Assembly: GCF_011067135.1 (NCBI RefSeq)
Contig: NZ_JAAMOW010000003.1
Location: 310,001-374,000, forward strand
From: Solimonas terrae
GTDB lineage: Bacteria > Pseudomonadota > Gammaproteobacteria > Nevskiales > Nevskiaceae
Direction of reading: 5' to 3'
Length of the DNA: 64,000 nt
The translations under genes were made by a program, and so were the position numbers. Below, one piece after another: positions 1 to 64,000 of the stretch (positions are counted from its first letter, which is position 1; every line of letters begins with the position of its first letter). The notes below the pieces were generated by a model. The model did no database searches and was not told where the DNA came from. It was given only the letters and a program-made list of their open reading frames with translations.

Positions 1-24
1 TTCAGATGCCAGCCGTGGCGTGAT

Positions 25-1359
25 TCAGGCGGCGACCGGCGCGCTCTGCGCACGAACCTGACTGACCGCCTCGATTTCGCGGGCTGCGGCCAGCGCCGCG
101 AGGCGGGCGACGACACCGTAGGCATAAAAGCGATTCGGGCTTTCGTCGGGGCCGCAGTCGTGATCCGGCGCGCTGCAGGGTTCGTCGAACGCCAGCGGCT
201 CGAAGCGCATGCCGGGCGCATTGAGGTTTTCCTGATTGCCGCGCTGCGAGTTCAGGCGGTAGAAGCCGCCGACCACATGGCGATCGATCATGTAGACCAC
301 CGGCTCGGCGGTCGCTTCGTCGGTGCCCATCTTCTCGAAGGTGTAGACGCCCTCCTGGATGATCGCGCCGGTCACTTCGCGGCCCTCCTTGGCGGAAGCC
401 ATGTGGGTGCGCGCCTTGCGGTTCATGCTGCGCACGTCCTCGACACTCCGGGCCGTCATCACGCCCATGCCGTAGGTGCCGGCATCGGACTTGATGATGA
501 CGAAGGGCTCCTCCTTGATGTCGTACTCGGCGTATTTGGCGCGGATGTCTTCCAGCAGCAGTTCGACATTGGCTTCCAGGCATTCCTCGCCTTCGCGCTT
601 CATGAAGTTGATCTGGCCGCAGTTGCGGAACAGGGGATCGACCAGCCAGGGGTCGATGCCGGCGATCACCCCGAATTCGCGCGCGACCTCGCGGTAGAAG
701 CCGAAGTGGTTCGATTTCTGGCGCAGGTGCCAGCCGACGTCCGGCGGCGGCACGATATCCTGGCTCAGGTCCTTGAGCACGTCCGGCACGCCGGCCGACA
801 GATCGTTGTTGAGCAGCACGCTGCAGGGGTAGAAGTCGCCGACGTGGATGCGATCACCGTCACGCCGCACGGGTTCCAGCAGCAGCTTGCGGCCGGAAAT
901 CTCCAGCGTCAGCTCGCTCGGCTCGCGCAGTTCCGGAATCAGCGACCCGATGCGCACGTGGAAGCCCGCCTTCTTCATCAGACCGAACAGGGTCGCGACG
1001 TTTTCGAGATAGAACTTGTTGCGCGTGTGGTTCTCCGGCACCAGCAGCACGCCGGAGGCTTCCGGGCAGACGCGCTCCATCGCCGCCTGCAGCGCCTGCA
1101 CGCACAGGGCCTCGAACGCCGGATTCAGGTTGTTGAAGCCGCCCGGGAACAGATTGGTATCGACCGGCGCGAGCTTGAAGCCGGCATTGCGCAAATCGAC
1201 CGAGCTGTAGAACGGCGGCGCCGTGTGCTGCCACTGCTGGCGGAACCAGGCTTCGATGTCGGCCGCGCGTTCCAGCAGCGTCGATTCAAGCTGCAGCAAC
1301 GGGCCGGTCTGGGCGGTCAGCAGACGCGGGACGGGGTGAGTCGCAGTGCGGGTATTCAT
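25..1359 (-). CDS. gshA: Glutamate--cysteine ligase (Acidithiobacillus-type GshA)
   Basis: A 444-residue cytoplasmic enzyme of the proteobacterial glutamate–cysteine ligase group first defined in Acidithiobacillus ferrooxidans, distinct from the E. coli-type GshA. It would make gamma-glutamylcysteine, the first step of glutathione synthesis. The family-typical stretches around residues 55–75 (FPGGFNNLNPAF), 105–115 (PENHTRNKFY), 255 (NFMKREGEECL) and 285–300 (KSDAGTYGMGVM) are present, and the length is normal for the family. Translation starts at the ATG complementary to 1357–1359. The stop lies 24 bp from the window edge, so a downstream gshB, often adjacent in relatives, cannot be checked. 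Its glutathione fits the two-gene frmA/fghA formaldehyde route at 44–46.7 kb. Confidence 0.9.
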   Translation of the reverse strand: MNTRTATHPVPRLLTAQTGPLLQLESTLLERAADIEAWFRQQWQHTAPPFYSSVDLRNAGFKLAPVDTNLFPGGFNNLNPAFEALCVQALQAAMERVCPEASGVLLVPENHTRNKFYLENVATLFGLMKKAGFHVRIGSLIPELREPSELTLEISGRKLLLEPVRRDGDRIHVGDFYPCSVLLNNDLSAGVPDVLKDLSQDIVPPPDVGWHLRQKSNHFGFYREVAREFGVIAGIDPWLVDPLFRNCGQINFMKREGEECLEANVELLLEDIRAKYAEYDIKEEPFVIIKSDAGTYGMGVMTARSVEDVRSMNRKARTHMASAKEGREVTGAIIQEGVYTFEKMGTDEATAEPVVYMIDRHVVGGFYRLNSQRGNQENLNAPGMRFEPLAFDEPCSAPDHDCGPDESPNRFYAYGVVARLAALAAAREIEAVSQVRAQSAPVAA

Positions 1360-1691
1360 GGGAACGGATGGTAACGCATGCGCGTCCGGTGGCCGGGTAG
1401 GTGTTCGGGCATCTGGTGGCGATAGGCAGCATTACAAGACTGTGCTAAAAAACCACAATATTGGTCCGGTCGCCATCAATATGACGGATAGTGCCGGTCA
1501 ATCGCCGAGCGCCGTCCTGCAATCGGGGTGGGAAGAGGCCGGATCGATGACAAAACCATGCTCTGTGTTATTGAAGCGACCATCGTCCTCCATCTTCGGA
1601 TCAACGATGCAGGCTGGCACCGACACTTCGTTTCCGGGGCCTGGTGACCGCTTGAATCAAGGCGCAGTGCAACCGTCTGAAGGGGAAGGGA
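1360..1691. other. Intergenic region with divergent promoters of gshA and pilG
   Basis: This 332-bp gap holds no convincing gene. An AT-richer patch at about 1435–1485 stands out from the GC-rich surroundings and is the likely site of the divergent promoters. On the minus strand a weak sigma-70-like pair (TTGTGG, 18 bp, TAATGC) can be read there, pointing to gshA. No clear -35/-10 pair was found for the plus-strand receiver gene. No hairpin or riboswitch was recognised. Confidence 0.4.
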
Positions 1692-2078
1692 GTGTCTACT
1701 GAGGCAAAAGCTGCTGCACGCGTGATGGTCATCGACGACAGTCAGACCATACGGCGTACGGCCGAGACGCTGCTCGCGCGCGAGGGCTACGAGGTCGTCA
1801 CGGCGCAGGACGGGTTCGAGGCGCTGTCGAAGATCTCCGACCACCGTCCGGACGTGATCTTCATCGACATCATGATGCCGCGCCTGGACGGCTACCAGGC
1901 CTGTGCGCTGATCAAGAACAATCCGCAGTTCCGCAACACGCCGGTGATCATGCTCAGCTCCAAGGACGGGCTGTTCGATCGCGCACGCGGTCGCATCGTC
2001 GGCTCCGACGAATATCTGACCAAGCCGTTCACGCGCGACGAACTCCTGGGCGCCGTGCGCGCACACGTTCGCGTCTGA
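1692..2078 (+). CDS. pilG: PilG-like single-domain response regulator
   Basis: A 128-residue stand-alone CheY-fold receiver. The acidic pocket is Asp15-Asp16, the phospho-acceptor is Asp59 (in FIDIMMPRLDG), and the conserved Lys lies in the LTKPF motif near residue 110. It starts at GTG 1692, preceded by a purine-rich AGGGG six bases upstream. It is the first gene of the chemosensory run and 16 bp ahead of a CheW gene. In Pseudomonas and Xanthomonas such receivers relay ChpA/PilJ output to type IV pilus extension. Assignment as PilG rather than PilH rests on its position at the head of the cluster. It could also be a generic CheY-like protein. Confidence 0.8.
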   Translation: MSTEAKAAARVMVIDDSQTIRRTAETLLAREGYEVVTAQDGFEALSKISDHRPDVIFIDIMMPRLDGYQACALIKNNPQFRNTPVIMLSSKDGLFDRARGRIVGSDEYLTKPFTRDELLGAVRAHVRV

Positions 2079-2094
2079 CCCCGGTCCACGTCCC

Positions 2095-2652
2095 ATGAGC
2101 ACCACCGACCTGCGGGCCCTGCGCAACGAACCGTTTGCAATCCTCGAACAACTTGAGGAGCGGCTGGGTGCCGCCCGCCTCGATGCCCTCGGCAGCGGCG
2201 GTCAGGCACAGAGCTGGACCGGTCTGGGTTTCCGGCTCGGCTCGCAGTGGTTCGTGGCGCCGCGCGAAGACGTCCGCGAAGTGATTGCGCCGCCGCGTAC
2301 CACGCGCGTTCCGAACGCGCAGCCCTGGCTTAGCGGTCTGGCCAATGTCCGCGGTGAACTGCTGGCCATCATCGATCTGCCGCGTTTCTTCGAACTCCCG
2401 CCGGGCGACAACACGCGTGGCCAGCGCGTGCTGGTCCTCAATTCCAAGCGCACGCCGGCCGGGCTGCTGGTCGACGAAATTGCCGGCTATCGCCAGTTCA
2501 CTGCAAGCGAGCAGCGCAACGAGATGAAGTCCACCGCGCAGCCGTATACGCCGTTTCTGCTCGGTGCTTTCGTGCGCGAAGGGCATCCCTGGTTTGCGTT
2601 CAGTCTGCACCGGCTTGCGCACAGCGAGACCTTCAGGGCGGCCGCCGCATGA
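2095..2652 (+). CDS. pilI: PilI-like CheW-domain adaptor
   Basis: A 185-residue protein made of an N-terminal extension of about 40 residues and one CheW domain (about 45–180), which would couple a chemoreceptor to the ChpA kinase at the inner membrane. Typical CheW features are the WFVAPREDVREVI start of the domain, the PWLSGLANVRGELLAIIDL core and the VDEIAGYR segment. Its stop overlaps the chpA start by four bases (ATGA), indicating translational coupling. In Pseudomonas, pilJ (the receptor) lies between pilI and chpA; here it is absent. Confidence 0.85.
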   Translation: MSTTDLRALRNEPFAILEQLEERLGAARLDALGSGGQAQSWTGLGFRLGSQWFVAPREDVREVIAPPRTTRVPNAQPWLSGLANVRGELLAIIDLPRFFELPPGDNTRGQRVLVLNSKRTPAGLLVDEIAGYRQFTASEQRNEMKSTAQPYTPFLLGAFVREGHPWFAFSLHRLAHSETFRAAAA

Positions 2653-5600
2653 ATGCCCGGCTCAAACCCGCTTCCGTCAACGGCCTGCATTGGGTCCGCG
2701 GCGAACTCGACCAGAGCGTGACACGCGCACGCTCGCTGATCGAACTGCACCTCGACAATCCGGACGACGCCCTGCCGTTGCAACAGGCCTACGTCGAGCT
2801 GCATCAGGTGCGTGGTACGGCGGCGATGATCCGCTGCTTCGGCGCGTCGATGCTGGCCGGCGAAATGACAGCCGGTCTGCACGATCTGCTGCAGAAGCGT
2901 GCGCGCGAGACCGAGGTACTGTTCACGGCGCTGCTGGGTGGCACGGTGCAGCTCACCGACTATCTGCAGGCGCTGTCGGAAGAGATGCCGGACTGCGTGC
3001 TGGTGCTGCAGCCGGCGATCAACGAATTGCGTCTGGCGCGCGGTCAGGCAGTGCTGACCGAGGCCGAGCTGTTCACGATGCAGATGCAGGCGCTCGGCGC
3101 CATGCTGCCCTTGCCCGAGGATGCGGTCAGCGACGCGCGCGCCGCGCAGGCGCAGGCGCAGCGCTATCTCAGTGCGTTCCAGGTTTCGTTGCTCAGCTGG
3201 ATTCGCAGTGCGCCGGACGCGAAGCTCGCCGAGACGCGGATCGGCAAGATCAGCGAACAGCTCGCGCAACAGGCGACGCGCGCCGAAACGCATCAGCTGT
3301 GGCGCAGTGCCGCGGCATCGATCGAAGCCCTGCTAGGGCGCACGCTGGAAAATTCCCTCGAGCTCAAGCGCCTGTTCGGCCGCGTCGGCCAGCAGATCAA
3401 ACAGATCGCCGACCATGGCGAAGATGCGGGCGCCGCCGGTTCGTACGAGCTGTCGCTGCAATTGCTGTTCTTCGTCGGCCGTTCGCGCGGCCGCGGCGCG
3501 CGCGTGCAGGCGCTGCGCAAGCACTTCCAGCTCGCGGCCTGCCTGCCGGACGCAGTCGAGCTCGATGCGCGCCGCCGTCGAATCCACGGCCCGAGCACCT
3601 CCCTGCTGGCCAAGGTTTCCGACGAGATTCGCGCCGACTTCACCCGCATCAAGGACCAGATCGACCTGGTCGTGCGCGCCGGTGGCAGCAGCACCGACGG
3701 TTTTGCCGAGGCGCGCAAGAGCCTGCAGCGCATCGCCGACGTGCTCGGCGCACTGGGCTTGCGCGTCCTGCAGCAGACCGTCGTTCATCAGGCACAGAGC
3801 CTTGAGGGTCTCGGCAGTGAAACCCCGTTGCCGCAGTGGCTGGCGCTGGCCGAATCGATCCTGCGCGTGGAAAGCAGTCTCGAGGACGCGCTGTTCCGGC
3901 AGTTCCAGCCGGCCGACGGCCATTCCGAGCTGAACGACGAGACGCCGACACCGCGCGATCTGTCCGAAGGCGTGAACGCGCTGTACCGCGAATCGCTGGT
4001 CAATCTGGCACGCGTCAAGCAGTCGGTCGACAGTTTCCTGAAGACCGGTGCCGGCAACGAGTTGCCGAACGCCGCGCTGTTGATCGACGAAGTTGCATCC
4101 GGCTTGCAGATCCTGCGCAGCGAGCAGGTCGCCGACAGTGCGCGGCGGCTGCAGCGCTTCGTCGCCAGCGCGGAATTTCCGCGCCTGCGCGGCAATACCG
4201 TGCTCGCCGAGCGTTTCGCCGACACCGTCGCCGTGCTGGAGTACTACATCGAAGCGGCGCGCGATCAGTCGCCGCTGACCGAAGTCCTGCCGGCGCAGAT
4301 CGAGGCGTCGCTCGACGAGATCGACCGTCTGCTGTTCGGTGACCGTGACGCATCGGATCGTGCCGACATGGCGCCGATGGCCGGAGCGGGCGAGGAAGCG
4401 GCGTCCGAACCGTCCGCGCCGCCGTCGGGCGAGGCTGCGGAAACAGTCGCCGCACCGCTTGTCGATACGGCGCCGGCCGGCGACGATGACGAAATACGCG
4501 AGATCTTTCTCGAGGAAGCCGGTGAAGTGCTGGCGACGCTGCGTGACAACCTGCCGCCGTGGACGCGCGATCCGCGCGAGCGCGAGCGTCTGGCCACCCT
4601 GCGTCGCGCCTTCCACACGCTGAAAGGCAGCGGCCGCACGGTCGGCGCCAAGGCGCTCGGCGAATTCTCGTGGGCGATCGAAAGTCTGCTGAATCGCTGC
4701 CTCGATGGTTCGGTGGCGACCTCGTCCGGTATCGTCGCGGTCGTCAATGACGCCGTTGCACTGCTGCCGGCGCTGATCGAGGCGTTCCGCGACAAGCGCG
4801 AGGCGGACAGCGCCGTCGAGGCCGTGGCGCATCGCGCGCGTGAATATGCCGAGGGCCGCAATCCGGACGCGGCGCCCGAGCCGGACATGGCCACGGTTTT
4901 TCGTGAGGATGCACGTGAGAAGCTCGCCGAAGTCCGTGAATGGCTGGCAAAGCTCGATCACGACATGTCGCGGCACGTCATCGATGCCGACGCGGTTCGC
5001 GCCTTCCACACGCTGCGGGGTTCGGCGCGACTGGTCGATGCGCCTGCGGTCAGCGAGCTGGCGACCGCGCTGGAGCAGTGGCTGGAGCGACTCAAGAACG
5101 CCGACGGGCGGCTCGACGACGCCGGGCTGAGCCTGATCGAAGCCGCGACCGAAACCCTGGGGAACTGGTGCGAGCAGGTCGGCAGCGACGCCGTCGGCCA
5201 GCAGAACGCGAGACTGTGGCTGGAACAGATCGAGTCGCTGCAGGGCAGCGTCGATCGTCTGCACGAAGACGACGAAGCGCGCCAGCTCGCGGAGATTTTT
5301 GCCGCCGAGGCGTTCGACCTCGTGCAGAAGGCCGAAGGTCTGCTCAAAGTCTGGGCACAGTCGCGCGACGATCTGGCGACCCGCCAGGAACTCAAGGTCG
5401 TTTTTCACACGCTGACCGGTGCGGCGCTGATGGCCGAATGTCCGGCGATCGGTCATGTCGCACGCGCGCTGCAGAAGCGCATCGAACAATGCAACGCCGA
5501 CGCGATCGTGCCGTCGCCGGCGGCGTTCACCGAACTCGATGCGTTCTGCGAGGCGATCTATCAGCAGCTCGACGACTATCGCGACGGCAAGCTGGGCAGC

Positions 5601-8600
5601 GAGTCGCCGGAGCTGCTGGCACGCATCGCGGCGCTGCGCTGGGACGAGGGCGAGGCGACGCCGGTCGCGACGCCCCCGGACGAGCCGGCGGCGTCGCTGG
5701 TTCCGGAAGTGGTCGAGTCGCTCAGCGTGGCGGCCGAACCGGACGCCATCGAAATGCCGCCGGTCGCCGACAGCGAAGGGGCCGCAGACGACGCTATCGA
5801 TGATCCGTTCTCCACCGAGGTGCTCGGTGCGCCGGTCCCCGTTCCGGCGGCCCTGTACGCGATGTCGGAGCAGGGCGTCGATCCCGAGTTGCTGAACATT
5901 TTCATCGCCGAGGCCGAGGAGCTGCTGGAGTCCTTCGACCACTGCAATTCGGCGCTGGAGCAGGACGCCCGCGACGGCCGGGCGCTCGGCGAGCTGCGTC
6001 GCGTCCTGCATACCCTGAAAGGCAGCGCGCGCGTCGCTGGCGTCGAGTCGATCGGCGACGTGGCGCACGCGCTCGAAAGCCTGCTGGATCGCGCCGGTGC
6101 CGATCCGCAGCTGGTTGCCGGCCGTCTGCAACTCGCCGCGGACGGACTGCACTATGCGCTCGACGACCTCAAGCGCGGGCATCTGCCGGATCTGCGCGCC
6201 CTGCTCGCCGAGTTCGAGGCCACGCCGAACGGCTCGGCGTCGCCGGCGTTCGGTGGACCGGAGGTTGGCGCCGAAGCCGCGGACAATGCCGACGACGAGA
6301 CGATCGAACTGAGCGGCGACGGCGGTGCTCCGGTGTTCGAGGCCGAGACGGCGCCGACGCTCGATGAGCCGGCCTTCGCGTTCTTCCAGGAACATGAGGC
6401 CGCGCCTGCCGACGAGTTGCCGGCAGTCGAGCCGGTGCCTGATGCGCCTGCCGTGGCCGACGCTGTCGTCGCGATTGCCGTCGATCCCGAGAACGCCGCG
6501 TCACGTACGGACGGCGAACGCCCTCATGCCGGCCCGGCGTACGCGCCGGCGCGCGAGAGCGCGACGCTGGACGCCGATCTGATGCAGATCTTCGGTGGCG
6601 AGGCGACCGAACTGCTGGAGCAGCTCGAACAGGCGTATGCGCGCTGGCAGGTTGCACCGACGCAGGCCGGTCCGGCGCAGGAGATGCAGCGCGCGCTGCA
6701 TACGCTCAAGGGCGGTGCCCGCATGACCGGCCTGTTCGCGATGGGCGACGCGGCGCACGAGCTGGAAACGCGACTGGCGGCGCTGGAAGCCTCCGGCGCG
6801 TTGCAGGCCGACGCGCTGGCGCCGGTCGGCGAGGCTGTCGCCGGCTTGCGGCGTATGACTGATCGTCTTGAACGCGGCGATTTTTCCGGGCTGCTGCACG
6901 CCGACGATGTCGGCCCGCAGCCAGCGCCGCCGGCGCCGGTGCCGACCGGTCTCTGGGACCCGGAACTGTTCTGGCGACCGGACGAGGATTCCGAGCGCGA
7001 GATCGGACTCAAGCGCGAAACCGCGCGCGTGCCGGTCGAGGCACTGGACCGCATGCTCAACGAAGCAGGCGAAATCTCGATCTACCGTTCGCGCCTTGAA
7101 GAGCACAACAGCGGCATCGAGGCGCAGCTCGCCGAAATGGCGCAGGCGGTGACGCGTGTCCGCGAACAGCTGCGCCAGCTCGACATCGAGACCGATGCGC
7201 AGATCGCCGCGCGTGGCCTGACCCAGGCCGACAACGCCGATCGCTATGCCGGCGAGTTCGATCCGCTGGAAATGGATCGCTACACGCGCATGCAGGAACT
7301 GTCGCGGGCGCTGGCCGAATCGGTCGGCGATCTCTCGGCCCTGCATACGGCGATGGAAACCTATGCGATCGGCGCCGAAACCCTGCTGCAGCAGCAGGGG
7401 CGCATCAACACCGAGGTCCAGCAGGGCCTGATGCGCACGCTGATGGTGCCCTTCTCGCGCCAGGCGGCGCGTCTGCAGCGCGTCGTGCAGCAGACCGCGA
7501 TCGAGAACGGCAAGCGCGCCGACATCCTGTTCTCCGGCGCCGATGCCGAACTCGATCGCAACGTGCTGGAACGAATGACCGCACCGCTCGAGCATCTGCT
7601 GCGCAATGCGGTCGTGCACGGCATCGAGCCGCCGGCCGAGCGCGTCGGTCGCAACAAGGCCCCGAACGGCGAGATCCGCATCAATCTCTGGCGTGAAGGC
7701 ACACAGCTCAACGTCGAGGTTCAGGACGACGGTGGCGGTCTGGATTTCGACGCGATTCGCGCCACCGCGATCAAGCGCGGCCTGATGCCGGCCGACGCCG
7801 AAATCGGCGACGAACAGGCCGCGCAGTTCATCTTCATGCCGGGCTTCTCGACCGCGCGCACGCTGACCCAGGATGCCGGTCGCGGTGTCGGCATGGACGT
7901 CGTCGCAGCCGAAGTCAAACAGCTCGGCGGCACCCTGGAGTTGTCGTCGCAGCCGGGCAGGGGCGCACGCTTCCTCGTCCGCCTGCCGCTCAATCTGGCC
8001 TTGTCGCAGGCGCTGCTTGTCGACGTCGGTGGCGAGTCCTACGCGATCCCCTTGTCGAGCATCGAAGGCATCGTCCGCATTCCGCGCCAGGAACTGGCGG
8101 CGTACTACGCCGACGGCGGTCCGGCCTTCGTCTACGGCGGCGCCGACTATCGCGTGCGCTCGCTGGCGGCTTTTCTCGGCAGCGTCGCGGCGCCCGCTTC
8201 GCAGGATTCGAAAGCGGCGCACGCAATACTCGTGCGTCTGCCGGAAGGCATCGGTGCCGGCGATCGCCGCTATGCGGTGGTCGTCGACAATCTGCTCGGC
8301 AATCGCGAGATCGTCTCGAAGGCGGTCGGCGCGCAGGTCAGCAGCGTGCCGGGTGTCAGCGGCGCCACCATACTCGCCGATGGTCGCGCGATGCTGATCC
8401 TCGATCTCGCGGAACTGGCACAGGATGCGGCACGCCGCGCCTTGCGTACGGCCGTCGGTGGCAGCGAGCCGGTGGCGCCGGCGGTGACCACGCGTGGCCT
8501 GATCATGGTCGTCGACGATTCCCTGACCATCCGCCGTGTGACCGAGCGTTTGCTGACGCGTCAGGGCTATACGGTGGTGACCGCCAAGGATGGTCTCGAC

Positions 8601-8861
8601 GCGATGGCGCAGCTGCAGACCGAAGCGCCGCTGGCGATCCTGCTCGACATCGAAATGCCGCGCGCCGACGGTTTCGAGGTCGCCGCCTATGTGCGCAATA
8701 CCACGCGCATCGCGAAGACGCCGATCATCATGATCACGTCGCGTTCCGGCGAAAAGCATCGTGACCGTGCGCAGTCGCTGGGGGTCAACCGCTATCTGAT
8801 CAAGCCTTATCAGGACGATCAGCTGCTCACCGAACTGCGCGGAGTCCTCAAGGAATCATGA
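2649..8861 (+). CDS. chpA: ChpA-type multi-Hpt hybrid histidine kinase
   Basis: A 2070-residue CheA-class kinase of the type IV pilus/twitching chemosensory pathway. Five clear Hpt domains carry phosphorylatable histidines in HTLKG-like motifs at His656, His787, His920, His1121 and His1351. A degenerate sixth occurs at His52 (HQVRGTAAM). Ala/Pro/Glu-rich linkers separate them. The CheA catalytic part follows: dimerisation region near 1470–1600, HATPase with an N box near 1650, G boxes (DDGGGLD, GRGVGMDVV), a CheW-like domain (about 1780–1920), and a C-terminal receiver (about 1955–2070) with phospho-acceptor Asp2000. This order matches Pseudomonas ChpA, which has eight Xpt domains, so some here are degenerate or lost. 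It is translationally coupled to the CheW genes on both sides. No cognate receptor or methyl-modification enzyme (PilJ, PilK, ChpB) is encoded in the window. Confidence 0.93.
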   Translation: MNARLKPASVNGLHWVRGELDQSVTRARSLIELHLDNPDDALPLQQAYVELHQVRGTAAMIRCFGASMLAGEMTAGLHDLLQKRARETEVLFTALLGGTVQLTDYLQALSEEMPDCVLVLQPAINELRLARGQAVLTEAELFTMQMQALGAMLPLPEDAVSDARAAQAQAQRYLSAFQVSLLSWIRSAPDAKLAETRIGKISEQLAQQATRAETHQLWRSAAASIEALLGRTLENSLELKRLFGRVGQQIKQIADHGEDAGAAGSYELSLQLLFFVGRSRGRGARVQALRKHFQLAACLPDAVELDARRRRIHGPSTSLLAKVSDEIRADFTRIKDQIDLVVRAGGSSTDGFAEARKSLQRIADVLGALGLRVLQQTVVHQAQSLEGLGSETPLPQWLALAESILRVESSLEDALFRQFQPADGHSELNDETPTPRDLSEGVNALYRESLVNLARVKQSVDSFLKTGAGNELPNAALLIDEVASGLQILRSEQVADSARRLQRFVASAEFPRLRGNTVLAERFADTVAVLEYYIEAARDQSPLTEVLPAQIEASLDEIDRLLFGDRDASDRADMAPMAGAGEEAASEPSAPPSGEAAETVAAPLVDTAPAGDDDEIREIFLEEAGEVLATLRDNLPPWTRDPRERERLATLRRAFHTLKGSGRTVGAKALGEFSWAIESLLNRCLDGSVATSSGIVAVVNDAVALLPALIEAFRDKREADSAVEAVAHRAREYAEGRNPDAAPEPDMATVFREDAREKLAEVREWLAKLDHDMSRHVIDADAVRAFHTLRGSARLVDAPAVSELATALEQWLERLKNADGRLDDAGLSLIEAATETLGNWCEQVGSDAVGQQNARLWLEQIESLQGSVDRLHEDDEARQLAEIFAAEAFDLVQKAEGLLKVWAQSRDDLATRQELKVVFHTLTGAALMAECPAIGHVARALQKRIEQCNADAIVPSPAAFTELDAFCEAIYQQLDDYRDGKLGSESPELLARIAALRWDEGEATPVATPPDEPAASLVPEVVESLSVAAEPDAIEMPPVADSEGAADDAIDDPFSTEVLGAPVPVPAALYAMSEQGVDPELLNIFIAEAEELLESFDHCNSALEQDARDGRALGELRRVLHTLKGSARVAGVESIGDVAHALESLLDRAGADPQLVAGRLQLAADGLHYALDDLKRGHLPDLRALLAEFEATPNGSASPAFGGPEVGAEAADNADDETIELSGDGGAPVFEAETAPTLDEPAFAFFQEHEAAPADELPAVEPVPDAPAVADAVVAIAVDPENAASRTDGERPHAGPAYAPARESATLDADLMQIFGGEATELLEQLEQAYARWQVAPTQAGPAQEMQRALHTLKGGARMTGLFAMGDAAHELETRLAALEASGALQADALAPVGEAVAGLRRMTDRLERGDFSGLLHADDVGPQPAPPAPVPTGLWDPELFWRPDEDSEREIGLKRETARVPVEALDRMLNEAGEISIYRSRLEEHNSGIEAQLAEMAQAVTRVREQLRQLDIETDAQIAARGLTQADNADRYAGEFDPLEMDRYTRMQELSRALAESVGDLSALHTAMETYAIGAETLLQQQGRINTEVQQGLMRTLMVPFSRQAARLQRVVQQTAIENGKRADILFSGADAELDRNVLERMTAPLEHLLRNAVVHGIEPPAERVGRNKAPNGEIRINLWREGTQLNVEVQDDGGGLDFDAIRATAIKRGLMPADAEIGDEQAAQFIFMPGFSTARTLTQDAGRGVGMDVVAAEVKQLGGTLELSSQPGRGARFLVRLPLNLALSQALLVDVGGESYAIPLSSIEGIVRIPRQELAAYYADGGPAFVYGGADYRVRSLAAFLGSVAAPASQDSKAAHAILVRLPEGIGAGDRRYAVVVDNLLGNREIVSKAVGAQVSSVPGVSGATILADGRAMLILDLAELAQDAARRALRTAVGGSEPVAPAVTTRGLIMVVDDSLTIRRVTERLLTRQGYTVVTAKDGLDAMAQLQTEAPLAILLDIEMPRADGFEVAAYVRNTTRIAKTPIIMITSRSGEKHRDRAQSLGVNRYLIKPYQDDQLLTELRGVLKES

Positions 8862-9349
8862 GCGCCGAAACCAGCAAGCAGCTCTACGCGGTGCTGATCG
8901 CACTGGCCGGCGACACGCTGTTGTTGCCGAACATCGCGATCGCCGAGGTCGTCGCGCGCGATGCGGTGCAGCCGGATCTGCGCCTGCCGTCGTGGCTGGC
9001 CGGCTTCATCGAGTGGAACAGCCGTCGCTTGCCGGTCCTGCATTTCGAGGTCCTCAATGGCGCTGCAGTTCCGGCCGACTCGCGGCGCGAACGGGTGGTC
9101 ATCATCAATTCCAACGGCCGCCACCTGCCGTCGGGTCAGTTTGCGCTGATCACGCAGGCGTATCCGCATCTGGTGACCCTGACCCGCATCGCCCTGCAGC
9201 CGGAGCCGCTGCGCGAAAGCGATCGCAACGAGCTGCTGCTGTCGCGCGTGCGCGTCGCCAACCAGGTCGCGCTGATTCCGGATCTCGACATGGTCGAGGC
9301 GGAAATCGCCCGCGCCTTGTCCCCTGCCAGCGTGCCGGTCGCCGGATGA
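8858..9349 (+). CDS. chpC: ChpC-like CheW-domain protein
   Basis: A 163-residue protein consisting of one CheW-like domain. The IAIAEVVARD start, the LPSWLAGFIEWNSRRLPVL core and a divergent C-terminal half resemble ChpC of Pseudomonas, which links additional receptors to ChpA. It overlaps chpA by four bases and the following cation transporter gene by four bases, so it lies in one translationally coupled unit with both. With the PilI-like protein it gives the cluster two CheW adaptors but no receptor. Confidence 0.8.
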   Translation: MSAETSKQLYAVLIALAGDTLLLPNIAIAEVVARDAVQPDLRLPSWLAGFIEWNSRRLPVLHFEVLNGAAVPADSRRERVVIINSNGRHLPSGQFALITQAYPHLVTLTRIALQPEPLRESDRNELLLSRVRVANQVALIPDLDMVEAEIARALSPASVPVAG

Positions 9350-10272
9350 TGTCAGCGCAGGCCGGGTCGCCGGCGCGCTACGCCCTGATCTCGGCTGCCG
9401 CGGCGGCAGTGACGATGGCGCTGAAATTCGCTGCCTGGCATCTGAGTGGCTCGGTCGGCCTGCTGTCCGATGCCTTCGAGTCCTTCGTCAATCTCGGCGC
9501 CAGCATCGTCGCGTTCCTCAGCCTGCGCTGGGCCGGACAACCGCCCGATGACGAGCATGCGTTCGGGCACGACAAGGCCGAGTACTTCTCCAGCGGCTTC
9601 GAAGGGGCGCTGGTCTTCATCGCCGCGCTGGCGATCATCTACAGCGCCTGGCCGCGGCTGCTCGATCCGCAGCCTCTCGATCGGCCGGTAATCGGCCTCG
9701 CGATCAGCGTGCTGGCGTCGCTGGTCAACCTGGTGGTCGCGCGCCTGCTGCTGCGGAACGCGCGAATCCACCGCTCGCCGGCGCTGGAAGCCGATGCCCG
9801 TCACCTGCTCAGCGATGTCTGGACCACGGCCGGGATCGTGCTCGCGGTCGGCGTGGTGGCGCTCAGCGGCTGGCTGGTGCTCGATGCATTGATCGCGATT
9901 GCGGTCGCCGCCTATCTGCTGCTGACCGGCTTCCGGCTGCTGCGCAGTTCCGCGCGGGGCCTGATGGATCATGCCTGGACCGCGGAAGAACGGGCGGGGC
10001 TCGAAGCAGTGCTGGCCGAGTATCGCGCGCAGAACATCGATTTTCACGCGATCCGCACGCGCACCGCCGGCAGTCGCCGGTTCGTGACCATGCATGTGCT
10101 GGTGCCCGGCGCCTGGACCGTGCAGCAGGGTCACGATCTGGTCGAGGCCATCGAGCTGGCGGTCGCCACCAGACTGGGACCGGTGGCGATTCTCACGCAT
10201 CTGGAACCGATCGAGGACCCGGTCTCGCAGGACGACGAGCAGCTCGAACGCTTTGCGCCGGAACCGCCCTGA
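9346..10272 (+). CDS. Cation diffusion facilitator (CDF) family transporter
   Basis: An inner-membrane divalent-metal/proton antiporter of the cation diffusion facilitator family, 308 residues with about six transmembrane helices followed by a cytoplasmic domain of about 85 residues (MHVLVPGAWTVQQGHDLVE region). At the transport site helix II reads ESFVN, so the usual Asp-x3-Asp pair is Glu-x3-Asn. Helix V keeps His-x3-Asp (HLLSD). Many bacterial CDF proteins share this variant, and the metal cannot be assigned. The start is one of two adjacent ATGs (9346 or 9349) overlapping the chpC stop, so the gene is coupled to the chemosensory operon, an unusual context. Confidence 0.9.
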   Translation: MMSAQAGSPARYALISAAAAAVTMALKFAAWHLSGSVGLLSDAFESFVNLGASIVAFLSLRWAGQPPDDEHAFGHDKAEYFSSGFEGALVFIAALAIIYSAWPRLLDPQPLDRPVIGLAISVLASLVNLVVARLLLRNARIHRSPALEADARHLLSDVWTTAGIVLAVGVVALSGWLVLDALIAIAVAAYLLLTGFRLLRSSARGLMDHAWTAEERAGLEAVLAEYRAQNIDFHAIRTRTAGSRRFVTMHVLVPGAWTVQQGHDLVEAIELAVATRLGPVAILTHLEPIEDPVSQDDEQLERFAPEPP

Positions 10273-10314
10273 GCGCATGCCGATCGCGTCGTGCTCGACG
10301 GAGGGTGGCGGCGG

Positions 10315-11265
10315 ATGCTTACAATGGCATCGATGACTTCGGCAGGCCCGACCACCATGGATGGCGATTCGACCCGCGACCTCGACCGGCTGATCGAGTC
10401 GGTCTACGCGGACGCGTTCCAGCTCGACTGGCTCGCGTTTCGCGAAAATGCCCTGCGTCTGCTGTGCGAGTGGACGCATGCGCGTGGCGCCGCCTGGTGC
10501 ATACATGTGCGCGACAACCGGCACGGCGAGTTCGCCTGCTGGCCGCCCGGTTTTCCGGTTTCGGAAGGGACGCTGGCCGCGCTGGAGTTCACGCCCGGTC
10601 ATCGCGAGCAAATGATCGCGACCAGCCCGGAAGCCAGGCCCGACGTGCTGGCGCTGGCGATGGATCATCGCGGCGCGCACCTGCGCAGCGTGCTGGCCCT
10701 GCAGCCGAGTGATGCGACGCTCGACGGCGTCGCACTGCGCCGTGCCGCCGGCCATCTGGTGCAGGCGGCGTCGCTGGCCCTGCGCCAGTTCGTCGCGCGT
10801 GACGAGTGGCTGATCAACATGGGCCGCGCCTCGCGTGGTTCGGCGGCACTGGTCGACGCCCGTGGTGCGATCTATGTCGCCAGCGAGCGCTTTCGCGAAC
10901 TGCTGGCGCTGGAATTCGGCGATCGTGATTTCGCCAGGTTGCCGTTTCCGCTGTCCGCCGAGCGCCTCGACGAGCCTGCGCCGTTCCAGATCGGCAGCCT
11001 GCATTTTCGCGTGCAGGCGCAGGGCGCATTGTTCCTGCTCAATGCGCGACGGCCGCATCCGCTCGATGTGCTGTCGCCGCGCGAGCAGGAAATCGCCCGC
11101 GCGCTGGCGCTGGGCAAGACTTTCAAGAGCGTCGCCCGCGAGTATGAAATCGCCATCAGCACGGTCGCCAATCACGCGTCGCGGATCTATCGCAAGCTCG
11201 GCATTTACCGGCGTGAAGAGCTTGTCGAGCTGCTGCGTCGCGCGGTCGAGGTCAAGGCGGCCTAG
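10315..11265 (+). CDS. LuxR-type HTH transcriptional regulator
   Basis: A DNA-binding regulator of about 316 residues. The C-terminal 65 residues form a GerE/LuxR helix-turn-helix (LSPREQEIARALALG, then STVANHASRIYRKLGI). The N-terminal 240 residues are not a recognisable autoinducer-binding or receiver domain and may be a divergent PAS/GAF-like sensor. The ATG at 10315 was chosen because GGAGGG lies nine bases upstream; ATGs at 10333 and 10357 are possible. It follows the CDF gene by about 40 bp on the same strand and precedes the MBL-fold hydrolase by about 45 bp. Target genes are unknown; the neighbouring hydrolase is a reasonable guess. Confidence 0.8.
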   Translation: MLTMASMTSAGPTTMDGDSTRDLDRLIESVYADAFQLDWLAFRENALRLLCEWTHARGAAWCIHVRDNRHGEFACWPPGFPVSEGTLAALEFTPGHREQMIATSPEARPDVLALAMDHRGAHLRSVLALQPSDATLDGVALRRAAGHLVQAASLALRQFVARDEWLINMGRASRGSAALVDARGAIYVASERFRELLALEFGDRDFARLPFPLSAERLDEPAPFQIGSLHFRVQAQGALFLLNARRPHPLDVLSPREQEIARALALGKTFKSVAREYEIAISTVANHASRIYRKLGIYRREELVELLRRAVEVKAA

Positions 11266-11308
11266 CGCTCGCCGTCCTTTCCATTTTCAACCTGTTCCGC
11301 TGCCCGTC

Positions 11309-12280
11309 ATGTCCAATACCAAGCAAGCCGCAATGCCGGCGCCCGCCCGCGATCTCGGCTTCGGCATCAGCTGCATCGACACGCTGCAGAACCGGCCACT
11401 GATGGCCTGCTGCTATCTGCTCGAACGTGGCGACGATCTGGCGTTCATCGAAGCCGGCACCTCGCACGGCGTGCCGCGCCTGCTGGCCCTGCTCGACGAA
11501 CGCGGACTCGCCCGCGAGCGCGTCCGCTACGTCATTCCGACGCATGTGCATCTCGATCATGCCGGCGGTGCCGGCGTGCTGATGAGGGAGCTGCCGAATG
11601 CGCAGCTGATCGTGCATGCACGCGGCGCGCGGCATCTGATCGACCCCGGCAAGCTGATCGCCGGGGCTTCGGCCGTCTACGGCGCCGAGGCCGTCGAGCG
11701 CATGTACGGCGAGATTGCGGCGGTGCCGGAAGCCCGTGTGCGCAGTCCGCAGGACGGCGAGCAATTGCCACTCGGTGACGGCACGCTGCAGTTTGTCGAT
11801 ACGCCCGGGCACGCGCGTCATCACTTCAGTATCTGGGACGCGGTCAGTCGCGGGTTCTTCACCGGCGACACTTTCGGCTTGTCGTATCGCGAGTTCGATA
11901 CCGCGGCCGGACCGTTCGTGATGCCGACGACGACCCCGGTGCAGTTCGAGCCGGACGCCTGGCGGCAGACCCTGGACCGCTATCTGTCGTTTGCGCCGCA
12001 GCGCATGTTCCTCACGCACTACGCCAGTGTCGAAAACGTGCCGGCGCTGGCGCAGACCCTGCGCAACGGCATCGCCCGCTACGAGCTGATGGCCACCGAA
12101 CTGGCCGCCGTGCAGGATCGCCACGCACGATTGCGGCGTGCGCTGACCGATGACGTGCTCGCCGCCGTGCGCGCGCATGGCTGCCGGTTGCCGGATGCCG
12201 AGGTCCGGGCGCTGCTCGATGACGACCTCGAACTCAACGCGCAGGGGCTGGGCGTCTGGCTCGACCAGCGACGCGCCTGA
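11309..12280 (+). CDS. MBL-fold metallo-hydrolase
   Basis: A 323-residue cytoplasmic metallo-beta-lactamase-fold hydrolase. The binuclear metal site is visible as THVHLDHAGG (His-x-His-x-Asp-His) near residues 75–85, a later His in GHARHH, Asp in FTGDTFG and His in LTHYAS. No signal peptide is seen. The substrate cannot be read from sequence; glyoxalase-II-like thioesters or lactones are possible. It ends with TGA directly abutting the opposing stop of the next gene (TGATCA), so there is no intergenic spacer on the 3' side. Confidence 0.85.
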   Translation: MSNTKQAAMPAPARDLGFGISCIDTLQNRPLMACCYLLERGDDLAFIEAGTSHGVPRLLALLDERGLARERVRYVIPTHVHLDHAGGAGVLMRELPNAQLIVHARGARHLIDPGKLIAGASAVYGAEAVERMYGEIAAVPEARVRSPQDGEQLPLGDGTLQFVDTPGHARHHFSIWDAVSRGFFTGDTFGLSYREFDTAAGPFVMPTTTPVQFEPDAWRQTLDRYLSFAPQRMFLTHYASVENVPALAQTLRNGIARYELMATELAAVQDRHARLRRALTDDVLAAVRAHGCRLPDAEVRALLDDDLELNAQGLGVWLDQRRA

Positions 12281-13303
12281 TCAGACCAGGTCCTTCTCGC
12301 GCATGACTTCCTTGAAATACGCGTAGAAGATCGGCGCGGCGATCAGGCCCGGAATGCCGAACGCGGCTTCCATCACCAGCATCGCGATCAGCAGTTCCCA
12401 GGCGGCGGCGCGGATGTTGGCGCCGATGATGCGCGCGTTGAGGAAATACTCCAGCTTGTGGATCACGATCAGATAGCCGAGCGACGCGGCCGCGATCGGC
12501 AGGCCCTTGCTGAAGCTGACGATGATGATCGCGCTGTTGGAAATCAGATTGCCGAGGATCGGCAGCAGGCCGGCGAAGAACGTGATCGCGACCAGGGTCT
12601 TGCTCAGCGGCAGGTGTACTCCGAACAGCGGCAGCACGAGATCGAGATACAGCCAGGTGAACAGGGTATTGATCGCCGATATCCAGGCCTGCGCAAACAC
12701 CACACGCCTGAATGCCGTCGCCAGCCTTGCGGCATAGCCGGTGATCGCGGTCGACAGCGGCCGCTGTTCGGCGCGTGGTGTCGCTTTCTGCAGGGACAGC
12801 AGCGCGCCGATGATCATGCCCATCAGGACATGCACGAACGAGCGTCCGAAGTCGCGACCCGCCAGCTGCAGCGACCCGGCGTGCTGGCGCAGCCACTCGA
12901 CCAGCTTGATGCGCAGCGCATCGGCATCTTCGGGCACGTAGGCCAGCAGGCTTTCCGGAAGATGCGTGCGGGCATCCTCCATGATCTGCGCCATTTTCTG
13001 CATCAGGATCGGCAGGCTGTCGGCACTGTTGCGCAGGAACGCGACCGCGCCGAGACCGGCCGCGGCGAGCGCGGTGATCACCAGGGTCGCGATCAGGGTC
13101 ACGGCCAGCAGACGAGGTCCGTCGCGCCCCAGTGCACTGACCCGCAGCCAGGGCGTCAACACGTCGACCAGCTGAAACACCAGCAGGCCGGCCAGCAGTG
13201 CCGGCAGCAGATGAAGTTCGATGATCAGGATCAGCGCGGCGGCGCTGATGCCCCAGGCGGCGAGGTCGCAGGACGAGACGTGACGGGTCGGGGCGTTGTT
13301 CAT
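12281..13303 (-). CDS. AI-2E family transporter (PerM/YdiK-like permease)
   Basis: A 340-residue multi-pass inner-membrane protein of the AI-2E transporter family, with hydrophobic segments near 15–70, 70–100, 155–180, 205–235, 240–265 and 275–330. Members have been proposed as autoinducer-2 exporters or Na+/H+ antiporters, so the substrate is undetermined. The length is typical (about 340–360). It starts at the ATG complementary to 13301–13303. It is convergent with the MBL hydrolase and lies downstream of the S15-like hydrolase, separated by 220 bp that contain a strong hairpin. Confidence 0.85.
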   Translation of the reverse strand: MNNAPTRHVSSCDLAAWGISAAALILIIELHLLPALLAGLLVFQLVDVLTPWLRVSALGRDGPRLLAVTLIATLVITALAAAGLGAVAFLRNSADSLPILMQKMAQIMEDARTHLPESLLAYVPEDADALRIKLVEWLRQHAGSLQLAGRDFGRSFVHVLMGMIIGALLSLQKATPRAEQRPLSTAITGYAARLATAFRRVVFAQAWISAINTLFTWLYLDLVLPLFGVHLPLSKTLVAITFFAGLLPILGNLISNSAIIIVSFSKGLPIAAASLGYLIVIHKLEYFLNARIIGANIRAAAWELLIAMLVMEAAFGIPGLIAAPIFYAYFKEVMREKDLV

Positions 13304-13484
13304 GAGTGGGCGGGGGAGAACCTGCGGCCATCATAAAGGAGCCTTCGTGCCGGCTGCTGCAGATGGGCTGCGCCACGGGCCCCTTCAGGCCGGATCGAAA
13401 GACGATTCGTGTCGTTGCGGTTGTTGAACGGCTTCGGCTTCCGGTCGCCGCGGTGCCTGAAGCGAAGACGCGCGGAAGCGATGG

Positions 13485-13512
13485 GGCGCTGCGGATTCCG
13501 CTCCGCAGCGCC
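13485..13512 (-). terminator. Stem-loop terminator candidate after S15-like hydrolase
   Basis: A perfect 10-bp inverted repeat (GGCGCTGCGG / CCGCAGCGCC) with an eight-base loop, beginning 11 bases after the stop of the lipoprotein hydrolase on the minus strand. It lacks a clear U-tract, so it may be a terminator of the weak GC-rich type or an mRNA 3' end stabiliser. Confidence 0.4.
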
Positions 13513-13523
13513 ACTGCAGCGTC

Positions 13524-15386
13524 TCAGACGCCGTCGCGGACGATGTCCGAAGCCTTCAACAGCGGCAGTTCGACGCTGCCCGACAGCGTGGCTGCAGGCA
13601 CCGCGATGTCGCGCGACCAGGTGATCGGGAATTGCGCGTTGAAGGCGTAGATCAGCAGGGCCACCTGCTCGCCTTCGGCGAGGCGCTCGGCGATGCCGTT
13701 CATTTCCAGATCGTGCTGGCCGAAGCCGCGTACCGGCGTGATCTGATCGTCGATGATGTCCCAGCGTGTCTGCCCGGCGGGTCGATGGCCGATGGCCAGG
13801 AAGTAGATCGGGTCGCAGGCGACCTGCACCACGTCGGTCGTGCAGCTGGCCTGCTCGACGCCGCTCAGGCCCTCGATGTCGACGTGCAGCATCGGCACCC
13901 CGGCGATGATCGCGCCGCCGGCCGGCACCGTGTACAGCGGCTGGTCGGCGAGCAGGAGGCTGTCGCGGACCCCGTTGCCGAGCAGCGAGCCGACGACGCC
14001 GAGCAGGCTGTTGAGCTGCGGCGTGCTGGCGTCGATGTCGAAGCTCTGGCCACCGCGCTTCACCGATCGGGTTTCGATGGCGTCGCCTTCGGCCAGGCTC
14101 AGGCAGAAGTCCTTGCCGGTCGGCAGGGCCGCATCGAGTGCGCCTTTCCGGCCCTGCAGCTTTTCCTCGAACCAGGCGAACTGCACGTCGTCGAGATTCA
14201 GCGAGCCGCAGCTGCGCGTGCCGCCGGCATCCTGGAAGCCGGGGAAGGTCAGCGCTTCGTAAAAGGGGTCGAGCGGATCTTCGAGACCGACCGTGCCGAG
14301 TGACACGGGCAGGATATGCCCGCTCTGATGCGTCAGCAGGCGCACGTCGCCGCCGATCGCGTGCAGGCACTCGTAGTTGTGCAGGCCGTCGTTGAAATTG
14401 AACAGCGTGTCGCGAAAACCCTGCGTCAGCAGCACGTCGGCCGGCGGCGGCAGGTCCGGTGCGACGCTCAGCTGATCCGGCGTGCCGAGCAGGAAGCTCT
14501 GCGGACCGGCCGGCACGCCGTCGCAGAAGTAGCGCATGCTGTGATAGCGCATGAAGTTGTAACCGCTCTGCGGGAAATTGTTGGTGATGCCGGCGGTCAG
14601 CAAGGTCTCGTAAAGGGTCGTGTCCTGGCGCAGGCCCTTGCGCTGCAGCAGATCGGTCACGTACGGCACGACGACCGTCGGATCGAAGCCCAGAGCCAGG
14701 CTCAGGATCGGCGTGTCGCCGCCGGCAATCAGCGCCAGCCCCCAGCCCGACTTGACGACATTGTTCGGGTCCAGCGAGTAGGTCAGATCGTGCGGCGTGA
14801 TGTCCGGTGCCAGCACGCGCAGGCGATGCTTCGGATCCACCGAATACAGCAGGACCTGGTACATGCCGCCATAGGAGCCGCCGTACGACCCGACCATCAT
14901 CTCGCCGTTGCTGCGCCGGCGCAGGCCTTCGAGGTTTTCCGCCCAGTCCAGCACGCCGATCAGATCCTGGCCTTCGTACTCGGGGTCCATGACGCGCACC
15001 GTGCCGCTGGATTCGCCGAAGCCGCGCTCGTCGATCGAGATCACGTAGTAGCCGGCATCGTTGAGGCGCTTGATGAAACTGCCGTCCGGCGCCGTGGTTT
15101 CACGCGAACCGCCGTAGCCGTGCCCCTGCAGCACCAGCGGATAGGATTTTCCCTTCTCCAGATGTGTCGGTTCGAACACCTGCACGACGATGGTATCGCC
15201 GGTTCTGGCGACCGGAATCTCCTGACGGTAGATCGTGCCGTCGCGGTCGCTGCTGACCGGTGTGGTCGTGGCGCCAGTGCCGGAAGCGATGCTGTTGTCG
15301 TTGTTCGACGACGAACTGCTGCACGCGCCGAGCAGCATGGCAAGACAGAACGCGGCAGACAGCCGCGTGGCGATGTTGATGTTCAT
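13524..15386 (-). CDS. S15-like alpha/beta-hydrolase lipoprotein
   Basis: A 620-residue exported lipoprotein: a short signal peptide ends in the lipobox LGAC (Cys at about 22), followed by a Ser/Asn-rich linker. An alpha/beta-hydrolase domain (about 60–330) has an oxyanion-region motif GHGYGG and a nucleophile elbow of the G-x-S-x-G class in SYGGSYGG. The C-terminal 200 residues form a beta-rich part as in CocE/X-Pro dipeptidyl-peptidase (S15) relatives. This suggests an envelope-bound acyl hydrolase or peptidase; the substrate is unknown. The open frame continues to 16148, but the ATG complementary to 15384–15386 begins a proper lipoprotein signal. The gene is divergent from the next lipoprotein with only 69 bp between them. 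Confidence 0.8.
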   Translation of the reverse strand: MNINIATRLSAAFCLAMLLGACSSSSSNNDNSIASGTGATTTPVSSDRDGTIYRQEIPVARTGDTIVVQVFEPTHLEKGKSYPLVLQGHGYGGSRETTAPDGSFIKRLNDAGYYVISIDERGFGESSGTVRVMDPEYEGQDLIGVLDWAENLEGLRRRSNGEMMVGSYGGSYGGMYQVLLYSVDPKHRLRVLAPDITPHDLTYSLDPNNVVKSGWGLALIAGGDTPILSLALGFDPTVVVPYVTDLLQRKGLRQDTTLYETLLTAGITNNFPQSGYNFMRYHSMRYFCDGVPAGPQSFLLGTPDQLSVAPDLPPPADVLLTQGFRDTLFNFNDGLHNYECLHAIGGDVRLLTHQSGHILPVSLGTVGLEDPLDPFYEALTFPGFQDAGGTRSCGSLNLDDVQFAWFEEKLQGRKGALDAALPTGKDFCLSLAEGDAIETRSVKRGGQSFDIDASTPQLNSLLGVVGSLLGNGVRDSLLLADQPLYTVPAGGAIIAGVPMLHVDIEGLSGVEQASCTTDVVQVACDPIYFLAIGHRPAGQTRWDIIDDQITPVRGFGQHDLEMNGIAERLAEGEQVALLIYAFNAQFPITWSRDIAVPAATLSGSVELPLLKASDIVRDGV

Positions 15387-15455
15387 CCCTCGACTCCCCC
15401 GTGGCACTATCGTGTGCCTTTTGTGATCCCTGACGATAGCGCAAGCGGAGTGTCG

Positions 15456-16523
15456 ATGCTGCATTCCCAGCGGGTAATTCCGACCCTGTTTCTCGCATTG
15501 CTGCTCGGCGGCTGCGGGACGCTGGATTACTACGCGCAGGCGGTATCCGGGGAAATTGCCGTGTTGCGCGCCCGGCAGCCGATCGGCGAACTGCTGGCCG
15601 ACCCCACCACACCACCCGAGTTGAAGGCGCGGTTGGCCTTGATCCGGGACGCCCGCGACTGGGCGGTCACGGCGCTCGACCTGCCCGACAATGGCAGCTA
15701 TCGCAGCTACGCCGACATCCAGCGACCGTACGTCGTCTGGAACGTGTTCGCGACCGGCGAGTTTTCCACCGAACCGGTACAGCACTGTTTCCCGGTCGCC
15801 GGCTGCGTCGGTTACCAGGGCTGGTACAGCGAAGCGGCAGCGCGGGCCAGCGCCGCGGCGCTGGCGAAGCAGGGCGACGACGTCTATGTCGGTGGTGTGC
15901 CGGCGTATTCGACGCTGGGCTGGTTCGACGATCCGGTGCTCAGCACCATGCTGCGCTGGGACGATGCCAGCCTGATCGCGACCCTGTTTCACGAACTTGC
16001 GCATCAGAAGCTCTACGTCAAGCACGACACCCGTTTCAACGAGTCGTTTGCCGAGTTCGTCGGCGAGCAGGGTTTGCGTGAATACCAGGCGCAGCATCCG
16101 CTGCCGCAGGCGGTGGATCTCGATGCACGGCGGGCACGCAGCGAACAATTCACAACACTGTTGTTGTCCGTCCGCGCCAGACTGGCGGCGCTCTATCGTC
16201 AGCCGCTGACCGCGGACGCGATGCGCGCGCGCAAGCTGGCCGTGTTCGACGAATTGCGCACTGAATACGCACAGCTGCGTGCGCAGGACTGGGGCGGAAA
16301 GGGCTGGTACGACGGCTTTTTCGAAGCGGCGCCGCTCAACAACGCGCGCTTGCTGCCGTTCGGTTTGTATGACGACGATTTACCGGCGTTCGCGACACTG
16401 TTTGCCGACGCCGGCGGCGACTGGCGGCGGTTTTTTGACGCCGCTGCGCGGCTTGCGGCGCTCCCGGCCGCGCGTCGCGCCGAACAGGTGCAGAAGCTCA
16501 AACTCGCCGCACCGAAGACGTAA
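15456..16523 (+). CDS. Putative aminopeptidase lipoprotein (PF10023-type)
   Basis: A 355-residue lipoprotein (lipobox LGGC at about residues 16–19) of the putative aminopeptidase family. It has a zinc-metalloprotease motif HELAHQ (HExxH) near residue 180 and a downstream Glu in [12 protein letters not shown] that would be the third zinc ligand. It begins at ATG 15456; the longer open frame upstream is antisense to the divergent hydrolase. It is followed by a good terminator-like hairpin at 16541–16580. The enzymatic activity is inferred from the family name and motif. Confidence 0.8.
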
Positions 16524-16540
16524 CACCGCCCATTCAGAAT

Positions 16541-16580
16541 GCACCCGAGCCCCCCTTTTCGGGGGTGTGCTATCGTTTTG
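16541..16580 (+). terminator. Rho-independent terminator candidate
   Basis: A run of C and a run of G pair around a four-T loop (CCCCC-CTTTTC-GGGGG), extended by a GCAC/GTGC closing stem and followed by the T-rich tract TATCGTTTTG. It lies 18 bp after the aminopeptidase stop and ahead of the small membrane-peptide gene. Confidence 0.65.
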
Positions 16581-16640
16581 TTGCATTGCACACTTCTTGC
16601 GTGTGGGCGACATCCACGTCGGTGTGCTGTCGAGGTGTCT

Positions 16641-16769
16641 ATGTCAATGCGGTATTACGATTCGGTCGCAGGTCGCGAGCGTATCAAGCGCCGTTATGTC
16701 TGGGCGTTCTGGGCTTTTGGTATCGGCTTGGCAGGCGGTCTCACCATCGCCGAGACGCTGATGCGTTGA
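16641..16769 (+). CDS. Small membrane peptide (42 residues)
   Basis: A 42-residue open frame with a basic N-terminal half (GRERIKRR) and one hydrophobic segment (about residues 19–38, [18 protein letters not shown]), as expected for a single-pass small membrane protein. ATG 16641 follows GAGG at seven bases. It lies between a terminator and cysS. No family was recognised. Support comes only from the amphipathic layout, the ribosome-binding site and the isolated transcript position. Confidence 0.45.
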
Positions 16770-16855
16770 AGCGCCGTGCAAGGCGGCGCGTGGCTGGTCT
16801 GCCGTTCCGGCAGTCCAGCAGGTATCCTGCGCGGGTTTTTTGCCAGCGATACCCC

Positions 16856-18232
16856 ATGCAACTCCACAACACGTTTACCGGTCGCAAGCAAGAATTCGTC
16901 CCGCTCGATCCCGCGCGGGTGACGATGTACGTCTGCGGGCCGACGGTCTACAGCTACGCGCATATCGGCAATGCCCGCCCGGTCGTGGTGTTCGACGTGC
17001 TGTCGCGTGTGCTGCGTCGGCGGTACGAGAACGTCGTCTACGTTCGCAACATCACCGACATCGACGACAAGATCAATGCCGCCGCGCAGAAGGAAGGCGT
17101 CGACATCCGCGTGATCACCGATCGTTACGCGGCGATCTATCACGATGACATGGCGGCGCTCGGTGCGCGCGACCCGGACCACACGCCGCGCGTCACCGAA
17201 CACCTGCCGCAGATCGTCGCGATGATCGGACAGCTGATCGACAGCGGCCATGCCTACGTCGCCGAAGGCCATGTGCTGTTCCATACCCTGAGCTATGCCG
17301 ATTACGGCAAATTGTCGGGCCGCGACGAGCAGGCGCTGATGGCCGGCGCGCGGGTCGAGATTGCGCCGTACAAGAAGCACGCCGGCGATTTCGTGCTGTG
17401 GAAACCGTCGGCCGACGATCAGCCGGGCTGGGATTCGCCGTGGGGTCGCGGTCGGCCGGGCTGGCACATCGAGTGCTCGGCGATGGCCGAGGCACTGCTC
17501 GGCGAGACGATCGACATCCACGGCGGCGGCCACGATCTGATCTTCCCGCATCACGAGAACGAGATCGCGCAGTCGACCTGCGCGCATGGCGGCAAGGTCT
17601 TCGCCCGCTACTGGCTGCACAACGGTTTCCTCAACATCGACAGCCAGAAGATGTCGAAGTCGGTCGGCAATGTGCTGCTGGTGCACGAGCTGTTGAAGAC
17701 GATTCCGGGCGAAGTGATCCGCCTCGTGCTGATGACCGGCCATTACCGCCAGCCGGTCGACTGGAACGACGAGGTCGTGGCCGAGTCACGCAAGAAGCTC
17801 GATCGGCTCTACGGCGCGCTGCGCGAGTTGGCCGACATCGAGCGGGCGCCCGGCATCACGGCGCCGGACGCCTTCGTCGCCGCGCTCGAAGACGACCTCA
17901 ATACGCCGATGGCGCTTGCCGAGCTGTTCGAGCTGGCGCGCGCCGCCAACAAGGCGGACAGTGCCGGCGACAAGGCGCGCATCAAGGCGCAGATGCTCGA
18001 TGCCGGCGAACTGCTCGGTCTGCTGCAGCAGGAACCGTCGGCGTGGTTCGCGCAGGCGCCGACAGCCGAAGGCGTGCCGGCGGCCGACGAGATCGAAGCC
18101 CGGCTTGCCGAGCGTGCGGCGGCACGTCGGAACAAGCAGTGGGCGGAATCGGATCGCATTCGCGACGAACTCAAGGCGCGCGGTGTACTGGTCGAGGATT
18201 CGAAGGATGGCCAGCGCTGGCGCTACGCCTGA
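16856..18232 (+). CDS. cysS: Cysteinyl-tRNA synthetase
   Basis: A 458-residue class-I aminoacyl-tRNA synthetase charging tRNA-Cys. Zinc ligands are visible as Cys27 (YVCGPTVY), Cys in WHIECS and His in PHHENE. The HIGH signature is YAHIGNAR and the KMSKS loop is intact (QKMSKSVGN). The C-terminal anticodon-binding domain contains the conserved DSDRIRDEL-like segment (ESDRIRDEL). The length matches E. coli CysS (461). Start at ATG 16856. The frame extends upstream without support. The stop abuts an inverted-repeat element at 18233. Confidence 0.97.
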
Positions 18233-18371
18233 GAAGCGCTGAACAAGCTGCTGCGCTCGGCAGCGTGCCGGCGGGCGGCGCCCGCAGTGCTCACGTACCG
18301 AAGTGCGCTGCGCCTGCTCTGCTCCGTCCTCGCACGATCTGCCGTCGCTCGCTGCGCTCGTTCAGCGCTTC
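18233..18371. repeat. Intergenic palindromic element bounded by a 12-bp inverted repeat
   Basis: The stretch between the convergent cysS and MerR genes is bounded by perfect 12-bp inverted repeats (GAAGCGCTGAAC at 18233–18244 and its complement at 18360–18371). The left arm starts right after the cysS stop and the right arm contains the MerR-gene stop. Inside are a 6-bp hairpin (GCGGGC-GGC-GCCCGC, 18271–18285) and the motif CTGCGCTCG twice (near 18251 and 18352). This layout resembles REP/MITE-like dispersed intergenic elements; it may also act as a bidirectional terminator. Only one copy is in the window. Confidence 0.5.
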
Positions 18372-19201
18372 GCGGGCTCGATCGCATTGGCCGGCTTCAT
18401 GTGCTCGAGGATCTCGGCGACGCGATCGCCCAGAAACTTGTTCGCGGACTTCTCCAGCGCGCGTGACACTTCGGCATCGACCGCCATGTTGGCGAGCGGC
18501 CGCAGCCGCCAGATCAGGTCGGCGAGTTTCGGCACATCCTCGGCAGGCGGCAGCCGACCGTCATAACGATCGAGCAGGCGCACGACCATCTGCACGATCT
18601 CGTCGGCCACGCGTTCGACGTTGAGGCGCAGGTGCTCGACCAGCATCAGCATGTCGTCGAGCGGCATGCCGGCCTTGGTCAGCTCGGCGCCGGCGACCAG
18701 GATCTTCGGATTCGGCGCGCGGAAACGCAGACCTTCCGGCACCAGCAGGCCGAGCTTGAGCACGCGATTCAGTGTCGCCGGCGCGAAAGCGCTGATGCCG
18801 TACATCTTCAGCAGTTCCGGCATCGTGAACAGCCGCGGCGTTTCGTTCGACCAGGGGCTGCTGATCGCGCGCTCGAGACCGATGATGTCGTGCAGCTGCT
18901 GGCCCTTGTCGAGGCCGTCGAACAATTCGCCGATGTTGGCGATCGTGTAGCCACGCGACAGCAGCTGGTTGACGAGCTCGAGCCGGCGCCGGTGTTCCCC
19001 GGTGTAGATGCCGACCCGGCCGCGTCGTTCCGGCGGATTCAGCAGGCCGCGATCCTGATACGCGCGCACGTTGCGCACCGTGGTGCCGGCGACACGCGCG
19101 AGTTCGTCGATCGTGTATTCGTCGCTTGCGTTCGCGTCGTCGTTGGCCGGCCCGGCCTTGTCGGCCGGTGCGTTTTCGGAAGAAGCCATGGCGCGGATCA
19201 T
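18362..19201 (-). CDS. MerR-family transcriptional regulator with long C-terminal domain
   Basis: A 279-residue regulator. After a non-conserved N-terminus rich in Ala/Asp/Asn comes a MerR winged helix (about 36–105: YTIDELARVAGTTVRNVRAY, then GYTIANIGEL), then about 170 residues of helical effector domain without metal-binding cysteines, so a metal sensor is unlikely. The start at the ATG complementary to 19199–19201 is favoured by a GGAGG seven bases upstream. It lies 31 bp after the PF10118 gene and is probably cotranscribed with it, acting at the palindrome over the operon promoter (20131–20150). Confidence 0.85.
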   Translation of the reverse strand: MIRAMASSENAPADKAGPANDDANASDEYTIDELARVAGTTVRNVRAYQDRGLLNPPERRGRVGIYTGEHRRRLELVNQLLSRGYTIANIGELFDGLDKGQQLHDIIGLERAISSPWSNETPRLFTMPELLKMYGISAFAPATLNRVLKLGLLVPEGLRFRAPNPKILVAGAELTKAGMPLDDMLMLVEHLRLNVERVADEIVQMVVRLLDRYDGRLPPAEDVPKLADLIWRLRPLANMAVDAEVSRALEKSANKFLGDRVAEILEHMKPANAIEPAKR

Positions 19202-19232
19202 AAAGGAGCCTCCGCGCCAATGGCGGATCGCA

Positions 19233-20114
19233 TCAGGCGGCGCGGGCGAGCGCGCCCGCATCCAGATCGCGCAGCAGCGGTTCGATGCCGCCGAGATATT
19301 CGCGATTGTCGTGCTGCCAGGGGTGGAAGCCCGGCTTGAAGTAGTCGAACCATTCGCCAGTGGCACGCCGCAAGGGGCCCGGATTGACGAACAGGAAGCG
19401 CAGCGTGCGGCGCCAGCCGCCGCGCTCGGCGCGGGCGCCGGCATCGGCGCGCGTCAGCTGCCACATGAAGATCGTGACCAGCGGCCAGAACACGAGGCTG
19501 GCGGTGATCAGGCCGATGCAGCGCTGCAGATAGCGCAGGGGATTGCGACCCATGACGGTCGCCCAGACGTCGTACGCCACGGCCTTGTGCTCGGTCTCCT
19601 CCAGCGCATGCCAGCGCCACAGCCGCGCGAAATGTGGTTCGGCCTCGCCGACGACGCGTGAGTCCTGCAGCAGGCTGTTGGCCATGATCGCCGTCAGATG
19701 TTCGAGCGCGATCGTGACCGACAGTTGCGACGATTTCGGCAGTACGCGCTTCATGAACTCGGTGAACCTGAATACGAAGCGTTGCAGCCGCGCGCCCGGC
19801 AGGCCGGCTTCGTCGAGCATCGCATTGCATTCGGTGTGTTCGCGGCCGTGCATCGCTTCCTGGCCGATGAACGCCGTCACGGCCTGTTGCAGTTGCGGTT
19901 CGGCGATCTGCGCGCGGTAGTGACGCACGGCGTGAATGAAGAAGCGCTCACCGTCCGGGAAGAACAGCGACAGCGCATTGAAGAAGTGGCTGACGTGGCG
20001 ACCCTGGTCATGCCAGTCCCCGACGCGAGCGGCCGGCAGGCTGAAATGCAGATCGCGGCGGGTCGGCATGACCGGCTCGTGTTCGCCGGCACTTGAAGGG
20101 GTCTGGCTCGTCAT
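19233..20114 (-). CDS. Predicted metal-dependent hydrolase (PF10118-type)
   Basis: A 293-residue protein of the 'predicted metal-dependent hydrolase' family. Conserved acidic/His motifs are GQEAMHGREH (about 85–95), ALEHLTA (about 140) and ALEETEHKAVAYD (about 175–187). These give ExxH pairs like those of ferritin-like diiron proteins. Hydrophobic segments near 200–225 suggest membrane association. It starts at the ATG complementary to 20112–20114, with GGAG six bases upstream. It is the first gene of a two-gene operon with the MerR-type regulator. The biochemical function is unknown. Confidence 0.8.
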   Translation of the reverse strand: MTSQTPSSAGEHEPVMPTRRDLHFSLPAARVGDWHDQGRHVSHFFNALSLFFPDGERFFIHAVRHYRAQIAEPQLQQAVTAFIGQEAMHGREHTECNAMLDEAGLPGARLQRFVFRFTEFMKRVLPKSSQLSVTIALEHLTAIMANSLLQDSRVVGEAEPHFARLWRWHALEETEHKAVAYDVWATVMGRNPLRYLQRCIGLITASLVFWPLVTIFMWQLTRADAGARAERGGWRRTLRFLFVNPGPLRRATGEWFDYFKPGFHPWQHDNREYLGGIEPLLRDLDAGALARAA

Positions 20115-20130
20115 TTCTCACTCCGTCAAT

Positions 20131-20171
20131 GTTACATTTATGAATGTAACTATCTTGACTGAGCTGATCAA
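20131..20171 (-). promoter_or_regulatory. Promoter with overlapping palindromic operator (PF10118–MerR operon)
   Basis: On the minus strand a -35 TTGATC (20166–20171) and a -10 TACATT (20143–20148) are 17 bp apart. The -10 lies inside a perfect palindrome with arms GTTACATT / AATGTAAC and a 4-bp centre (20131–20150), 16 bp from the start codon. The overlap suggests repression, most simply by the MerR-type protein of the same operon. Confidence 0.6.
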
Positions 20172-20255
20172 CTGGCCGCACCGCCCGAGCCCGCTGGCGT
20201 TCTGGCCCGCGCTGTCGAAACGGCATCGGGAGACGCTTTCAGGTCAATGAAATGA

Positions 20256-22801
<2,546 letters not shown>

Positions 22802-22805
<4 letters not shown>

Positions 22806-23236
22806 GCCGCGTCTCCGGACAGGGCCTGCAGGATCGGGCAGGCCTGCAACGGGCCGTGACCGGGGCAGGCCTCGATCAGCTGGTACAGACCGTCGCGCAC
22901 GCGCCGCAGTTCGGCGAGCTTGTGATCGACGACCGCGAGCTTGGCCTCGGCCGCCTGCTTCACCGCGCGCACCCCGCGTTTGCCGGCGTCCCCGCGCAGG
23001 CCGCTCAGCTGCAGCAGTTCGGCGATCTCGGTCAGCGTGAAACCGAGTTCCTTGGCGCGGCGGATGAAGCGCAGGCGCTGCACGCTGTCGGCCGGATAAT
23101 CGCGATAACCGGACGCGCGGCGCGGCGGCGCCGGCAGCAGGCCGGCGCGTTCGTAATAGCGCACGGTGTCGATGCCGACGCCGGCGCGCTCGGCGAGCCG
23201 GCTGATGGTCAGGCTGGCGCTGGCGGATAGCGTCAT
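22802..23236 (-). CDS. CueR-like MerR-family copper-responsive regulator
   Basis: A 144-residue metal-sensing MerR protein. The N-terminal winged helix ([20 protein letters not shown]) is followed by a long dimerisation helix and a C-terminal metal loop with two cysteines in [12 protein letters not shown] (C-x8-C). This resembles the monovalent Cu/Ag-sensing loop of CueR. The start at the ATG complementary to 23234–23236 is chosen because GAGGAA lies just upstream. A longer frame's next ATG falls in the -10 region of the operon's own promoter. It is coupled to copA and probably activates both genes from the dyad at 23265–23296. Confidence 0.88.
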
Positions 23237-23264
23237 CGGGCGTTCCTCATTCTCAAGTCGCGCC

Positions 23265-23296
23265 ATGCTAAACCCTGGACCAAGGCCCAGAGTCAA
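23265..23296 (-). promoter_or_regulatory. MerR-type promoter/operator of the cueR–copA pair
   Basis: On the minus strand TTGACT (23291–23296) and TAGCAT (23265–23270) are separated by 20 bp, the overlong spacing typical of MerR-activated promoters. The spacer holds a near-perfect dyad (ACTCTGG and CCAGGGT, one mismatch). The TGA stop of the upstream multicopper oxidase gene is part of the -35 hexamer, so this promoter is internal to the copper operon. Confidence 0.75.
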
Positions 23297-24645
23297 GCCT
23301 TTGGCCGGCGCAGCGGCGTGCCGAAGCCGGGATCGTTCGATACGCGCCGCGCGAGTTCGCGGCCTGGGGGCCGGTACCAGCCAGGATCGCGCCCGTCACC
23401 GGGCAGTTCGTCGCGCACTTTCAGCACGGTGAACATGCCGCCCATCTCGATCGCGCCGTGCGGCCCCTGACCGGTCATCATCGGCAGGGTGTTGCCGGGC
23501 CCCGCCATCATGCCCATCGCCAGATGCGCGCTGTGCTCCGACATGCCGTTGCCGCCCATCGCCATGTAGCCGGGCAGCAACTGGCGCACGTCGTCGGCGA
23601 CTCCGCGTGTGTCGACACCGAGCGGGTTGGCGATGCCATGGCCCATCGCGTTCATCGTGTGGTGCGACATGTGGCAGTGGAACGCCCAGTCGCCGGCCGC
23701 CGCGACGAACTCGATGTCGCGCGTCTGGCCGACGCCGACGATCTCCGTGACTTCCGGGCGCCACAGCGCATGCGGCCAGCGGCCGCCGTCGGAGCCGGTG
23801 ACCAGGAAGCGGTGGCCGTGCAGGTGGATCGGGTGATTCCACATCGACAGATTGCCGAGGCGTATGCGTACGCGCTCGCCACTGCGCGCGAGCAGCGGTG
23901 CGGTTGCCGGATACACCTTGCTGTTGAAGGTCCACAGATCGAAGTCGCTCATGATCGACGGATCGGGGCGCGACGTGCCGGGATGCAGCGCCCAGTTGTG
24001 CAGCAGGATCGCGTAGTCGCGATCGACCGGCACCGCCTCGCCGTCGCGCGGGTGAATGACGAACAGGCCCATCATGCCGAGCGCCATCTGCGTCATCTCG
24101 TCGGCATGCGGGTGATACAGCTGCGTGCCGTGCTGGCGCAAGGTGAATTCGTAGACGTAGGTTTCGCCGGGGGCGATGCCCGGCTGGTTGAGGCCGCTGA
24201 CGCCGTCCATGCCGCTCGGCAGCAGGATGCCGTGCCAGTGCACCGACGTTGCCTCCGGCAGATGGTTGGTGACGTAGATGCGCACGCGATCGCCTTCGAC
24301 CGCTTCGATCGTCGGGCCCGGCGTGCCGCCGTTGTAGCCCCAGCATCTGGCAACACAGCCCGGGGCGAATTCGTGCTCGATTTCCTCGGCGACCAGATGG
24401 AACTCCTTGACGCCGTCGTTGATCCGGAACGGCAGCGTCCAGCCGTTCGGCGTGTGCACCGGCCGGTAGCGCGCGCCGCCCAGGGCCGGCGCCGGCGACG
24501 GCTCCGGCGTGGCGGCTGGCGGCATCGACATGCCCGGCATGTCGTGCATCTCGTGCTGCGCGCGGGCGCGGCCGATCAGGCCGGCGCCGAGCCCGGCGGC
24601 GCCGAGTGCGGACAGCAGATGACGGCGGTTCAGATCAGTGCTCAT
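23293..24645 (-). CDS. Tat-exported multicopper oxidase (copper resistance)
   Basis: A 450-residue periplasmic multicopper oxidase, likely oxidising Cu(I) to Cu(II). The Tat signal has the twin arginine in NRRHLLSAL and an Ala-x-Ala end (residues 1–30). A Met/His-rich stretch follows. All four copper-binding motifs are present: HWHG, HPH, HPIHLHGH and HCHMSHHTMNAM. The last carries the type-1 ligands with the axial Met ten residues after Cys. A methionine-rich loop (MAMGGNGM, MGMMAGPG, MMTGQG) near 375–415 resembles the copper-binding insert of CueO. The gene overlaps the TolC-type gene by 11 bp and ends in the promoter of the regulator gene. Confidence 0.92.
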   Translation of the reverse strand: MSTDLNRRHLLSALGAAGLGAGLIGRARAQHEMHDMPGMSMPPAATPEPSPAPALGGARYRPVHTPNGWTLPFRINDGVKEFHLVAEEIEHEFAPGCVARCWGYNGGTPGPTIEAVEGDRVRIYVTNHLPEATSVHWHGILLPSGMDGVSGLNQPGIAPGETYVYEFTLRQHGTQLYHPHADEMTQMALGMMGLFVIHPRDGEAVPVDRDYAILLHNWALHPGTSRPDPSIMSDFDLWTFNSKVYPATAPLLARSGERVRIRLGNLSMWNHPIHLHGHRFLVTGSDGGRWPHALWRPEVTEIVGVGQTRDIEFVAAAGDWAFHCHMSHHTMNAMGHGIANPLGVDTRGVADDVRQLLPGYMAMGGNGMSEHSAHLAMGMMAGPGNTLPMMTGQGPHGAIEMGGMFTVLKVRDELPGDGRDPGWYRPPGRELARRVSNDPGFGTPLRRPKA

Positions 24646-26134
24646 GAGCAGTCTCCGGCGTGGCGGATGCGGGATCGGGGATGCAGTCGGCCGTTGCCGG
24701 CATCGGCATGTCCATCGGCATGTCGGGCATCGCCGCCATGCCGCAGTCGCCGGCAGTCGGCGCCGGTACGGGCAGGGGCACGGCGGCTTCGCTTGCGGGT
24801 GTGCTCGGCAGGCGCCTGCCAACGGCTTGTGCCAGGCCAGCGCGCGCCACCCAGTAGTCGCGCAGGGCGTCGATGTAGCCGGTGTACGCGGCGTCGGCCT
24901 GCTGGCGCGTCGCCAGCAGATCGAAGACGTCCACCAGCATGTAGTTGAACGCGCGCTGCGTCTGCTCGACGACGTCCTCGCGGGCGGGAATCAGCTGCGT
25001 GCGGTAACGCTCGACGCGTTGGCGTGCGTCGCGTACGCGTGCGTCGGCGGCTCTCACCTCGTGGATCACGTCGAGTTCGCGCGCCCGGACTTCGGCCTCG
25101 GCGATCTGCAACTCCGCCGCGCCGCGCGCGGCGCGGCCGCGTCCCCAGTCGAACAACGGCAGCGCGATGCGGGCGCTCGGTCCGCCATGCACGCTGCCGT
25201 CGTAATCGCGCTCGCGCTCGGCGCCGACCTCGATGTCGCCGAGCCATCGGCTGCGACGCGTCAGTCCGTAGCGTTGCGCGACCGCGTCGGCATGCCGGCG
25301 CGCGGCCGCGAGATCGAGACGTGTCGCCATCGCCAGTTTCAGCAGGTCGTCCACGGAATCCTCGGCGGCCGCCGGCAGGGCCAGCGGTTCGGCCAGGCGC
25401 CATCGATCGTCGTCGTCTGCGCCCAGGCCCAGCAGGCGGCTGAAATCGGCACGCGCCAGTTGCCGTTCGAGGCCGGCGGCGTCGGCGGCGAGTGCCGCCT
25501 GGGTCGCGGCGGCCTGCTCCAGCGCGAGATCGCGCGGCGCGAGATTGCCGGCGGCGGCATAGCGCTGCGCCAACGCCGCCGCGGTCTGCGCCGCCTGCGC
25601 CAGTTTCGCCTGCAGCTGCGCCTGCTGTTCGGCGGCCGCCACACGCCGGTAGGCGGCTTCGACCTCGGCCGCCAGCGCCAGCGCCGCATTGCCGACCGTC
25701 AGCCTGGCACTGTCGAACTGCGCAGCGGCGATCCGCGTGCGGGCATGCAGAAACAGCAGATCGGTGAAGTTGACGGCGATGCCGAGCGTGAGCTGCGTAT
25801 GCGGCTCGCCGCCGGCCGACAGCGACGTGGCCGACAGCAGCGGATTGGCGAGTCGGCCGGCTTCGTAGACGTCGGCGGCGGCAATCCCGAGCTGCGCGGT
25901 GGTGGCGCGCAGCTCGGGATTGTCGAGCAGCGCGAGCTGGATCGCACGGTCCAGGGACAGAGGTTCGGCCAGCCACGATGGTGCGGGGTCGCGGCGCGCC
26001 TCCGGCAGGTTCAGGCCGCGGTCGGCGAGCTGCTGCTCGACGTCGTGGCGGCCGAGATCGGCGGGCAGACTGCTGCATCCGGCGAGCAGCACGGACAGGC
26101 ACAGCGTCGCCGCGATCGGACGATGGGAAAACAT
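24635..26134 (-). CDS. TolC-family outer-membrane lipoprotein (CusC-like)
   Basis: A 499-residue outer-membrane channel protein. The signal peptide ends in lipobox LAGC (Cys at about 20), followed by two repeated outer-membrane-efflux halves with long heptad-rich helices. The C-terminal 35 residues carry an unusual Met/Asp/Cys tail (MPDMPMDMPMP) ending His-Glu-His, a plausible copper ligand set. CusC-type channels normally work with CusB and CusA, but neither is encoded here. It overlaps the multicopper oxidase and lies 54 bp after the small His-rich gene. Its exporter partner may be encoded elsewhere. Confidence 0.85.
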   Translation of the reverse strand: MFSHRPIAATLCLSVLLAGCSSLPADLGRHDVEQQLADRGLNLPEARRDPAPSWLAEPLSLDRAIQLALLDNPELRATTAQLGIAAADVYEAGRLANPLLSATSLSAGGEPHTQLTLGIAVNFTDLLFLHARTRIAAAQFDSARLTVGNAALALAAEVEAAYRRVAAAEQQAQLQAKLAQAAQTAAALAQRYAAAGNLAPRDLALEQAAATQAALAADAAGLERQLARADFSRLLGLGADDDDRWRLAEPLALPAAAEDSVDDLLKLAMATRLDLAAARRHADAVAQRYGLTRRSRWLGDIEVGAERERDYDGSVHGGPSARIALPLFDWGRGRAARGAAELQIAEAEVRARELDVIHEVRAADARVRDARQRVERYRTQLIPAREDVVEQTQRAFNYMLVDVFDLLATRQQADAAYTGYIDALRDYWVARAGLAQAVGRRLPSTPASEAAVPLPVPAPTAGDCGMAAMPDMPMDMPMPATADCIPDPASATPETAHEH

Positions 26135-26188
26135 GAGGAACTCCGGGAACGGTCACGGAACCGGTACACGCGGCGCGCGTGCCGGGCT

Positions 26189-26569
26189 TCAGGCGAAGCG
26201 TGTGCGTTTTGGAGGTCGCAAAAGATCGAAGCCCGGCGGCGGCCGTGGTGCGGCGATGCGGCGCGCGGCCGGCGTCTCGACACGGCCGAGGCCGGGATCG
26301 AAACCGTTGCCCGGGACCGAGAGCGTCGCGATGCCGGCGCACTGTGCGCCGCAGAGCGCGCCGCAGTGGCACTGGCGGTCGGTTGCCGAATGATGCGCCC
26401 CGTGCGGCGTCGCCATCGCCATGCCGGCGTGGTGGTGATGTACCGGCGTCGCCGGCATCGACGCCGGCTGGCGATGCGACGCGCAGCCGCTGGCGATCGC
26501 ATTGGCATAGCCGTTCAGCGGCAGCAGCACGATCAGCAGCCAGAGCACCAGGGCGGATGCGGATTTCAC
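26189..26569 (-). CDS. Small His/Met-rich secreted copper-associated protein (CopL/DUF2946-like)
   Basis: A 126-residue exported protein beginning at GTG (complement of 26567–26569). It has a signal peptide (about 1–23), a His/Met-rich central part (VHHHHAGMAMATPHGAHH), a Cys-rich patch (CHCGALCGAQC) and a basic/Pro C-terminal tail (PPPGFDLLRPPK) seen in small proteins that precede copper-resistance genes. It is first in the copper operon, 54 bp ahead of the TolC-type gene. A role as periplasmic copper chaperone or leader-type regulator is inferred from composition and position. Confidence 0.65.
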   Translation of the reverse strand: MKSASALVLWLLIVLLPLNGYANAIASGCASHRQPASMPATPVHHHHAGMAMATPHGAHHSATDRQCHCGALCGAQCAGIATLSVPGNGFDPGLGRVETPAARRIAAPRPPPGFDLLRPPKRTRFA

Positions 26570-26634
26570 GGCCGCAGTATCACGACGCGCCGGGCCGGCG
26601 ACAAGCTGGAGTCAGGTCCGGACTTGCGCGGCGT

Positions 26635-27195
26635 TCAATTGCGCGACGGGCAGGTGGCAAGGTGATCGTTGACGACACCGACCGCCTGCAGATAGGCGTA
26701 GACGATGGTGCTGCCGACGAACTTGAAGCCGCGCTTGAGCAGGTCCTTGCTGATGCGATCGGACAGCTCGGTCTTCGCCGGCACATCGCCCGTGCCGCGC
26801 ACATTGTTGATCAGCGGCGTGCCGCCGACGCAGCCCCAGAGGTAGGCGTCGAAGCTGCCGAATTCCTTCTGCACTTTCAAAAAGGCCTGGGCGTTGATGC
26901 GTGCCGACCGGATCTTCAGCCGATTGCGGACGATGCCGGGATCAAGCATCAGCTTTTCGAGCTTCGCGTCGGTGAAGCGCGCGACCTTTTGCGGATCGAA
27001 GTCCGCGAACGCCTTGCGATAGCCGTCGCGCTTTTCGAGGATGGTCCGCCACGACAGGCCGGCCTGCGCGCCTTCGAGGATCAGGAACTCGAACAGCACG
27101 CGGTCGTCGTGCTGCGGCTTGCCCCATTCCTCGTCGTGATAGCGGATGTACTCGGGTGTCGAAAGGCACCAGCTGCAGCGTTTTTCGGCAGGCAT
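26635..27195 (-). CDS. tag: DNA-3-methyladenine glycosylase I
   Basis: A 186-residue base-excision-repair glycosylase removing 3-methyladenine from DNA. It keeps the Tag signature: Cys-x2-Cys near the N-terminus (KRCSWC), YHDEEWG, the QAGLSW helix, and the C-terminal GFKFVGSTI…VNDHL…C segment containing the second pair of structural zinc ligands. The length matches E. coli Tag (187). It is a monocistronic gene divergent from the SRPBCC gene. Confidence 0.93.
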   Translation of the reverse strand: MPAEKRCSWCLSTPEYIRYHDEEWGKPQHDDRVLFEFLILEGAQAGLSWRTILEKRDGYRKAFADFDPQKVARFTDAKLEKLMLDPGIVRNRLKIRSARINAQAFLKVQKEFGSFDAYLWGCVGGTPLINNVRGTGDVPAKTELSDRISKDLLKRGFKFVGSTIVYAYLQAVGVVNDHLATCPSRN

Positions 27196-27327
27196 GCGGA
27201 TCGCGATCGTCGGACGGAAACCGCATCGTCGTCGCTTTGCGCGTCCGGCGCCAGTCCGTCAAAGAGCAACCACATGGTTGCATGATGAGGTCGGCTCGGC
27301 CCAGAATCAGCCACGAGGAGCTTGTTC

Positions 27328-27816
27328 ATGAGCATGGATCAGATCGAAAAGAAGGTGGTCCTGAAGGCGCCGCGCGAACGCGTCTGGCGCGCGGTCAGCG
27401 AGGCCGATTCGTTCGGCCGCTGGTTCGGCGTCGACTTCGACGGGCCGTTCGTCGCCGGTCGGAAGCTGAGCGGCCGGATCGTGCCGACCACGGTCGATGC
27501 CGAGGTCGCGAAGCTGCAGGCACCGCATGCCGGCACGCCGTTCGCGTTCGTCGTCGACGCGATCGAGCCGATGGATCGTTTCGCGTTCCGCTGGCATCCG
27601 TTCGCGATCGATCCGGCGGTCGATTACTCGCTGGAGGCGATGACGCTCGTCGAATTCCTGCTCGAGGACGCGGAGGGTGGCGTGCTGCTGACGATTCGCG
27701 AATCGGGCTTCGAGCGCATTCCGCTTGCGCGCCGCGCCGCGGCGTTTGCCGCCAACGACGGCGGCTGGACGCACCAGACCCGGCTGGTCGCCAAGTATCT
27801 CGCGCTGCCGGCGTGA
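27328..27816 (+). CDS. SRPBCC (Aha1-type) domain protein
   Basis: A 162-residue START/SRPBCC-fold protein of the Aha1/AHSA1 branch (KKVVLKAPRERVWRAVS start; WHPF; ESGFERIP), a hydrophobic-ligand-binding fold without a known reaction here. ATG 27328 has GAGGAG seven bases upstream; a TTG at 27322 is less likely. The stop overlaps the GTG start of an ArsR-type regulator, giving the common SRPBCC–ArsR pair. Confidence 0.85.
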   Translation: MSMDQIEKKVVLKAPRERVWRAVSEADSFGRWFGVDFDGPFVAGRKLSGRIVPTTVDAEVAKLQAPHAGTPFAFVVDAIEPMDRFAFRWHPFAIDPAVDYSLEAMTLVEFLLEDAEGGVLLTIRESGFERIPLARRAAAFAANDGGWTHQTRLVAKYLALPA

Positions 27817-28157
27817 AACGCGCAACGGCGCTCAGGGCGGCCGATACCGCACGCGCATTCTCGGCGCTTGGTGATGCGACGCGCCTGCGTATCGTCGGCC
27901 GGCTTGCTGACGGCGGCCCCCTGTCGATCGTGCGCCTGGCCCAGGGTGGTGCGATCTCGCGGCAGGCCGTCACCAAGCATCTGCGCGCGCTGGAACACGC
28001 CGGCCTGGTGCGCAGCCGGCGCGCCGGCCGCGAGCGGCTGTGGCAGCTGGAGGGACAGCGGCTCGCGGACGCGCGCCGCTACCTCGATCAGATCTCGGCG
28101 CAGTGGGACGCCGCGATCGCGCGCCTGCGCGCGTTCGTCGAGGACGCGCCGGCCTGA
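27813..28157 (+). CDS. ArsR-family HTH regulator
   Basis: A 114-residue winged-helix regulator (FSALGDATRLRIVGRL, then RQAVTKHLRALEHAGLV). It lacks the metal-binding Cys motif of ArsR/SmtB sensors. It starts at GTG 27813, overlapping the SRPBCC stop by four bases. Such regulator/SRPBCC pairs usually act as autoregulated units. A shorter start would remove the conserved first helix. Confidence 0.85.
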   Translation: MKRATALRAADTARAFSALGDATRLRIVGRLADGGPLSIVRLAQGGAISRQAVTKHLRALEHAGLVRSRRAGRERLWQLEGQRLADARRYLDQISAQWDAAIARLRAFVEDAPA

Positions 28158-28181
28158 TCTGCCGCGGAACAGCGCGCGATT

Positions 28182-29504
28182 TCAGCTGAAGTGCATGCGT
28201 TCGCCCAGCGGCTTTTCGTTGACGACGCCGTCGCGGTAGGCAAGCCCGCCGTTGACCCAGGTCGCGAGAATCCTGGCCGGAAAGGTGCGGCCCTCGACCG
28301 GTGACCAGCCGCACTTGTACAGGATGTCCTCCTTCTTCACGGTCGTCGTGCCGTGCGGATCGACCAGCACCAGGTCGGCGAAATAGCCCTCGCGGACATA
28401 GCCGCGATCGCGGATGCCGAAACGCTCGGCGACCGCATGACTGGTCTTGTTGACGACCGTGCGCAGGTTCAGTTCGCCGCGCTTGACCAGTTCGATCAGC
28501 ATCAGCAGCGAGTGCTGCACGAGCGGCAGCCCGGACGGTGCCTTGAAGTAGCTGTTGGCTTTTTCCTCGGCGGTGTGCGGCGCGTGATCGGTGGCGATCA
28601 CGTCGATGCGATCTTCCATCACCGCGTGCAGCAGCGCCTTGCGGTCGGCCTCGGTCTTGATCGCCGGATTGCACTTGATCAGATTGCCGAGCGTCGCGTA
28701 GTCGGCTTCGCTGAAATAAAGATGATGGGCGCAGGCCTCGACGGTGATCTTCTTGCCTTTCACCGGACCCGGCGTGAAGAAGGACAGCTCGCGCGCCGTC
28801 GTCAGATGCAGCACGTGCAGGTTCGCGCCGTATTTCTTCGCCAGGCCGGTCGCCAGTTCGGTCGACTTGTAGCAGGCGGCTTCCGAACGGATGCGCGGAT
28901 GCTCGCTGATCGGCACGTCTTCGCCGTACTTCTCGCGCGCGGCGGCCTCGTTGGCGAGAATCATCGGCGTGTCCTCGCAATGCGTGACCACCATCAGCGG
29001 GCAGCGCGAGAAGATGCCTTCCAGGGTCTTCGGATCGTCGACCAGCATGTTGCCGGTCGAGGCGCCCATGAACACTTTCAGCGCGCAGGCTTCATCCGGC
29101 TGCAGCGCGGCGATCTCTTCGAGATTGTCGTTGGCGCCGCCGAAGTAGAACGCATAGTTGGCGAACGAGCGTCCGGCCGCGTTCGCATACTTCTCGGCCA
29201 GCAGCTTGCGCGTGGTGATCGCCGGCTTGTTGTTCGGCATGTCGAAGTAGCTGGTCGTGCCGCCGGCCACCGCCGCGCGCGACTCGGTGTACAGATCGCC
29301 CTTGTGTGTCAGGCCCGGCTCGCGGAAGTGCACCTGGTCGTCGATCACGCCCGGCAAAAGCCAGTGGCCGGCGGCGTCGAATACCTCGACGCCCGCCGGC
29401 GCATCGATCTTTTTCGCGATCTTCTCGATGCGACCGTTCCTGATCAGCAGATCGGCGGCGGTTTCGTGACCTTCGTTGATGATGTGCGCATTGGTAATCA
29501 GCAT
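28182..29504 (-). CDS. pyrC: Dihydroorotase (class I type)
   Basis: A 440-residue amidohydrolase converting carbamoyl-aspartate to dihydroorotate in pyrimidine synthesis. The site reads DDQVHFREPG, so the first His of the usual HxH is Gln. Other metal ligands are present: Lys in ALKVFMGAS, His in THCED, His in LHVLHLTT and Asp in ATDHAPH. Some dihydroorotases share this DDQVHFREPG variant. The start is at the ATG complementary to 29502–29504. The open frame continues antisense through the next gene, but that extension has no support. It is divergent from the molybdopterin oxidoreductase. Confidence 0.92.
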   Translation of the reverse strand: MLITNAHIINEGHETAADLLIRNGRIEKIAKKIDAPAGVEVFDAAGHWLLPGVIDDQVHFREPGLTHKGDLYTESRAAVAGGTTSYFDMPNNKPAITTRKLLAEKYANAAGRSFANYAFYFGGANDNLEEIAALQPDEACALKVFMGASTGNMLVDDPKTLEGIFSRCPLMVVTHCEDTPMILANEAAAREKYGEDVPISEHPRIRSEAACYKSTELATGLAKKYGANLHVLHLTTARELSFFTPGPVKGKKITVEACAHHLYFSEADYATLGNLIKCNPAIKTEADRKALLHAVMEDRIDVIATDHAPHTAEEKANSYFKAPSGLPLVQHSLLMLIELVKRGELNLRTVVNKTSHAVAERFGIRDRGYVREGYFADLVLVDPHGTTTVKKEDILYKCGWSPVEGRTFPARILATWVNGGLAYRDGVVNEKPLGERMHFS

Positions 29505-29588
29505 GTCCGTCTCCGCGGTGGTTTGCGCCCATGGTAATGGGTTTGGGCGATCGGACGGACTATGATCGCCGGCAACGAGGAGATATCG

Positions 29589-31784
29589 ATGGACGAACAG
29601 ATCCAGTACGGCGCCTGCAATCTCTGTGAAGCGATCTGCGGCCTGGAATTCCGCATTCGCGACGGCCACGTCGTGTCGATCCGCGGCGACGAGCGCGATC
29701 CGCTGTCGCGCGGCCACATCTGCCCGAAGGCCGTGGCGCTGCAGGATCTGCACGAAGACCCGGATCGCCTGCGCAAACCACAGAAGCGCGTCGGCGATCA
29801 ATGGCTGGAAGTGAGCTGGGACGAGGCGCTGGATGAAGTCGCCGACCGGCTCGCTGAAGTCGCGCGCCAACATGGCGGCAGCGCGGTTGCCGGTTATCTG
29901 GGCAACCCCAGCGTCCACAACTGGGGGATCATGACGCACAGCAGCGCGCTGTTCGCGCCGCTGAAGACGCGCAGCCGCTACTCGGCGACGTCGGTCGACC
30001 AGTTGCCGCACCAGCTCGTGAGCTACTGGTTGTACGGGCACCAGCTGCTGGTCAATGTGCCGGATATCGATCGCAGCCAGTTCATCCTGATGCTCGGCGC
30101 CAATCCGATGGCATCGAACGGCAGCCTGTGGACGGTGCCGGATTTCCGCAAACGCCTGAAGGCCATGCAGGCGCGCGGTGGCAGGCTCGTCCTGATCGAT
30201 CCGCGCCGCACCGAAACCGCCGAAGTCGCCGACGTGCACCATTTCATTCGTCCGGGTGCGGACGCTGCGCTGCTGCTGGCCCTGCTGCAGGTGATCTTCG
30301 AGGAACGGCTGGCCCAGCCCGGTCGTCTCGCCGGATTCACCGATGGCCTCGACGAAGCCGCAGCGCTGGTCGCGCCGTTTACGCCCGAGCGCGCGGCCGC
30401 GGTCAGCGGCATCGACGCCGAGACGATCCGCAGCCTTGCGCGTGAACTCGCAGCCGCAAAAGCGGCTGCCGTCTACGGGCGCATGGGTGTTTCGACGCAG
30501 GCGCACGGCACGCTGTGCCAGTGGGCGATCGCGATGCTCAACATCGTCACCGGCAACCTCGATCGCGAGGGCGGCATGATGTTTCCACATCCGGCGATGG
30601 ACCTGATCAAGGGCGCGGGCTCCAGGCCCGGTCACTACGGCGCCTGGAAATCGCGTGTACGGGGCCTGCCGGAATTCGGCGGCGAGTTGCCGGTCGCAGC
30701 GCTGGCCGAGGAAATCCTGACGCCGGGCGACGGCCAGCTGCGCGCGCTGATCACGATCGCCGGCAATCCGGTGCTGTCGACGCCGAATGGCCGTCAGCTC
30801 GAAACGGCGCTCGGCCGTCTCGATTTCATGGTGTCGATCGACTGCTACCGCAACGAAACCACGCGTTTTGCCGATTTCATCCTGCCGCCGACCGGTGGTC
30901 TCGAGCACGATCACTACGACATCATTTTTCACCACTTCGCGATGCGCAATACCGCGAAGTACAGCCCGCCGCTGTTCGCCAGGCCGGCGGGTGCACTGCA
31001 CGACTGGGAAATCTTCGTCGCGCTGGGCCGACGCCTGCGCGCGCGCCTGCAGCCGCATGCCCGCAAGCCGCTGATGCAGAGGCTCGCCGCGAAGCTCAAG
31101 GACGAGTTCATGATGCGCCTGCCGCCGCATCGCATGCTCGACCACGCCCTGCGCAATGGACCGTATGGCAAACGCTCGTCGCACAAGCTGAGTCTGAAGA
31201 AGCTGCGCGCCGTGCCCGAGGGCATCGACCTCGGCCCGCTGCAAGCCGAGCTGCCCGCGCGCCTGTGCAACAAGACGCGACGCATCCAGTGTCTGAACGA
31301 TGAGTTGCGCGCCGAACTGCGCCGCTACGACACGGTGCTTGCGACGCAGCAGGGCGAGGCGCCGCGTGACGGCGAACTGTGGCTGATCGGCCGTCGCCAT
31401 GTGCGCAGCAACAATTCCTGGATGCACAACGCGCAACGCCTCGTCAAAGGCAAGCCGCGTCACCAGCTGTTCATGCACACGCAGGATCTGGCTGTGCGCA
31501 ACCTCCGCGACGGCCAGATCGTGCGTGTCGTGTCGCGCGTTGGCCGGATCGATGTCGAAGTGCAGGCGACCGAGGACATCATGCGCGGCGTCGTCTCGCT
31601 GCCGCATGGCTGGGGCCATGCGCGGCCCGGTGTGCAGCAGCGCATCGCGCGTGAGCACGCAGGGCAGAGCGTCAACGATCTGACCGACGAGCGCGAGCTG
31701 GATCTGCTGTCCGGCAATGCGGCCCTGAACGGCGTGCCGGTGACGGTACTCGCGCAGCCACTGGAGACACCGCACGCCGCTTGA
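29589..31784 (+). CDS. Molybdopterin-dependent oxidoreductase, formate-dehydrogenase-like catalytic subunit
   Basis: A 731-residue DMSO-reductase-superfamily protein. The N-terminal 4Fe-4S site is C-x2-C-x3-C-x~27-C (CNLCEAIC…HICPK). Molybdopterin-binding segments and a C-terminal molydopterin-dinucleotide domain (about 600–725) follow. ATG 29589 is chosen for GAGGAG six bases upstream. There is no Tat signal, so the protein is cytoplasmic. No electron-transfer or membrane subunit is adjacent. The substrate is unknown; the family includes single-subunit oxidoreductases in many aerobes. Confidence 0.88.
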   Translation: MDEQIQYGACNLCEAICGLEFRIRDGHVVSIRGDERDPLSRGHICPKAVALQDLHEDPDRLRKPQKRVGDQWLEVSWDEALDEVADRLAEVARQHGGSAVAGYLGNPSVHNWGIMTHSSALFAPLKTRSRYSATSVDQLPHQLVSYWLYGHQLLVNVPDIDRSQFILMLGANPMASNGSLWTVPDFRKRLKAMQARGGRLVLIDPRRTETAEVADVHHFIRPGADAALLLALLQVIFEERLAQPGRLAGFTDGLDEAAALVAPFTPERAAAVSGIDAETIRSLARELAAAKAAAVYGRMGVSTQAHGTLCQWAIAMLNIVTGNLDREGGMMFPHPAMDLIKGAGSRPGHYGAWKSRVRGLPEFGGELPVAALAEEILTPGDGQLRALITIAGNPVLSTPNGRQLETALGRLDFMVSIDCYRNETTRFADFILPPTGGLEHDHYDIIFHHFAMRNTAKYSPPLFARPAGALHDWEIFVALGRRLRARLQPHARKPLMQRLAAKLKDEFMMRLPPHRMLDHALRNGPYGKRSSHKLSLKKLRAVPEGIDLGPLQAELPARLCNKTRRIQCLNDELRAELRRYDTVLATQQGEAPRDGELWLIGRRHVRSNNSWMHNAQRLVKGKPRHQLFMHTQDLAVRNLRDGQIVRVVSRVGRIDVEVQATEDIMRGVVSLPHGWGHARPGVQQRIAREHAGQSVNDLTDERELDLLSGNAALNGVPVTVLAQPLETPHAA

Positions 31785-31913
31785 AGCGAAGGCCTCGGGT
31801 TTCGACCTGCCAATGCAACACTCGGACGGCCATACTCGCGGCCTGCGGCGCCGACGGGGTTTGTCGGCCTGCGACCGGCGACGGCCGGTATCGATTCCAC
31901 GAAGGAGCAGGGC

Positions 31914-32387
31914 ATGAGCAACATCATCGGAGAGTTGGCCAGTCAGTTCGGGATTGCACCGGAACAGGCCGAAAGCGCGGCCGGCAGCGTGCTCAAGTTC
32001 GTTCAGGCGCAGGCAGGCAGTGGCGAATTCCAGCAGTTGCTGGCCGCGCTGCCGCAGGTCCAGCAGTGGATTGCGCGGGCCGGACAGGCGTCGTCGGCGG
32101 GTGGCGCCGGACTGCTGGGGCAGCTCGGCGGCCTGGCCGCCAGCCTCGGCGGCGAAGCCGGTGGCATCGCTGGCGTACTGACCGCGCTGCGTCACAGTGG
32201 CCTGAAGCCGGACATGATCGCGCCGTTCGTGCCGGCGCTGCTGCAGCAGCTTTCGGCGCATGTCGATCCGGCGCTGGTGACTCGACTGATGGAGTCGGTG
32301 CCGGCGCTCAAGGAACTCGCTGCCACCGGCGGCGGCTCGCTGGGCGGGCTGGGTGGCTTGCTCGGAGGGCTCGGTGGCAGCCGCTGA
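31914..32387 (+). CDS. DUF2780-like protein
   Basis: A 157-residue Ala/Gly/Gln-rich helical protein resembling DUF2780 (VcgC/VcgE-type): an amphipathic N-terminal region (QFGIAPEQAESAAGSVLKFV), a Gly-rich middle and a Gly-rich tail (GGSLGGLGGLLGGLGG). ATG 31914 has GAAGGAG upstream. The function is unknown; no signal peptide is seen. The next reading frame probably starts within its last codons. Confidence 0.75.
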   Translation: MSNIIGELASQFGIAPEQAESAAGSVLKFVQAQAGSGEFQQLLAALPQVQQWIARAGQASSAGGAGLLGQLGGLAASLGGEAGGIAGVLTALRHSGLKPDMIAPFVPALLQQLSAHVDPALVTRLMESVPALKELAATGGGSLGGLGGLLGGLGGSR

Positions 32388-32745
32388 ACCCGGCGCCGGC
32401 CGGCGACTCCGGGCCGTGGCCGCGATGTTGCTGCTTGCCGCCGCGTCGTTGACCGCGCAGGCGGCGAGCATGGGACCGCTGGTCACCGACAAGCCGGTGC
32501 GCTGGAACGGTGGCACGTTCAAGCTCGGCGACGCCGAAGCGCAGGTGCGCAAGGCGGCGGGACGCTATCCGGACAGCGCACAACCGCTCTACATGTCGGA
32601 GCGATATCCGATCGGCGAGAGCTGGACCTTCCTCGGCAACAGGCAGGATCTGCGCGTGCTGCGGGTGGAATTCATGCGCGGCCGCGTGTCGCGCGTCTGG
32701 ACGGAAAGCGGGGAGACCGCGGACGAGCCACTCTCGCGGCAATAG
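32374..32745 (+). CDS. Hypothetical secreted protein
   Basis: An open frame of about 123 residues starting at GTG 32374 (GGAGG just upstream; TTG 32353 is an alternative), overlapping the end of the DUF2780 gene. A basic stretch followed by a hydrophobic helix ending in Ala-x-Ala (residues about 10–32) looks like a signal peptide. The mature part (about 90 residues) contains FKLGDAEAQVRKAAGRYP and no recognised domain. It is probably a small periplasmic protein cotranscribed with the DUF2780 gene. Confidence 0.6.
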   Translation: MAAAEPGAGRRLRAVAAMLLLAAASLTAQAASMGPLVTDKPVRWNGGTFKLGDAEAQVRKAAGRYPDSAQPLYMSERYPIGESWTFLGNRQDLRVLRVEFMRGRVSRVWTESGETADEPLSRQ

Positions 32746-32763
32746 GCAGCGTGCCGGACGCGC

Positions 32764-33435
32764 TCAGCTTCGAGCGCCGGCATCGTCGCCCTTGTGCTGC
32801 TGGCGGTTCTGCGCCCGGCGCACCTGATCGAGCGCATCCGGATATGGCAGATCGTTCTGCCAGCGGCCTGCACTGTACGGGCGTGGATCGCGGTCGGCGG
32901 CGACGTCCCGTTCGGCGTGATCGAGAAAATCCTGGGTGTAGCGCAATTGCGCTTCGAGATAGCGCGCGTTCTGGTTGAGCATCTTGTACAGATCGAGATC
33001 ACGGCAGTCGTTCATCGCCCGGCGCTGCGCATCCAGCGCCGAACTGATGTCGCCGACATCGGCATCGAGCTGGCGCAGGGCAAGGCCGCGCTGGTAGTAA
33101 TGCGAAAACATCAGATTGCGCTCGCCCGGACAGACCGAGCGATAGCTGTTGCCGCTGCGTCCCTCGTTCACGGCATTGGTCGGCTGGCAGTACAGCTGCA
33201 GGCCTTCTTCGCGACCGCTGCCGTACGCCGCGGCATCCGGCGTGATCCCGTATTTGCCGCAGGCTTCGATGTGTTCGCCGAGTCGCGAGGCCTCGTAGCC
33301 ATGCGCGCCGTCGCTGCGCCCGAGTTCGCGCCAGTCGACGGTATGACACTCGCTCTCGTTCAGCGTGGCGCAGCCTGCCAGCAAGGCGACCGCCAGACAC
33401 GATACCGATGCCGCGCCGATCCCGATCCGATTCAT
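32764..33435 (-). CDS. DUF2799 lipoprotein
   Basis: A 223-residue lipoprotein (lipobox LAGC, Cys at about 22) with the DUF2799 pattern: VDWRELGRSDG, a Cys-spaced EACGKYG, YGSGREEGLQLYC and NSYRSVCPG. The C-terminal 90 residues are charged and helical. It starts at the ATG complementary to 33433–33435. The function is unknown. It is convergent with the hypothetical secreted protein, 18 bp away. Confidence 0.75.
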   Translation of the reverse strand: MNRIGIGAASVSCLAVALLAGCATLNESECHTVDWRELGRSDGAHGYEASRLGEHIEACGKYGITPDAAAYGSGREEGLQLYCQPTNAVNEGRSGNSYRSVCPGERNLMFSHYYQRGLALRQLDADVGDISSALDAQRRAMNDCRDLDLYKMLNQNARYLEAQLRYTQDFLDHAERDVAADRDPRPYSAGRWQNDLPYPDALDQVRRAQNRQQHKGDDAGARS

Positions 33436-33601
33436 CGTTTGCTCCCCCGAGCCCTGAGCGAGCTTAGCCGCTTCCCGGGCGGCTTGCGTCGTCGGCGATC
33501 GCGGGGCGACGCCTGCGGCACTTGTCGCTTCAGCTTCAATCGAAGCCCGCCACGAGGTTGACCATCGGCGGCGCATCGTCGCTCGCCTCTGCGCCCGCCA
33601 A

Positions 33602-35101
33602 TCAGCTGTTTCGGGGTTTCTGGCTGTAGGCCTCGAGTCGCAGGCCGTGCCAGGCGATCGCCAGCAGCCGCCACCAGCGTGGCCGGTACAGTGCGTCGAT
33701 GAAGCGCTGGAAGCGACGCAGTTTTTCGGTGGTGTAGGGGTACCAGTTTGCTTCGATCTTCGATCCGGCCTGATCGATCAGCACCGCCTTGCTGCGCGTG
33801 AAACCGAGCAGGCCTTCCGGTCCGCGCAGCTTGCCGAAACCGCTCTTCTTGGCGCCGCCGAACGGCAGGCCCGGATTGCCCTCGCTCATGTTGACGTTGT
33901 TGATCGAGACGCCGCCGACTTCGAGCGCCGCGGTCACGCGCATCGCCCGCGCCCGGTCCGCGGTGAAGACGCTGGCGCACAGGCCATAGTCGGAATCGTT
34001 GGCGAGCCGCAGCGCTTCGGGTTCGTCGGCGAAGCGCATCACCGGCAGCACCGGACCGAAGGTCTCGTCACGCCAGACGCGCATGTCGGGCGTGACCCGA
34101 TCAAGGATGATCGGCTGCACGAGCAGCGATTCGCGATCCGGCACCCGCCCGTGGCGCAGACGCGCGCCCATTGCCAGGGCTTCCTCGACGTGCCCGATGA
34201 CCTTGTCGCGCTGGAACGCGGCCGTCATGCGGCCGACATCGGCATCGCCGGCGTCGCCGCTGCGCACCACGAGCTTGCCGGCCTCGGTCACCAGCTCGTC
34301 GACGAAGCGCTCGCAGATGCCCTCCTGCACCAGCACGCGCTCGACGCCGCTGCAGGACTGTCCGGCATTGGTGAACGCGCCCCACAGGGCACCGGCCACC
34401 GCGCGCGGCGTATGGGCGTCGTCGAACACGATCATCGGGTCCTTGCCACCGAGTTCGAGTTCGACCGGGATCAACTGCCGCGCGGCCTGCGCCATGATCT
34501 TCGCGCCGGTGGCGCCACTGCCGGTGAAGAATATCTTCGCGGGTCCGGCATCGATCAAGGCCCGGCCCATGGCGCCGTCGCCATAGACCACGTGCACGAG
34601 GTCCTGCAGCAGCGGCGAGCAGATCATGAAGTCCTCGATCAGACCTTCGCAGGGCGCGTGCTCGGAGGGCTTATAGACGATGGCGTTGCCGCTGACGACG
34701 GCCGCGGCAATGGCGGTGATCGCGTTGTGGAACGGGTAATTCCAGGGACAGATCACGAGCACGGCACCGAGCGGTTCGTGCCGCAGCAGCGACTTCTTGC
34801 CGAGCAGGGTGATCGGCGTGCCGACCTTCTCCGGTGCCAGCAGCCGCTCGGCATGCTTCTGCAGCCAGGCGATCCAGTCGACGGCGCCGATGATTTCGGC
34901 GATCAGCGCATCGGTGCGGCATTTGCCGACCTCGGTCATGACGCGTTCGACGATGTCGTCGCGACGCGCGAGGATCAAGGCCTGCAGTCGGGACAGCTCG
35001 GCGAGGCGCTGCGCAACGCCGAGATGGCGGTGGCGGGCGTAAGCCTGGCGGGCCGCAGCGAAGGCGGCGGCGGCGATCGATTCGACGGTGTTTGCGGACA
35101 T
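33602..35101 (-). CDS. Aldehyde dehydrogenase family protein
   Basis: A 499-residue NAD(P)-dependent aldehyde dehydrogenase. The conserved ELGGKDPMIV general-base motif and the nucleophilic Cys in NAGQSCSGVER are intact, as are GNAIVYKPSEH and the FTGSGATG Rossmann turn. A C-terminal extension of about 45 residues (basic, with WWRLLAIAW) looks amphipathic and could tether the enzyme to the membrane as in fatty-aldehyde dehydrogenases. The substrate is not determined. Confidence 0.9.
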   Translation of the reverse strand: MSANTVESIAAAAFAAARQAYARHRHLGVAQRLAELSRLQALILARRDDIVERVMTEVGKCRTDALIAEIIGAVDWIAWLQKHAERLLAPEKVGTPITLLGKKSLLRHEPLGAVLVICPWNYPFHNAITAIAAAVVSGNAIVYKPSEHAPCEGLIEDFMICSPLLQDLVHVVYGDGAMGRALIDAGPAKIFFTGSGATGAKIMAQAARQLIPVELELGGKDPMIVFDDAHTPRAVAGALWGAFTNAGQSCSGVERVLVQEGICERFVDELVTEAGKLVVRSGDAGDADVGRMTAAFQRDKVIGHVEEALAMGARLRHGRVPDRESLLVQPIILDRVTPDMRVWRDETFGPVLPVMRFADEPEALRLANDSDYGLCASVFTADRARAMRVTAALEVGGVSINNVNMSEGNPGLPFGGAKKSGFGKLRGPEGLLGFTRSKAVLIDQAGSKIEANWYPYTTEKLRRFQRFIDALYRPRWWRLLAIAWHGLRLEAYSQKPRNS

Positions 35102-35249
35102 GGGTGGCCCCGGTGCAGCGATTCGCCCATGTTGCCTCGCGTCGAAGGTCCGGCCTTGACCGTTGCCGCCAATCTGGCGCCGCCCTGCGTCAAAACGACC
35201 CCGTCCCTCCGGACAGCAACGCAGCGATTTTGCTTGGTGTTGGCAGGCC

Positions 35250-35987
35250 CTAACGCCAGTCGCCCCAGATCGCCTGCATCGCGGCGATCGCGGCCACCCC
35301 TGCAGTCTCCGTGCGCAGGATGCGCGGGCCCATGCGCAGACCGATGAAACCGGCAGCCGTGGCCTGTCGCAGTTCGGCGTCGCCGAGTCCGCCTTCGGGG
35401 CCGACCAGCAGCGTGACCGGGCTGCCCGGTGCCGGCAGCTCGCGCAGGGATCGCGTCGCGAGCGGGTCCAGTGTCAGCCCGATGCCGGCGGCGGCCGCGG
35501 CCGGCAACCAGTTCGCGAGCGGCTGCACTTCGGCCAGCGCCGGGATGCGGGTGCGCCCGGACTGCTCGCAGGCCGAGGTGATCACGCCGCGCCAGTGTTC
35601 CAGCTTCTTGTCCCAGCGCTCGGCGTCGAGCCTGACGACGCTGCGCGATGACAGCAGCGGCACGATGCGCGTGACGCCGAGTTCGACGGCCTTCTGCAGC
35701 GTGTAGTCCATGCGATCGCCTTTCGACACGCATTGCGCGAGCGTCAGGTCCAGCTGCGATTCGCGGTCGACCGGCATCCGTTCGCCCAGCGTCGCGCTGG
35801 CATCGCGTTTGCCGACATCCTGCAGGGTCGCCGCGAATTCGCCGCCACGGCCATCGAAGGCCACGAAGCGCTCGCCGGCGCGCAGGCGCAGGACCTGGAC
35901 CAGATGACGGAACGCGGCGTCGGGCAGGTGCAGCGACGCGCCGGCGAGCAATTCGACGTCGGTGATGTGAATGCGGGGATCGGCCAT
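35250..35987 (-). CDS. rsmE: 16S rRNA (uracil(1498)-N(3))-methyltransferase
   Basis: A 245-residue SPOUT-class methyltransferase modifying U1498 of 16S rRNA. The N-terminal PUA-like part (FRHLVQVLRLRAGE) and the C-terminal knot (LLVGPEGGLGDAEL, then RMGPRILRTETAG) are typical. It starts at the ATG complementary to 35985–35987; the longer frame has no support. It is divergent from the S41 peptidase gene, with 115 bp between. Confidence 0.93.
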   Translation of the reverse strand: MADPRIHITDVELLAGASLHLPDAAFRHLVQVLRLRAGERFVAFDGRGGEFAATLQDVGKRDASATLGERMPVDRESQLDLTLAQCVSKGDRMDYTLQKAVELGVTRIVPLLSSRSVVRLDAERWDKKLEHWRGVITSACEQSGRTRIPALAEVQPLANWLPAAAAAGIGLTLDPLATRSLRELPAPGSPVTLLVGPEGGLGDAELRQATAAGFIGLRMGPRILRTETAGVAAIAAMQAIWGDWR

Positions 35988-36102
35988 CCGCCAAGGATAC
36001 GACAGCGTGCCGGCGCTGCTGAGCAAAGTCCCCGATTCAGGCCGGCGGCGGGCGGCGTTATAGTCGAAGCCCGTTGAGACCTGCCGGGACGGAGCGAGCG
36101 AC

Positions 36103-37632
36103 ATGGACACCACGCGATATCTGCCGGGCGGACTGCGCGCCCGGACCCTGAGCGCCATCGTGATGCTGTTGACCTTCAGCGCCTGCAGTCACAACGATTC
36201 GCCGTTCGATGACCGTGTCGGCGACGCCAGCCAGTACGCGGCGCAATGTGCGCTGCCGCGTTCCGGCACCGACCCGTACGACAACAACCAGCCGTATCCG
36301 GACCGGCAAGGCACGATCGCCGACGAGCGCAACTGGCTGTATGCGTACATGGATGCGATCTATCTCTGGTATCGCGAGATTCCGGACGTCGATGCCTCGC
36401 ACTACACCGTCGCCAACTACGGATCGGTGCCGGATGCCATGGATGCCTACTTCGAGGCGCTGAAAACGCCCAAGCTCACGGCGTCCGGCAAGCGCGAGGA
36501 CGCTTTCAGCTTCACGTATCCGACCGATCAGTGGGAAGCCCTGTCGCAGGGCGGCGTCGCCGTTGGTTACGGCACGCAGTTCGCCGTGCTGGCGTCGACG
36601 CCGCCGCGCGATGTGCGCATCGCCTATACCGATCCGGGCACGCCGGCGGCGGCTGCCAATGTGGCGCGCGGCGCCGTGATCCAGGCGATCGACGGCGTCG
36701 ACATCAATACCAGCACCAGTGCCGGGATCGATACCCTCAATGCCGGCCTGAGTCCGCAGACCGAAGGCGAGACCCACAGCTTCACGATCCAGGACCTCGG
36801 CAGCAGCACGTCGCGCACGGTGGTCCTGCAGGCTCAGCAGGTCACCGAAACGCCGGTCCAGAACGTCCAGGCCATCAGTACGCCGAGCGGGACGGTCGGC
36901 TACATGCTGTTCAACGATCACATCGCGACGGCCGAGGGCGAGCTGATCAATGCGGTGCAGCAACTCAAGGCGGCCGACATCGGCGATCTGGTGCTCGATA
37001 TCCGCTACAACGGCGGCGGCTATCTCGATATCGCCAGCGAACTGGCGTACATGATCGCCGGTCCGTCGCGGACGTCCGGCAAGGCCTTCGAGCGCCTGAG
37101 CTACAACGACAAGAACCCGCTTGGAAGTTCGTCCGATGCGACGACCTCGTTCCACAGCACGGCGGTCGGCTTCGACCCGTCGGTATCGCGCGGCAGTGCG
37201 CTGCCGTATCTGGGCCTGAGTCGCGTATTCGTGCTGGCTGGCCCCGGTACCTGCTCGGCGAGCGAGGCGGTCGTCAACGGCCTGCGCGGTGTCGATGTCG
37301 ATGTCGTCCTGATCGGCGGCACGACTTGCGGCAAACCCTATGGTTTCTATCCGACCGACAACTGCGGACTCACGTACTTCGCGATCGAATTCCAGGGCGT
37401 CAACGCCAAGGGCTTCGGCGACTACGCCGACGGCTTCACGCCGCAGTGCGGTGTCGACGACGACTTCACGCATGCGCTCGGCGATACCCAGGAAAGCCTG
37501 TTTTCGGCCGCGCTCGCCTATCGCAGCAGCGGCAGCTGCCCGAGCAGCGCCAAGCTGGCGAACGCGCGGCCGCCACTGAGCCTGCTGCGTTCGCCGCTGC
37601 GGGAAAACCTGATCGTCAAGCCGCCGCGCTAG
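36103..37632 (+). CDS. S41-family (tail-specific protease-like) lipoprotein
   Basis: A 509-residue exported peptidase. The N-terminus has a hydrophobic segment ending FSAC, a likely lipobox (Cys at about 28). A helical region, a degenerate PDZ domain (about 175–265) and a C-terminal S41 catalytic domain (about 275–480) follow. The catalytic Ser is in GTCSASEA and the Lys in GTTCGKPYGF; both lie next to cysteines, and further Cys residues (NCGL, QCGV, GSCPS) suggest disulfides. Such proteins degrade or process envelope proteins; targets are unknown. Confidence 0.85.
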   Translation: MDTTRYLPGGLRARTLSAIVMLLTFSACSHNDSPFDDRVGDASQYAAQCALPRSGTDPYDNNQPYPDRQGTIADERNWLYAYMDAIYLWYREIPDVDASHYTVANYGSVPDAMDAYFEALKTPKLTASGKREDAFSFTYPTDQWEALSQGGVAVGYGTQFAVLASTPPRDVRIAYTDPGTPAAAANVARGAVIQAIDGVDINTSTSAGIDTLNAGLSPQTEGETHSFTIQDLGSSTSRTVVLQAQQVTETPVQNVQAISTPSGTVGYMLFNDHIATAEGELINAVQQLKAADIGDLVLDIRYNGGGYLDIASELAYMIAGPSRTSGKAFERLSYNDKNPLGSSSDATTSFHSTAVGFDPSVSRGSALPYLGLSRVFVLAGPGTCSASEAVVNGLRGVDVDVVLIGGTTCGKPYGFYPTDNCGLTYFAIEFQGVNAKGFGDYADGFTPQCGVDDDFTHALGDTQESLFSAALAYRSSGSCPSSAKLANARPPLSLLRSPLRENLIVKPPR

Positions 37633-37650
37633 GCTGCTCGCGACGGCAGA

Positions 37651-38586
37651 TCAGGCGGCGAGTTCGCCGCCGCGCAGCCTGTCGATTTCCTGCCGCGGCG
37701 GCGCGCCGAACAGGCGCTTGTATTCGCGGCTGAACTGCGAGGCGCTCTCGTAACCGACGCGGTGCGCCGCCGCGTTCGCTTCCAGACCCAGCGACAGCAT
37801 CAGACGCCGTGCCTCGTGCAGGCGCAGCTGCTTCTGGTATTGCAGAGGCGACATCGCCGTTACCGCCTTGAAGTGATGATGCAGGGCCGATGCACTCATG
37901 CACGCGGCATCGGCCAGTTCGTCGACACGCAAGGCCTCGCTGTAACGCGTGCGCAGCACGCGGATCGCGCGATGAATGCGCTCGGCGCGGCTGTCGGCCG
38001 TCGCCAGCTCGCGCAGGCGGTGGCCGAGTTCGCCGATCAGCACGCGATAGTAGATCTCGCGAATCGCCAGCGGCGCGAGCACCGGCGCATCCTGCGGCGT
38101 GTCGAGCAGACGCATCAGACGCAGCACCGCGTCGAGCAGCGGCGCCGTGCTGCGTGCCGAATACAGACCGCGGTCGATGCCCGTGCCTGGTCCGGTGCGT
38201 GAGTCGGTTTCGAGCATCAGGGCACCGATGTCCTGCGGATTCACCGACAGGCGCAGACACAGGTAGGGCTTTTCCGGTGAGGCATCGATGACCTGGCCGA
38301 CAACCGGCAGCGTGACCGACACGACCAGATAGTGCAGGGCGTCGTAGACGTAGCGTTCGCCGTCGAGCAGCACGTGCTTGCGGCCCTGCGCGACGACGCA
38401 GATCGCCGGGTCGTAGACGGCAGGGGCGCATTGCGTGGTCGAACTGGCGCGCAGCAATTGCAGCGGCGCCAGTGCCGTTTCGTGCATGCCGTCGGCAGGC
38501 GTCAATCGGGCAATGCGGGCGGCGAGTTCGGTACGCGGCGCGGCCAGCAGGGCATCATCGGTGGCGGCGGCAAATGCTGTGGACAT
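37651..38586 (-). CDS. AraC-family transcriptional regulator
   Basis: A 311-residue regulator with an AraC N-terminal cupin-like domain (about 30–190; PAICVVAQGRKHVLLDG) and two C-terminal helix-turn-helix units (RVDELADAACMSASALHHHF and GYESASQFSREYKRLFG). It starts at the ATG complementary to 38584–38586. It is divergent from the aldo/keto reductase gene across 179 bp, the usual arrangement for a dedicated activator, so it probably controls that reductase. Confidence 0.9.
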   Translation of the reverse strand: MSTAFAAATDDALLAAPRTELAARIARLTPADGMHETALAPLQLLRASSTTQCAPAVYDPAICVVAQGRKHVLLDGERYVYDALHYLVVSVTLPVVGQVIDASPEKPYLCLRLSVNPQDIGALMLETDSRTGPGTGIDRGLYSARSTAPLLDAVLRLMRLLDTPQDAPVLAPLAIREIYYRVLIGELGHRLRELATADSRAERIHRAIRVLRTRYSEALRVDELADAACMSASALHHHFKAVTAMSPLQYQKQLRLHEARRLMLSLGLEANAAAHRVGYESASQFSREYKRLFGAPPRQEIDRLRGGELAA

Positions 38587-38765
38587 CGTGACTTCCGGTG
38601 CTTCGGGGGATGTCGCGATTATGCGCCGAGCGCTTCGTGGTGCGAGCGCACGAAAGCGCAATTGCAGGATCAGGCAAGCATCGGACAGCAATCGTCTAAC
38701 GCCGATCCGAAGCCCGCCCGTATTCTGCACGCTCCCCGCTTTCCCCCCGACCACAGGAGCAATCC

Positions 38766-39764
38766 GTGCGCATTTCCATTTCCATGCGTCAGCTCGGCAG
38801 CCACGGCCCGCGCGTCTCCGCGATGGGGCTCGGGTGCATGGGCATGTCCGAGTTCTACGGCGCGGCCGACGAGAGCAACTCGCTGGCTGTCCTCCACCAC
38901 GCGCTCGATCTCGGCGTGAATTTTCTCGATACCGCCGACATGTACGGCGTCGGCGCCAACGAGCGTCTGCTGGCGCGCGTGCTGGCGACGCGCCGTGACG
39001 ATGTGGTGCTGGCGACCAAGTTCGGTATCCGTCGTGGTCCCGACGGCGAAAGGCTTGGCGTCAGCGGTCGTCCCGACTATGTGCGCGCCGCCTGCGATGC
39101 CAGCCTGCAGCGCCTCGGTATCGACACCATCGACCTCTACTACCAGCACCGTGTCGATCCATCGGTACCGATCGAGGAAACGGTCGGCGCGATGGCCGAT
39201 CTGGTCGACGCCGGCAAGGTGCGCTGGCTCGGCTTGTCCGAAGCCTCGGCGACGACGCTCAGGCGCGCGGCCAGGGTTCATCCGATCACCGCGCTGCAGA
39301 GCGAATACTCGTTGACCTCGCGCGACATCGAAGCCGACGTGCTGCCGGCCTGCCGCGAACTCGGCATCGGCCTGGTGGCCTACAGCCCGCTTGGCCGCGG
39401 CTTTCTCAGCGGCGCGATCCAGACCACCGACGATCTGGCGCCGGACGATTTCCGCCGGCACCTGCCGCGCTTCTCGGACGCCAACCTGAGCAGCAATCTC
39501 GAACTGGTGGCTGCGATCACCGAACTCGCCGCGATCCGCGGCGTGCTGCCGGCGCAACTGGCACTGGCCTGGCTGCTCGATCAGGGCGAGGACATCGTGC
39601 CGATTCCCGGCACGCGCCGGATCGGTCGTCTCGAACAGAACGTCGCCGCCGCGGCGATCACGCTGAGCGAGCACGAGCGCCGTGCGATCAGCGCGATCCT
39701 CGCTGCCAGCCAGGTGCTCGGTTCACGCTACCCGGAAGCGGGCATGGCGATGGTCAACGTCTGA
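38766..39764 (+). CDS. Aldo/keto reductase
   Basis: A 332-residue NADP-dependent reductase of the aldo/keto reductase family. The catalytic tetrad is visible: Asp in FLDTADMYG, Tyr in the same motif, Lys in LATKFG and His in YYQHRVD. The C-terminal cofactor motif [13 protein letters not shown] is present. It starts at GTG 38766 with AGGAG six bases upstream; ATG 38784 is an alternative. It is probably regulated by the divergent AraC-type protein and reduces reactive aldehydes or ketones. Confidence 0.93.
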
Positions 39765-39785
39765 GCGCGGCCGTCGTGATCCGCG

Positions 39786-41180
39786 TCAGTCACGGACCGC
39801 GCGGCGTATGCCTTCGGCCGCGACCCTGCACAGCGTCTCGATCTCGCGCGGCTCGATGACATACGGCGGCATGAAGTAGATGACGTTGCCGAGCGGGCGC
39901 AGCAGCACGCCCTGTTCGAGCGCGTACTGGTAGACGCGCAGGCCGCGGCGCTGTTCGGCCGGATATGCTTCCTTGGTACGGATGTTCTTCGCCAGTTCGA
40001 TGGCCAGCACCATGCCCTGCTGGCGCACTTCGGCGACGTGAGGCAGGTTGCGCAGTTCCGCGGTCTGCGCCCAGATCAGTTGTGACAGCGCGCGGTTGGT
40101 GGCGAGCGCGCGCGTCTCCTCGAACAGATCGAGCGTCGCCAGCGCGGCGCGACACGCGAGCGGATTGCCCGTGTACGAATGCGAATGCAGGAAGGCCTTG
40201 CCTTCGCGGTACTCGGCGTAGAACGCGTCGTAGATCGATTCGCGCGTCAGTGTCACCGCCAGTGCCATGGTGCCGCCGGTGATGCCTTTCGACAGGCACA
40301 TGAAATCCGGCGTGATGCCGGGCTGCGCGTCGTCGTCGCGTGCCGGCGGCGGCGCCCAGTCGCAACCGAACATGCGGCCGGTGCGGCCGAAGCCGACCGC
40401 GATCTCGTCGGCGATCAGATGCACGCCGTGGCGGTCGCAGGCGTCGCGCAGCAGGCGCAGATACAGCGGGTGATACATGCGCATGCCACCGGCGCACTGG
40501 ATCAGGGGCTCGACGATCACCGCGCAGACTTCATGTGCATGCGCTTCCAGCGCGCGCTCCATGTGCCAGAACTGGCGACGCGTGTAGTCCTCCCAGCTTT
40601 CGCCGGTGCCGCGCGGATAGCAGTCCGGCGACGGCACATGGATCGGCTGCAGCAGCAGTGGCGCATAGGTATCGCGATACATGCTCGGGCCGCCCATTGC
40701 CAGCGCGCCGAGGGTTTCGCCGTGGTAACTGTTGTCGAGCGCGATGAAGCGGGTCTTGCCGGTGGCGCCGGTATTGCGCCAGTAGTGAAAACTCATCTTC
40801 AGTGCGACCTCGACGGCCGATGAGCCATTGTCGGCGTAGAAGCAGCGCGACAGGCCCGGCGGTGCGAGGCGCAATAGACGTTCGGCGAGCTCCACGGCCG
40901 GCGCGTGCGTGAAACCGGCCAGCATCACGTGGTCGAGTTCGTCGAGCTGATCTTTCAGCGCCGCGACGATTGCCGGATGACGATGGCCGAAGATATTGGT
41001 CCACCACGAGCTGACCGCATCGAGATAGCGCTTGCCGTCGAAGTCTTCGAGCCAGACGCCTTCGGCGCGGGCGATCGGTATCAGCGGCAGCGGCGGCGCG
41101 CTGCCGGCATGGTCCTGCATCTGCGTGCACGGATGCCAGACGTGCGCGAGCGAGCGCTGTGTCCATTCCTGGTTTTTCAT
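39786..41180 (-). CDS. bioA: Adenosylmethionine--8-amino-7-oxononanoate aminotransferase
   Basis: A 464-residue class-III PLP aminotransferase making 7,8-diaminopelargonate in biotin synthesis. BioA marks are HPCTQM near the N-terminus, DAVSSWWTNIFGHRHP, the YHGETLGALAMG segment, and the PLP Lys in CLSKGITGGT. The start at the ATG complementary to 41178–41180 fits BioA alignments; an in-frame upstream start adds 11 residues. Other bio genes are not adjacent. Confidence 0.93.
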   Translation of the reverse strand: MKNQEWTQRSLAHVWHPCTQMQDHAGSAPPLPLIPIARAEGVWLEDFDGKRYLDAVSSWWTNIFGHRHPAIVAALKDQLDELDHVMLAGFTHAPAVELAERLLRLAPPGLSRCFYADNGSSAVEVALKMSFHYWRNTGATGKTRFIALDNSYHGETLGALAMGGPSMYRDTYAPLLLQPIHVPSPDCYPRGTGESWEDYTRRQFWHMERALEAHAHEVCAVIVEPLIQCAGGMRMYHPLYLRLLRDACDRHGVHLIADEIAVGFGRTGRMFGCDWAPPPARDDDAQPGITPDFMCLSKGITGGTMALAVTLTRESIYDAFYAEYREGKAFLHSHSYTGNPLACRAALATLDLFEETRALATNRALSQLIWAQTAELRNLPHVAEVRQQGMVLAIELAKNIRTKEAYPAEQRRGLRVYQYALEQGVLLRPLGNVIYFMPPYVIEPREIETLCRVAAEGIRRAVRD

Positions 41181-41320
41181 GAAAATGCCAAGCGCGCAGG
41201 CCGGATTCGCCATGCGTCTGTGAACGGGAGCGGGAAATTGTTAAGCGATTGTAAACCGGCGACCGGCGGCGCCGAGGCGTGGCTACAGTCCGGGAACCTC
41301 CCGCTACCCGAGAAGCCATC

Positions 41321-42160
41321 ATGCCTGCTGCCGAACTTGCCCCCGATCCGGCACTGAACCGCCGTACCGCCCTGCGTCTGATTGCCGGTGCAGCCGGCGC
41401 CCTGGCACTGAGCGCCTGCGGTGGCGCGAGCGACGACAGCACCGGCACCGCTTCGGGCGCCGACGGTTCGACGTCGACCACCGATGATGCCGCGAGCTGC
41501 AGCACCTACGATCCGGAGGAAACCCAGGGTCCGTATCCGGCCGATGGCACGAGCTCGGTCAATGCGCTGAGCCAGAGCGGCATCAATCGCAGCGATATCC
41601 GCGCGAGCTTCGGTTCTGCCGGAAGCGACGATGCGAAGGGCGTGACCATGCAGATCACGCTGACACTGGTCGATTACGACAACAGCTGCGAGCCCCTGGC
41701 GGGCTACTGGATCTATATCTGGCACTGTGATCACGCCGGCAACTATTCGCTGTACTCGAGCGCGGCCGCCAGCGAGAACTACCTGCGTGGCGTGCAGCAG
41801 ACCGACAGCAATGGGCAGGTCACGTTCATCACGTATTTTCCCGCCTGCTACAGCGGTCGCTGGCCACACATTCACGTCGAGATCTACGCCGCGACCAGCA
41901 GCCAGCCGACGACGAGAAAGCAGAACCTGCTGCGGACCACGCAGCTGTGCATGCCCGAGGACGTCTGCGACGACGTCTACCAAAGCAGTCTCTACAGCGG
42001 CAGCACCGCCAACCTCTCCAAGGTATCGCTCGACTCCGACAATGTGTTCGGCGACAACACGGCCGCGCAGATCACGCTGGAGACGCCCAGCTTCTCGGGC
42101 AACGCCAGCGACGGCTACACCGCGGCGGCAACGCTGGTCTATTCCGCCTCCCGATCCTAG
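41321..42160 (+). CDS. Intradiol-dioxygenase-like exported lipoprotein
   Basis: A 279-residue protein related to protocatechuate/catechol intradiol dioxygenases (Fe(III), aromatic ring cleavage). It is exported: a Tat-like twin-Arg (NRRTALRLI) precedes a lipobox LSAC (Cys at about 33) and a Ser/Thr/Asp linker. The iron site can be assembled from Tyr in WHCDHAGNYS, Tyr in PACYSG and His-x-His in WPHIHVEIY. Extra cysteines (CSTYDPEE, CEPL, LCMPEDVCDD) suggest disulfides. Bacterial secreted intradiol enzymes are poorly characterised; substrate unknown. Its TAG overlaps the opposing argA stop (CTAG). Confidence 0.8.
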   Translation: MPAAELAPDPALNRRTALRLIAGAAGALALSACGGASDDSTGTASGADGSTSTTDDAASCSTYDPEETQGPYPADGTSSVNALSQSGINRSDIRASFGSAGSDDAKGVTMQITLTLVDYDNSCEPLAGYWIYIWHCDHAGNYSLYSSAAASENYLRGVQQTDSNGQVTFITYFPACYSGRWPHIHVEIYAATSSQPTTRKQNLLRTTQLCMPEDVCDDVYQSSLYSGSTANLSKVSLDSDNVFGDNTAAQITLETPSFSGNASDGYTAAATLVYSASRS

Positions 42161-43479
42161 GTCGAGAGGTCCTTGACCAGCACCAGCGAATTGCGCTGGT
42201 AGTTGTAGATGCGCTGTTTCTGCACCGGCAGTTCGTCGGGTGCGGCCTTGCGGAAGCCGTGCTCGATGAACCAGTGCGGCGTGTGCGTGGTCAGGCTGAA
42301 CAGCTGCTTCAGGCCGAGTGCGCGCGCTTCGTTCTCGACGCGCTTGAGCAGGGCCGCGGCACGGCCGGCGCGCTGGTAGTCCGGGTGCACGGCGACGCAG
42401 GCGAGCTCGCCCATGCCGTTCTGCGGAAACGGAAACAGTGCGCAGCAGGCGATCACCAGACCGTCGCGGACGATGACGTTGAACTGCTGGATGTCGAGTT
42501 CGAGCTGCTCGCGCGAGCGCGGCACCAGCACGTTCTGCTGCTCGAGCGGCTGGATCAGCGCGAGCACGCCGCCGACGTCTTCGATCGTCGCATCGCGGGT
42601 CGCTTCGTAGTCGGCGTCCGAGTACAGCATCAGGCCGACGCCGTCGCGCGTGTACAGCTCGCGCAGCAGGGCGCCGTCGTCGTGACCGACGAGGTGAATG
42701 CGCTTGACGCCGCCCTTGGTCGCGGCCAGCGCCGCCTGCAGATAGCTGCGGTCGATCGGCGAGAGCGCGTCGCGGTCGAGCAGATGCTCGCCCTCCGCCC
42801 ACGACAGCTGGCCGGCGTCGCCGGTGCCTTCGGCCAGGCCCCATTGCATCGGGCTGGTGGGGGTGACGAACACCAGCTTGTCGGCGCCCATCGCCACGGC
42901 GACCGCGGTCGCGAGATCCTCGGCGCGCAGATTGAAGGTTTCGCCGGTGGGCGAGTAGCCGATCGGCGAGAGCAGGGCGATGCGGTCCTGCGCCAGCACC
43001 TGCGTGATCGTTTCGGTATCGACGCGACGGACCTCGCCGGTGAACTGGTGATCGACGCCGCTGCGCACGCCGACCGGCCGTGCCGTGATCCAGTTGCCGC
43101 CGGCGACGCGCAGCCGCGCGCCGCCCATCGGTGTCGACACCAGCGAGGTCGACAGTCGCGCCTCGATGTCCATGCGCACGCTGCCGGCGGCGGCCTTCAC
43201 GCATTCGAGCGCGGCGCGATCGGTCACGCGCAGATTGTCGACGAACTGCGGTGCCAGCCCCTGCGCCCGCAGCCGGGTGTCGATCTGCGGGCGGATGCCG
43301 TGCACGAGAATCAGCTTGACGCCGAGGCTGTGCAGCAGCGCGACGTCGTAGATCAGCGAGTCGAAGTCCGCGCGCTCGGCCGCTTCGCCACCGAAGGCGA
43401 TGACGAACACGCGACCGTTGTGCGCATGCACATACGGCGCGCAACCGCGCAGCACGGAAACGAAGTCGGACGGATTCAT
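42157..43479 (-). CDS. argA: Amino-acid N-acetyltransferase (fused ArgA)
   Basis: A 440-residue N-acetylglutamate synthase: an N-terminal amino-acid-kinase domain (about 1–290; KLILVHGIRPQID) fused to a C-terminal GNAT domain (about 295–435; HPDYQRAGRAAALL, the acetyl-CoA loop). It catalyses the first step of arginine synthesis and is normally feedback-inhibited by arginine. It starts at the ATG complementary to 43477–43479. The length is as in E. coli ArgA (443). Confidence 0.95.
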   Translation of the reverse strand: MNPSDFVSVLRGCAPYVHAHNGRVFVIAFGGEAAERADFDSLIYDVALLHSLGVKLILVHGIRPQIDTRLRAQGLAPQFVDNLRVTDRAALECVKAAAGSVRMDIEARLSTSLVSTPMGGARLRVAGGNWITARPVGVRSGVDHQFTGEVRRVDTETITQVLAQDRIALLSPIGYSPTGETFNLRAEDLATAVAVAMGADKLVFVTPTSPMQWGLAEGTGDAGQLSWAEGEHLLDRDALSPIDRSYLQAALAATKGGVKRIHLVGHDDGALLRELYTRDGVGLMLYSDADYEATRDATIEDVGGVLALIQPLEQQNVLVPRSREQLELDIQQFNVIVRDGLVIACCALFPFPQNGMGELACVAVHPDYQRAGRAAALLKRVENEARALGLKQLFSLTTHTPHWFIEHGFRKAAPDELPVQKQRIYNYQRNSLVLVKDLST

Positions 43480-43539
43480 CCGCCGATTATATTCGGACCG
43501 CAAGCCCCGGGACGGTCTGCGGGACTAGAATCGGCGGGC

Positions 43540-44124
43540 ATGCGGACCCAGGAAATTCCGATCTTCCCGCTCGGCACCGTGCTGTTTCCGGCGGGCCGGC
43601 TGCCGCTGCGCATCTTCGAGCCGCGCTATGTCGACATGACCAGGCGCTGCATTGCCGACGATGCGCCGTTCGGCGTGTGCCTGATTCGCGGCGGTTACGA
43701 AACCGGCGTGCCGGCGATTCCGTGGCCGACCGGATGCAGCGCCCGCATTGCCGAGTGGGACGTGCCGGGTGCCGGACTGTTCACGATTGTGGCCGAAGGC
43801 GAAACGGTGTTTCGCATCCGCTCGCGGCGGACCACGATGACGGGTCTGATCATCGCGGAAATCGAGTGGTGCGAAGCGCCGGCGCCGATGCCGGTGCCGG
43901 ACCGGCATGCGTCGCTGGTGAACCTGCTGAGATCGCTGATCGATGACATCGGCGCCGAGCGGTTCCCGGCGCCGCCGCGCTTCGAGGATGCCGGCTGGGT
44001 CGGCTGCCGTCTCGCCGAACTGCTGCCGGTCGTTCCCGAACGCAAGCAGGCCCTGCTGGAACTTGACGATCCCCTGCAGCGTCTCGACGCGCTGACCGGT
44101 CTGATCAAAACGCTGCGCGACTGA
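43540..44124 (+). CDS. Lon N-terminal (LON substrate-binding) domain protein
   Basis: A 194-residue stand-alone LON domain protein (IPIFPLGTVLFPAGRLPLRIFEPRY opens the fold at residues 6–30). There is no ATPase or protease part, so this is the small-protein class, not Lon. The function is unknown. It is divergent from argA (60 bp). Confidence 0.85.
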   Translation: MRTQEIPIFPLGTVLFPAGRLPLRIFEPRYVDMTRRCIADDAPFGVCLIRGGYETGVPAIPWPTGCSARIAEWDVPGAGLFTIVAEGETVFRIRSRRTTMTGLIIAEIEWCEAPAPMPVPDRHASLVNLLRSLIDDIGAERFPAPPRFEDAGWVGCRLAELLPVVPERKQALLELDDPLQRLDALTGLIKTLRD

Positions 44125-44133
44125 GCGTCGCGC

Positions 44134-44970
44134 TCAGGCCAGCAGCGTGCTCGCGTGATGCGCGAGATGGTCGGCGATGAAGCTCTGGATGAACCAGTAG
44201 CTGTGATCGTAGCCGGCATGCATCCGCAGTCGCAGCTTCTGGCCTGAACGCGTGGCGGCCGCTTGCAGCGCCTGTGGCTGCAGCTCGCGCTCGAGGAACT
44301 TGTCGGCTGCACCCTGATCGACCAGAAACTCGGCCGGATGCGCCTGTGCGGCCATCAGCTCGGCGGCATCCCATCGCGCCCACGCGCTGCGGTCTTCGCC
44401 GAGGTAGTTGCCGAACGCCTTTTGTCCCCACGGGGCGTTGCCGGGATTGCAGACCGGCGCGAACGCGGACACCGAGTGCCAGCGTTGCGGATCACGCAGC
44501 GCCGTGACCAGTGCGCCGTGGCCGCCCATCGAATGACCGCAGATGCCGCGACGGTCGCGTCGCACCGGGAAGTGCGCTTCGATCAGCGCCGGCAGTTCGT
44601 CGTTGATGTAACGGCCCATGCGGTAGTGGGCCGACCAGGGCGCCCGGGTGGCGTCGAGGTAGAAGCCGGCACCGACGCCGAAGTCCCAGTGGTCCGAATC
44701 GCCGGGCAGGGACAGACCGCGCGGACTGGTGTCGCAGGTGACCAGCATCAGGCCGAGTTCGGCGGCCAGGCGTTGCGCGCCGGCCTTGATCATGAAGGTC
44801 TCGTCGTTGCAGCTCAGGCCAGCGAGGTAATACAGCGCCGCCACCGGTGCGCGCGCGGCCTGCGGCGGCTGATAGACGCCGAAATTCATGGTCGTGCCGG
44901 TGGCGGTCGACGTGTGCGTGTAGCGGCCCTGCAGGCCGTCGAAGCAGCGTTGTTCGGAAAGCGTGTCCAT
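44134..44970 (-). CDS. fghA: S-formylglutathione hydrolase
   Basis: A 278-residue serine hydrolase splitting S-formylglutathione to formate and glutathione, the second step of glutathione-dependent formaldehyde removal. The nucleophile lies in GHSMGGHGA, the catalytic His in HSYWFIQ, and the family segment YLAGLSCNDETF is present. It is third in the frmA–DUF924–fghA string on the minus strand, 21 bp after the DUF924 gene. Confidence 0.94.
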   Translation of the reverse strand: MDTLSEQRCFDGLQGRYTHTSTATGTTMNFGVYQPPQAARAPVAALYYLAGLSCNDETFMIKAGAQRLAAELGLMLVTCDTSPRGLSLPGDSDHWDFGVGAGFYLDATRAPWSAHYRMGRYINDELPALIEAHFPVRRDRRGICGHSMGGHGALVTALRDPQRWHSVSAFAPVCNPGNAPWGQKAFGNYLGEDRSAWARWDAAELMAAQAHPAEFLVDQGAADKFLERELQPQALQAAATRSGQKLRLRMHAGYDHSYWFIQSFIADHLAHHASTLLA

Positions 44971-44991
44971 GGTGTTCGTTTCGCCGGTGCT

Positions 44992-45578
44992 TCAGAACGA
45001 CGAACCGGGTTCGTCGAGAAAGGCGCGTTCTTCGCTCGTCGAATCGCGGCCGAGCGCGGCATTGCGGTGCGGGAAGCGGCCGAAGCGCAGGATGATCTCG
45101 CGATGCCGCCGCGCAAAGTCGAGCACGCTCGATAATTCCGGATGGGCTCGAATCAATGCCGTGAACAGTGCAACCGAGCGATCCTGCATGGCCAGCGATT
45201 CATCGTGTTCGAACGGCAGGTAGACAAAGCAGCGCTGCAGCGGCGGCAGCGTCGTGTCGCCGCCGGCATCGACCAGCGCGCGTGCCGCCTGCAGCGCCTG
45301 CGCGTCGCTCGCGAAGGCCTGCGCCGAGCCACGGAAGCAGTTGCGCGGAAACTGGTCGGCGACGATCAGGTAGGCGAGCGTACCTTGAGGCGTGGCGCGC
45401 CAGCCGTCGAGCCGGCCGGCCTGCAACTGTTCCCAGATCGGCAGGAAGCGGCTGCGTATCTCGTCGTCGAATCCGGCATCGACCGCAAACCACTGCGGAC
45501 GGAATTGCGCGCGGTCGGGCGAGCCGGGGGCGCCGAACCAGAAGTCGACGACGTCTTCCGGCGTTGCGGCGCCCGCCA

Positions 45579-45579
<1 letters not shown>
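44992..45579 (-). CDS. DUF924-family protein
   Basis: A 195-residue helical protein of the DUF924 family (DVVDFWFG, ADQFPRNCFRGSAQAF, YLPFEHDE, FGRFPHRNAALGR). The fold is tetratricopeptide-like and no enzymatic activity is established. It starts at the ATG complementary to 45577–45579, sharing one base with the frmA stop, so it is translationally coupled in the formaldehyde operon. A role in that pathway is inferred from position. Confidence 0.85.
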
Positions 45580-46688
<1,109 letters not shown>

Positions 46689-46797
46689 GGGCAAGGCTCC
46701 GGTAGCGCGAAAGCGGCAATTGTAAGGCGGACCTGCTGCTGCGTCCGTGACGGACCCTGCGCAGGCTGCGTGAACGGCTCGCCCCTATAATGGGCGG

Positions 46798-47364
46798 ATG
46801 CAAGATTCCATCGATTACGACCGCTTGTCCGAGGCGCTGGCGCGCATCGGACATGTGGACGATGCCGCCGAATATCACGGCGCACTGTGCGGCGCCTTGT
46901 GTGTGGTCAAGCCCGGGCAGATCGACCTGATGCGCCTGATCGATCCGGGCCTGCAGGCGGTTCCGGCCGACGCCCAGGCGCGCGCCACCTTTGCCGCCCT
47001 CTGCGAAGCGACCGTCGCGGCGCTGCAGGACAGCGACATGGTCTTCAACCTGTTGCTGCCCGATGACGAGGCAGCGCTGGTGCCGCGCGTCCGCGCCCTC
47101 GGCGCCTGGTGCGAGGGCTTCATTTTCGGGCTCGCGAGCCGGCCGGGTCTCGATCTGCAGAAGCTGTCCGAGGAAGCGCAGGAAATCGTTCGCGACTTCA
47201 CCGAGTTCACGCAGGCTGCAGTCGGCGACGACGACGATCCGAACGTCGAGGAAACCGCGTACGCCGAACTGGTCGAATATGTGCGCGTCGGCGCGCAGCT
47301 GCTGTACATGGAGCTGCATCCGCGACCGACGCTGGACCCCGCCGAATCCAACCATCTGCACTGA
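46798..47364 (+). CDS. ygfB: UPF0149 (YgfB/YecA-like) family protein
   Basis: A 188-residue helical protein of the UPF0149 family (AAEYHGALCGALC near 22–34; LGAWCEGFIFGLA near 102). Its function is not well defined in general; in Pseudomonas YgfB affects AmpC/AmpDh3 regulation. It is the first gene of the ygfB–pepP–ubiH–ubiI string conserved across gammaproteobacteria, four bases before pepP. Confidence 0.88.
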   Translation: MQDSIDYDRLSEALARIGHVDDAAEYHGALCGALCVVKPGQIDLMRLIDPGLQAVPADAQARATFAALCEATVAALQDSDMVFNLLLPDDEAALVPRVRALGAWCEGFIFGLASRPGLDLQKLSEEAQEIVRDFTEFTQAAVGDDDDPNVEETAYAELVEYVRVGAQLLYMELHPRPTLDPAESNHLH

Positions 47365-47368
47365 AACC

Positions 47369-48700
47369 ATGAAACCGGAAGCCAGACAGCTCAAGGAATA
47401 TGCCCGCCGCCGCGGCGAACTGATGAAGCGCATCGGCCGCGACGGGGTGGCGATCATTCCCGGCTCGCGCGAAGTCGTGCGCGCTCGCGATACGCACTAC
47501 AAGTTCCGTCAGGACAGCGACTTCAAATACCTCAGCGGCTTTGTCGAGCCGGATGCGATTCTGGTGATGGCGCCGGGCCGCAAGTCCGAGGGTCACGCCG
47601 CCGAATTCGTGATGTTCGTGCGTGCACGCGATGCGGACATGGAAATCTGGCACGGTCGCCGCGCCGGTCCCGAAGGCGCGGTGCGCGACTACGGCGCCGA
47701 CGAGGCGTTCACGGTCGACGAGTTCGCGGCCGAGCTGCCGCGGCTGCTCAGCGGTCGCAAGCAGGTCCACTACACGATGGGCGAGCACGCGCATCTGGAT
47801 GCGACGGTCGCCGGCTGCGTACGCGAGATCCGCGAAGTGTCGCGGCGCGGCGCTGCGGCACCGACCGATATCGTCGCGCTGGAAACCAGCCTGCACGAGA
47901 TGCGGCTGAAGAAATCGGCGGCGGAGCTCAAGCTCATGGCGCGTGCCTGCGCGATCAGCGCCGAGGCGCATTGCATCGCGATGCGCAGGACGCGCCCCGG
48001 TGTCAACGAATGGCAGATCGGTGCCGAGATCGAGGCCCATTTCGCGCACAACGGCATGGAGCCGGGCTACGGGTCCATCGTCGGCGGTGGCGACAATGCC
48101 TGCATCCTGCACTACGTCGAGAACAATCAGGCGCTGAAGGACGGCGATCTGTTGCTGATCGACGCCGGCGGCGAGCTCGACGGCTATACCGCCGACATCA
48201 CGCGCACGTTCCCGGTCAACGGCAGATACAGCAAGGCGCAGCGTGCGGTCTACGAGATCGTGCTGGCGGCCAACAAGGCGGCGATCAAGACGCTGAAAGT
48301 GGGCGAATCGGTCGGCAAGCCACACGAGGTCGCGACCCGCATCCTCACCGAAGGCCTGGTCGAACTCGGCTTGCTCAAGGGCAATCCCAGGGATCTGATC
48401 AAGGCCGGCAAGCAGCGTCAGTTCTACATGCACGGCACCGGCCACTGGCTGGGCATGGACGTGCACGACGTCGGTCGTTACAAGCTCGACGGCGCCTATC
48501 GCAAGTTCGAGGCGGGCATGGTGATGACGGTAGAGCCCGGCCTGTACATCGCGCCCGGCAGCAAGGGCGTCGATCCGAAGTACTGGGGCATCGGCATCCG
48601 CATCGAGGACGATGTCGTGGTGACCGACCAGGGCCCGCGTGTCCTGACCGGTGGTGTGCCGAAGGATGTTGATCAGATTGAAAAGCTGATGTCTGGATGA
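47369..48700 (+). CDS. pepP: Xaa-Pro aminopeptidase (PepP-type)
   Basis: A 443-residue metallo-aminopeptidase cleaving N-terminal residues before proline. The N-terminal creatinase-like domain is followed by a pita-bread catalytic domain with all dinuclear Mn ligands: two Asp in IDAGGELDGYTADITR, His in HGTGHWLG, Glu in TVEPGLYI and Glu in RIEDDVVV. It starts at ATG 47369. In other gammaproteobacteria ubiH follows directly; here an extra gene intervenes. Confidence 0.95.
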   Translation: MKPEARQLKEYARRRGELMKRIGRDGVAIIPGSREVVRARDTHYKFRQDSDFKYLSGFVEPDAILVMAPGRKSEGHAAEFVMFVRARDADMEIWHGRRAGPEGAVRDYGADEAFTVDEFAAELPRLLSGRKQVHYTMGEHAHLDATVAGCVREIREVSRRGAAAPTDIVALETSLHEMRLKKSAAELKLMARACAISAEAHCIAMRRTRPGVNEWQIGAEIEAHFAHNGMEPGYGSIVGGGDNACILHYVENNQALKDGDLLLIDAGGELDGYTADITRTFPVNGRYSKAQRAVYEIVLAANKAAIKTLKVGESVGKPHEVATRILTEGLVELGLLKGNPRDLIKAGKQRQFYMHGTGHWLGMDVHDVGRYKLDGAYRKFEAGMVMTVEPGLYIAPGSKGVDPKYWGIGIRIEDDVVVTDQGPRVLTGGVPKDVDQIEKLMSG

Positions 48701-48740
48701 GCAACAGCGTGCGAGATGGGCGAACTGCGGGAGTAAGAGC

Positions 48741-50435
48741 GTGAAGCAAGTTCGAGTACTTGCGGTGATCGCGTGGTCAGTTGTCCTAGCGACCTTGATG
48801 GCTTCGACCGCAGGATGTGGCGGCGACGGCGACACGTCGTCGATGCCCCCAACGAACGACAATCCGCCTACCTTGACGAACTACGTGCTGTTCAACCGCT
48901 ACGACTTCAACGCCGGACGAACCAACAGCATCGTAGCGATCCCTCGTGCCAACCCGTCGCTGCCTGGTGTGTCACTGACCGAGAATTACGACGATTTTCT
49001 GATCGCCCATCGTGCACTGCTCGATACCAACGGCAACATGACCGGCGCGATCGAGGCCGCTGGAGTGATCTTCTTCGAGCCCGCTGCGCAGGGGACAGGC
49101 CGCTGGCAGCGGATCGGTTTTACTGACGCCGCACTGCAGCGTACAGCGGTATCTTCGGAAACCGCGGCGCCCTGTGTGGATTTTTACCGACAGTCCCGAC
49201 TGCTGGAACGCCGGCTTGCCGACGAGCGGACGTCCTTCGTGCTGTACGCGCTGGCGGGACCTGACGGTCAGTGCTTTAGTGACGACGACACGTACTGGGT
49301 TATCGACTATCAGGCGAGCGCGACAGCCAAGCCGATTGCCTTGGCCGGACTGCGCGCCGTACTCGGGGCGATCTACCGCTCCGATGGCAGTATGGACGGT
49401 CTGTTGGCGCTGCAGGATGACGATCTCGTCTACATCTCTGATCTTGCGAGATTCGCGGACCGACAGTTGCTGGCGTCCGGCGTACGCGCGGCGAGTGTCT
49501 TACTCGCCGGCGCCGACGAATTCCACAATGCCGAACAGGCCTTCGTTGTGGTGCAGGGTACGGTCGGCAGCGCCGGTATCCACAGGGTCGGAGTCGGCGC
49601 ACAATATTCGCAAACACTCCATGTGGCTGCAGATCAGTTCTCGACTTTCAGTAGCCGCGCGGATGCGCAGAGCCTTTATATCGCGGATCAGTACTTCATC
49701 ACGCTGCCCAGTACAGCGACGGAGCCCGTCACGCAGCTGCTGCGAGTACCCTTGAGCGCGACCGCCGAGTCGGCTTCCTTGATTCAGACGTTCTCGGGCT
49801 ACCATCTCTCGATTTCCGGCCTGACCGAGAACAATGTCGTTTTATCGGGCGCTGGCAGTGACGCGATCGCCATGGACGCCGTTTATCCCAAGAGTCCTAC
49901 CGAAGCCGACACGCTTAAGCGTCTCGACGGATTCGTTTCGTACGTATCCCCCGCACGGCTTTACATCGCAGGCGTTGTCGGTAGCAACAGTTCCGGTTCG
50001 CCGATCTCCGGTGCTATTGAAGCAGACGAGAGCGGGAAGGCGCTGGCGATGTATCGCTACGGGCAGTGGTTCGGATTGCGGTACCAATCCGCGTCCGCGT
50101 TTCCGCAAGACCAGAGACGACCAGTCGATGGGGCCCTGCTGGCGCAAGGGCAGAGCTATGATGCCAGCGGCGTTAGATTGCAGGACGCAAATCTCTACTA
50201 CGTGCGTCCCAGCCAGCCGCTGCTTGTCTTCCGAAATGCCGACGGATCCGCATTCACCCTGTCGGAGCGTGACGGAATCATTTTCGAGGATGCCGGGGCG
50301 GCAACAGAACTCGCGGGTTTTGACGACGGCGATCCTTCGTCCATCAATTTCGAACTGTTATCGCTAGATTTTCAAAGCATGCATGCTGAGCGGATCACTA
50401 GCACTGCCGACGTCGACGAATTTCCGGTCTATTGA
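48741..50435 (+). CDS. Unknown lipoprotein inserted between pepP and ubiH
   Basis: A 564-residue protein of unknown family. It has a lipoprotein signal (lipobox STAGC, Cys at about 26), a Gly/Asp/Pro linker, then a long beta-rich region with repeated IADQ/LYIA, LASGVRA and FDDGD stretches that might form a propeller, though no repeat could be proven. Codon use differs by eye from the surroundings: more A/T at third positions, TTA and CTA leucines, AGT serines. Only four bases separate its stop from the ubiH start, so it is cotranscribed with the ubi genes. The base composition and position suggest a recently acquired gene. Confidence 0.75.
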   Translation: MKQVRVLAVIAWSVVLATLMASTAGCGGDGDTSSMPPTNDNPPTLTNYVLFNRYDFNAGRTNSIVAIPRANPSLPGVSLTENYDDFLIAHRALLDTNGNMTGAIEAAGVIFFEPAAQGTGRWQRIGFTDAALQRTAVSSETAAPCVDFYRQSRLLERRLADERTSFVLYALAGPDGQCFSDDDTYWVIDYQASATAKPIALAGLRAVLGAIYRSDGSMDGLLALQDDDLVYISDLARFADRQLLASGVRAASVLLAGADEFHNAEQAFVVVQGTVGSAGIHRVGVGAQYSQTLHVAADQFSTFSSRADAQSLYIADQYFITLPSTATEPVTQLLRVPLSATAESASLIQTFSGYHLSISGLTENNVVLSGAGSDAIAMDAVYPKSPTEADTLKRLDGFVSYVSPARLYIAGVVGSNSSGSPISGAIEADESGKALAMYRYGQWFGLRYQSASAFPQDQRRPVDGALLAQGQSYDASGVRLQDANLYYVRPSQPLLVFRNADGSAFTLSERDGIIFEDAGAATELAGFDDGDPSSINFELLSLDFQSMHAERITSTADVDEFPVY

Positions 50436-50438
50436 GTC

Positions 50439-51647
50439 GTGAACCAGGCATTTGATGTCGCGATCGTCGGCGGTGGTCTGGTCGGTGCCAGTCTCGCCGC
50501 CGGCCTGGCGCCGTCAGGGCTGCGCGTTGCCCTGATCGAGGCCGCTGCACCGCCGGCATCGACGCCGGGCTGGGACGAACGCTGCATCGCGATCAATCAC
50601 GCCAGCCGGCAGATTTTCGCTGCGCTTGGTGTCTGGGATGCGCTGGCGCCGGAAGCGGCGACCATCGTCTCGACGCACATTTCCGAGCAGGGCCGTTTCG
50701 GCGTGGCGCGCTTCAGCGCCGCGGAGGCGGGTCTCGAAGCGCTCGGTTACAACCTGCCGCTGCGGGCGATCGGCCAGACCTTGTGGGCGCGCATGCTGGC
50801 GCTCGGCAAGACGCAGCTGCATTGCCCGGCGCGGCTGGAATCGCTGGAGGTCGGCGACGCCGCCGTCGAACTGCAGCTCGCCGACGGCGGCTCGCTGAGC
50901 GCACGACTGCTGATCGCTGCCGACGGCGCCGGCTCGCGGGTTCGCGAGCTGCTGGCGGTTGGCAGCGAGCGACGCGATTACGCGCAGTCCGCGATCGTGA
51001 CCGCCGTGCGCACGCGGCGACCGCATCGCGGTTGCGCTTACGAGCGCTTCACGCCGGACGGCCCGATCGCGCTGTTGCCGAAGGGCCGCGAGCCGAACCG
51101 TTGCTCGCTGGTCTGGACGACGCCGGCCGCCGAGGTCGATGCGCGCATGGCCTGGCGTGACGACGTGTTCATTGCGCATGCCGAAGCGGCGTTCGGCGAG
51201 CGGCTCGGTGAATTCGTCGAACTCGGTCGCCGACAGGCGCATCCGCTTGCCCGTGTGATGAGCGATCAGCTGCGGGCGCCGCGCGTGCTGTTCGTCGGCA
51301 ACGCCGCGCAATCGCTGCATCCGGTCGCGGCACAGGGATTCAATCTGGGTCTGCGCGATGTCGCTGCGGTGATCGAAGTGCTGGGCATGCCCGGCGCCGA
51401 GCTCGATTGCGGTGTCGACGAACTCCTGCAGCGCTACGAAGCCAGTCGTCGCGAGGATCGCGAGCGCGTCGCCGGATTCACCGACCGGATCGTGCGCGTG
51501 TTTTCCAATCGCCTGCCGGGCCTGCGTGGTCTGCGTCACCTCGGGCTGCTCGCGCTGGATCTCGCGCCGCCGCTGAAGCAGGCGGTGATGTGGCAGAACC
51601 TCGGGCTCGGCGGCAGCACGCCGGCGCTGGCGCGAAACGGACGATGA
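50439..51647 (+). CDS. ubiH: 2-octaprenyl-6-methoxyphenol hydroxylase (UbiH-like)
   Basis: A 402-residue FAD monooxygenase of ubiquinone synthesis. FAD motifs are the N-terminal VAIVGGGLVGASLA, DGAGSRVRE and the C-terminal GNAAQSLHPVAAQGFNLGLRD, the last characteristic of UbiH. It starts at GTG 50439. It overlaps the next hydroxylase gene by four bases. Confidence 0.92.
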   Translation: MNQAFDVAIVGGGLVGASLAAGLAPSGLRVALIEAAAPPASTPGWDERCIAINHASRQIFAALGVWDALAPEAATIVSTHISEQGRFGVARFSAAEAGLEALGYNLPLRAIGQTLWARMLALGKTQLHCPARLESLEVGDAAVELQLADGGSLSARLLIAADGAGSRVRELLAVGSERRDYAQSAIVTAVRTRRPHRGCAYERFTPDGPIALLPKGREPNRCSLVWTTPAAEVDARMAWRDDVFIAHAEAAFGERLGEFVELGRRQAHPLARVMSDQLRAPRVLFVGNAAQSLHPVAAQGFNLGLRDVAAVIEVLGMPGAELDCGVDELLQRYEASRREDRERVAGFTDRIVRVFSNRLPGLRGLRHLGLLALDLAPPLKQAVMWQNLGLGGSTPALARNGR

Positions 51648-52819
51648 CGGTCGACTGCGATGTCGCGATCGTCGGCGGCGGCCCGGTGGGGGCGGCGGTC
51701 GCCGTCGGTCTCGCGCAGCGCGGGCTGGCCGTGCAACTGCTCGATCGCGGTCAGGGGCCGACACCGCGCGTGCTGGCCGACGGAGACGACTACGATCTGC
51801 GCGTCTATGCCCTGGCGCCTTCGTGCATCGCGTTTCTCGATCGTCTCGGCGCCTGGTCGCGGATTGCCGCGACGCGCAGCTCGCCGTATCAAGGCATGCG
51901 GGTCTGGGAAAACGATCCGCAGTCGCCGCTGTGTTTCGATGCCCGCGACGTGCGCGCGGCGACGCTGGGGCACATTGTCGAGAGTGGCTTGCTGGCGTCG
52001 GCGCTGTGGGCGCAGCTGCCGGTTTCGGGCTTGCGCACCGGCGTGCAGGTGGTCCGGATCGACGCCGGCGAGCACGACGCGACCTTGCACACCGACGACG
52101 GCGGCAGCCTGCGGACGCGACTGGCGGTGATCGCGGAAGGGCGCGACTCGCGGCTCAGGACGCAGCTCGGCATCGAATCACTGGGCGGGCAATACGAGCA
52201 GACGGCGGTGGTCTGTCACATCCGCAGCGAACAGGCGCACGGCGGCATTGCCTGGCAGCGGTTTCTGCCGACCGGGCCGCTGGCCTTGCTGCCGCTCGCC
52301 GACGGGCGCGCGTCGATCGTCTGGTCTTCCGGCGAGGCGGCGGCGCTGCTCGCGCTCGATGATGCCGATTTCTGTCGGGCGCTCGGCGATGCCAGCCAGC
52401 ATGTCCTCGGGCGCATCACCGCTTGCAGTCGACGCGTGCAGTTCGCGCTCACGCTGCAGCATGCCGATCGCTATGTCGGCAACGGGGTGGCGCTGGTCGG
52501 TGACGCGGCGCATGTCGTTCATCCGCTCGCCGGACAGGGCGTCAACCTGGGCTTTGCCGACGCCGAGGCATTGACCGACGTCGTCGCCGAGGCGCGGGCC
52601 GCGGGCCGCAATTTTGCGTCACTGCGCGTGCTCAAGCGGTATGAGCGCGCGCGTCGCGCCGACGTCATCGACATGCTCGCGGTGACCGACGGGCTGTATC
52701 GCGCGTTTCGCATGCCCTTGCCGGGACTGGCAGCACTGCGCAGTCGCGGCCTGGCTGTCGTCAATGCCGCTGCACCGCTGCGTCGCGAGCTGGTGCGGCG
52801 CGCGATCGGCCTGCGCTGA
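51644..52819 (+). CDS. UbiI/VisC-family ubiquinone-biosynthesis hydroxylase
   Basis: A 391-residue FAD monooxygenase paralogous to UbiH (VAIVGGGPVGAAVA, EGRDSRLR, VGDAAHVVHPLAGQGVNLG). By position after ubiH it corresponds to UbiI (VisC), the C5-hydroxylase, but UbiF or UbiM cannot be excluded by inspection. It starts at ATG 51644 overlapping the ubiH stop. It is convergent with the glycosyltransferase gene, with 3 bp between stops. Confidence 0.88.
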   Translation: MTVDCDVAIVGGGPVGAAVAVGLAQRGLAVQLLDRGQGPTPRVLADGDDYDLRVYALAPSCIAFLDRLGAWSRIAATRSSPYQGMRVWENDPQSPLCFDARDVRAATLGHIVESGLLASALWAQLPVSGLRTGVQVVRIDAGEHDATLHTDDGGSLRTRLAVIAEGRDSRLRTQLGIESLGGQYEQTAVVCHIRSEQAHGGIAWQRFLPTGPLALLPLADGRASIVWSSGEAAALLALDDADFCRALGDASQHVLGRITACSRRVQFALTLQHADRYVGNGVALVGDAAHVVHPLAGQGVNLGFADAEALTDVVAEARAAGRNFASLRVLKRYERARRADVIDMLAVTDGLYRAFRMPLPGLAALRSRGLAVVNAAAPLRRELVRRAIGLR

Positions 52820-52822
52820 ACT

Positions 52823-54001
52823 TCAAAGCTGCCGCAGCAGCTGTTGCGCGGCGCGCGGCATGACCTGCGCGCGGTCGAACATCCGGTAGCGGTTCGCAAA
52901 GGCTTCGGCATTGCGGCGCAGCGCCGGATTGTCGAGCAGCTGCGTCAAGCCCGTACGCAGGTCGGCGGCCTTGCGCGCCACTGGCATGACGCCGGCCCCG
53001 AGCTGCAGGATGCGGCGCGCGATCAGCGCCTTCTCGACATCGGTCGGCAGGAGCATTGCCGGTTTGCCGGCGAGCAGGGTTTCCGAACTGGTGCCGTCCT
53101 GGCCGGCATGGATCGCGATGTCGCACTCCTGCAAGGCCCGGTGCAGATCGATCGCACCGGTCGCGATCGCGAGACCCGGACGCAGGTAGGCGCGCACTGC
53201 GCTCGGCGATACGTCGGCGACGCGCAACAGTGCGGTGATCGGCAGTTCGCGCAGGACTTCCAGCAGGAGCTGCAGCCACGGCCCCGGACGCAGGTAGGCG
53301 AACAGGCGCGATCCCTGGCCGTCCGGCCAGATCGGCGCGTCGCCGTGGGAGTAGTCCGGGTGGCCCAGGCACAGCGTCTCGCGTCCCGGACCATAGGTGT
53401 CGAGTTCGGCAAAGCTGAGGATGCATTGCGGGCAGTCGTCGAACAGCGCCTGCAGACTTGCGAGCGGCGACCACGACAGCCGTGCGAGCGCGTCGTTGAC
53501 GGTCGCCAGTACTCGCGCCTCGTTGCGAATCAGGGCATCGTGATTGACGGGCCGGCTCGGCTGGAACCACGGGAACGGCTGCTGCAGCGGCGGTTGCCCG
53601 AAGCTTGCGCCGAAGGTGCTGCGCGGCAATCGCAACTGGCGGGCCGCCAGCGTCGCCGTTGGCGCGTAATTCAGAGCGACGGCATCGATGCTCAGCGTCT
53701 GGTACAGGGTCTGCCAGGCGCGCAGGCGCGAGGCGAGGGCGGCGCTGTCGTCAAAGCCGGTGTTGTGCAGCAGCGTCGCATAACTGGTTTGCACGGCGAC
53801 TGCGCGACGGGTGCCGGGTGCAAACGGCGCCGGCAGCACCGGGCCGAGTTCATGCAGGCCGAGTACCTGCGCGGAGCCGAGATCGCGTACCGCGAACAGG
53901 CAGTCGTGGCCGGCGTCGCGCAGCACGTGCGCGTAGGCACGCAGCGCGCCGACATGGCCGTAGTTCGCGCCAAGCTCCCAGGCCAGCAGAATGCGGCTCA
54001 T
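52823..54001 (-). CDS. GT-B-fold glycosyltransferase (GT1/UGT-like)
   Basis: A 392-residue cytoplasmic glycosyltransferase. The N-terminal acceptor domain opens with ELGANYGHVGALRAYAHVLR. The C-terminal donor domain carries the UGT-like signature HAGQDGTSSETLLAGKPAML…LGAGV (about 305–350). In the usual signature Asp-Gln follows; here the equivalent is DVEKA. It lies 37 bp downstream of the giant TpsA gene on the same strand, so it may be the last gene of that operon and modify the exoprotein or its carrier. This differs from HMW1C of Haemophilus, which is GT41. The substrate is not known. Confidence 0.8.
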   Translation of the reverse strand: MSRILLAWELGANYGHVGALRAYAHVLRDAGHDCLFAVRDLGSAQVLGLHELGPVLPAPFAPGTRRAVAVQTSYATLLHNTGFDDSAALASRLRAWQTLYQTLSIDAVALNYAPTATLAARQLRLPRSTFGASFGQPPLQQPFPWFQPSRPVNHDALIRNEARVLATVNDALARLSWSPLASLQALFDDCPQCILSFAELDTYGPGRETLCLGHPDYSHGDAPIWPDGQGSRLFAYLRPGPWLQLLLEVLRELPITALLRVADVSPSAVRAYLRPGLAIATGAIDLHRALQECDIAIHAGQDGTSSETLLAGKPAMLLPTDVEKALIARRILQLGAGVMPVARKAADLRTGLTQLLDNPALRRNAEAFANRYRMFDRAQVMPRAAQQLLRQL

Positions 54002-54038
54002 GCCGCCATGCGGTGTCGCGCAAGCGGCGCCATGCGCA

Positions 54039-57000
54039 CTATCGGCATTGCGTATCGCCCGGTGCGTCCTCGATCGTGATCAGGCTGCTGGTGTCGTCCG
54101 GATGCGCCGCCGGGTTGTCATCGAGCGGCGGTGTGTCGCCGAGGCCGCCGGACTGGATCTCGCCGATCAGCGGCAGTTCGAAATCGCTGAGGTTTTCAGT
54201 CGTGACGATGCCGGACAGAACGATCACCTGACCATTGGTCGCGAGATTGCGATGGCCGTTGACGTGCCCGCTGGTCATGAACAGGAAGTTCGTCGACGCG
54301 TTGGCGACATCGACACCCGAGTCGACATTGATGTCGCCGGCATAGTTGCTGCCGCCGAAGGCAAGGCTGGCGTCGTAAGGCGCAAAGGCGGCGGCGTCGC
54401 TGAAGTTCAGCGCCGCCGGCGAGCTCAGTGCGCGGGCCGCGACCGTCGTCGGCTGGCTGAGTTCGATGCCGGTCGTCGCCGCCAGCGGCTGGATCTGTAC
54501 CAGCAGATGCGCAGGTGCCGCGCTGACATGACCGATCGTCAACGCATTGGTCGTCAGCGACAGGTAGTCGCCGCTCATCGCCAGCGTGCCGAGCGCGATG
54601 CTCTGTGCGTGCAGGGAACCGTTCGGGGCCGTCGCCGTCGGCAGCAGCTGCGGCGCCTGCGCGGCGAGCAGTTGCAGCAGGCCGCTGTCGCCAGCGACGC
54701 CGCTGCTGCCGGTACCGATGATCAGGCTGCTGCGTGCGAAGTCGATGGCGGTGCCGGCATTGGCGCGCAGCGCGTCGACATCGATATTGGCAGCCGAACC
54801 ATCATCGAGGATGCCGCCGGCCGCGGTGAGTGTCAGGCGGCCGCTGCGGATGTCGCTGCCGCCCAGCACGATGTCGCCGGCCGACTGCAAGCTCAGATTG
54901 CCGCTGCCGACCGTCGGGCTCTGCGTTGCCGCCAGCGGCTGCACCGTCGATATCGGGCCGAAGCTGCTGTCGATCAGGTTCAGACTGCCGTCGCTGGTGA
55001 TGAAGCTGGCCGACTGGGTGTAGGCAAGCTGACTGTTGCCGATGTCCAGCGATGCGGCTTCCAGCGACGCCGTGCCGCCTTGCCATGTGGCGTTGTCGAT
55101 CTGGGCCGTGCCGCCCGCCGTTGCCGTCAGATTGCCGGCGAGTACGGTGTCGGTCGCGGTCAGGGTGTCGCCGGCCGTCAGGCCGATCTGGCTGGCATCG
55201 ATCGTCAGGTCGTCGAGCGTGATGCCGTGCGTGGCGCCAAGATCGATGCTGGTGCCTGACAGCAGCACGTTGTCGAGCGACAGGCCATTCGCACCGCTGA
55301 CATCGATGTCCAGCGCGTCGACGTAGAGATCGCTGGCGAGATCCAGGCTGGCGCTGGCGACCGTCAGGCTGCTGCCACTGAATGACGGCCCGCCGAGGTG
55401 GACCTTGCCGCTCGCGGCTGTCAACACGCTGCCGTGCGTCAGCGTCGAGTCGCTGCCGGCGTCGATCGTGATGTTGTGCGCCGTGATGTTCGCAAAATCC
55501 GCGCTGCCGGCGGCGTTCAGTGTCACGTTGCCGCTGGCAGTCAGGCTCGCGGCGATGCTGATCTTGCTGCCGCTGTCGAGCTTCGCCGAGGTGACATTGC
55601 TGCCGCTGTTGTGAAGGGCGATGCCGCCGGGTCCGGCCTGCAGGTCGAGCTTGCCGCTCAGCGCGCCGCCGTCGATGGTGATGCTGCTGGCGGACAGCTG
55701 GTCGGCCAGCGCAATGCTGCCGCCGTCGATCGCGATCGCGCCGGTCGCGGTCAAGGGGCCGACGATACCGACCGCGCCGGTGCTGCTCAGACTTGCGCTG
55801 TCGACCGTGCCGCTGCTGTTGTCCAGCGCGATGCCGCCGGCGCCCGCAACGAGATCGAGAATGCCGCTCAGTGCGCCGCCGTCGATCGTTATGCTGCTGC
55901 CGGTGATCTGGTCGGCGAGGGCGATGCTGGCGCCGTTCAGGCTGGTCGCGCCACTGCTGCCGATCTGACCGCCGACGCTCAATGCGTCGGTGGCACTCAG
56001 GCTGACCGATCCGGCCGTGAGATTGCCGACGCTGAGATCGCCGCCGCTCGCGGTCAGCGACAGATCGCCGGCAATGTCGACATCACCGAAGTCCAGGCTC
56101 GTGGCGGTGACGCTGAGATTGCCGGTCGTCAAGGCGCCGGTCGTGATCGCGCCGCTGTCGGCGACCAGCACGATGCTGCCGCTGCTGCCGGCATTCAGAT
56201 CACCGCTGTCGATGCCGTTCGCCGCGTGCAGATCGATGCTCGACGCCTGCGCGCCGCCCAATTCGATGCCGCCGGTATTCGACGTCAGCGACAGACTGCC
56301 GCTCAGCACAATGGGATCGAGCGACAGACTGTTCGCCTGCAAGCTCAGATCGGCGGTACTGATCGTGCCGTTGCGATAGAGATCGCCGTCGTGGGCGAGC
56401 AGTGCCACCGAGCCGTCGCTGCCGGCATCGATATCGTCGACCGAGATGTCGCGACCGGCGTCGATGTGGACATCCTGCGCCGCCATGTTGGCGAAAATGC
56501 TGGTGCTGCCGCTGGCGGTCAGGGCGATGCCGTTGCCGTCGTGCGCGATCACGTTGGTCATGTGGATCGACAGGTCGCCGATGACGTCAAGTGCGTTGAC
56601 ACGGAGATCCCCGCCCTCGGAGCCGATCGACACCGAACCCAGCGTGGTGCCTCCATAGCCGTCGGTGCCGCTGCCACTGTCGATCCTGCCGATGCTGGCG
56701 ATGTCGAGGTCGCCGTCCGAGCCGATGTACACATGGCCGGCGTGGTCGGTGACACTGATCGATTCGATCGTGCCGATGTGAGCGATCGAATCGCTGTCTT
56801 TGTGAAAGCCGAAGTACACGTCGTAGTAGTCGCTGCCGCCGCCGACCGTGATCGCCCCGGTGTCGAGCTGACCGCCGTACAGGTCGATCGCCACCTGCCG
56901 AGCCTGCAGATCGCCGATCTCGATATCGCCGCCGCCGGCCGCGTAGCCGTTGCCGGTGTCGATCTGTGCCGTGCCGGCGCTCAGATAGACGCCGCCCTGG

Positions 57001-60000
57001 TCGGCGGTGACCGTCCCGGTGCTGCCACTGATGATGCCGATGTTGCGGCCGGCCAGAATCTCGACGTCACCGTCGGTGGCGTGCAGGCTGCCGACCAGAA
57101 TGTCGGTGCCCACCGTGCCGCCGTAGGCGAAGTCCCGTCCGAGTTCGATGCCGCCGGCCGTGATGTCGAGCGCGGTGATCGAACTGGCGGGCACGGAGCT
57201 GTATTCGCCGATCACGGCCTCACCGGTCGCCGTCAGCGTGCCGATGTCGATCGCCTGGCCACCGTCGGTATACGCGACCAGATCGCCGTCGATGGCGACC
57301 CCGTCGATGTAGAGCTTGTCGTCACCGACCGTCGGCACGCCGACCGCCAGCGTGCCGAGCTGATTGCCGCCATAGGACTGGTCGCTGTAGCCGAGCAGCA
57401 ATGCCGTGACATCGCCGTGCAGCGTTGAATCGGTGACACTGAGCGAGCCGAGGCTGGAGAAGAATTCGATGCTGCCGCGAGTGCCGTCGACGGGATCGAT
57501 ACCGGCATCGATGTTGAGGCCGCTCACGGCGTAGCCGCTGTCGGCGAAGATCGCCACCGAGCCGGCTCCCCCGGTCACGCGGATCGGACCGGTGGTGCCG
57601 ATCGCGCCGTGCGCCTCGCCGAGATCATGAAGGCCGAAAAAGATGTCGTCGCCGTACGAGTACGAGTTGCCGGCGAACGCGGTGATCGCGCCCGTGTTGA
57701 TCGTGCCGCCGTAGGCGTTGAGATCGACGCTGTCCGCCGACACGTCGCCGATCGTGAGGTTTTCGCCGCTGAGATACGCGACGTCCGTCGCCAGGATCGT
57801 GCTGCTGGCCGGGTCCGTCGCCAGGACGTTGCGCTCGGCGGTGACGTAGATGCTGCCGGCGTCGGCAGTCAGATGGGCAAATGTGATGTCGTGGCTGCCG
57901 ACGGTGAAGGCGCCGCCGTAGTAGCTCGCGCTGTCATTGCTGATGTCGATCCCGTAGCCGGCGTGCACGCTGTCGAGCGTGATGTTGCCGCCGACGGTGG
58001 TGCCGGTCTCCGAGTCGTAGCTTTCGCCCGCATAAATTTCGACGTTTTCGCTGCCCTGGATCAGCGCCGTGCCGTTGTGCAGGGTCGTGATGTCGCCGCC
58101 GGCGTCGATGTACAGGCCACCATCGGTCGCCGTGAGGTTGCCCAGCTGCATGGCTGCCTGCGACGCGCCCTGCGAGGTATCGATGCTGCTGTTGCTCGTG
58201 AGGTAAATGTCGCTCGCCGTGAGATTGTCGGCGCTCAGCGCACCGCCGTCGCTGACGCTGGCATACAGGCCGTTGTCGTTGATGGTGACGCCGCCGAGCG
58301 TAATCCCGGCGCCGTTGCCGGCGTAAAGCGCGGTGTAGCCCTCGATCGTGCTGTCGGTGATGCTCAGCAGGCCCGGCGTGCCGCCGTACGCGACGGACAG
58401 GGATGCCTCGAGGTCGCCGACCAGCGTTGCACCATCGACGGACAGGTCGCCGTCGTCGGCCGACAGCCGGATCGAGCCGTAGTCGATCGATCCGCCATAG
58501 CTCTGCGGGGCGCTGCCGGCGTCGATCGTGATCGCGCCGACCGTCAGATCGTGTCCGGCCCTGAGATCGACCGTGCCGGTACCGCTGCTGATGGTGATGT
58601 CGCCCAGCGCGGCGAGCGCGCCTGTTTCGGCGCTGACCGTGATGTCGCCGCCATTCAATGCATGCGTGGTGACGTCGCCACCGGTGCTGTCGATGTAGAT
58701 CTGGCCGTTGTTGTTTGCCGTGATGGAGCCCAGCGCATGGATCGCGTCGGCGGCTTCGAGGTCGATGCTGTTGCCGATCAGATTGCCAAGGGTCAGCTCG
58801 CCGGCGGTGTAGCCGCCGAGGATCGCCAGATCGCCGTCCACGGCGATCGTGTTGGCCGTGTTGTCGAAGAAAATGCCGCCGCCGCTCACGCCATCGCCGC
58901 GGCTGAAGCCGGTGCCGGTGCCGAACGCGCCGCCGTAGCCCTGGGTGCCGATGCCCAGCGTCAGCGATCCGCCGTAACCGCCGGCTCGACCGTCGAGGAT
59001 GCCGTCGCCGCCGTTCGCCGACAGATCGGCGACATGGATCGCCTGGTCGGCGGCGATGTAGACGCTGGCGCCCTGCGCAAGCAGTCCTTCGAGCGTCTGT
59101 TCGAAGACGGTGGCATCGCTGCCGTTGTCGGTGCTGCCCTGGCCCTGCGCAATCGTCACGGTCGTCGGGTCGATCAGCAGGCTGCCGCCGTTGCCGAGCT
59201 CGAGGTCGCCACGGATGCGCAGATTCCGGTGGCCCGACAGTTCGACGGAGCCGCCCTGAGCGCCGGCGACATCGAGGCGTGCACCGGCGTCGAAGTCGAC
59301 ATCGCCGTCACCGGCCACCGCGACACTGCCACCGTGAGCGGACGCGCTGCCGGCCTGGGTGAGGCTGCCCGCGGCGAGTGCGATGTCGCCGGTGCCGGTG
59401 ATCTGCACCGAACCGCCGTCGCCGCTGCCGTCGCCCGATGCGTCGACCGTACCCGATTGCGCGATGTCGCCGCCGCTGGCACTGAGCACGATCTGGCCAT
59501 CGTGTTCTTCGATCGACTGTGCCGACACCCGGCCCTGGTTGTTGACGACCGTGCCGATCAGTTGGCGCGCGACGTCGGCACTCATGTAGACGCGGCCACC
59601 GTTTGCCGCCAGCGTGCCGAGATTGCGGACGCCGGCGGCGTCGGACAGCGCGGCACCGTCGATGCTGAAATTGACAAGCCCTTCGCTGTCGAGATTGAGC
59701 GTCAGCGCCGAACCGGATGCCAGCGCAATATCGCCAAGCTGCGCCTGGATCAGGCCGCTGTTGCCGACCTGATCGGCAGCGAGCACGACGAAGCCGCCGT
59801 TGCTGGCGGTGATGACACCGGCATTGTCGACCTTGCCGTCGCCGCTGCCGTCGACGAACTGGTAGCGGCCGGCCTGGAAGTCGGCGTTGCTGATGTCCAT
59901 CGTCGTCGCTACCAGCGAGCCGACGTCGATGCGCGAGTTCTGGCCGAACATCACGCCATGCGGATTGATGATGAACACGCGGCCATTCGCGGAGATGCTG

Positions 60001-60308
60001 CCGAGAATGTCGGACGGTGAGCCGCCGACCACGCGATTGAGGATTGCTGCCGAGGCATTCGGCTGATGGAACACCACATACTCGTTGCTGCCGACCGAGA
60101 ACGATTGCCAGTTGACGACGGCGCTCTGGCTGGACTGCGTGATCGTGGTCTGCGTGCCCTCGCTGTTGATGCCGGCTTGACCCGCGACGACAACGCCACC
60201 GCTGGGGTTGGCCAGCGCGAGGCCGGGAAGCAGGCTGCCAACGGCACCGCGTGCGCCGAAACGCAGTGCGGCAGTGATCGGGTGCAGCTTCAGGCGATAC
60301 GGTTTCAT
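54039..60308 (-). CDS. Filamentous-haemagglutinin-type TpsA exoprotein
   Basis: A 2089-residue secreted protein of a two-partner secretion system. Signal peptide about 1–33 (end LALA), then a TPS domain (about 34–270) beginning NPSGGVVVAGQAGI with the family core IINPHGVMFGQNSRIDVGSLVATTMDI (NPHG in place of the usual NPNG). The rest is a long Gly/Asp/Ser/Thr-rich beta-helix with many YGG motifs, internal repeats, and at least 25 N-x-S/T sequons. I found a single Cys in the whole protein, residue 2088, next to the C-terminal Arg. No toxin or VENN motif is visible at the C-terminus. The start at the ATG complementary to 60306–60308 has AGAGG upstream. It lies downstream of TpsB, FecR and SapC-type genes. 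Confidence 0.92.
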   Translation of the reverse strand: MKPYRLKLHPITAALRFGARGAVGSLLPGLALANPSGGVVVAGQAGINSEGTQTTITQSSQSAVVNWQSFSVGSNEYVVFHQPNASAAILNRVVGGSPSDILGSISANGRVFIINPHGVMFGQNSRIDVGSLVATTMDISNADFQAGRYQFVDGSGDGKVDNAGVITASNGGFVVLAADQVGNSGLIQAQLGDIALASGSALTLNLDSEGLVNFSIDGAALSDAAGVRNLGTLAANGGRVYMSADVARQLIGTVVNNQGRVSAQSIEEHDGQIVLSASGGDIAQSGTVDASGDGSGDGGSVQITGTGDIALAAGSLTQAGSASAHGGSVAVAGDGDVDFDAGARLDVAGAQGGSVELSGHRNLRIRGDLELGNGGSLLIDPTTVTIAQGQGSTDNGSDATVFEQTLEGLLAQGASVYIAADQAIHVADLSANGGDGILDGRAGGYGGSLTLGIGTQGYGGAFGTGTGFSRGDGVSGGGIFFDNTANTIAVDGDLAILGGYTAGELTLGNLIGNSIDLEAADAIHALGSITANNNGQIYIDSTGGDVTTHALNGGDITVSAETGALAALGDITISSGTGTVDLRAGHDLTVGAITIDAGSAPQSYGGSIDYGSIRLSADDGDLSVDGATLVGDLEASLSVAYGGTPGLLSITDSTIEGYTALYAGNGAGITLGGVTINDNGLYASVSDGGALSADNLTASDIYLTSNSSIDTSQGASQAAMQLGNLTATDGGLYIDAGGDITTLHNGTALIQGSENVEIYAGESYDSETGTTVGGNITLDSVHAGYGIDISNDSASYYGGAFTVGSHDITFAHLTADAGSIYVTAERNVLATDPASSTILATDVAYLSGENLTIGDVSADSVDLNAYGGTINTGAITAFAGNSYSYGDDIFFGLHDLGEAHGAIGTTGPIRVTGGAGSVAIFADSGYAVSGLNIDAGIDPVDGTRGSIEFFSSLGSLSVTDSTLHGDVTALLLGYSDQSYGGNQLGTLAVGVPTVGDDKLYIDGVAIDGDLVAYTDGGQAIDIGTLTATGEAVIGEYSSVPASSITALDITAGGIELGRDFAYGGTVGTDILVGSLHATDGDVEILAGRNIGIISGSTGTVTADQGGVYLSAGTAQIDTGNGYAAGGGDIEIGDLQARQVAIDLYGGQLDTGAITVGGGSDYYDVYFGFHKDSDSIAHIGTIESISVTDHAGHVYIGSDGDLDIASIGRIDSGSGTDGYGGTTLGSVSIGSEGGDLRVNALDVIGDLSIHMTNVIAHDGNGIALTASGSTSIFANMAAQDVHIDAGRDISVDDIDAGSDGSVALLAHDGDLYRNGTISTADLSLQANSLSLDPIVLSGSLSLTSNTGGIELGGAQASSIDLHAANGIDSGDLNAGSSGSIVLVADSGAITTGALTTGNLSVTATSLDFGDVDIAGDLSLTASGGDLSVGNLTAGSVSLSATDALSVGGQIGSSGATSLNGASIALADQITGSSITIDGGALSGILDLVAGAGGIALDNSSGTVDSASLSSTGAVGIVGPLTATGAIAIDGGSIALADQLSASSITIDGGALSGKLDLQAGPGGIALHNSGSNVTSAKLDSGSKISIAASLTASGNVTLNAAGSADFANITAHNITIDAGSDSTLTHGSVLTAASGKVHLGGPSFSGSSLTVASASLDLASDLYVDALDIDVSGANGLSLDNVLLSGTSIDLGATHGITLDDLTIDASQIGLTAGDTLTATDTVLAGNLTATAGGTAQIDNATWQGGTASLEAASLDIGNSQLAYTQSASFITSDGSLNLIDSSFGPISTVQPLAATQSPTVGSGNLSLQSAGDIVLGGSDIRSGRLTLTAAGGILDDGSAANIDVDALRANAGTAIDFARSSLIIGTGSSGVAGDSGLLQLLAAQAPQLLPTATAPNGSLHAQSIALGTLAMSGDYLSLTTNALTIGHVSAAPAHLLVQIQPLAATTGIELSQPTTVAARALSSPAALNFSDAAAFAPYDASLAFGGSNYAGDINVDSGVDVANASTNFLFMTSGHVNGHRNLATNGQVIVLSGIVTTENLSDFELPLIGEIQSGGLGDTPPLDDNPAAHPDDTSSLITIEDAPGDTQCR
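55621..55945. repeat. Imperfect direct repeat (period 210 bp) inside tpsA
   Basis: Two copies of about 115 bp (from 55621 and from 55831) lie exactly 210 bp apart, coding for matching 38-residue blocks around SITIDGGALSG…LDL…GGIAL. They indicate an internal duplication of 70 residues in the beta-helix. Confidence 0.7.
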
Positions 60309-60319
60309 GTGCGACCTCT

Positions 60320-60529
60320 TCAACGGTTTCGCAGGCGCGCCGGATGGCGTGCTCGGCGAACCGCGCTCAAGACCAGGGGTGTCGGCAGCCGTGGCAGCGC
60401 CGCTTGTTCGTGTTGCTGCGGGATTCGAAGCCGCGGCAACGACAACGCCGCGACCTGCGTGGCGGAACGGAGCCGCGAGACGGGCAACGCCGTCATCCGG
60501 CCGGCGTAGCTTCGGCGTTCAATGTTCAT
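60320..60529 (-). CDS. Possible small Arg-rich protein between sapC and tpsA
   Basis: A 69-residue open frame starting at the ATG complementary to 60527–60529, overlapping the SapC stop by 11 bases, and ending 11 bases before the tpsA start. A GGAG seven bases upstream could serve as ribosome-binding site. It contains many Arg, no hydrophobic helix and no known domain. It fills the only sizable gap between sapC and tpsA, but its composition is also what a GC-rich spurious frame would give. Confidence 0.25.
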   Translation of the reverse strand: MNIERRSYAGRMTALPVSRLRSATQVAALSLPRLRIPQQHEQAALPRLPTPLVLSAVRRARHPARLRNR

Positions 60530-61286
60530 GGCGGGACTCCAGCATCTGCATGCGATCGAGCAGACGGCCGAAATTTTCCAGCGACAGCAGGTGCGCGTAG
60601 AACGCCCGCAGTTCGCCGGTGCCGAGCAGGGTGCGCAGTGCGTCGGCGGCGAGGGTCGCCAGCCGCGCTTCTTCGATGCGGTAGAGGCCCTGCAGCTGCG
60701 TGCGGTCGCCGTGGCGCGGGACCGCCAGCGCGTCGAACGGCACCAGCAAGCCAAGCTCGTGCAGGCGGCGGCCCAGATCCAGCGTCTGCTGCCAGTCCTG
60801 GTCGAACGCTTCGAGCAGCTGCCGGATTGGTTCCCAGGCCGCCGTGGTGCGGCCGTCGCCGTCGATCAGCGCCGGCCTTGCCTCGGCGCTGAGCCGCGTT
60901 TCGTCGACACAGATCAGCCTTCGTGACGCTGCCTCGGCGCCGTTGACGTCGGCCAGCGAGAACGGATGGCGGCGGACATAGGCGGGCACATAGTGCTCAG
61001 GTGCCCACGCCCCCTTGTCATCGACGAACAGGTTTTCGCTGTCGCGCAGGCCCAGCACGGCCATCGGCACGTAACGATCATCGGCGTCCCGCACGTAGAC
61101 GATCGGGTAGTGCAGCGCGGCGCGCAGGAACTCGGATGTCGACAGCGGAACGGCGTTGCGCCTCGCACACCAGCGGTGGCCTTGCGCTGTCGAGAGGCCG
61201 AGCCCGGCGTGGCGCTTTGCGTCAAACGGTACGGCGCGGCTGGCGGCAGCGCTGTGCGGCATGACGATTGGCGGCAGTTTCGACAT
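60519..61286 (-). CDS. SapC-family protein
   Basis: A 255-residue protein of the SapC family, named from the Campylobacter S-layer locus but of unknown biochemical function. Family features are HYPIVYVRDADDRYVPMAVLGLR, ENLFVDDKGAW and YVPAYVRRHPFSL. No signal peptide is visible, so it is probably cytoplasmic. It lies 30 bp after the FecR gene and ahead of tpsA, within the two-partner secretion string. Confidence 0.85.
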   Translation of the reverse strand: MSKLPPIVMPHSAAASRAVPFDAKRHAGLGLSTAQGHRWCARRNAVPLSTSEFLRAALHYPIVYVRDADDRYVPMAVLGLRDSENLFVDDKGAWAPEHYVPAYVRRHPFSLADVNGAEAASRRLICVDETRLSAEARPALIDGDGRTTAAWEPIRQLLEAFDQDWQQTLDLGRRLHELGLLVPFDALAVPRHGDRTQLQGLYRIEEARLATLAADALRTLLGTGELRAFYAHLLSLENFGRLLDRMQMLESRHEH

Positions 61287-61316
61287 TCGAATGACGGTTC
61301 GCTTGCGCTGCCGTGC

Positions 61317-62192
61317 CTATGACACGCACAGGGTCAGCGGATCCGGGAACGGCTGTGCACGCAGGAAGTCCGGTTCGCTCGGCAGGCGGATCTGGCGGCC
61401 ATCGCTGAGCGTCAGCAGGAATTGTCCGGCGGTGAGGATCTCGGTGTGGCCGGCGGCATTGGTGACGGCGATGCTGCCGTGGATCACGCCGTCGAGCGTG
61501 GCGCCGACCGCCAGATCGTGGCCGAGATGTGCGAGATCCAGACTTTCGAGAATGATCGGGTCGTTGGCGCAAGCCAGATCACAGATATAGGCGTAGTAGT
61601 CGGTGCCGCGGATACCGATGGTCGCGACCGGGGTCGTCACAAGATAGTCGTCGGCATTGGTCTTGCCGATCAGGCCCGACACCGTGCGAAAGCCGCCCTT
61701 CAGCAGTCGCAGGAAGGCGCGCTGCAGTGTTCCTTCAGTGCTGCTCGCCGTCGTGACCGGGTGACGGTCGGCTGGCGGTGGTGTCGCTGGCCTGGCCGGC
61801 AGTGCCGGCGTTACGGGCGGCGGCGGCGTCGCAGGCGGTGCGCTGCTCGGCGTGTAGGCGTAGCGATCGATCGAGAATCGCGTATTCGGTCGCAGCAGCA
61901 CGAACGCGCCATCCGAAAATTTCAGATTCATGTAGCTGTTGCTGCCGGCATTGAGAATGTCGCCGGAATACACCGGATCGCCCTTGACCAGCCCGCGAAT
62001 GGCGCCGGTCTGCGGATTGGTGGCAGTGCCGCGGCCGGTCAGCAGGATCACTTCGCCGGCCGGCGTCGCGTGGCTCGACGCCGGCGCGGCGCTGTCCGCC
62101 GCGAATGCCGGCGACATCAGGGTCATGGCGCTCACTGCGAGCAGAACGGACAGCTGGCGCATGGGGGTTCTCGGTAGCGCGTTCATGGGCAT
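61317..62192 (-). CDS. Secreted FecR-domain protein
   Basis: A 291-residue protein with an N-terminal signal peptide (end AFAA at about 32), a FecR domain (about 45–115 and continuing around the linker; GDPVYSGDILNAG, LRPNTRFSIDRY, TPVATIGIRGTDY) and a Pro/Ala-rich linker (about 115–145). It lacks the transmembrane anti-sigma architecture of FecR itself, and no sigma factor is adjacent. One Cys pair (YICDLAC) may form a disulfide. The start could also be six or thirty bases downstream (in-frame Met 3 or Met 11). Periplasmic FecR-domain proteins occur near surface-polymer and secretion genes; here the role is inferred to be sensing or assisting the TPS pair. Confidence 0.82.
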   Translation of the reverse strand: MPMNALPRTPMRQLSVLLAVSAMTLMSPAFAADSAAPASSHATPAGEVILLTGRGTATNPQTGAIRGLVKGDPVYSGDILNAGSNSYMNLKFSDGAFVLLRPNTRFSIDRYAYTPSSAPPATPPPPVTPALPARPATPPPADRHPVTTASSTEGTLQRAFLRLLKGGFRTVSGLIGKTNADDYLVTTPVATIGIRGTDYYAYICDLACANDPIILESLDLAHLGHDLAVGATLDGVIHGSIAVTNAAGHTEILTAGQFLLTLSDGRQIRLPSEPDFLRAQPFPDPLTLCVS

Positions 62193-62296
62193 TGCCTGTA
62201 CTCGTCGTCGCGTGTCGTTGTTACGTCGCAGGTCGCACCGATCTCGGCGGGGCGGGGCAAGAGCAGTGGTTTTGCAAGCGGAGCCATGCGCCGGCC

Positions 62297-63925
62297 CTAG
62301 AACGCAACCGCCAGCGATCCGAACACGCGGCTGCTGTCGCGGTCGTCGCTGACCGTGCGATTGTCGAGCGGGAATGACCAGTCGGCATGAACCGTCACGC
62401 GATTCCAGTTGACGTCGGTGCCGATGCCGGCCGACGTCAGCGACTCCTTGCTGTCGACGCCGGTGGGCGCGTCGATCAGAAACGTGCTGCCGGCCTCGAT
62501 GAACGCGCGCGGCACCCAGTGCAAGCCGGCCCAGTCGACCGGTCGGCGCAGCGTCAGCGAGCCCTGATAGCCGCGATCACCGCGGATTTCGCCGGACGGA
62601 TAGCCGCGGATGCTGTCCGGGCCGCCCAGCGAATAGGCTTCGGTGTCGACCAGCGGGTCCGGTGAATAGACGCCGTTGAAATGAGCGAGCAGCTGCGTCA
62701 GCCCGAACAGCGGCTGCAGATGCTGGACGTCGACTTCCCAGCGCAGCCGTTCGCGACCGTGCGGGACCGACCCGGCCGCCAGATCGTTGCGGTCCTGGGA
62801 TTCGAAATTGCTGTGGATCGTCGTGCTGAGCTGCGTGACGGCGAAATCGGCGTAGCTGTGGGTAAGCAGGGCCCCGATTTCGAGCAGCGAGATCGCGGTG
62901 CGACTGAAGGTCGTTCCGGTGAAATCGGCATTGGCAATCGTCCGCGACACTCCACCGTTGACCGACAGCTGCGTCGCGCCGTGATTCAGCAACGACTGCT
63001 CGAGTTGCAGACGGCCGGCGCGATTGCGGCCATCGATCGTCGAATTGCGGACGTCGAACTCGGCGTCGCCGTACGACATATGCAGGCGCGCGCCGGTGAA
63101 ATTCAAAGGCAGGCTGTACTCGACGTAACCGTAATCGAGCAGGCCGTTCTCGGAGCGCAGGGCCATCAGGCTGAGCTGATCCTCGACATGCAGCGGATCA
63201 TTGAACCGGGCGAGCGCCGAGATGCGGAATTCGCCGATGTCCTTGCGTCCGTAATTGTCGATGTTCAACGAGCCTTCGATCGGCTTTTCGTCGACCTTCA
63301 CGATCAGATCGCTGGTCCCGTAACTCGCGCCCGGTTTGAGCACCGCGCGGGCCTTGAGGCCGGGCAGGGTGTTCAGCGTGCGCAGACTGTCCTGGACCCT
63401 GTCGCCACGGTAGACGCTGCCCGGCGCTGCCGCGGGAAAATAGCGCCGCACTTCGTCGGCGCTGTACAGCTTGTTGTTTTCGACCGCGATGCGCGCGATC
63501 CGGCCTTCGCTGACCAGCAGCCGAACAACCCCGTCGCTGATGGTCTGTGGCGGGATGGTGACCGATGCCAGCGTGTAGCCGCGGCTGGCGTAGAAATCGG
63601 CGACACGGTCGGCGGCTTCATACAAGTCGAACAGGGTGACCGGCCTGTGCGTATAGCTGGCAGTGATCGCGCCGAGCTCGGCCTCCGAGAACAGGGTGTT
63701 GCCGGTGAACTCGAACTGGCTGACGGTGACCGTCTTGCCGCCCGGAGCGACCCGGCTGTCGGCGGGGCTGCCGTGCTCGATGGAAGGGGCGGACGGTGCG
63801 GCAGGCACCGGTTCCGGCCGCTTCAGGCTGTCGCCGACCTGCCCGGGTGTCGACTGCCCCGCGGCAATGCCGGATACCAGCACGCCAGAGAGAACCAGCA
63901 CTGCGCTCGCCGCTCTTTTCTGCAT
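62297..63925 (-). CDS. TpsB outer-membrane translocator (ShlB/FhaC/HecB family)
   Basis: A 542-residue Omp85-superfamily transporter secreting the TpsA partner. A signal peptide (about 1–23) is followed by a Pro-rich linker, two POTRA domains (about 68–145 and 145–220; FEFTGNTLFSEAELGAI), and a 16-stranded barrel (about 225–542) with the conserved loop-6 motif SIRGYPSGE and a terminal Phe in VFGSLAVAF. The start fits the signal peptide. The upstream promoter lies beyond the window except for 75 bp of leader containing a short hairpin. Confidence 0.93.
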   Translation of the reverse strand: MQKRAASAVLVLSGVLVSGIAAGQSTPGQVGDSLKRPEPVPAAPSAPSIEHGSPADSRVAPGGKTVTVSQFEFTGNTLFSEAELGAITASYTHRPVTLFDLYEAADRVADFYASRGYTLASVTIPPQTISDGVVRLLVSEGRIARIAVENNKLYSADEVRRYFPAAAPGSVYRGDRVQDSLRTLNTLPGLKARAVLKPGASYGTSDLIVKVDEKPIEGSLNIDNYGRKDIGEFRISALARFNDPLHVEDQLSLMALRSENGLLDYGYVEYSLPLNFTGARLHMSYGDAEFDVRNSTIDGRNRAGRLQLEQSLLNHGATQLSVNGGVSRTIANADFTGTTFSRTAISLLEIGALLTHSYADFAVTQLSTTIHSNFESQDRNDLAAGSVPHGRERLRWEVDVQHLQPLFGLTQLLAHFNGVYSPDPLVDTEAYSLGGPDSIRGYPSGEIRGDRGYQGSLTLRRPVDWAGLHWVPRAFIEAGSTFLIDAPTGVDSKESLTSAGIGTDVNWNRVTVHADWSFPLDNRTVSDDRDSSRVFGSLAVAF

Positions 63926-63958
63926 CTCGATCCCCGTCCCCGTCGCCTGCGATCCCCG

Positions 63959-63973
63959 GGAGCGGCGCTCCCA
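63959..63973 (-). promoter_or_regulatory. Small hairpin in the tpsB leader
   Basis: A 6-bp perfect inverted repeat (GGGAGC-GGC-GCTCCC) lies 34–48 bases upstream of the tpsB start codon. It could be a leader structure; the window end prevents further interpretation. Confidence 0.3.
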
Positions 63974-64000
63974 CCGATCGATGACACGCAGTTCACTATA

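Follow-up and report, generated by a model that had tools for sequence, protein, structure and literature searches.

Paired terminal cysteines in TpsA and a FecR-domain protein at a two-partner-secretion locus of Solimonas terrae

A type Vb adhesin is commonly portrayed as the product of a two-gene system that either anchors itself or is released, and the cysteine hook of HMW and CdrA consists of two cysteines near the TpsA C-terminus, those of CdrA residing in CdrA itself. In Haemophilus influenzae, HMW1/HMW2 combine a TpsB and a large TpsA with a co-encoded cytoplasmic glycosyltransferase, and the HMW1 C-terminus is kept in the periplasm by a disulfide (PMC5422565, in excerpt); in CdrA/CdrB of Pseudomonas aeruginosa, a cysteine device keeps the adhesin C-terminus at the pore (PMC7616799, in excerpt). 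LapA-type RTX adhesins are retained in their outer-membrane channel by a periplasmic domain (PMC6890996, in excerpt), and the VreI/VreR system of P. aeruginosa ties a FecR-type sigma-factor regulator to a TPS pair (PMC2729926, in excerpt).

The locus described here lies in a 64,000-nucleotide stretch of Solimonas terrae DNA, the window, and shares with HMW1/HMW2 the TpsB, the large TpsA and the co-encoded glycosyltransferase. Unlike the HMW enzyme, however, its glycosyltransferase is not of family GT41, and it adds genes for a FecR-domain and a SapC-family protein. Its TpsA has one cysteine in the whole protein rather than the two of the HMW/CdrA hook, so a disulfide formed by it cannot be intramolecular as in HMW1; in contrast to CdrA, the second cysteine would come from the separate FecR-domain protein. 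This partner is weakly similar by profile to the LapA retention module, although LapA uses type I secretion and carries its module in cis, whereas the stopper proposed here would act in trans and be disulfide-linked. The SapC family of Campylobacter fetus is encoded with secretion of the S-layer, a large surface protein, and that system too is of type I and not two-partner secretion. Finally, VreI/VreR regulates by signalling and comes with a sigma factor and a receptor, whereas the FecR protein of the window looks secreted and has neither. In the open-licence literature searched, we found no description of TpsA-FecR cysteine pairing.

A five-gene cassette with a stable core

The cassette comprises five open genes, all minus-strand and GC-rich at third codon positions (GC3 0.79-0.86), separated by exactly 104, 30, 210 and 37 bp, in agreement with the sequence-only reading of this DNA, which had put the third gap at about 210 bp. 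TpsB (62297..63925; 542 aa, no cysteine) matches ShlB at 80 bits and POTRA_2 at 67 bits, and TpsA (54039..60308, ATG at 60308; 2089 aa) matches PF05860 at 134 bits; POTRA and ShlB barrel in the one and an N-terminal TPS domain in the other identify the pair as two-partner secretion (type Vb). They are the sole ShlB-family match and the one TPS-domain protein in the genome. The FecR-domain gene (61317..62192) and the sapC-like gene (60519..61286) lie between them, and the glycosyltransferase gene (52823..54001) follows tpsA. Promoter and terminator scans gave no more signals than shuffled sequence did. Two UbiH/UbiF-like monooxygenase genes (50439..52819, plus strand) flank the cassette but lie outside the system, and mark an orthologous site in relatives: the genome groups with Solimonas, Fontimonas and Nevskia relatives, and in 12 loci, the window locus counted, the cassette has gcvT on one side and ubiH/F on the other.

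TpsB-TpsA-FecR forms the stable core of the cassette. The accessories are SapC, a putative sulfotransferase that the window lacks and the glycosyltransferase, present in 33/41, 16/41 and 20/41 FecR loci, respectively (duplicates taken out by a hand-written list). The sequence-only reading had remarked that FecR and SapC are not part of classical TPS loci, and the cassette does differ from those; FecR, SapC and the glycosyltransferase recur with TpsA/TpsB in many genomes, so the set is not a chance neighbourhood. For SapC and the glycosyltransferase, the recurrence holds, while their defining status falls with these counts. That reading had also staked itself on all three genes standing next to TpsA homologues of related genomes, which is borne out in part: 39 sampled TpsAs have no linked FecR gene, and the accessories are found in the fractions just given.

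Terminal cysteines in TpsA and its FecR partner

The strongest signal at the locus, missed by the sequence-only reading, is a pattern of terminal cysteines. The single cysteine among the 2089 residues of the window TpsA is at position 2088 (codon 54045..54047, minus strand), and the 291-aa FecR-domain protein has Cys204 and Cys208, which form a CxxxC stretch (61569..61583, minus strand), and Cys289, its third residue from the end (codon 61326..61328, minus strand). A lone cysteine within the last 7 residues is found in 30/30 complete FecR-linked TpsAs and in 4/39 unlinked ones; in all 30 of the former, the window TpsA among them, it is the sole cysteine within the last 30 residues. Likewise, a cysteine lies within the last 6 residues of 40/40 linked FecR proteins and 4/15 unlinked ones. 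The chance of a cysteine in the last 7 residues is 1.4% per protein, and the 30 residues preceding the terminal cysteine of TpsA have a median identity of 10%. Ten further loci in which the TpsA C-terminus alone was captured all show the terminal cysteine (10/10; in one, L064, the adhesin-like frame was picked from two overlapping ones), one TpsA outside the main table (L119/L152) likewise ends in LQCR, and at L124, truncated within the FecR gene, the TpsA half of the pair is seen.

For these counts, a FecR gene was linked to TpsA if on the same strand within 3 kb, and a FecR protein was linked if it had TpsA at up to 6 kb, TpsB at up to 12 kb or SapC at up to 2.5 kb. Rows were dropped if the TpsA frame was open at its 3' end, if the last 120 (TpsA) or 100 (FecR) residues repeated those of another row, or if they fell outside both our own profiles (E 1e-10 for TpsA, 1e-20 for FecR) and the fetched PF05860 list. 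The class-wide stretches were hand-picked (20 + 20 + 20) and not a random draw; the picks favoured TpsA frames below about 4000 aa, and some were chosen for a close FecR match. Fisher's test of linkage against terminal cysteine gives p = 1.5e-15, a value that overstates independence because linked TpsAs cluster in the TPS-domain tree, whose supported branches permit only one independent contrast. The tree holds 58 of 68 domains, leaving out L029 and ten unlinked TPS domains missed by the profile. Owing to shared ancestry, few independent events lie behind the cysteine pairing.

Individual loci bear on the pattern in both directions. In its favour, five unlinked TpsAs (L101, L107, L108, L145 and L161) have two near-end cysteines instead of one, and the L103 FecR protein has lost the CxxxC and kept its terminal cysteine, as has the L103 TpsA. 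Against it, a lone terminal cysteine is also present in four unlinked TpsAs: L148 and L167, whose stretches show no FecR gene, and L097 and L099, for which a FecR gene lies only elsewhere in the genome. Of the FecR proteins near which no TpsA was found, L130, L131 and L114, the last from this genome, have a lone terminal cysteine and L123 has two. At L170, a second, weaker FecR-like frame beside the first has the CxxxC and no terminal cysteine; at E 7e-17, it fails the 1e-20 threshold and is uncounted. On plasmids, the FecR partner gave one weak match only.

A candidate split anchor

The FecR-domain protein of the window matches PF04773 at 30.9 bits (cut-off 24), as do 24/24 aligned members at E up to 0.1; its N-terminus is signal-peptide-like, as judged by eye, and Pfam recognises no second domain in it. 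The LapA retention module model NF033682 reaches 24.4 bits, below its curated cut-off of 50, and, at E up to 0.01, matches 20/24 aligned members, among them several with a trimmed N-terminus; the putative stopper domain is possibly derived from, or convergent with, that module. LapG-type release of TpsA was rejected, with no LapG-type protease (PF06035) found in this genome. A SPOR domain is present on the FecR protein of one relative, Fontimonas. A FecR match to an 'Antifreeze protein' chain (5ix9) had an E-value of 0.17 and was set aside as too weak, and sequence searches gave no convincing solved relative of the FecR, SapC or sulfotransferase-like proteins.

We think it probable that this locus provides a two-partner-secretion adhesin tethered to the cell surface by an anchor divided between TpsA and the FecR protein, together with enzymes that probably decorate TpsA. 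TpsA would cross the inner membrane via Sec and pass the outer membrane through TpsB, N-terminus leading, while its acidic, disordered C-terminal tail remains in the periplasm. There, its lone Cys2088 and Cys289 of the FecR protein would form an intermolecular disulfide; the folded FecR domain could not pass the TpsB pore and would therefore keep TpsA in place as a knot does a rope. In most members, however, the TpsA cysteine may in truth pair with the CxxxC of the FecR protein. SapC and the glycosyltransferase, together with the sulfotransferase-like protein in relatives, would probably act on TpsA in the cytoplasm before export.

A joint reading, in which a FecR stopper is disulfide-locked in trans, release is redox-controlled, and SapC, sulfotransferase and glycosyltransferase form a third modification route with sulfation, is credible but falls just short of probable. 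If true, the stopper would be a new anchoring mode for giant adhesins, periplasmic redox state would control TpsA release, and the fusion to SPOR, a peptidoglycan-binding domain, would be a variant of the stopper in one lineage. The enzymes would then stand beside HMW1C-like NGTs and heptosyltransferases as a third cytoplasmic route of adhesin modification, and sulfation would be a new mark on adhesins. A separately encoded third anchor would also account for the FecR-domain genes that come after TpsA genes in this group, and would make the uninformative 'FecR' annotation a prediction for many genomes.

Accessory genes and competing explanations

The SapC-family protein (255 aa) matches PF07277 at 183 bits (cut-off 28.9), its AlphaFold2 model has a pLDDT of 88, and no signal peptide is evident by eye. 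The sulfotransferase-like protein of relatives (362 aa) has, by eye, GIPRxGGSYL and RHPxxxxxS segments, which we take to resemble PAPS sulfotransferase motifs; Pfam gave no match in the four members scanned, and no PDB sequence match was found. The functions of both proteins are putative, drawn from sequence and context. The glycosyltransferase (392 aa) is of the EryCIII/macrolide type, matching PF06722 at 42.2 bits (cut-off 31.7), the only match at E up to 1; no GT41 (HMW1C-like) match was found, as the sequence-only reading had claimed. It scores 25 bits against the 260 demanded by the NCBIfam MGT subfamily model, and SsfS6, a forosamyltransferase and CalG enzymes are among its best sequence matches in the PDB.

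These enzymes may instead be merely co-located with tpsA and modify polysaccharide or other surface proteins, which we regard as somewhat unlikely. The SapC, sulfotransferase and glycosyltransferase genes are optional, and, as co-location would have it, 19 loci carry SapC but none of the other five genes; record titles place 11 of these loci in betaproteobacteria. However, relatives of the glycosyltransferase adjoin giant open reading frames in three genomes; a scan of one of these frames (L090) showed a YadA-type trimeric autotransporter adhesin, and the other two frames are similar to it, so that a link between this family and giant adhesins is supported. In L046-L050, SapC adjoins type I secretion genes, accompanied in L047-L050 by giant frames, and SapC-sulfotransferase-TpsA loci without FecR exist. 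The accessory set connects SapC, a family so far without an assigned activity, and an EryCIII-type glycosyltransferase with giant surface proteins that are secreted by several routes.

It is unlikely, though less so than the readings below, that the terminal cysteines are independent, each modified (for example S-glycosylated) or paired elsewhere or with its own copy, with no TpsA-FecR bond. Both tails are short linear motifs near the cysteine, and the terminal-cysteine FecR proteins without a nearby TpsA and the few lone-cysteine TpsAs without a nearby FecR gene would fit. The pair is nevertheless kept in 6 loci without SapC, sulfotransferase or glycosyltransferase; therefore, these enzymes do not explain it, and a co-clustered folded protein with an unpaired terminal cysteine is the simplest partner, as in the split anchor that we favour.

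FecR anti-sigma regulators have a cytoplasmic sigma-binding part, one transmembrane helix and a sigma-factor gene. The sequence-only reading had proposed a sensing factor, and the FecR protein could regulate the TPS operon, as a sensor or as an anti-sigma protein, in the manner of VreR, given the Pfam name of its domain and a published cell-surface signalling system that governs a TPS pair (PMC2729926, in excerpt). This reading has a very small probability: the 291-aa protein shows a signal-peptide-like N-terminus and, by Pfam, a FecR domain only, it weakly resembles the LapA retention module, there is no sigma-factor gene among the five genes and Pfam reported no sigma-binding domain, one relative carries a SPOR domain, and the terminal cysteine, which matches that of TpsA, follows TPS linkage (40/40 against 4/15). 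A sensor role is thus unlikely.

The sequence-only reading had further proposed a dedicated modification of TpsA. Its sequons lend no support to N-glycosylation, although the tie of the glycosyltransferase family to giant adhesins holds. The reading had counted at least 25 N-x-S/T sites, and there are exactly 25; shuffled copies average 17.5 (sd 3.7; at least 25 in 72/2000), and relatives are not generally enriched, so the count is mostly composition and was rejected as evidence of N-glycosylation. Least likely of all is an ordinary HMW1-like glycoprotein adhesin N-glycosylated at these sites, for which the 25 sequons, the glycosyltransferase gene in the operon and the HMW1C precedent (PMC5422565 and PMC8151025, in excerpt) speak, but which has to contend with an EryCIII-like enzyme found in only 20/41 FecR loci, the unremarkable sequon counts and the absence of a two-cysteine hook. 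Over 20 TpsA rows (one protein is present as two pieces, and several rows lack their 3' end), sequon z-scores run from -1.3 to 2.5, with the window TpsA at 1.8.

The cassette and its genomic site

The five genes recognized by the sequence-only reading lie where it placed them, all on the minus strand with intergenic gaps of 104, 30, 210 and 37 bp, and their open reading frames are borne out, with GC3 of the coding type. Pfam matches identify TpsB (ShlB, POTRA_2), FecR, SapC, TpsA (TPS domain), and a glycosyltransferase (GT) whose C-terminal domain is EryCIII-like; the window genome has one ShlB-type transporter match and one TPS-domain protein. Gene order differs from that of relatives, which is usually TpsB-TpsA-FecR-SapC-(ST)-GT, where ST is a 362-aa putative sulfotransferase, and the window TpsA is situated between SapC and GT. 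The locus is a new variant form of two-partner secretion: its candidate anchor is a pair of cysteines split over two proteins, and its modification set is optional; this replaces the earlier interpretation of an adhesin system with its own modification and sensing or assembly factors, and the observed gene set stands.

The window genome falls in a group with Fontimonas, Sinimarinibacterium, Solimonas, and Nevskia. A tblastn search with the flanking genes matched in 33 of 57 loci (duplicates among the 57), and at 12 distinct loci whose stretches cover both flanks, the window's own among them, gcvT borders the cassette on one side and a ubiH/ubiF pair on the other (L002, L028, L030, L031, L034, L036, L039, L040/L066, L053, L088, L094, and L095). 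At L043, SapC is the sole remnant at this site, and the gcvT/ubiH/ubiF flank is absent from L041, L042, and L044 (same family), stretches that include the cassette's downstream side. With these exceptions, the shared site makes the cassette look like an old locus, mostly vertically inherited, with changing content. Elsewhere in the class, other families also have comparable gene sets (L115, L127, L129, L133, L149, and L151). Just beyond the window, upstream of gcvT, are two glycine-riboswitch aptamers (RF00504; L002:12324-12414 and 12524-12614, plus strand; 39.5 and 66.7 bits) at a 200-bp spacing; the pair seems to reflect a partial duplication.

Accessory genes

Three same-genus genomes (G003, G007, and G008; loci L094-L096) carry TpsB-TpsA-FecR alone, and searches of these genomes yielded no SapC or GT match. 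Among 41 distinct FecR loci, SapC is present in at least 33, GT in at least 20, and ST in at least 16, these being lower bounds because contig ends cut many loci. ST is always accompanied by SapC (19 loci in total, three of them lacking FecR), and GT occurs without SapC in a single case, L088. ST was found in 7 of 61 genomes searched, one match being weak, and is absent from the window genome; its putative sulfotransferase identity comes from two motif-like segments read by eye, with no Pfam or PDB match. Three Solimonas relatives have second loci of SapC, ST, and a giant TpsA (L035, L038, and L058), with TpsB and FecR not found in the stretch; these perhaps use the main locus in trans.

SapC has a predicted structure at pLDDT 88. 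Outside the cassette it accompanies type I secretion genes, identified by Pfam in L046, L047, L049, and L050 and by resemblance to L047 in L048; giant ORFs are also present in L047-L050. In L047 and L048 (same taxonomic order), SapC is embedded among clustered type I secretion genes (OEP, HlyD, and an M50-HlyD fusion), following a giant ORF of ~2500 residues. Cadherin/Ig-like repeats were seen in this ORF in the part of L047 that was scanned and are attributed to L048 from its resemblance. At L045 SapC adjoins a long TPS-like frame, and in 12 further loci, 11 of them betaproteobacterial by title, SapC is the only one of the six genes. GT relatives adjoin ORFs of ~2900 to 3100 aa in three genomes (L089-L091; two ORFs are cut by the stretch); that of L090, the one scanned, encodes a trimeric autotransporter of the YadA type, to which the other two are similar. 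From genomic context, it is a reasonable guess that SapC, ST, and GT act on TpsA; N-glycosylation draws no support from the N-x-S/T sequons.

Terminal cysteines

The sole cysteine of the window TpsA is residue 2088 of 2089, and its FecR protein has cysteines at 204, 208, and 289 of 291. All 30 complete, distinct TpsAs with a linked FecR gene (same strand, within 3 kb) have a lone cysteine in the last seven residues and none elsewhere in the last 30, versus four of 39 TpsAs that lack a linked FecR gene (L097, L099, L148, and L167); the L097 and L099 genomes have a FecR-TPS locus elsewhere. The remaining unlinked TpsAs comprise five with two cysteines in the last 30 residues, two with a single more distant cysteine, and 28 with none. 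A cysteine lies within six residues of the end in 40/40 linked FecR proteins versus 4/15 unlinked. Ten of ten additional loci with just the TpsA C-terminus captured agree, as does the L119/L152 TpsA, outside the table. The 8570-aa TpsA frame of G036 by position ends in L109 with ..LQCT, which holds the one cysteine in the 4219 TpsA residues read there. Standing against the rule is L170:10264-12530 (G285), where two consecutive FecR-like ORFs lie behind TpsA and only the first has a terminal cysteine; the second (E 7e-17) is under threshold and was left out of the 40.

The Fisher p of 1.5e-15 for cysteine versus FecR linkage counts related rows, since supported branches of the TPS-domain tree (58 of 68 domains) permit a single independent contrast. 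FecR-linked TpsAs mostly cluster, and the best tree requires six changes of the FecR-linked label and three of the terminal cysteine; the L103 and L170 TpsAs, each FecR-linked and with terminal cysteines, are placed among unlinked TpsAs on weak or long branches. The TpsA tails are acidic and dissimilar, with a median identity of 10% over the 30 residues before the cysteine and more than 40% in 1.6% of pairs. This retention of one residue while its surroundings diverge is our main argument that the cysteine may be functional.

The cysteine pair is present without SapC, ST, or GT in six loci (L094, L095, L096, L103, L119/L152, and L170), and is therefore tied to FecR and not to the accessory enzymes; L124 is a seventh locus lacking them, with a contig end inside FecR. 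The L103 FecR protein has lost the CxxxC (Cys204 to Cys208 in the window protein) and kept its terminal cysteine, which points to terminal-to-terminal pairing, in which the CxxxC would form a separate disulfide. The FecR partners of L055, L057, and L059 (Nevskiaceae, Stagnimonas) have an extra six-cysteine stretch. The window genome encodes a second FecR-domain protein with a lone near-terminal cysteine (L114:9468-10397; G000:C15:139678-140394), with no TpsA in the stretch and a DUF1302 protein close by.

A candidate split anchor

The FecR partner has a signal-peptide-like N-terminus, judged by eye. The LapA retention-module model (NF033682) weakly matches 20 of 24 FecR members, the window protein falling below the cut-off, and the Fontimonas thermophila partner (L028/L051) has an additional SPOR domain, a domain that binds peptidoglycan. 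From the signal-like start, the retention-module likeness, and SPOR, we read the FecR partner as a periplasmic stopper, which would hold TpsA in the TpsB pore through a disulfide that we infer between TpsA Cys2088 and FecR-protein Cys289. According to passages of two reviews, TpsA proteins are anchored by their C-terminal part, which lies in the periplasm and is closed by a disulfide (PMC5422565; PMC8151025), and, in a passage on CdrA, the anchor is a cysteine hook in the barrel (PMC7616799). In contrast to the disulfide-closed anchors, the window TpsA, with one cysteine, is unable to close such a loop.

TPS-domain open frames can be extremely long, with 29206 and 18106 residues at G112:C1:290030 and G165:C1:301724, respectively.
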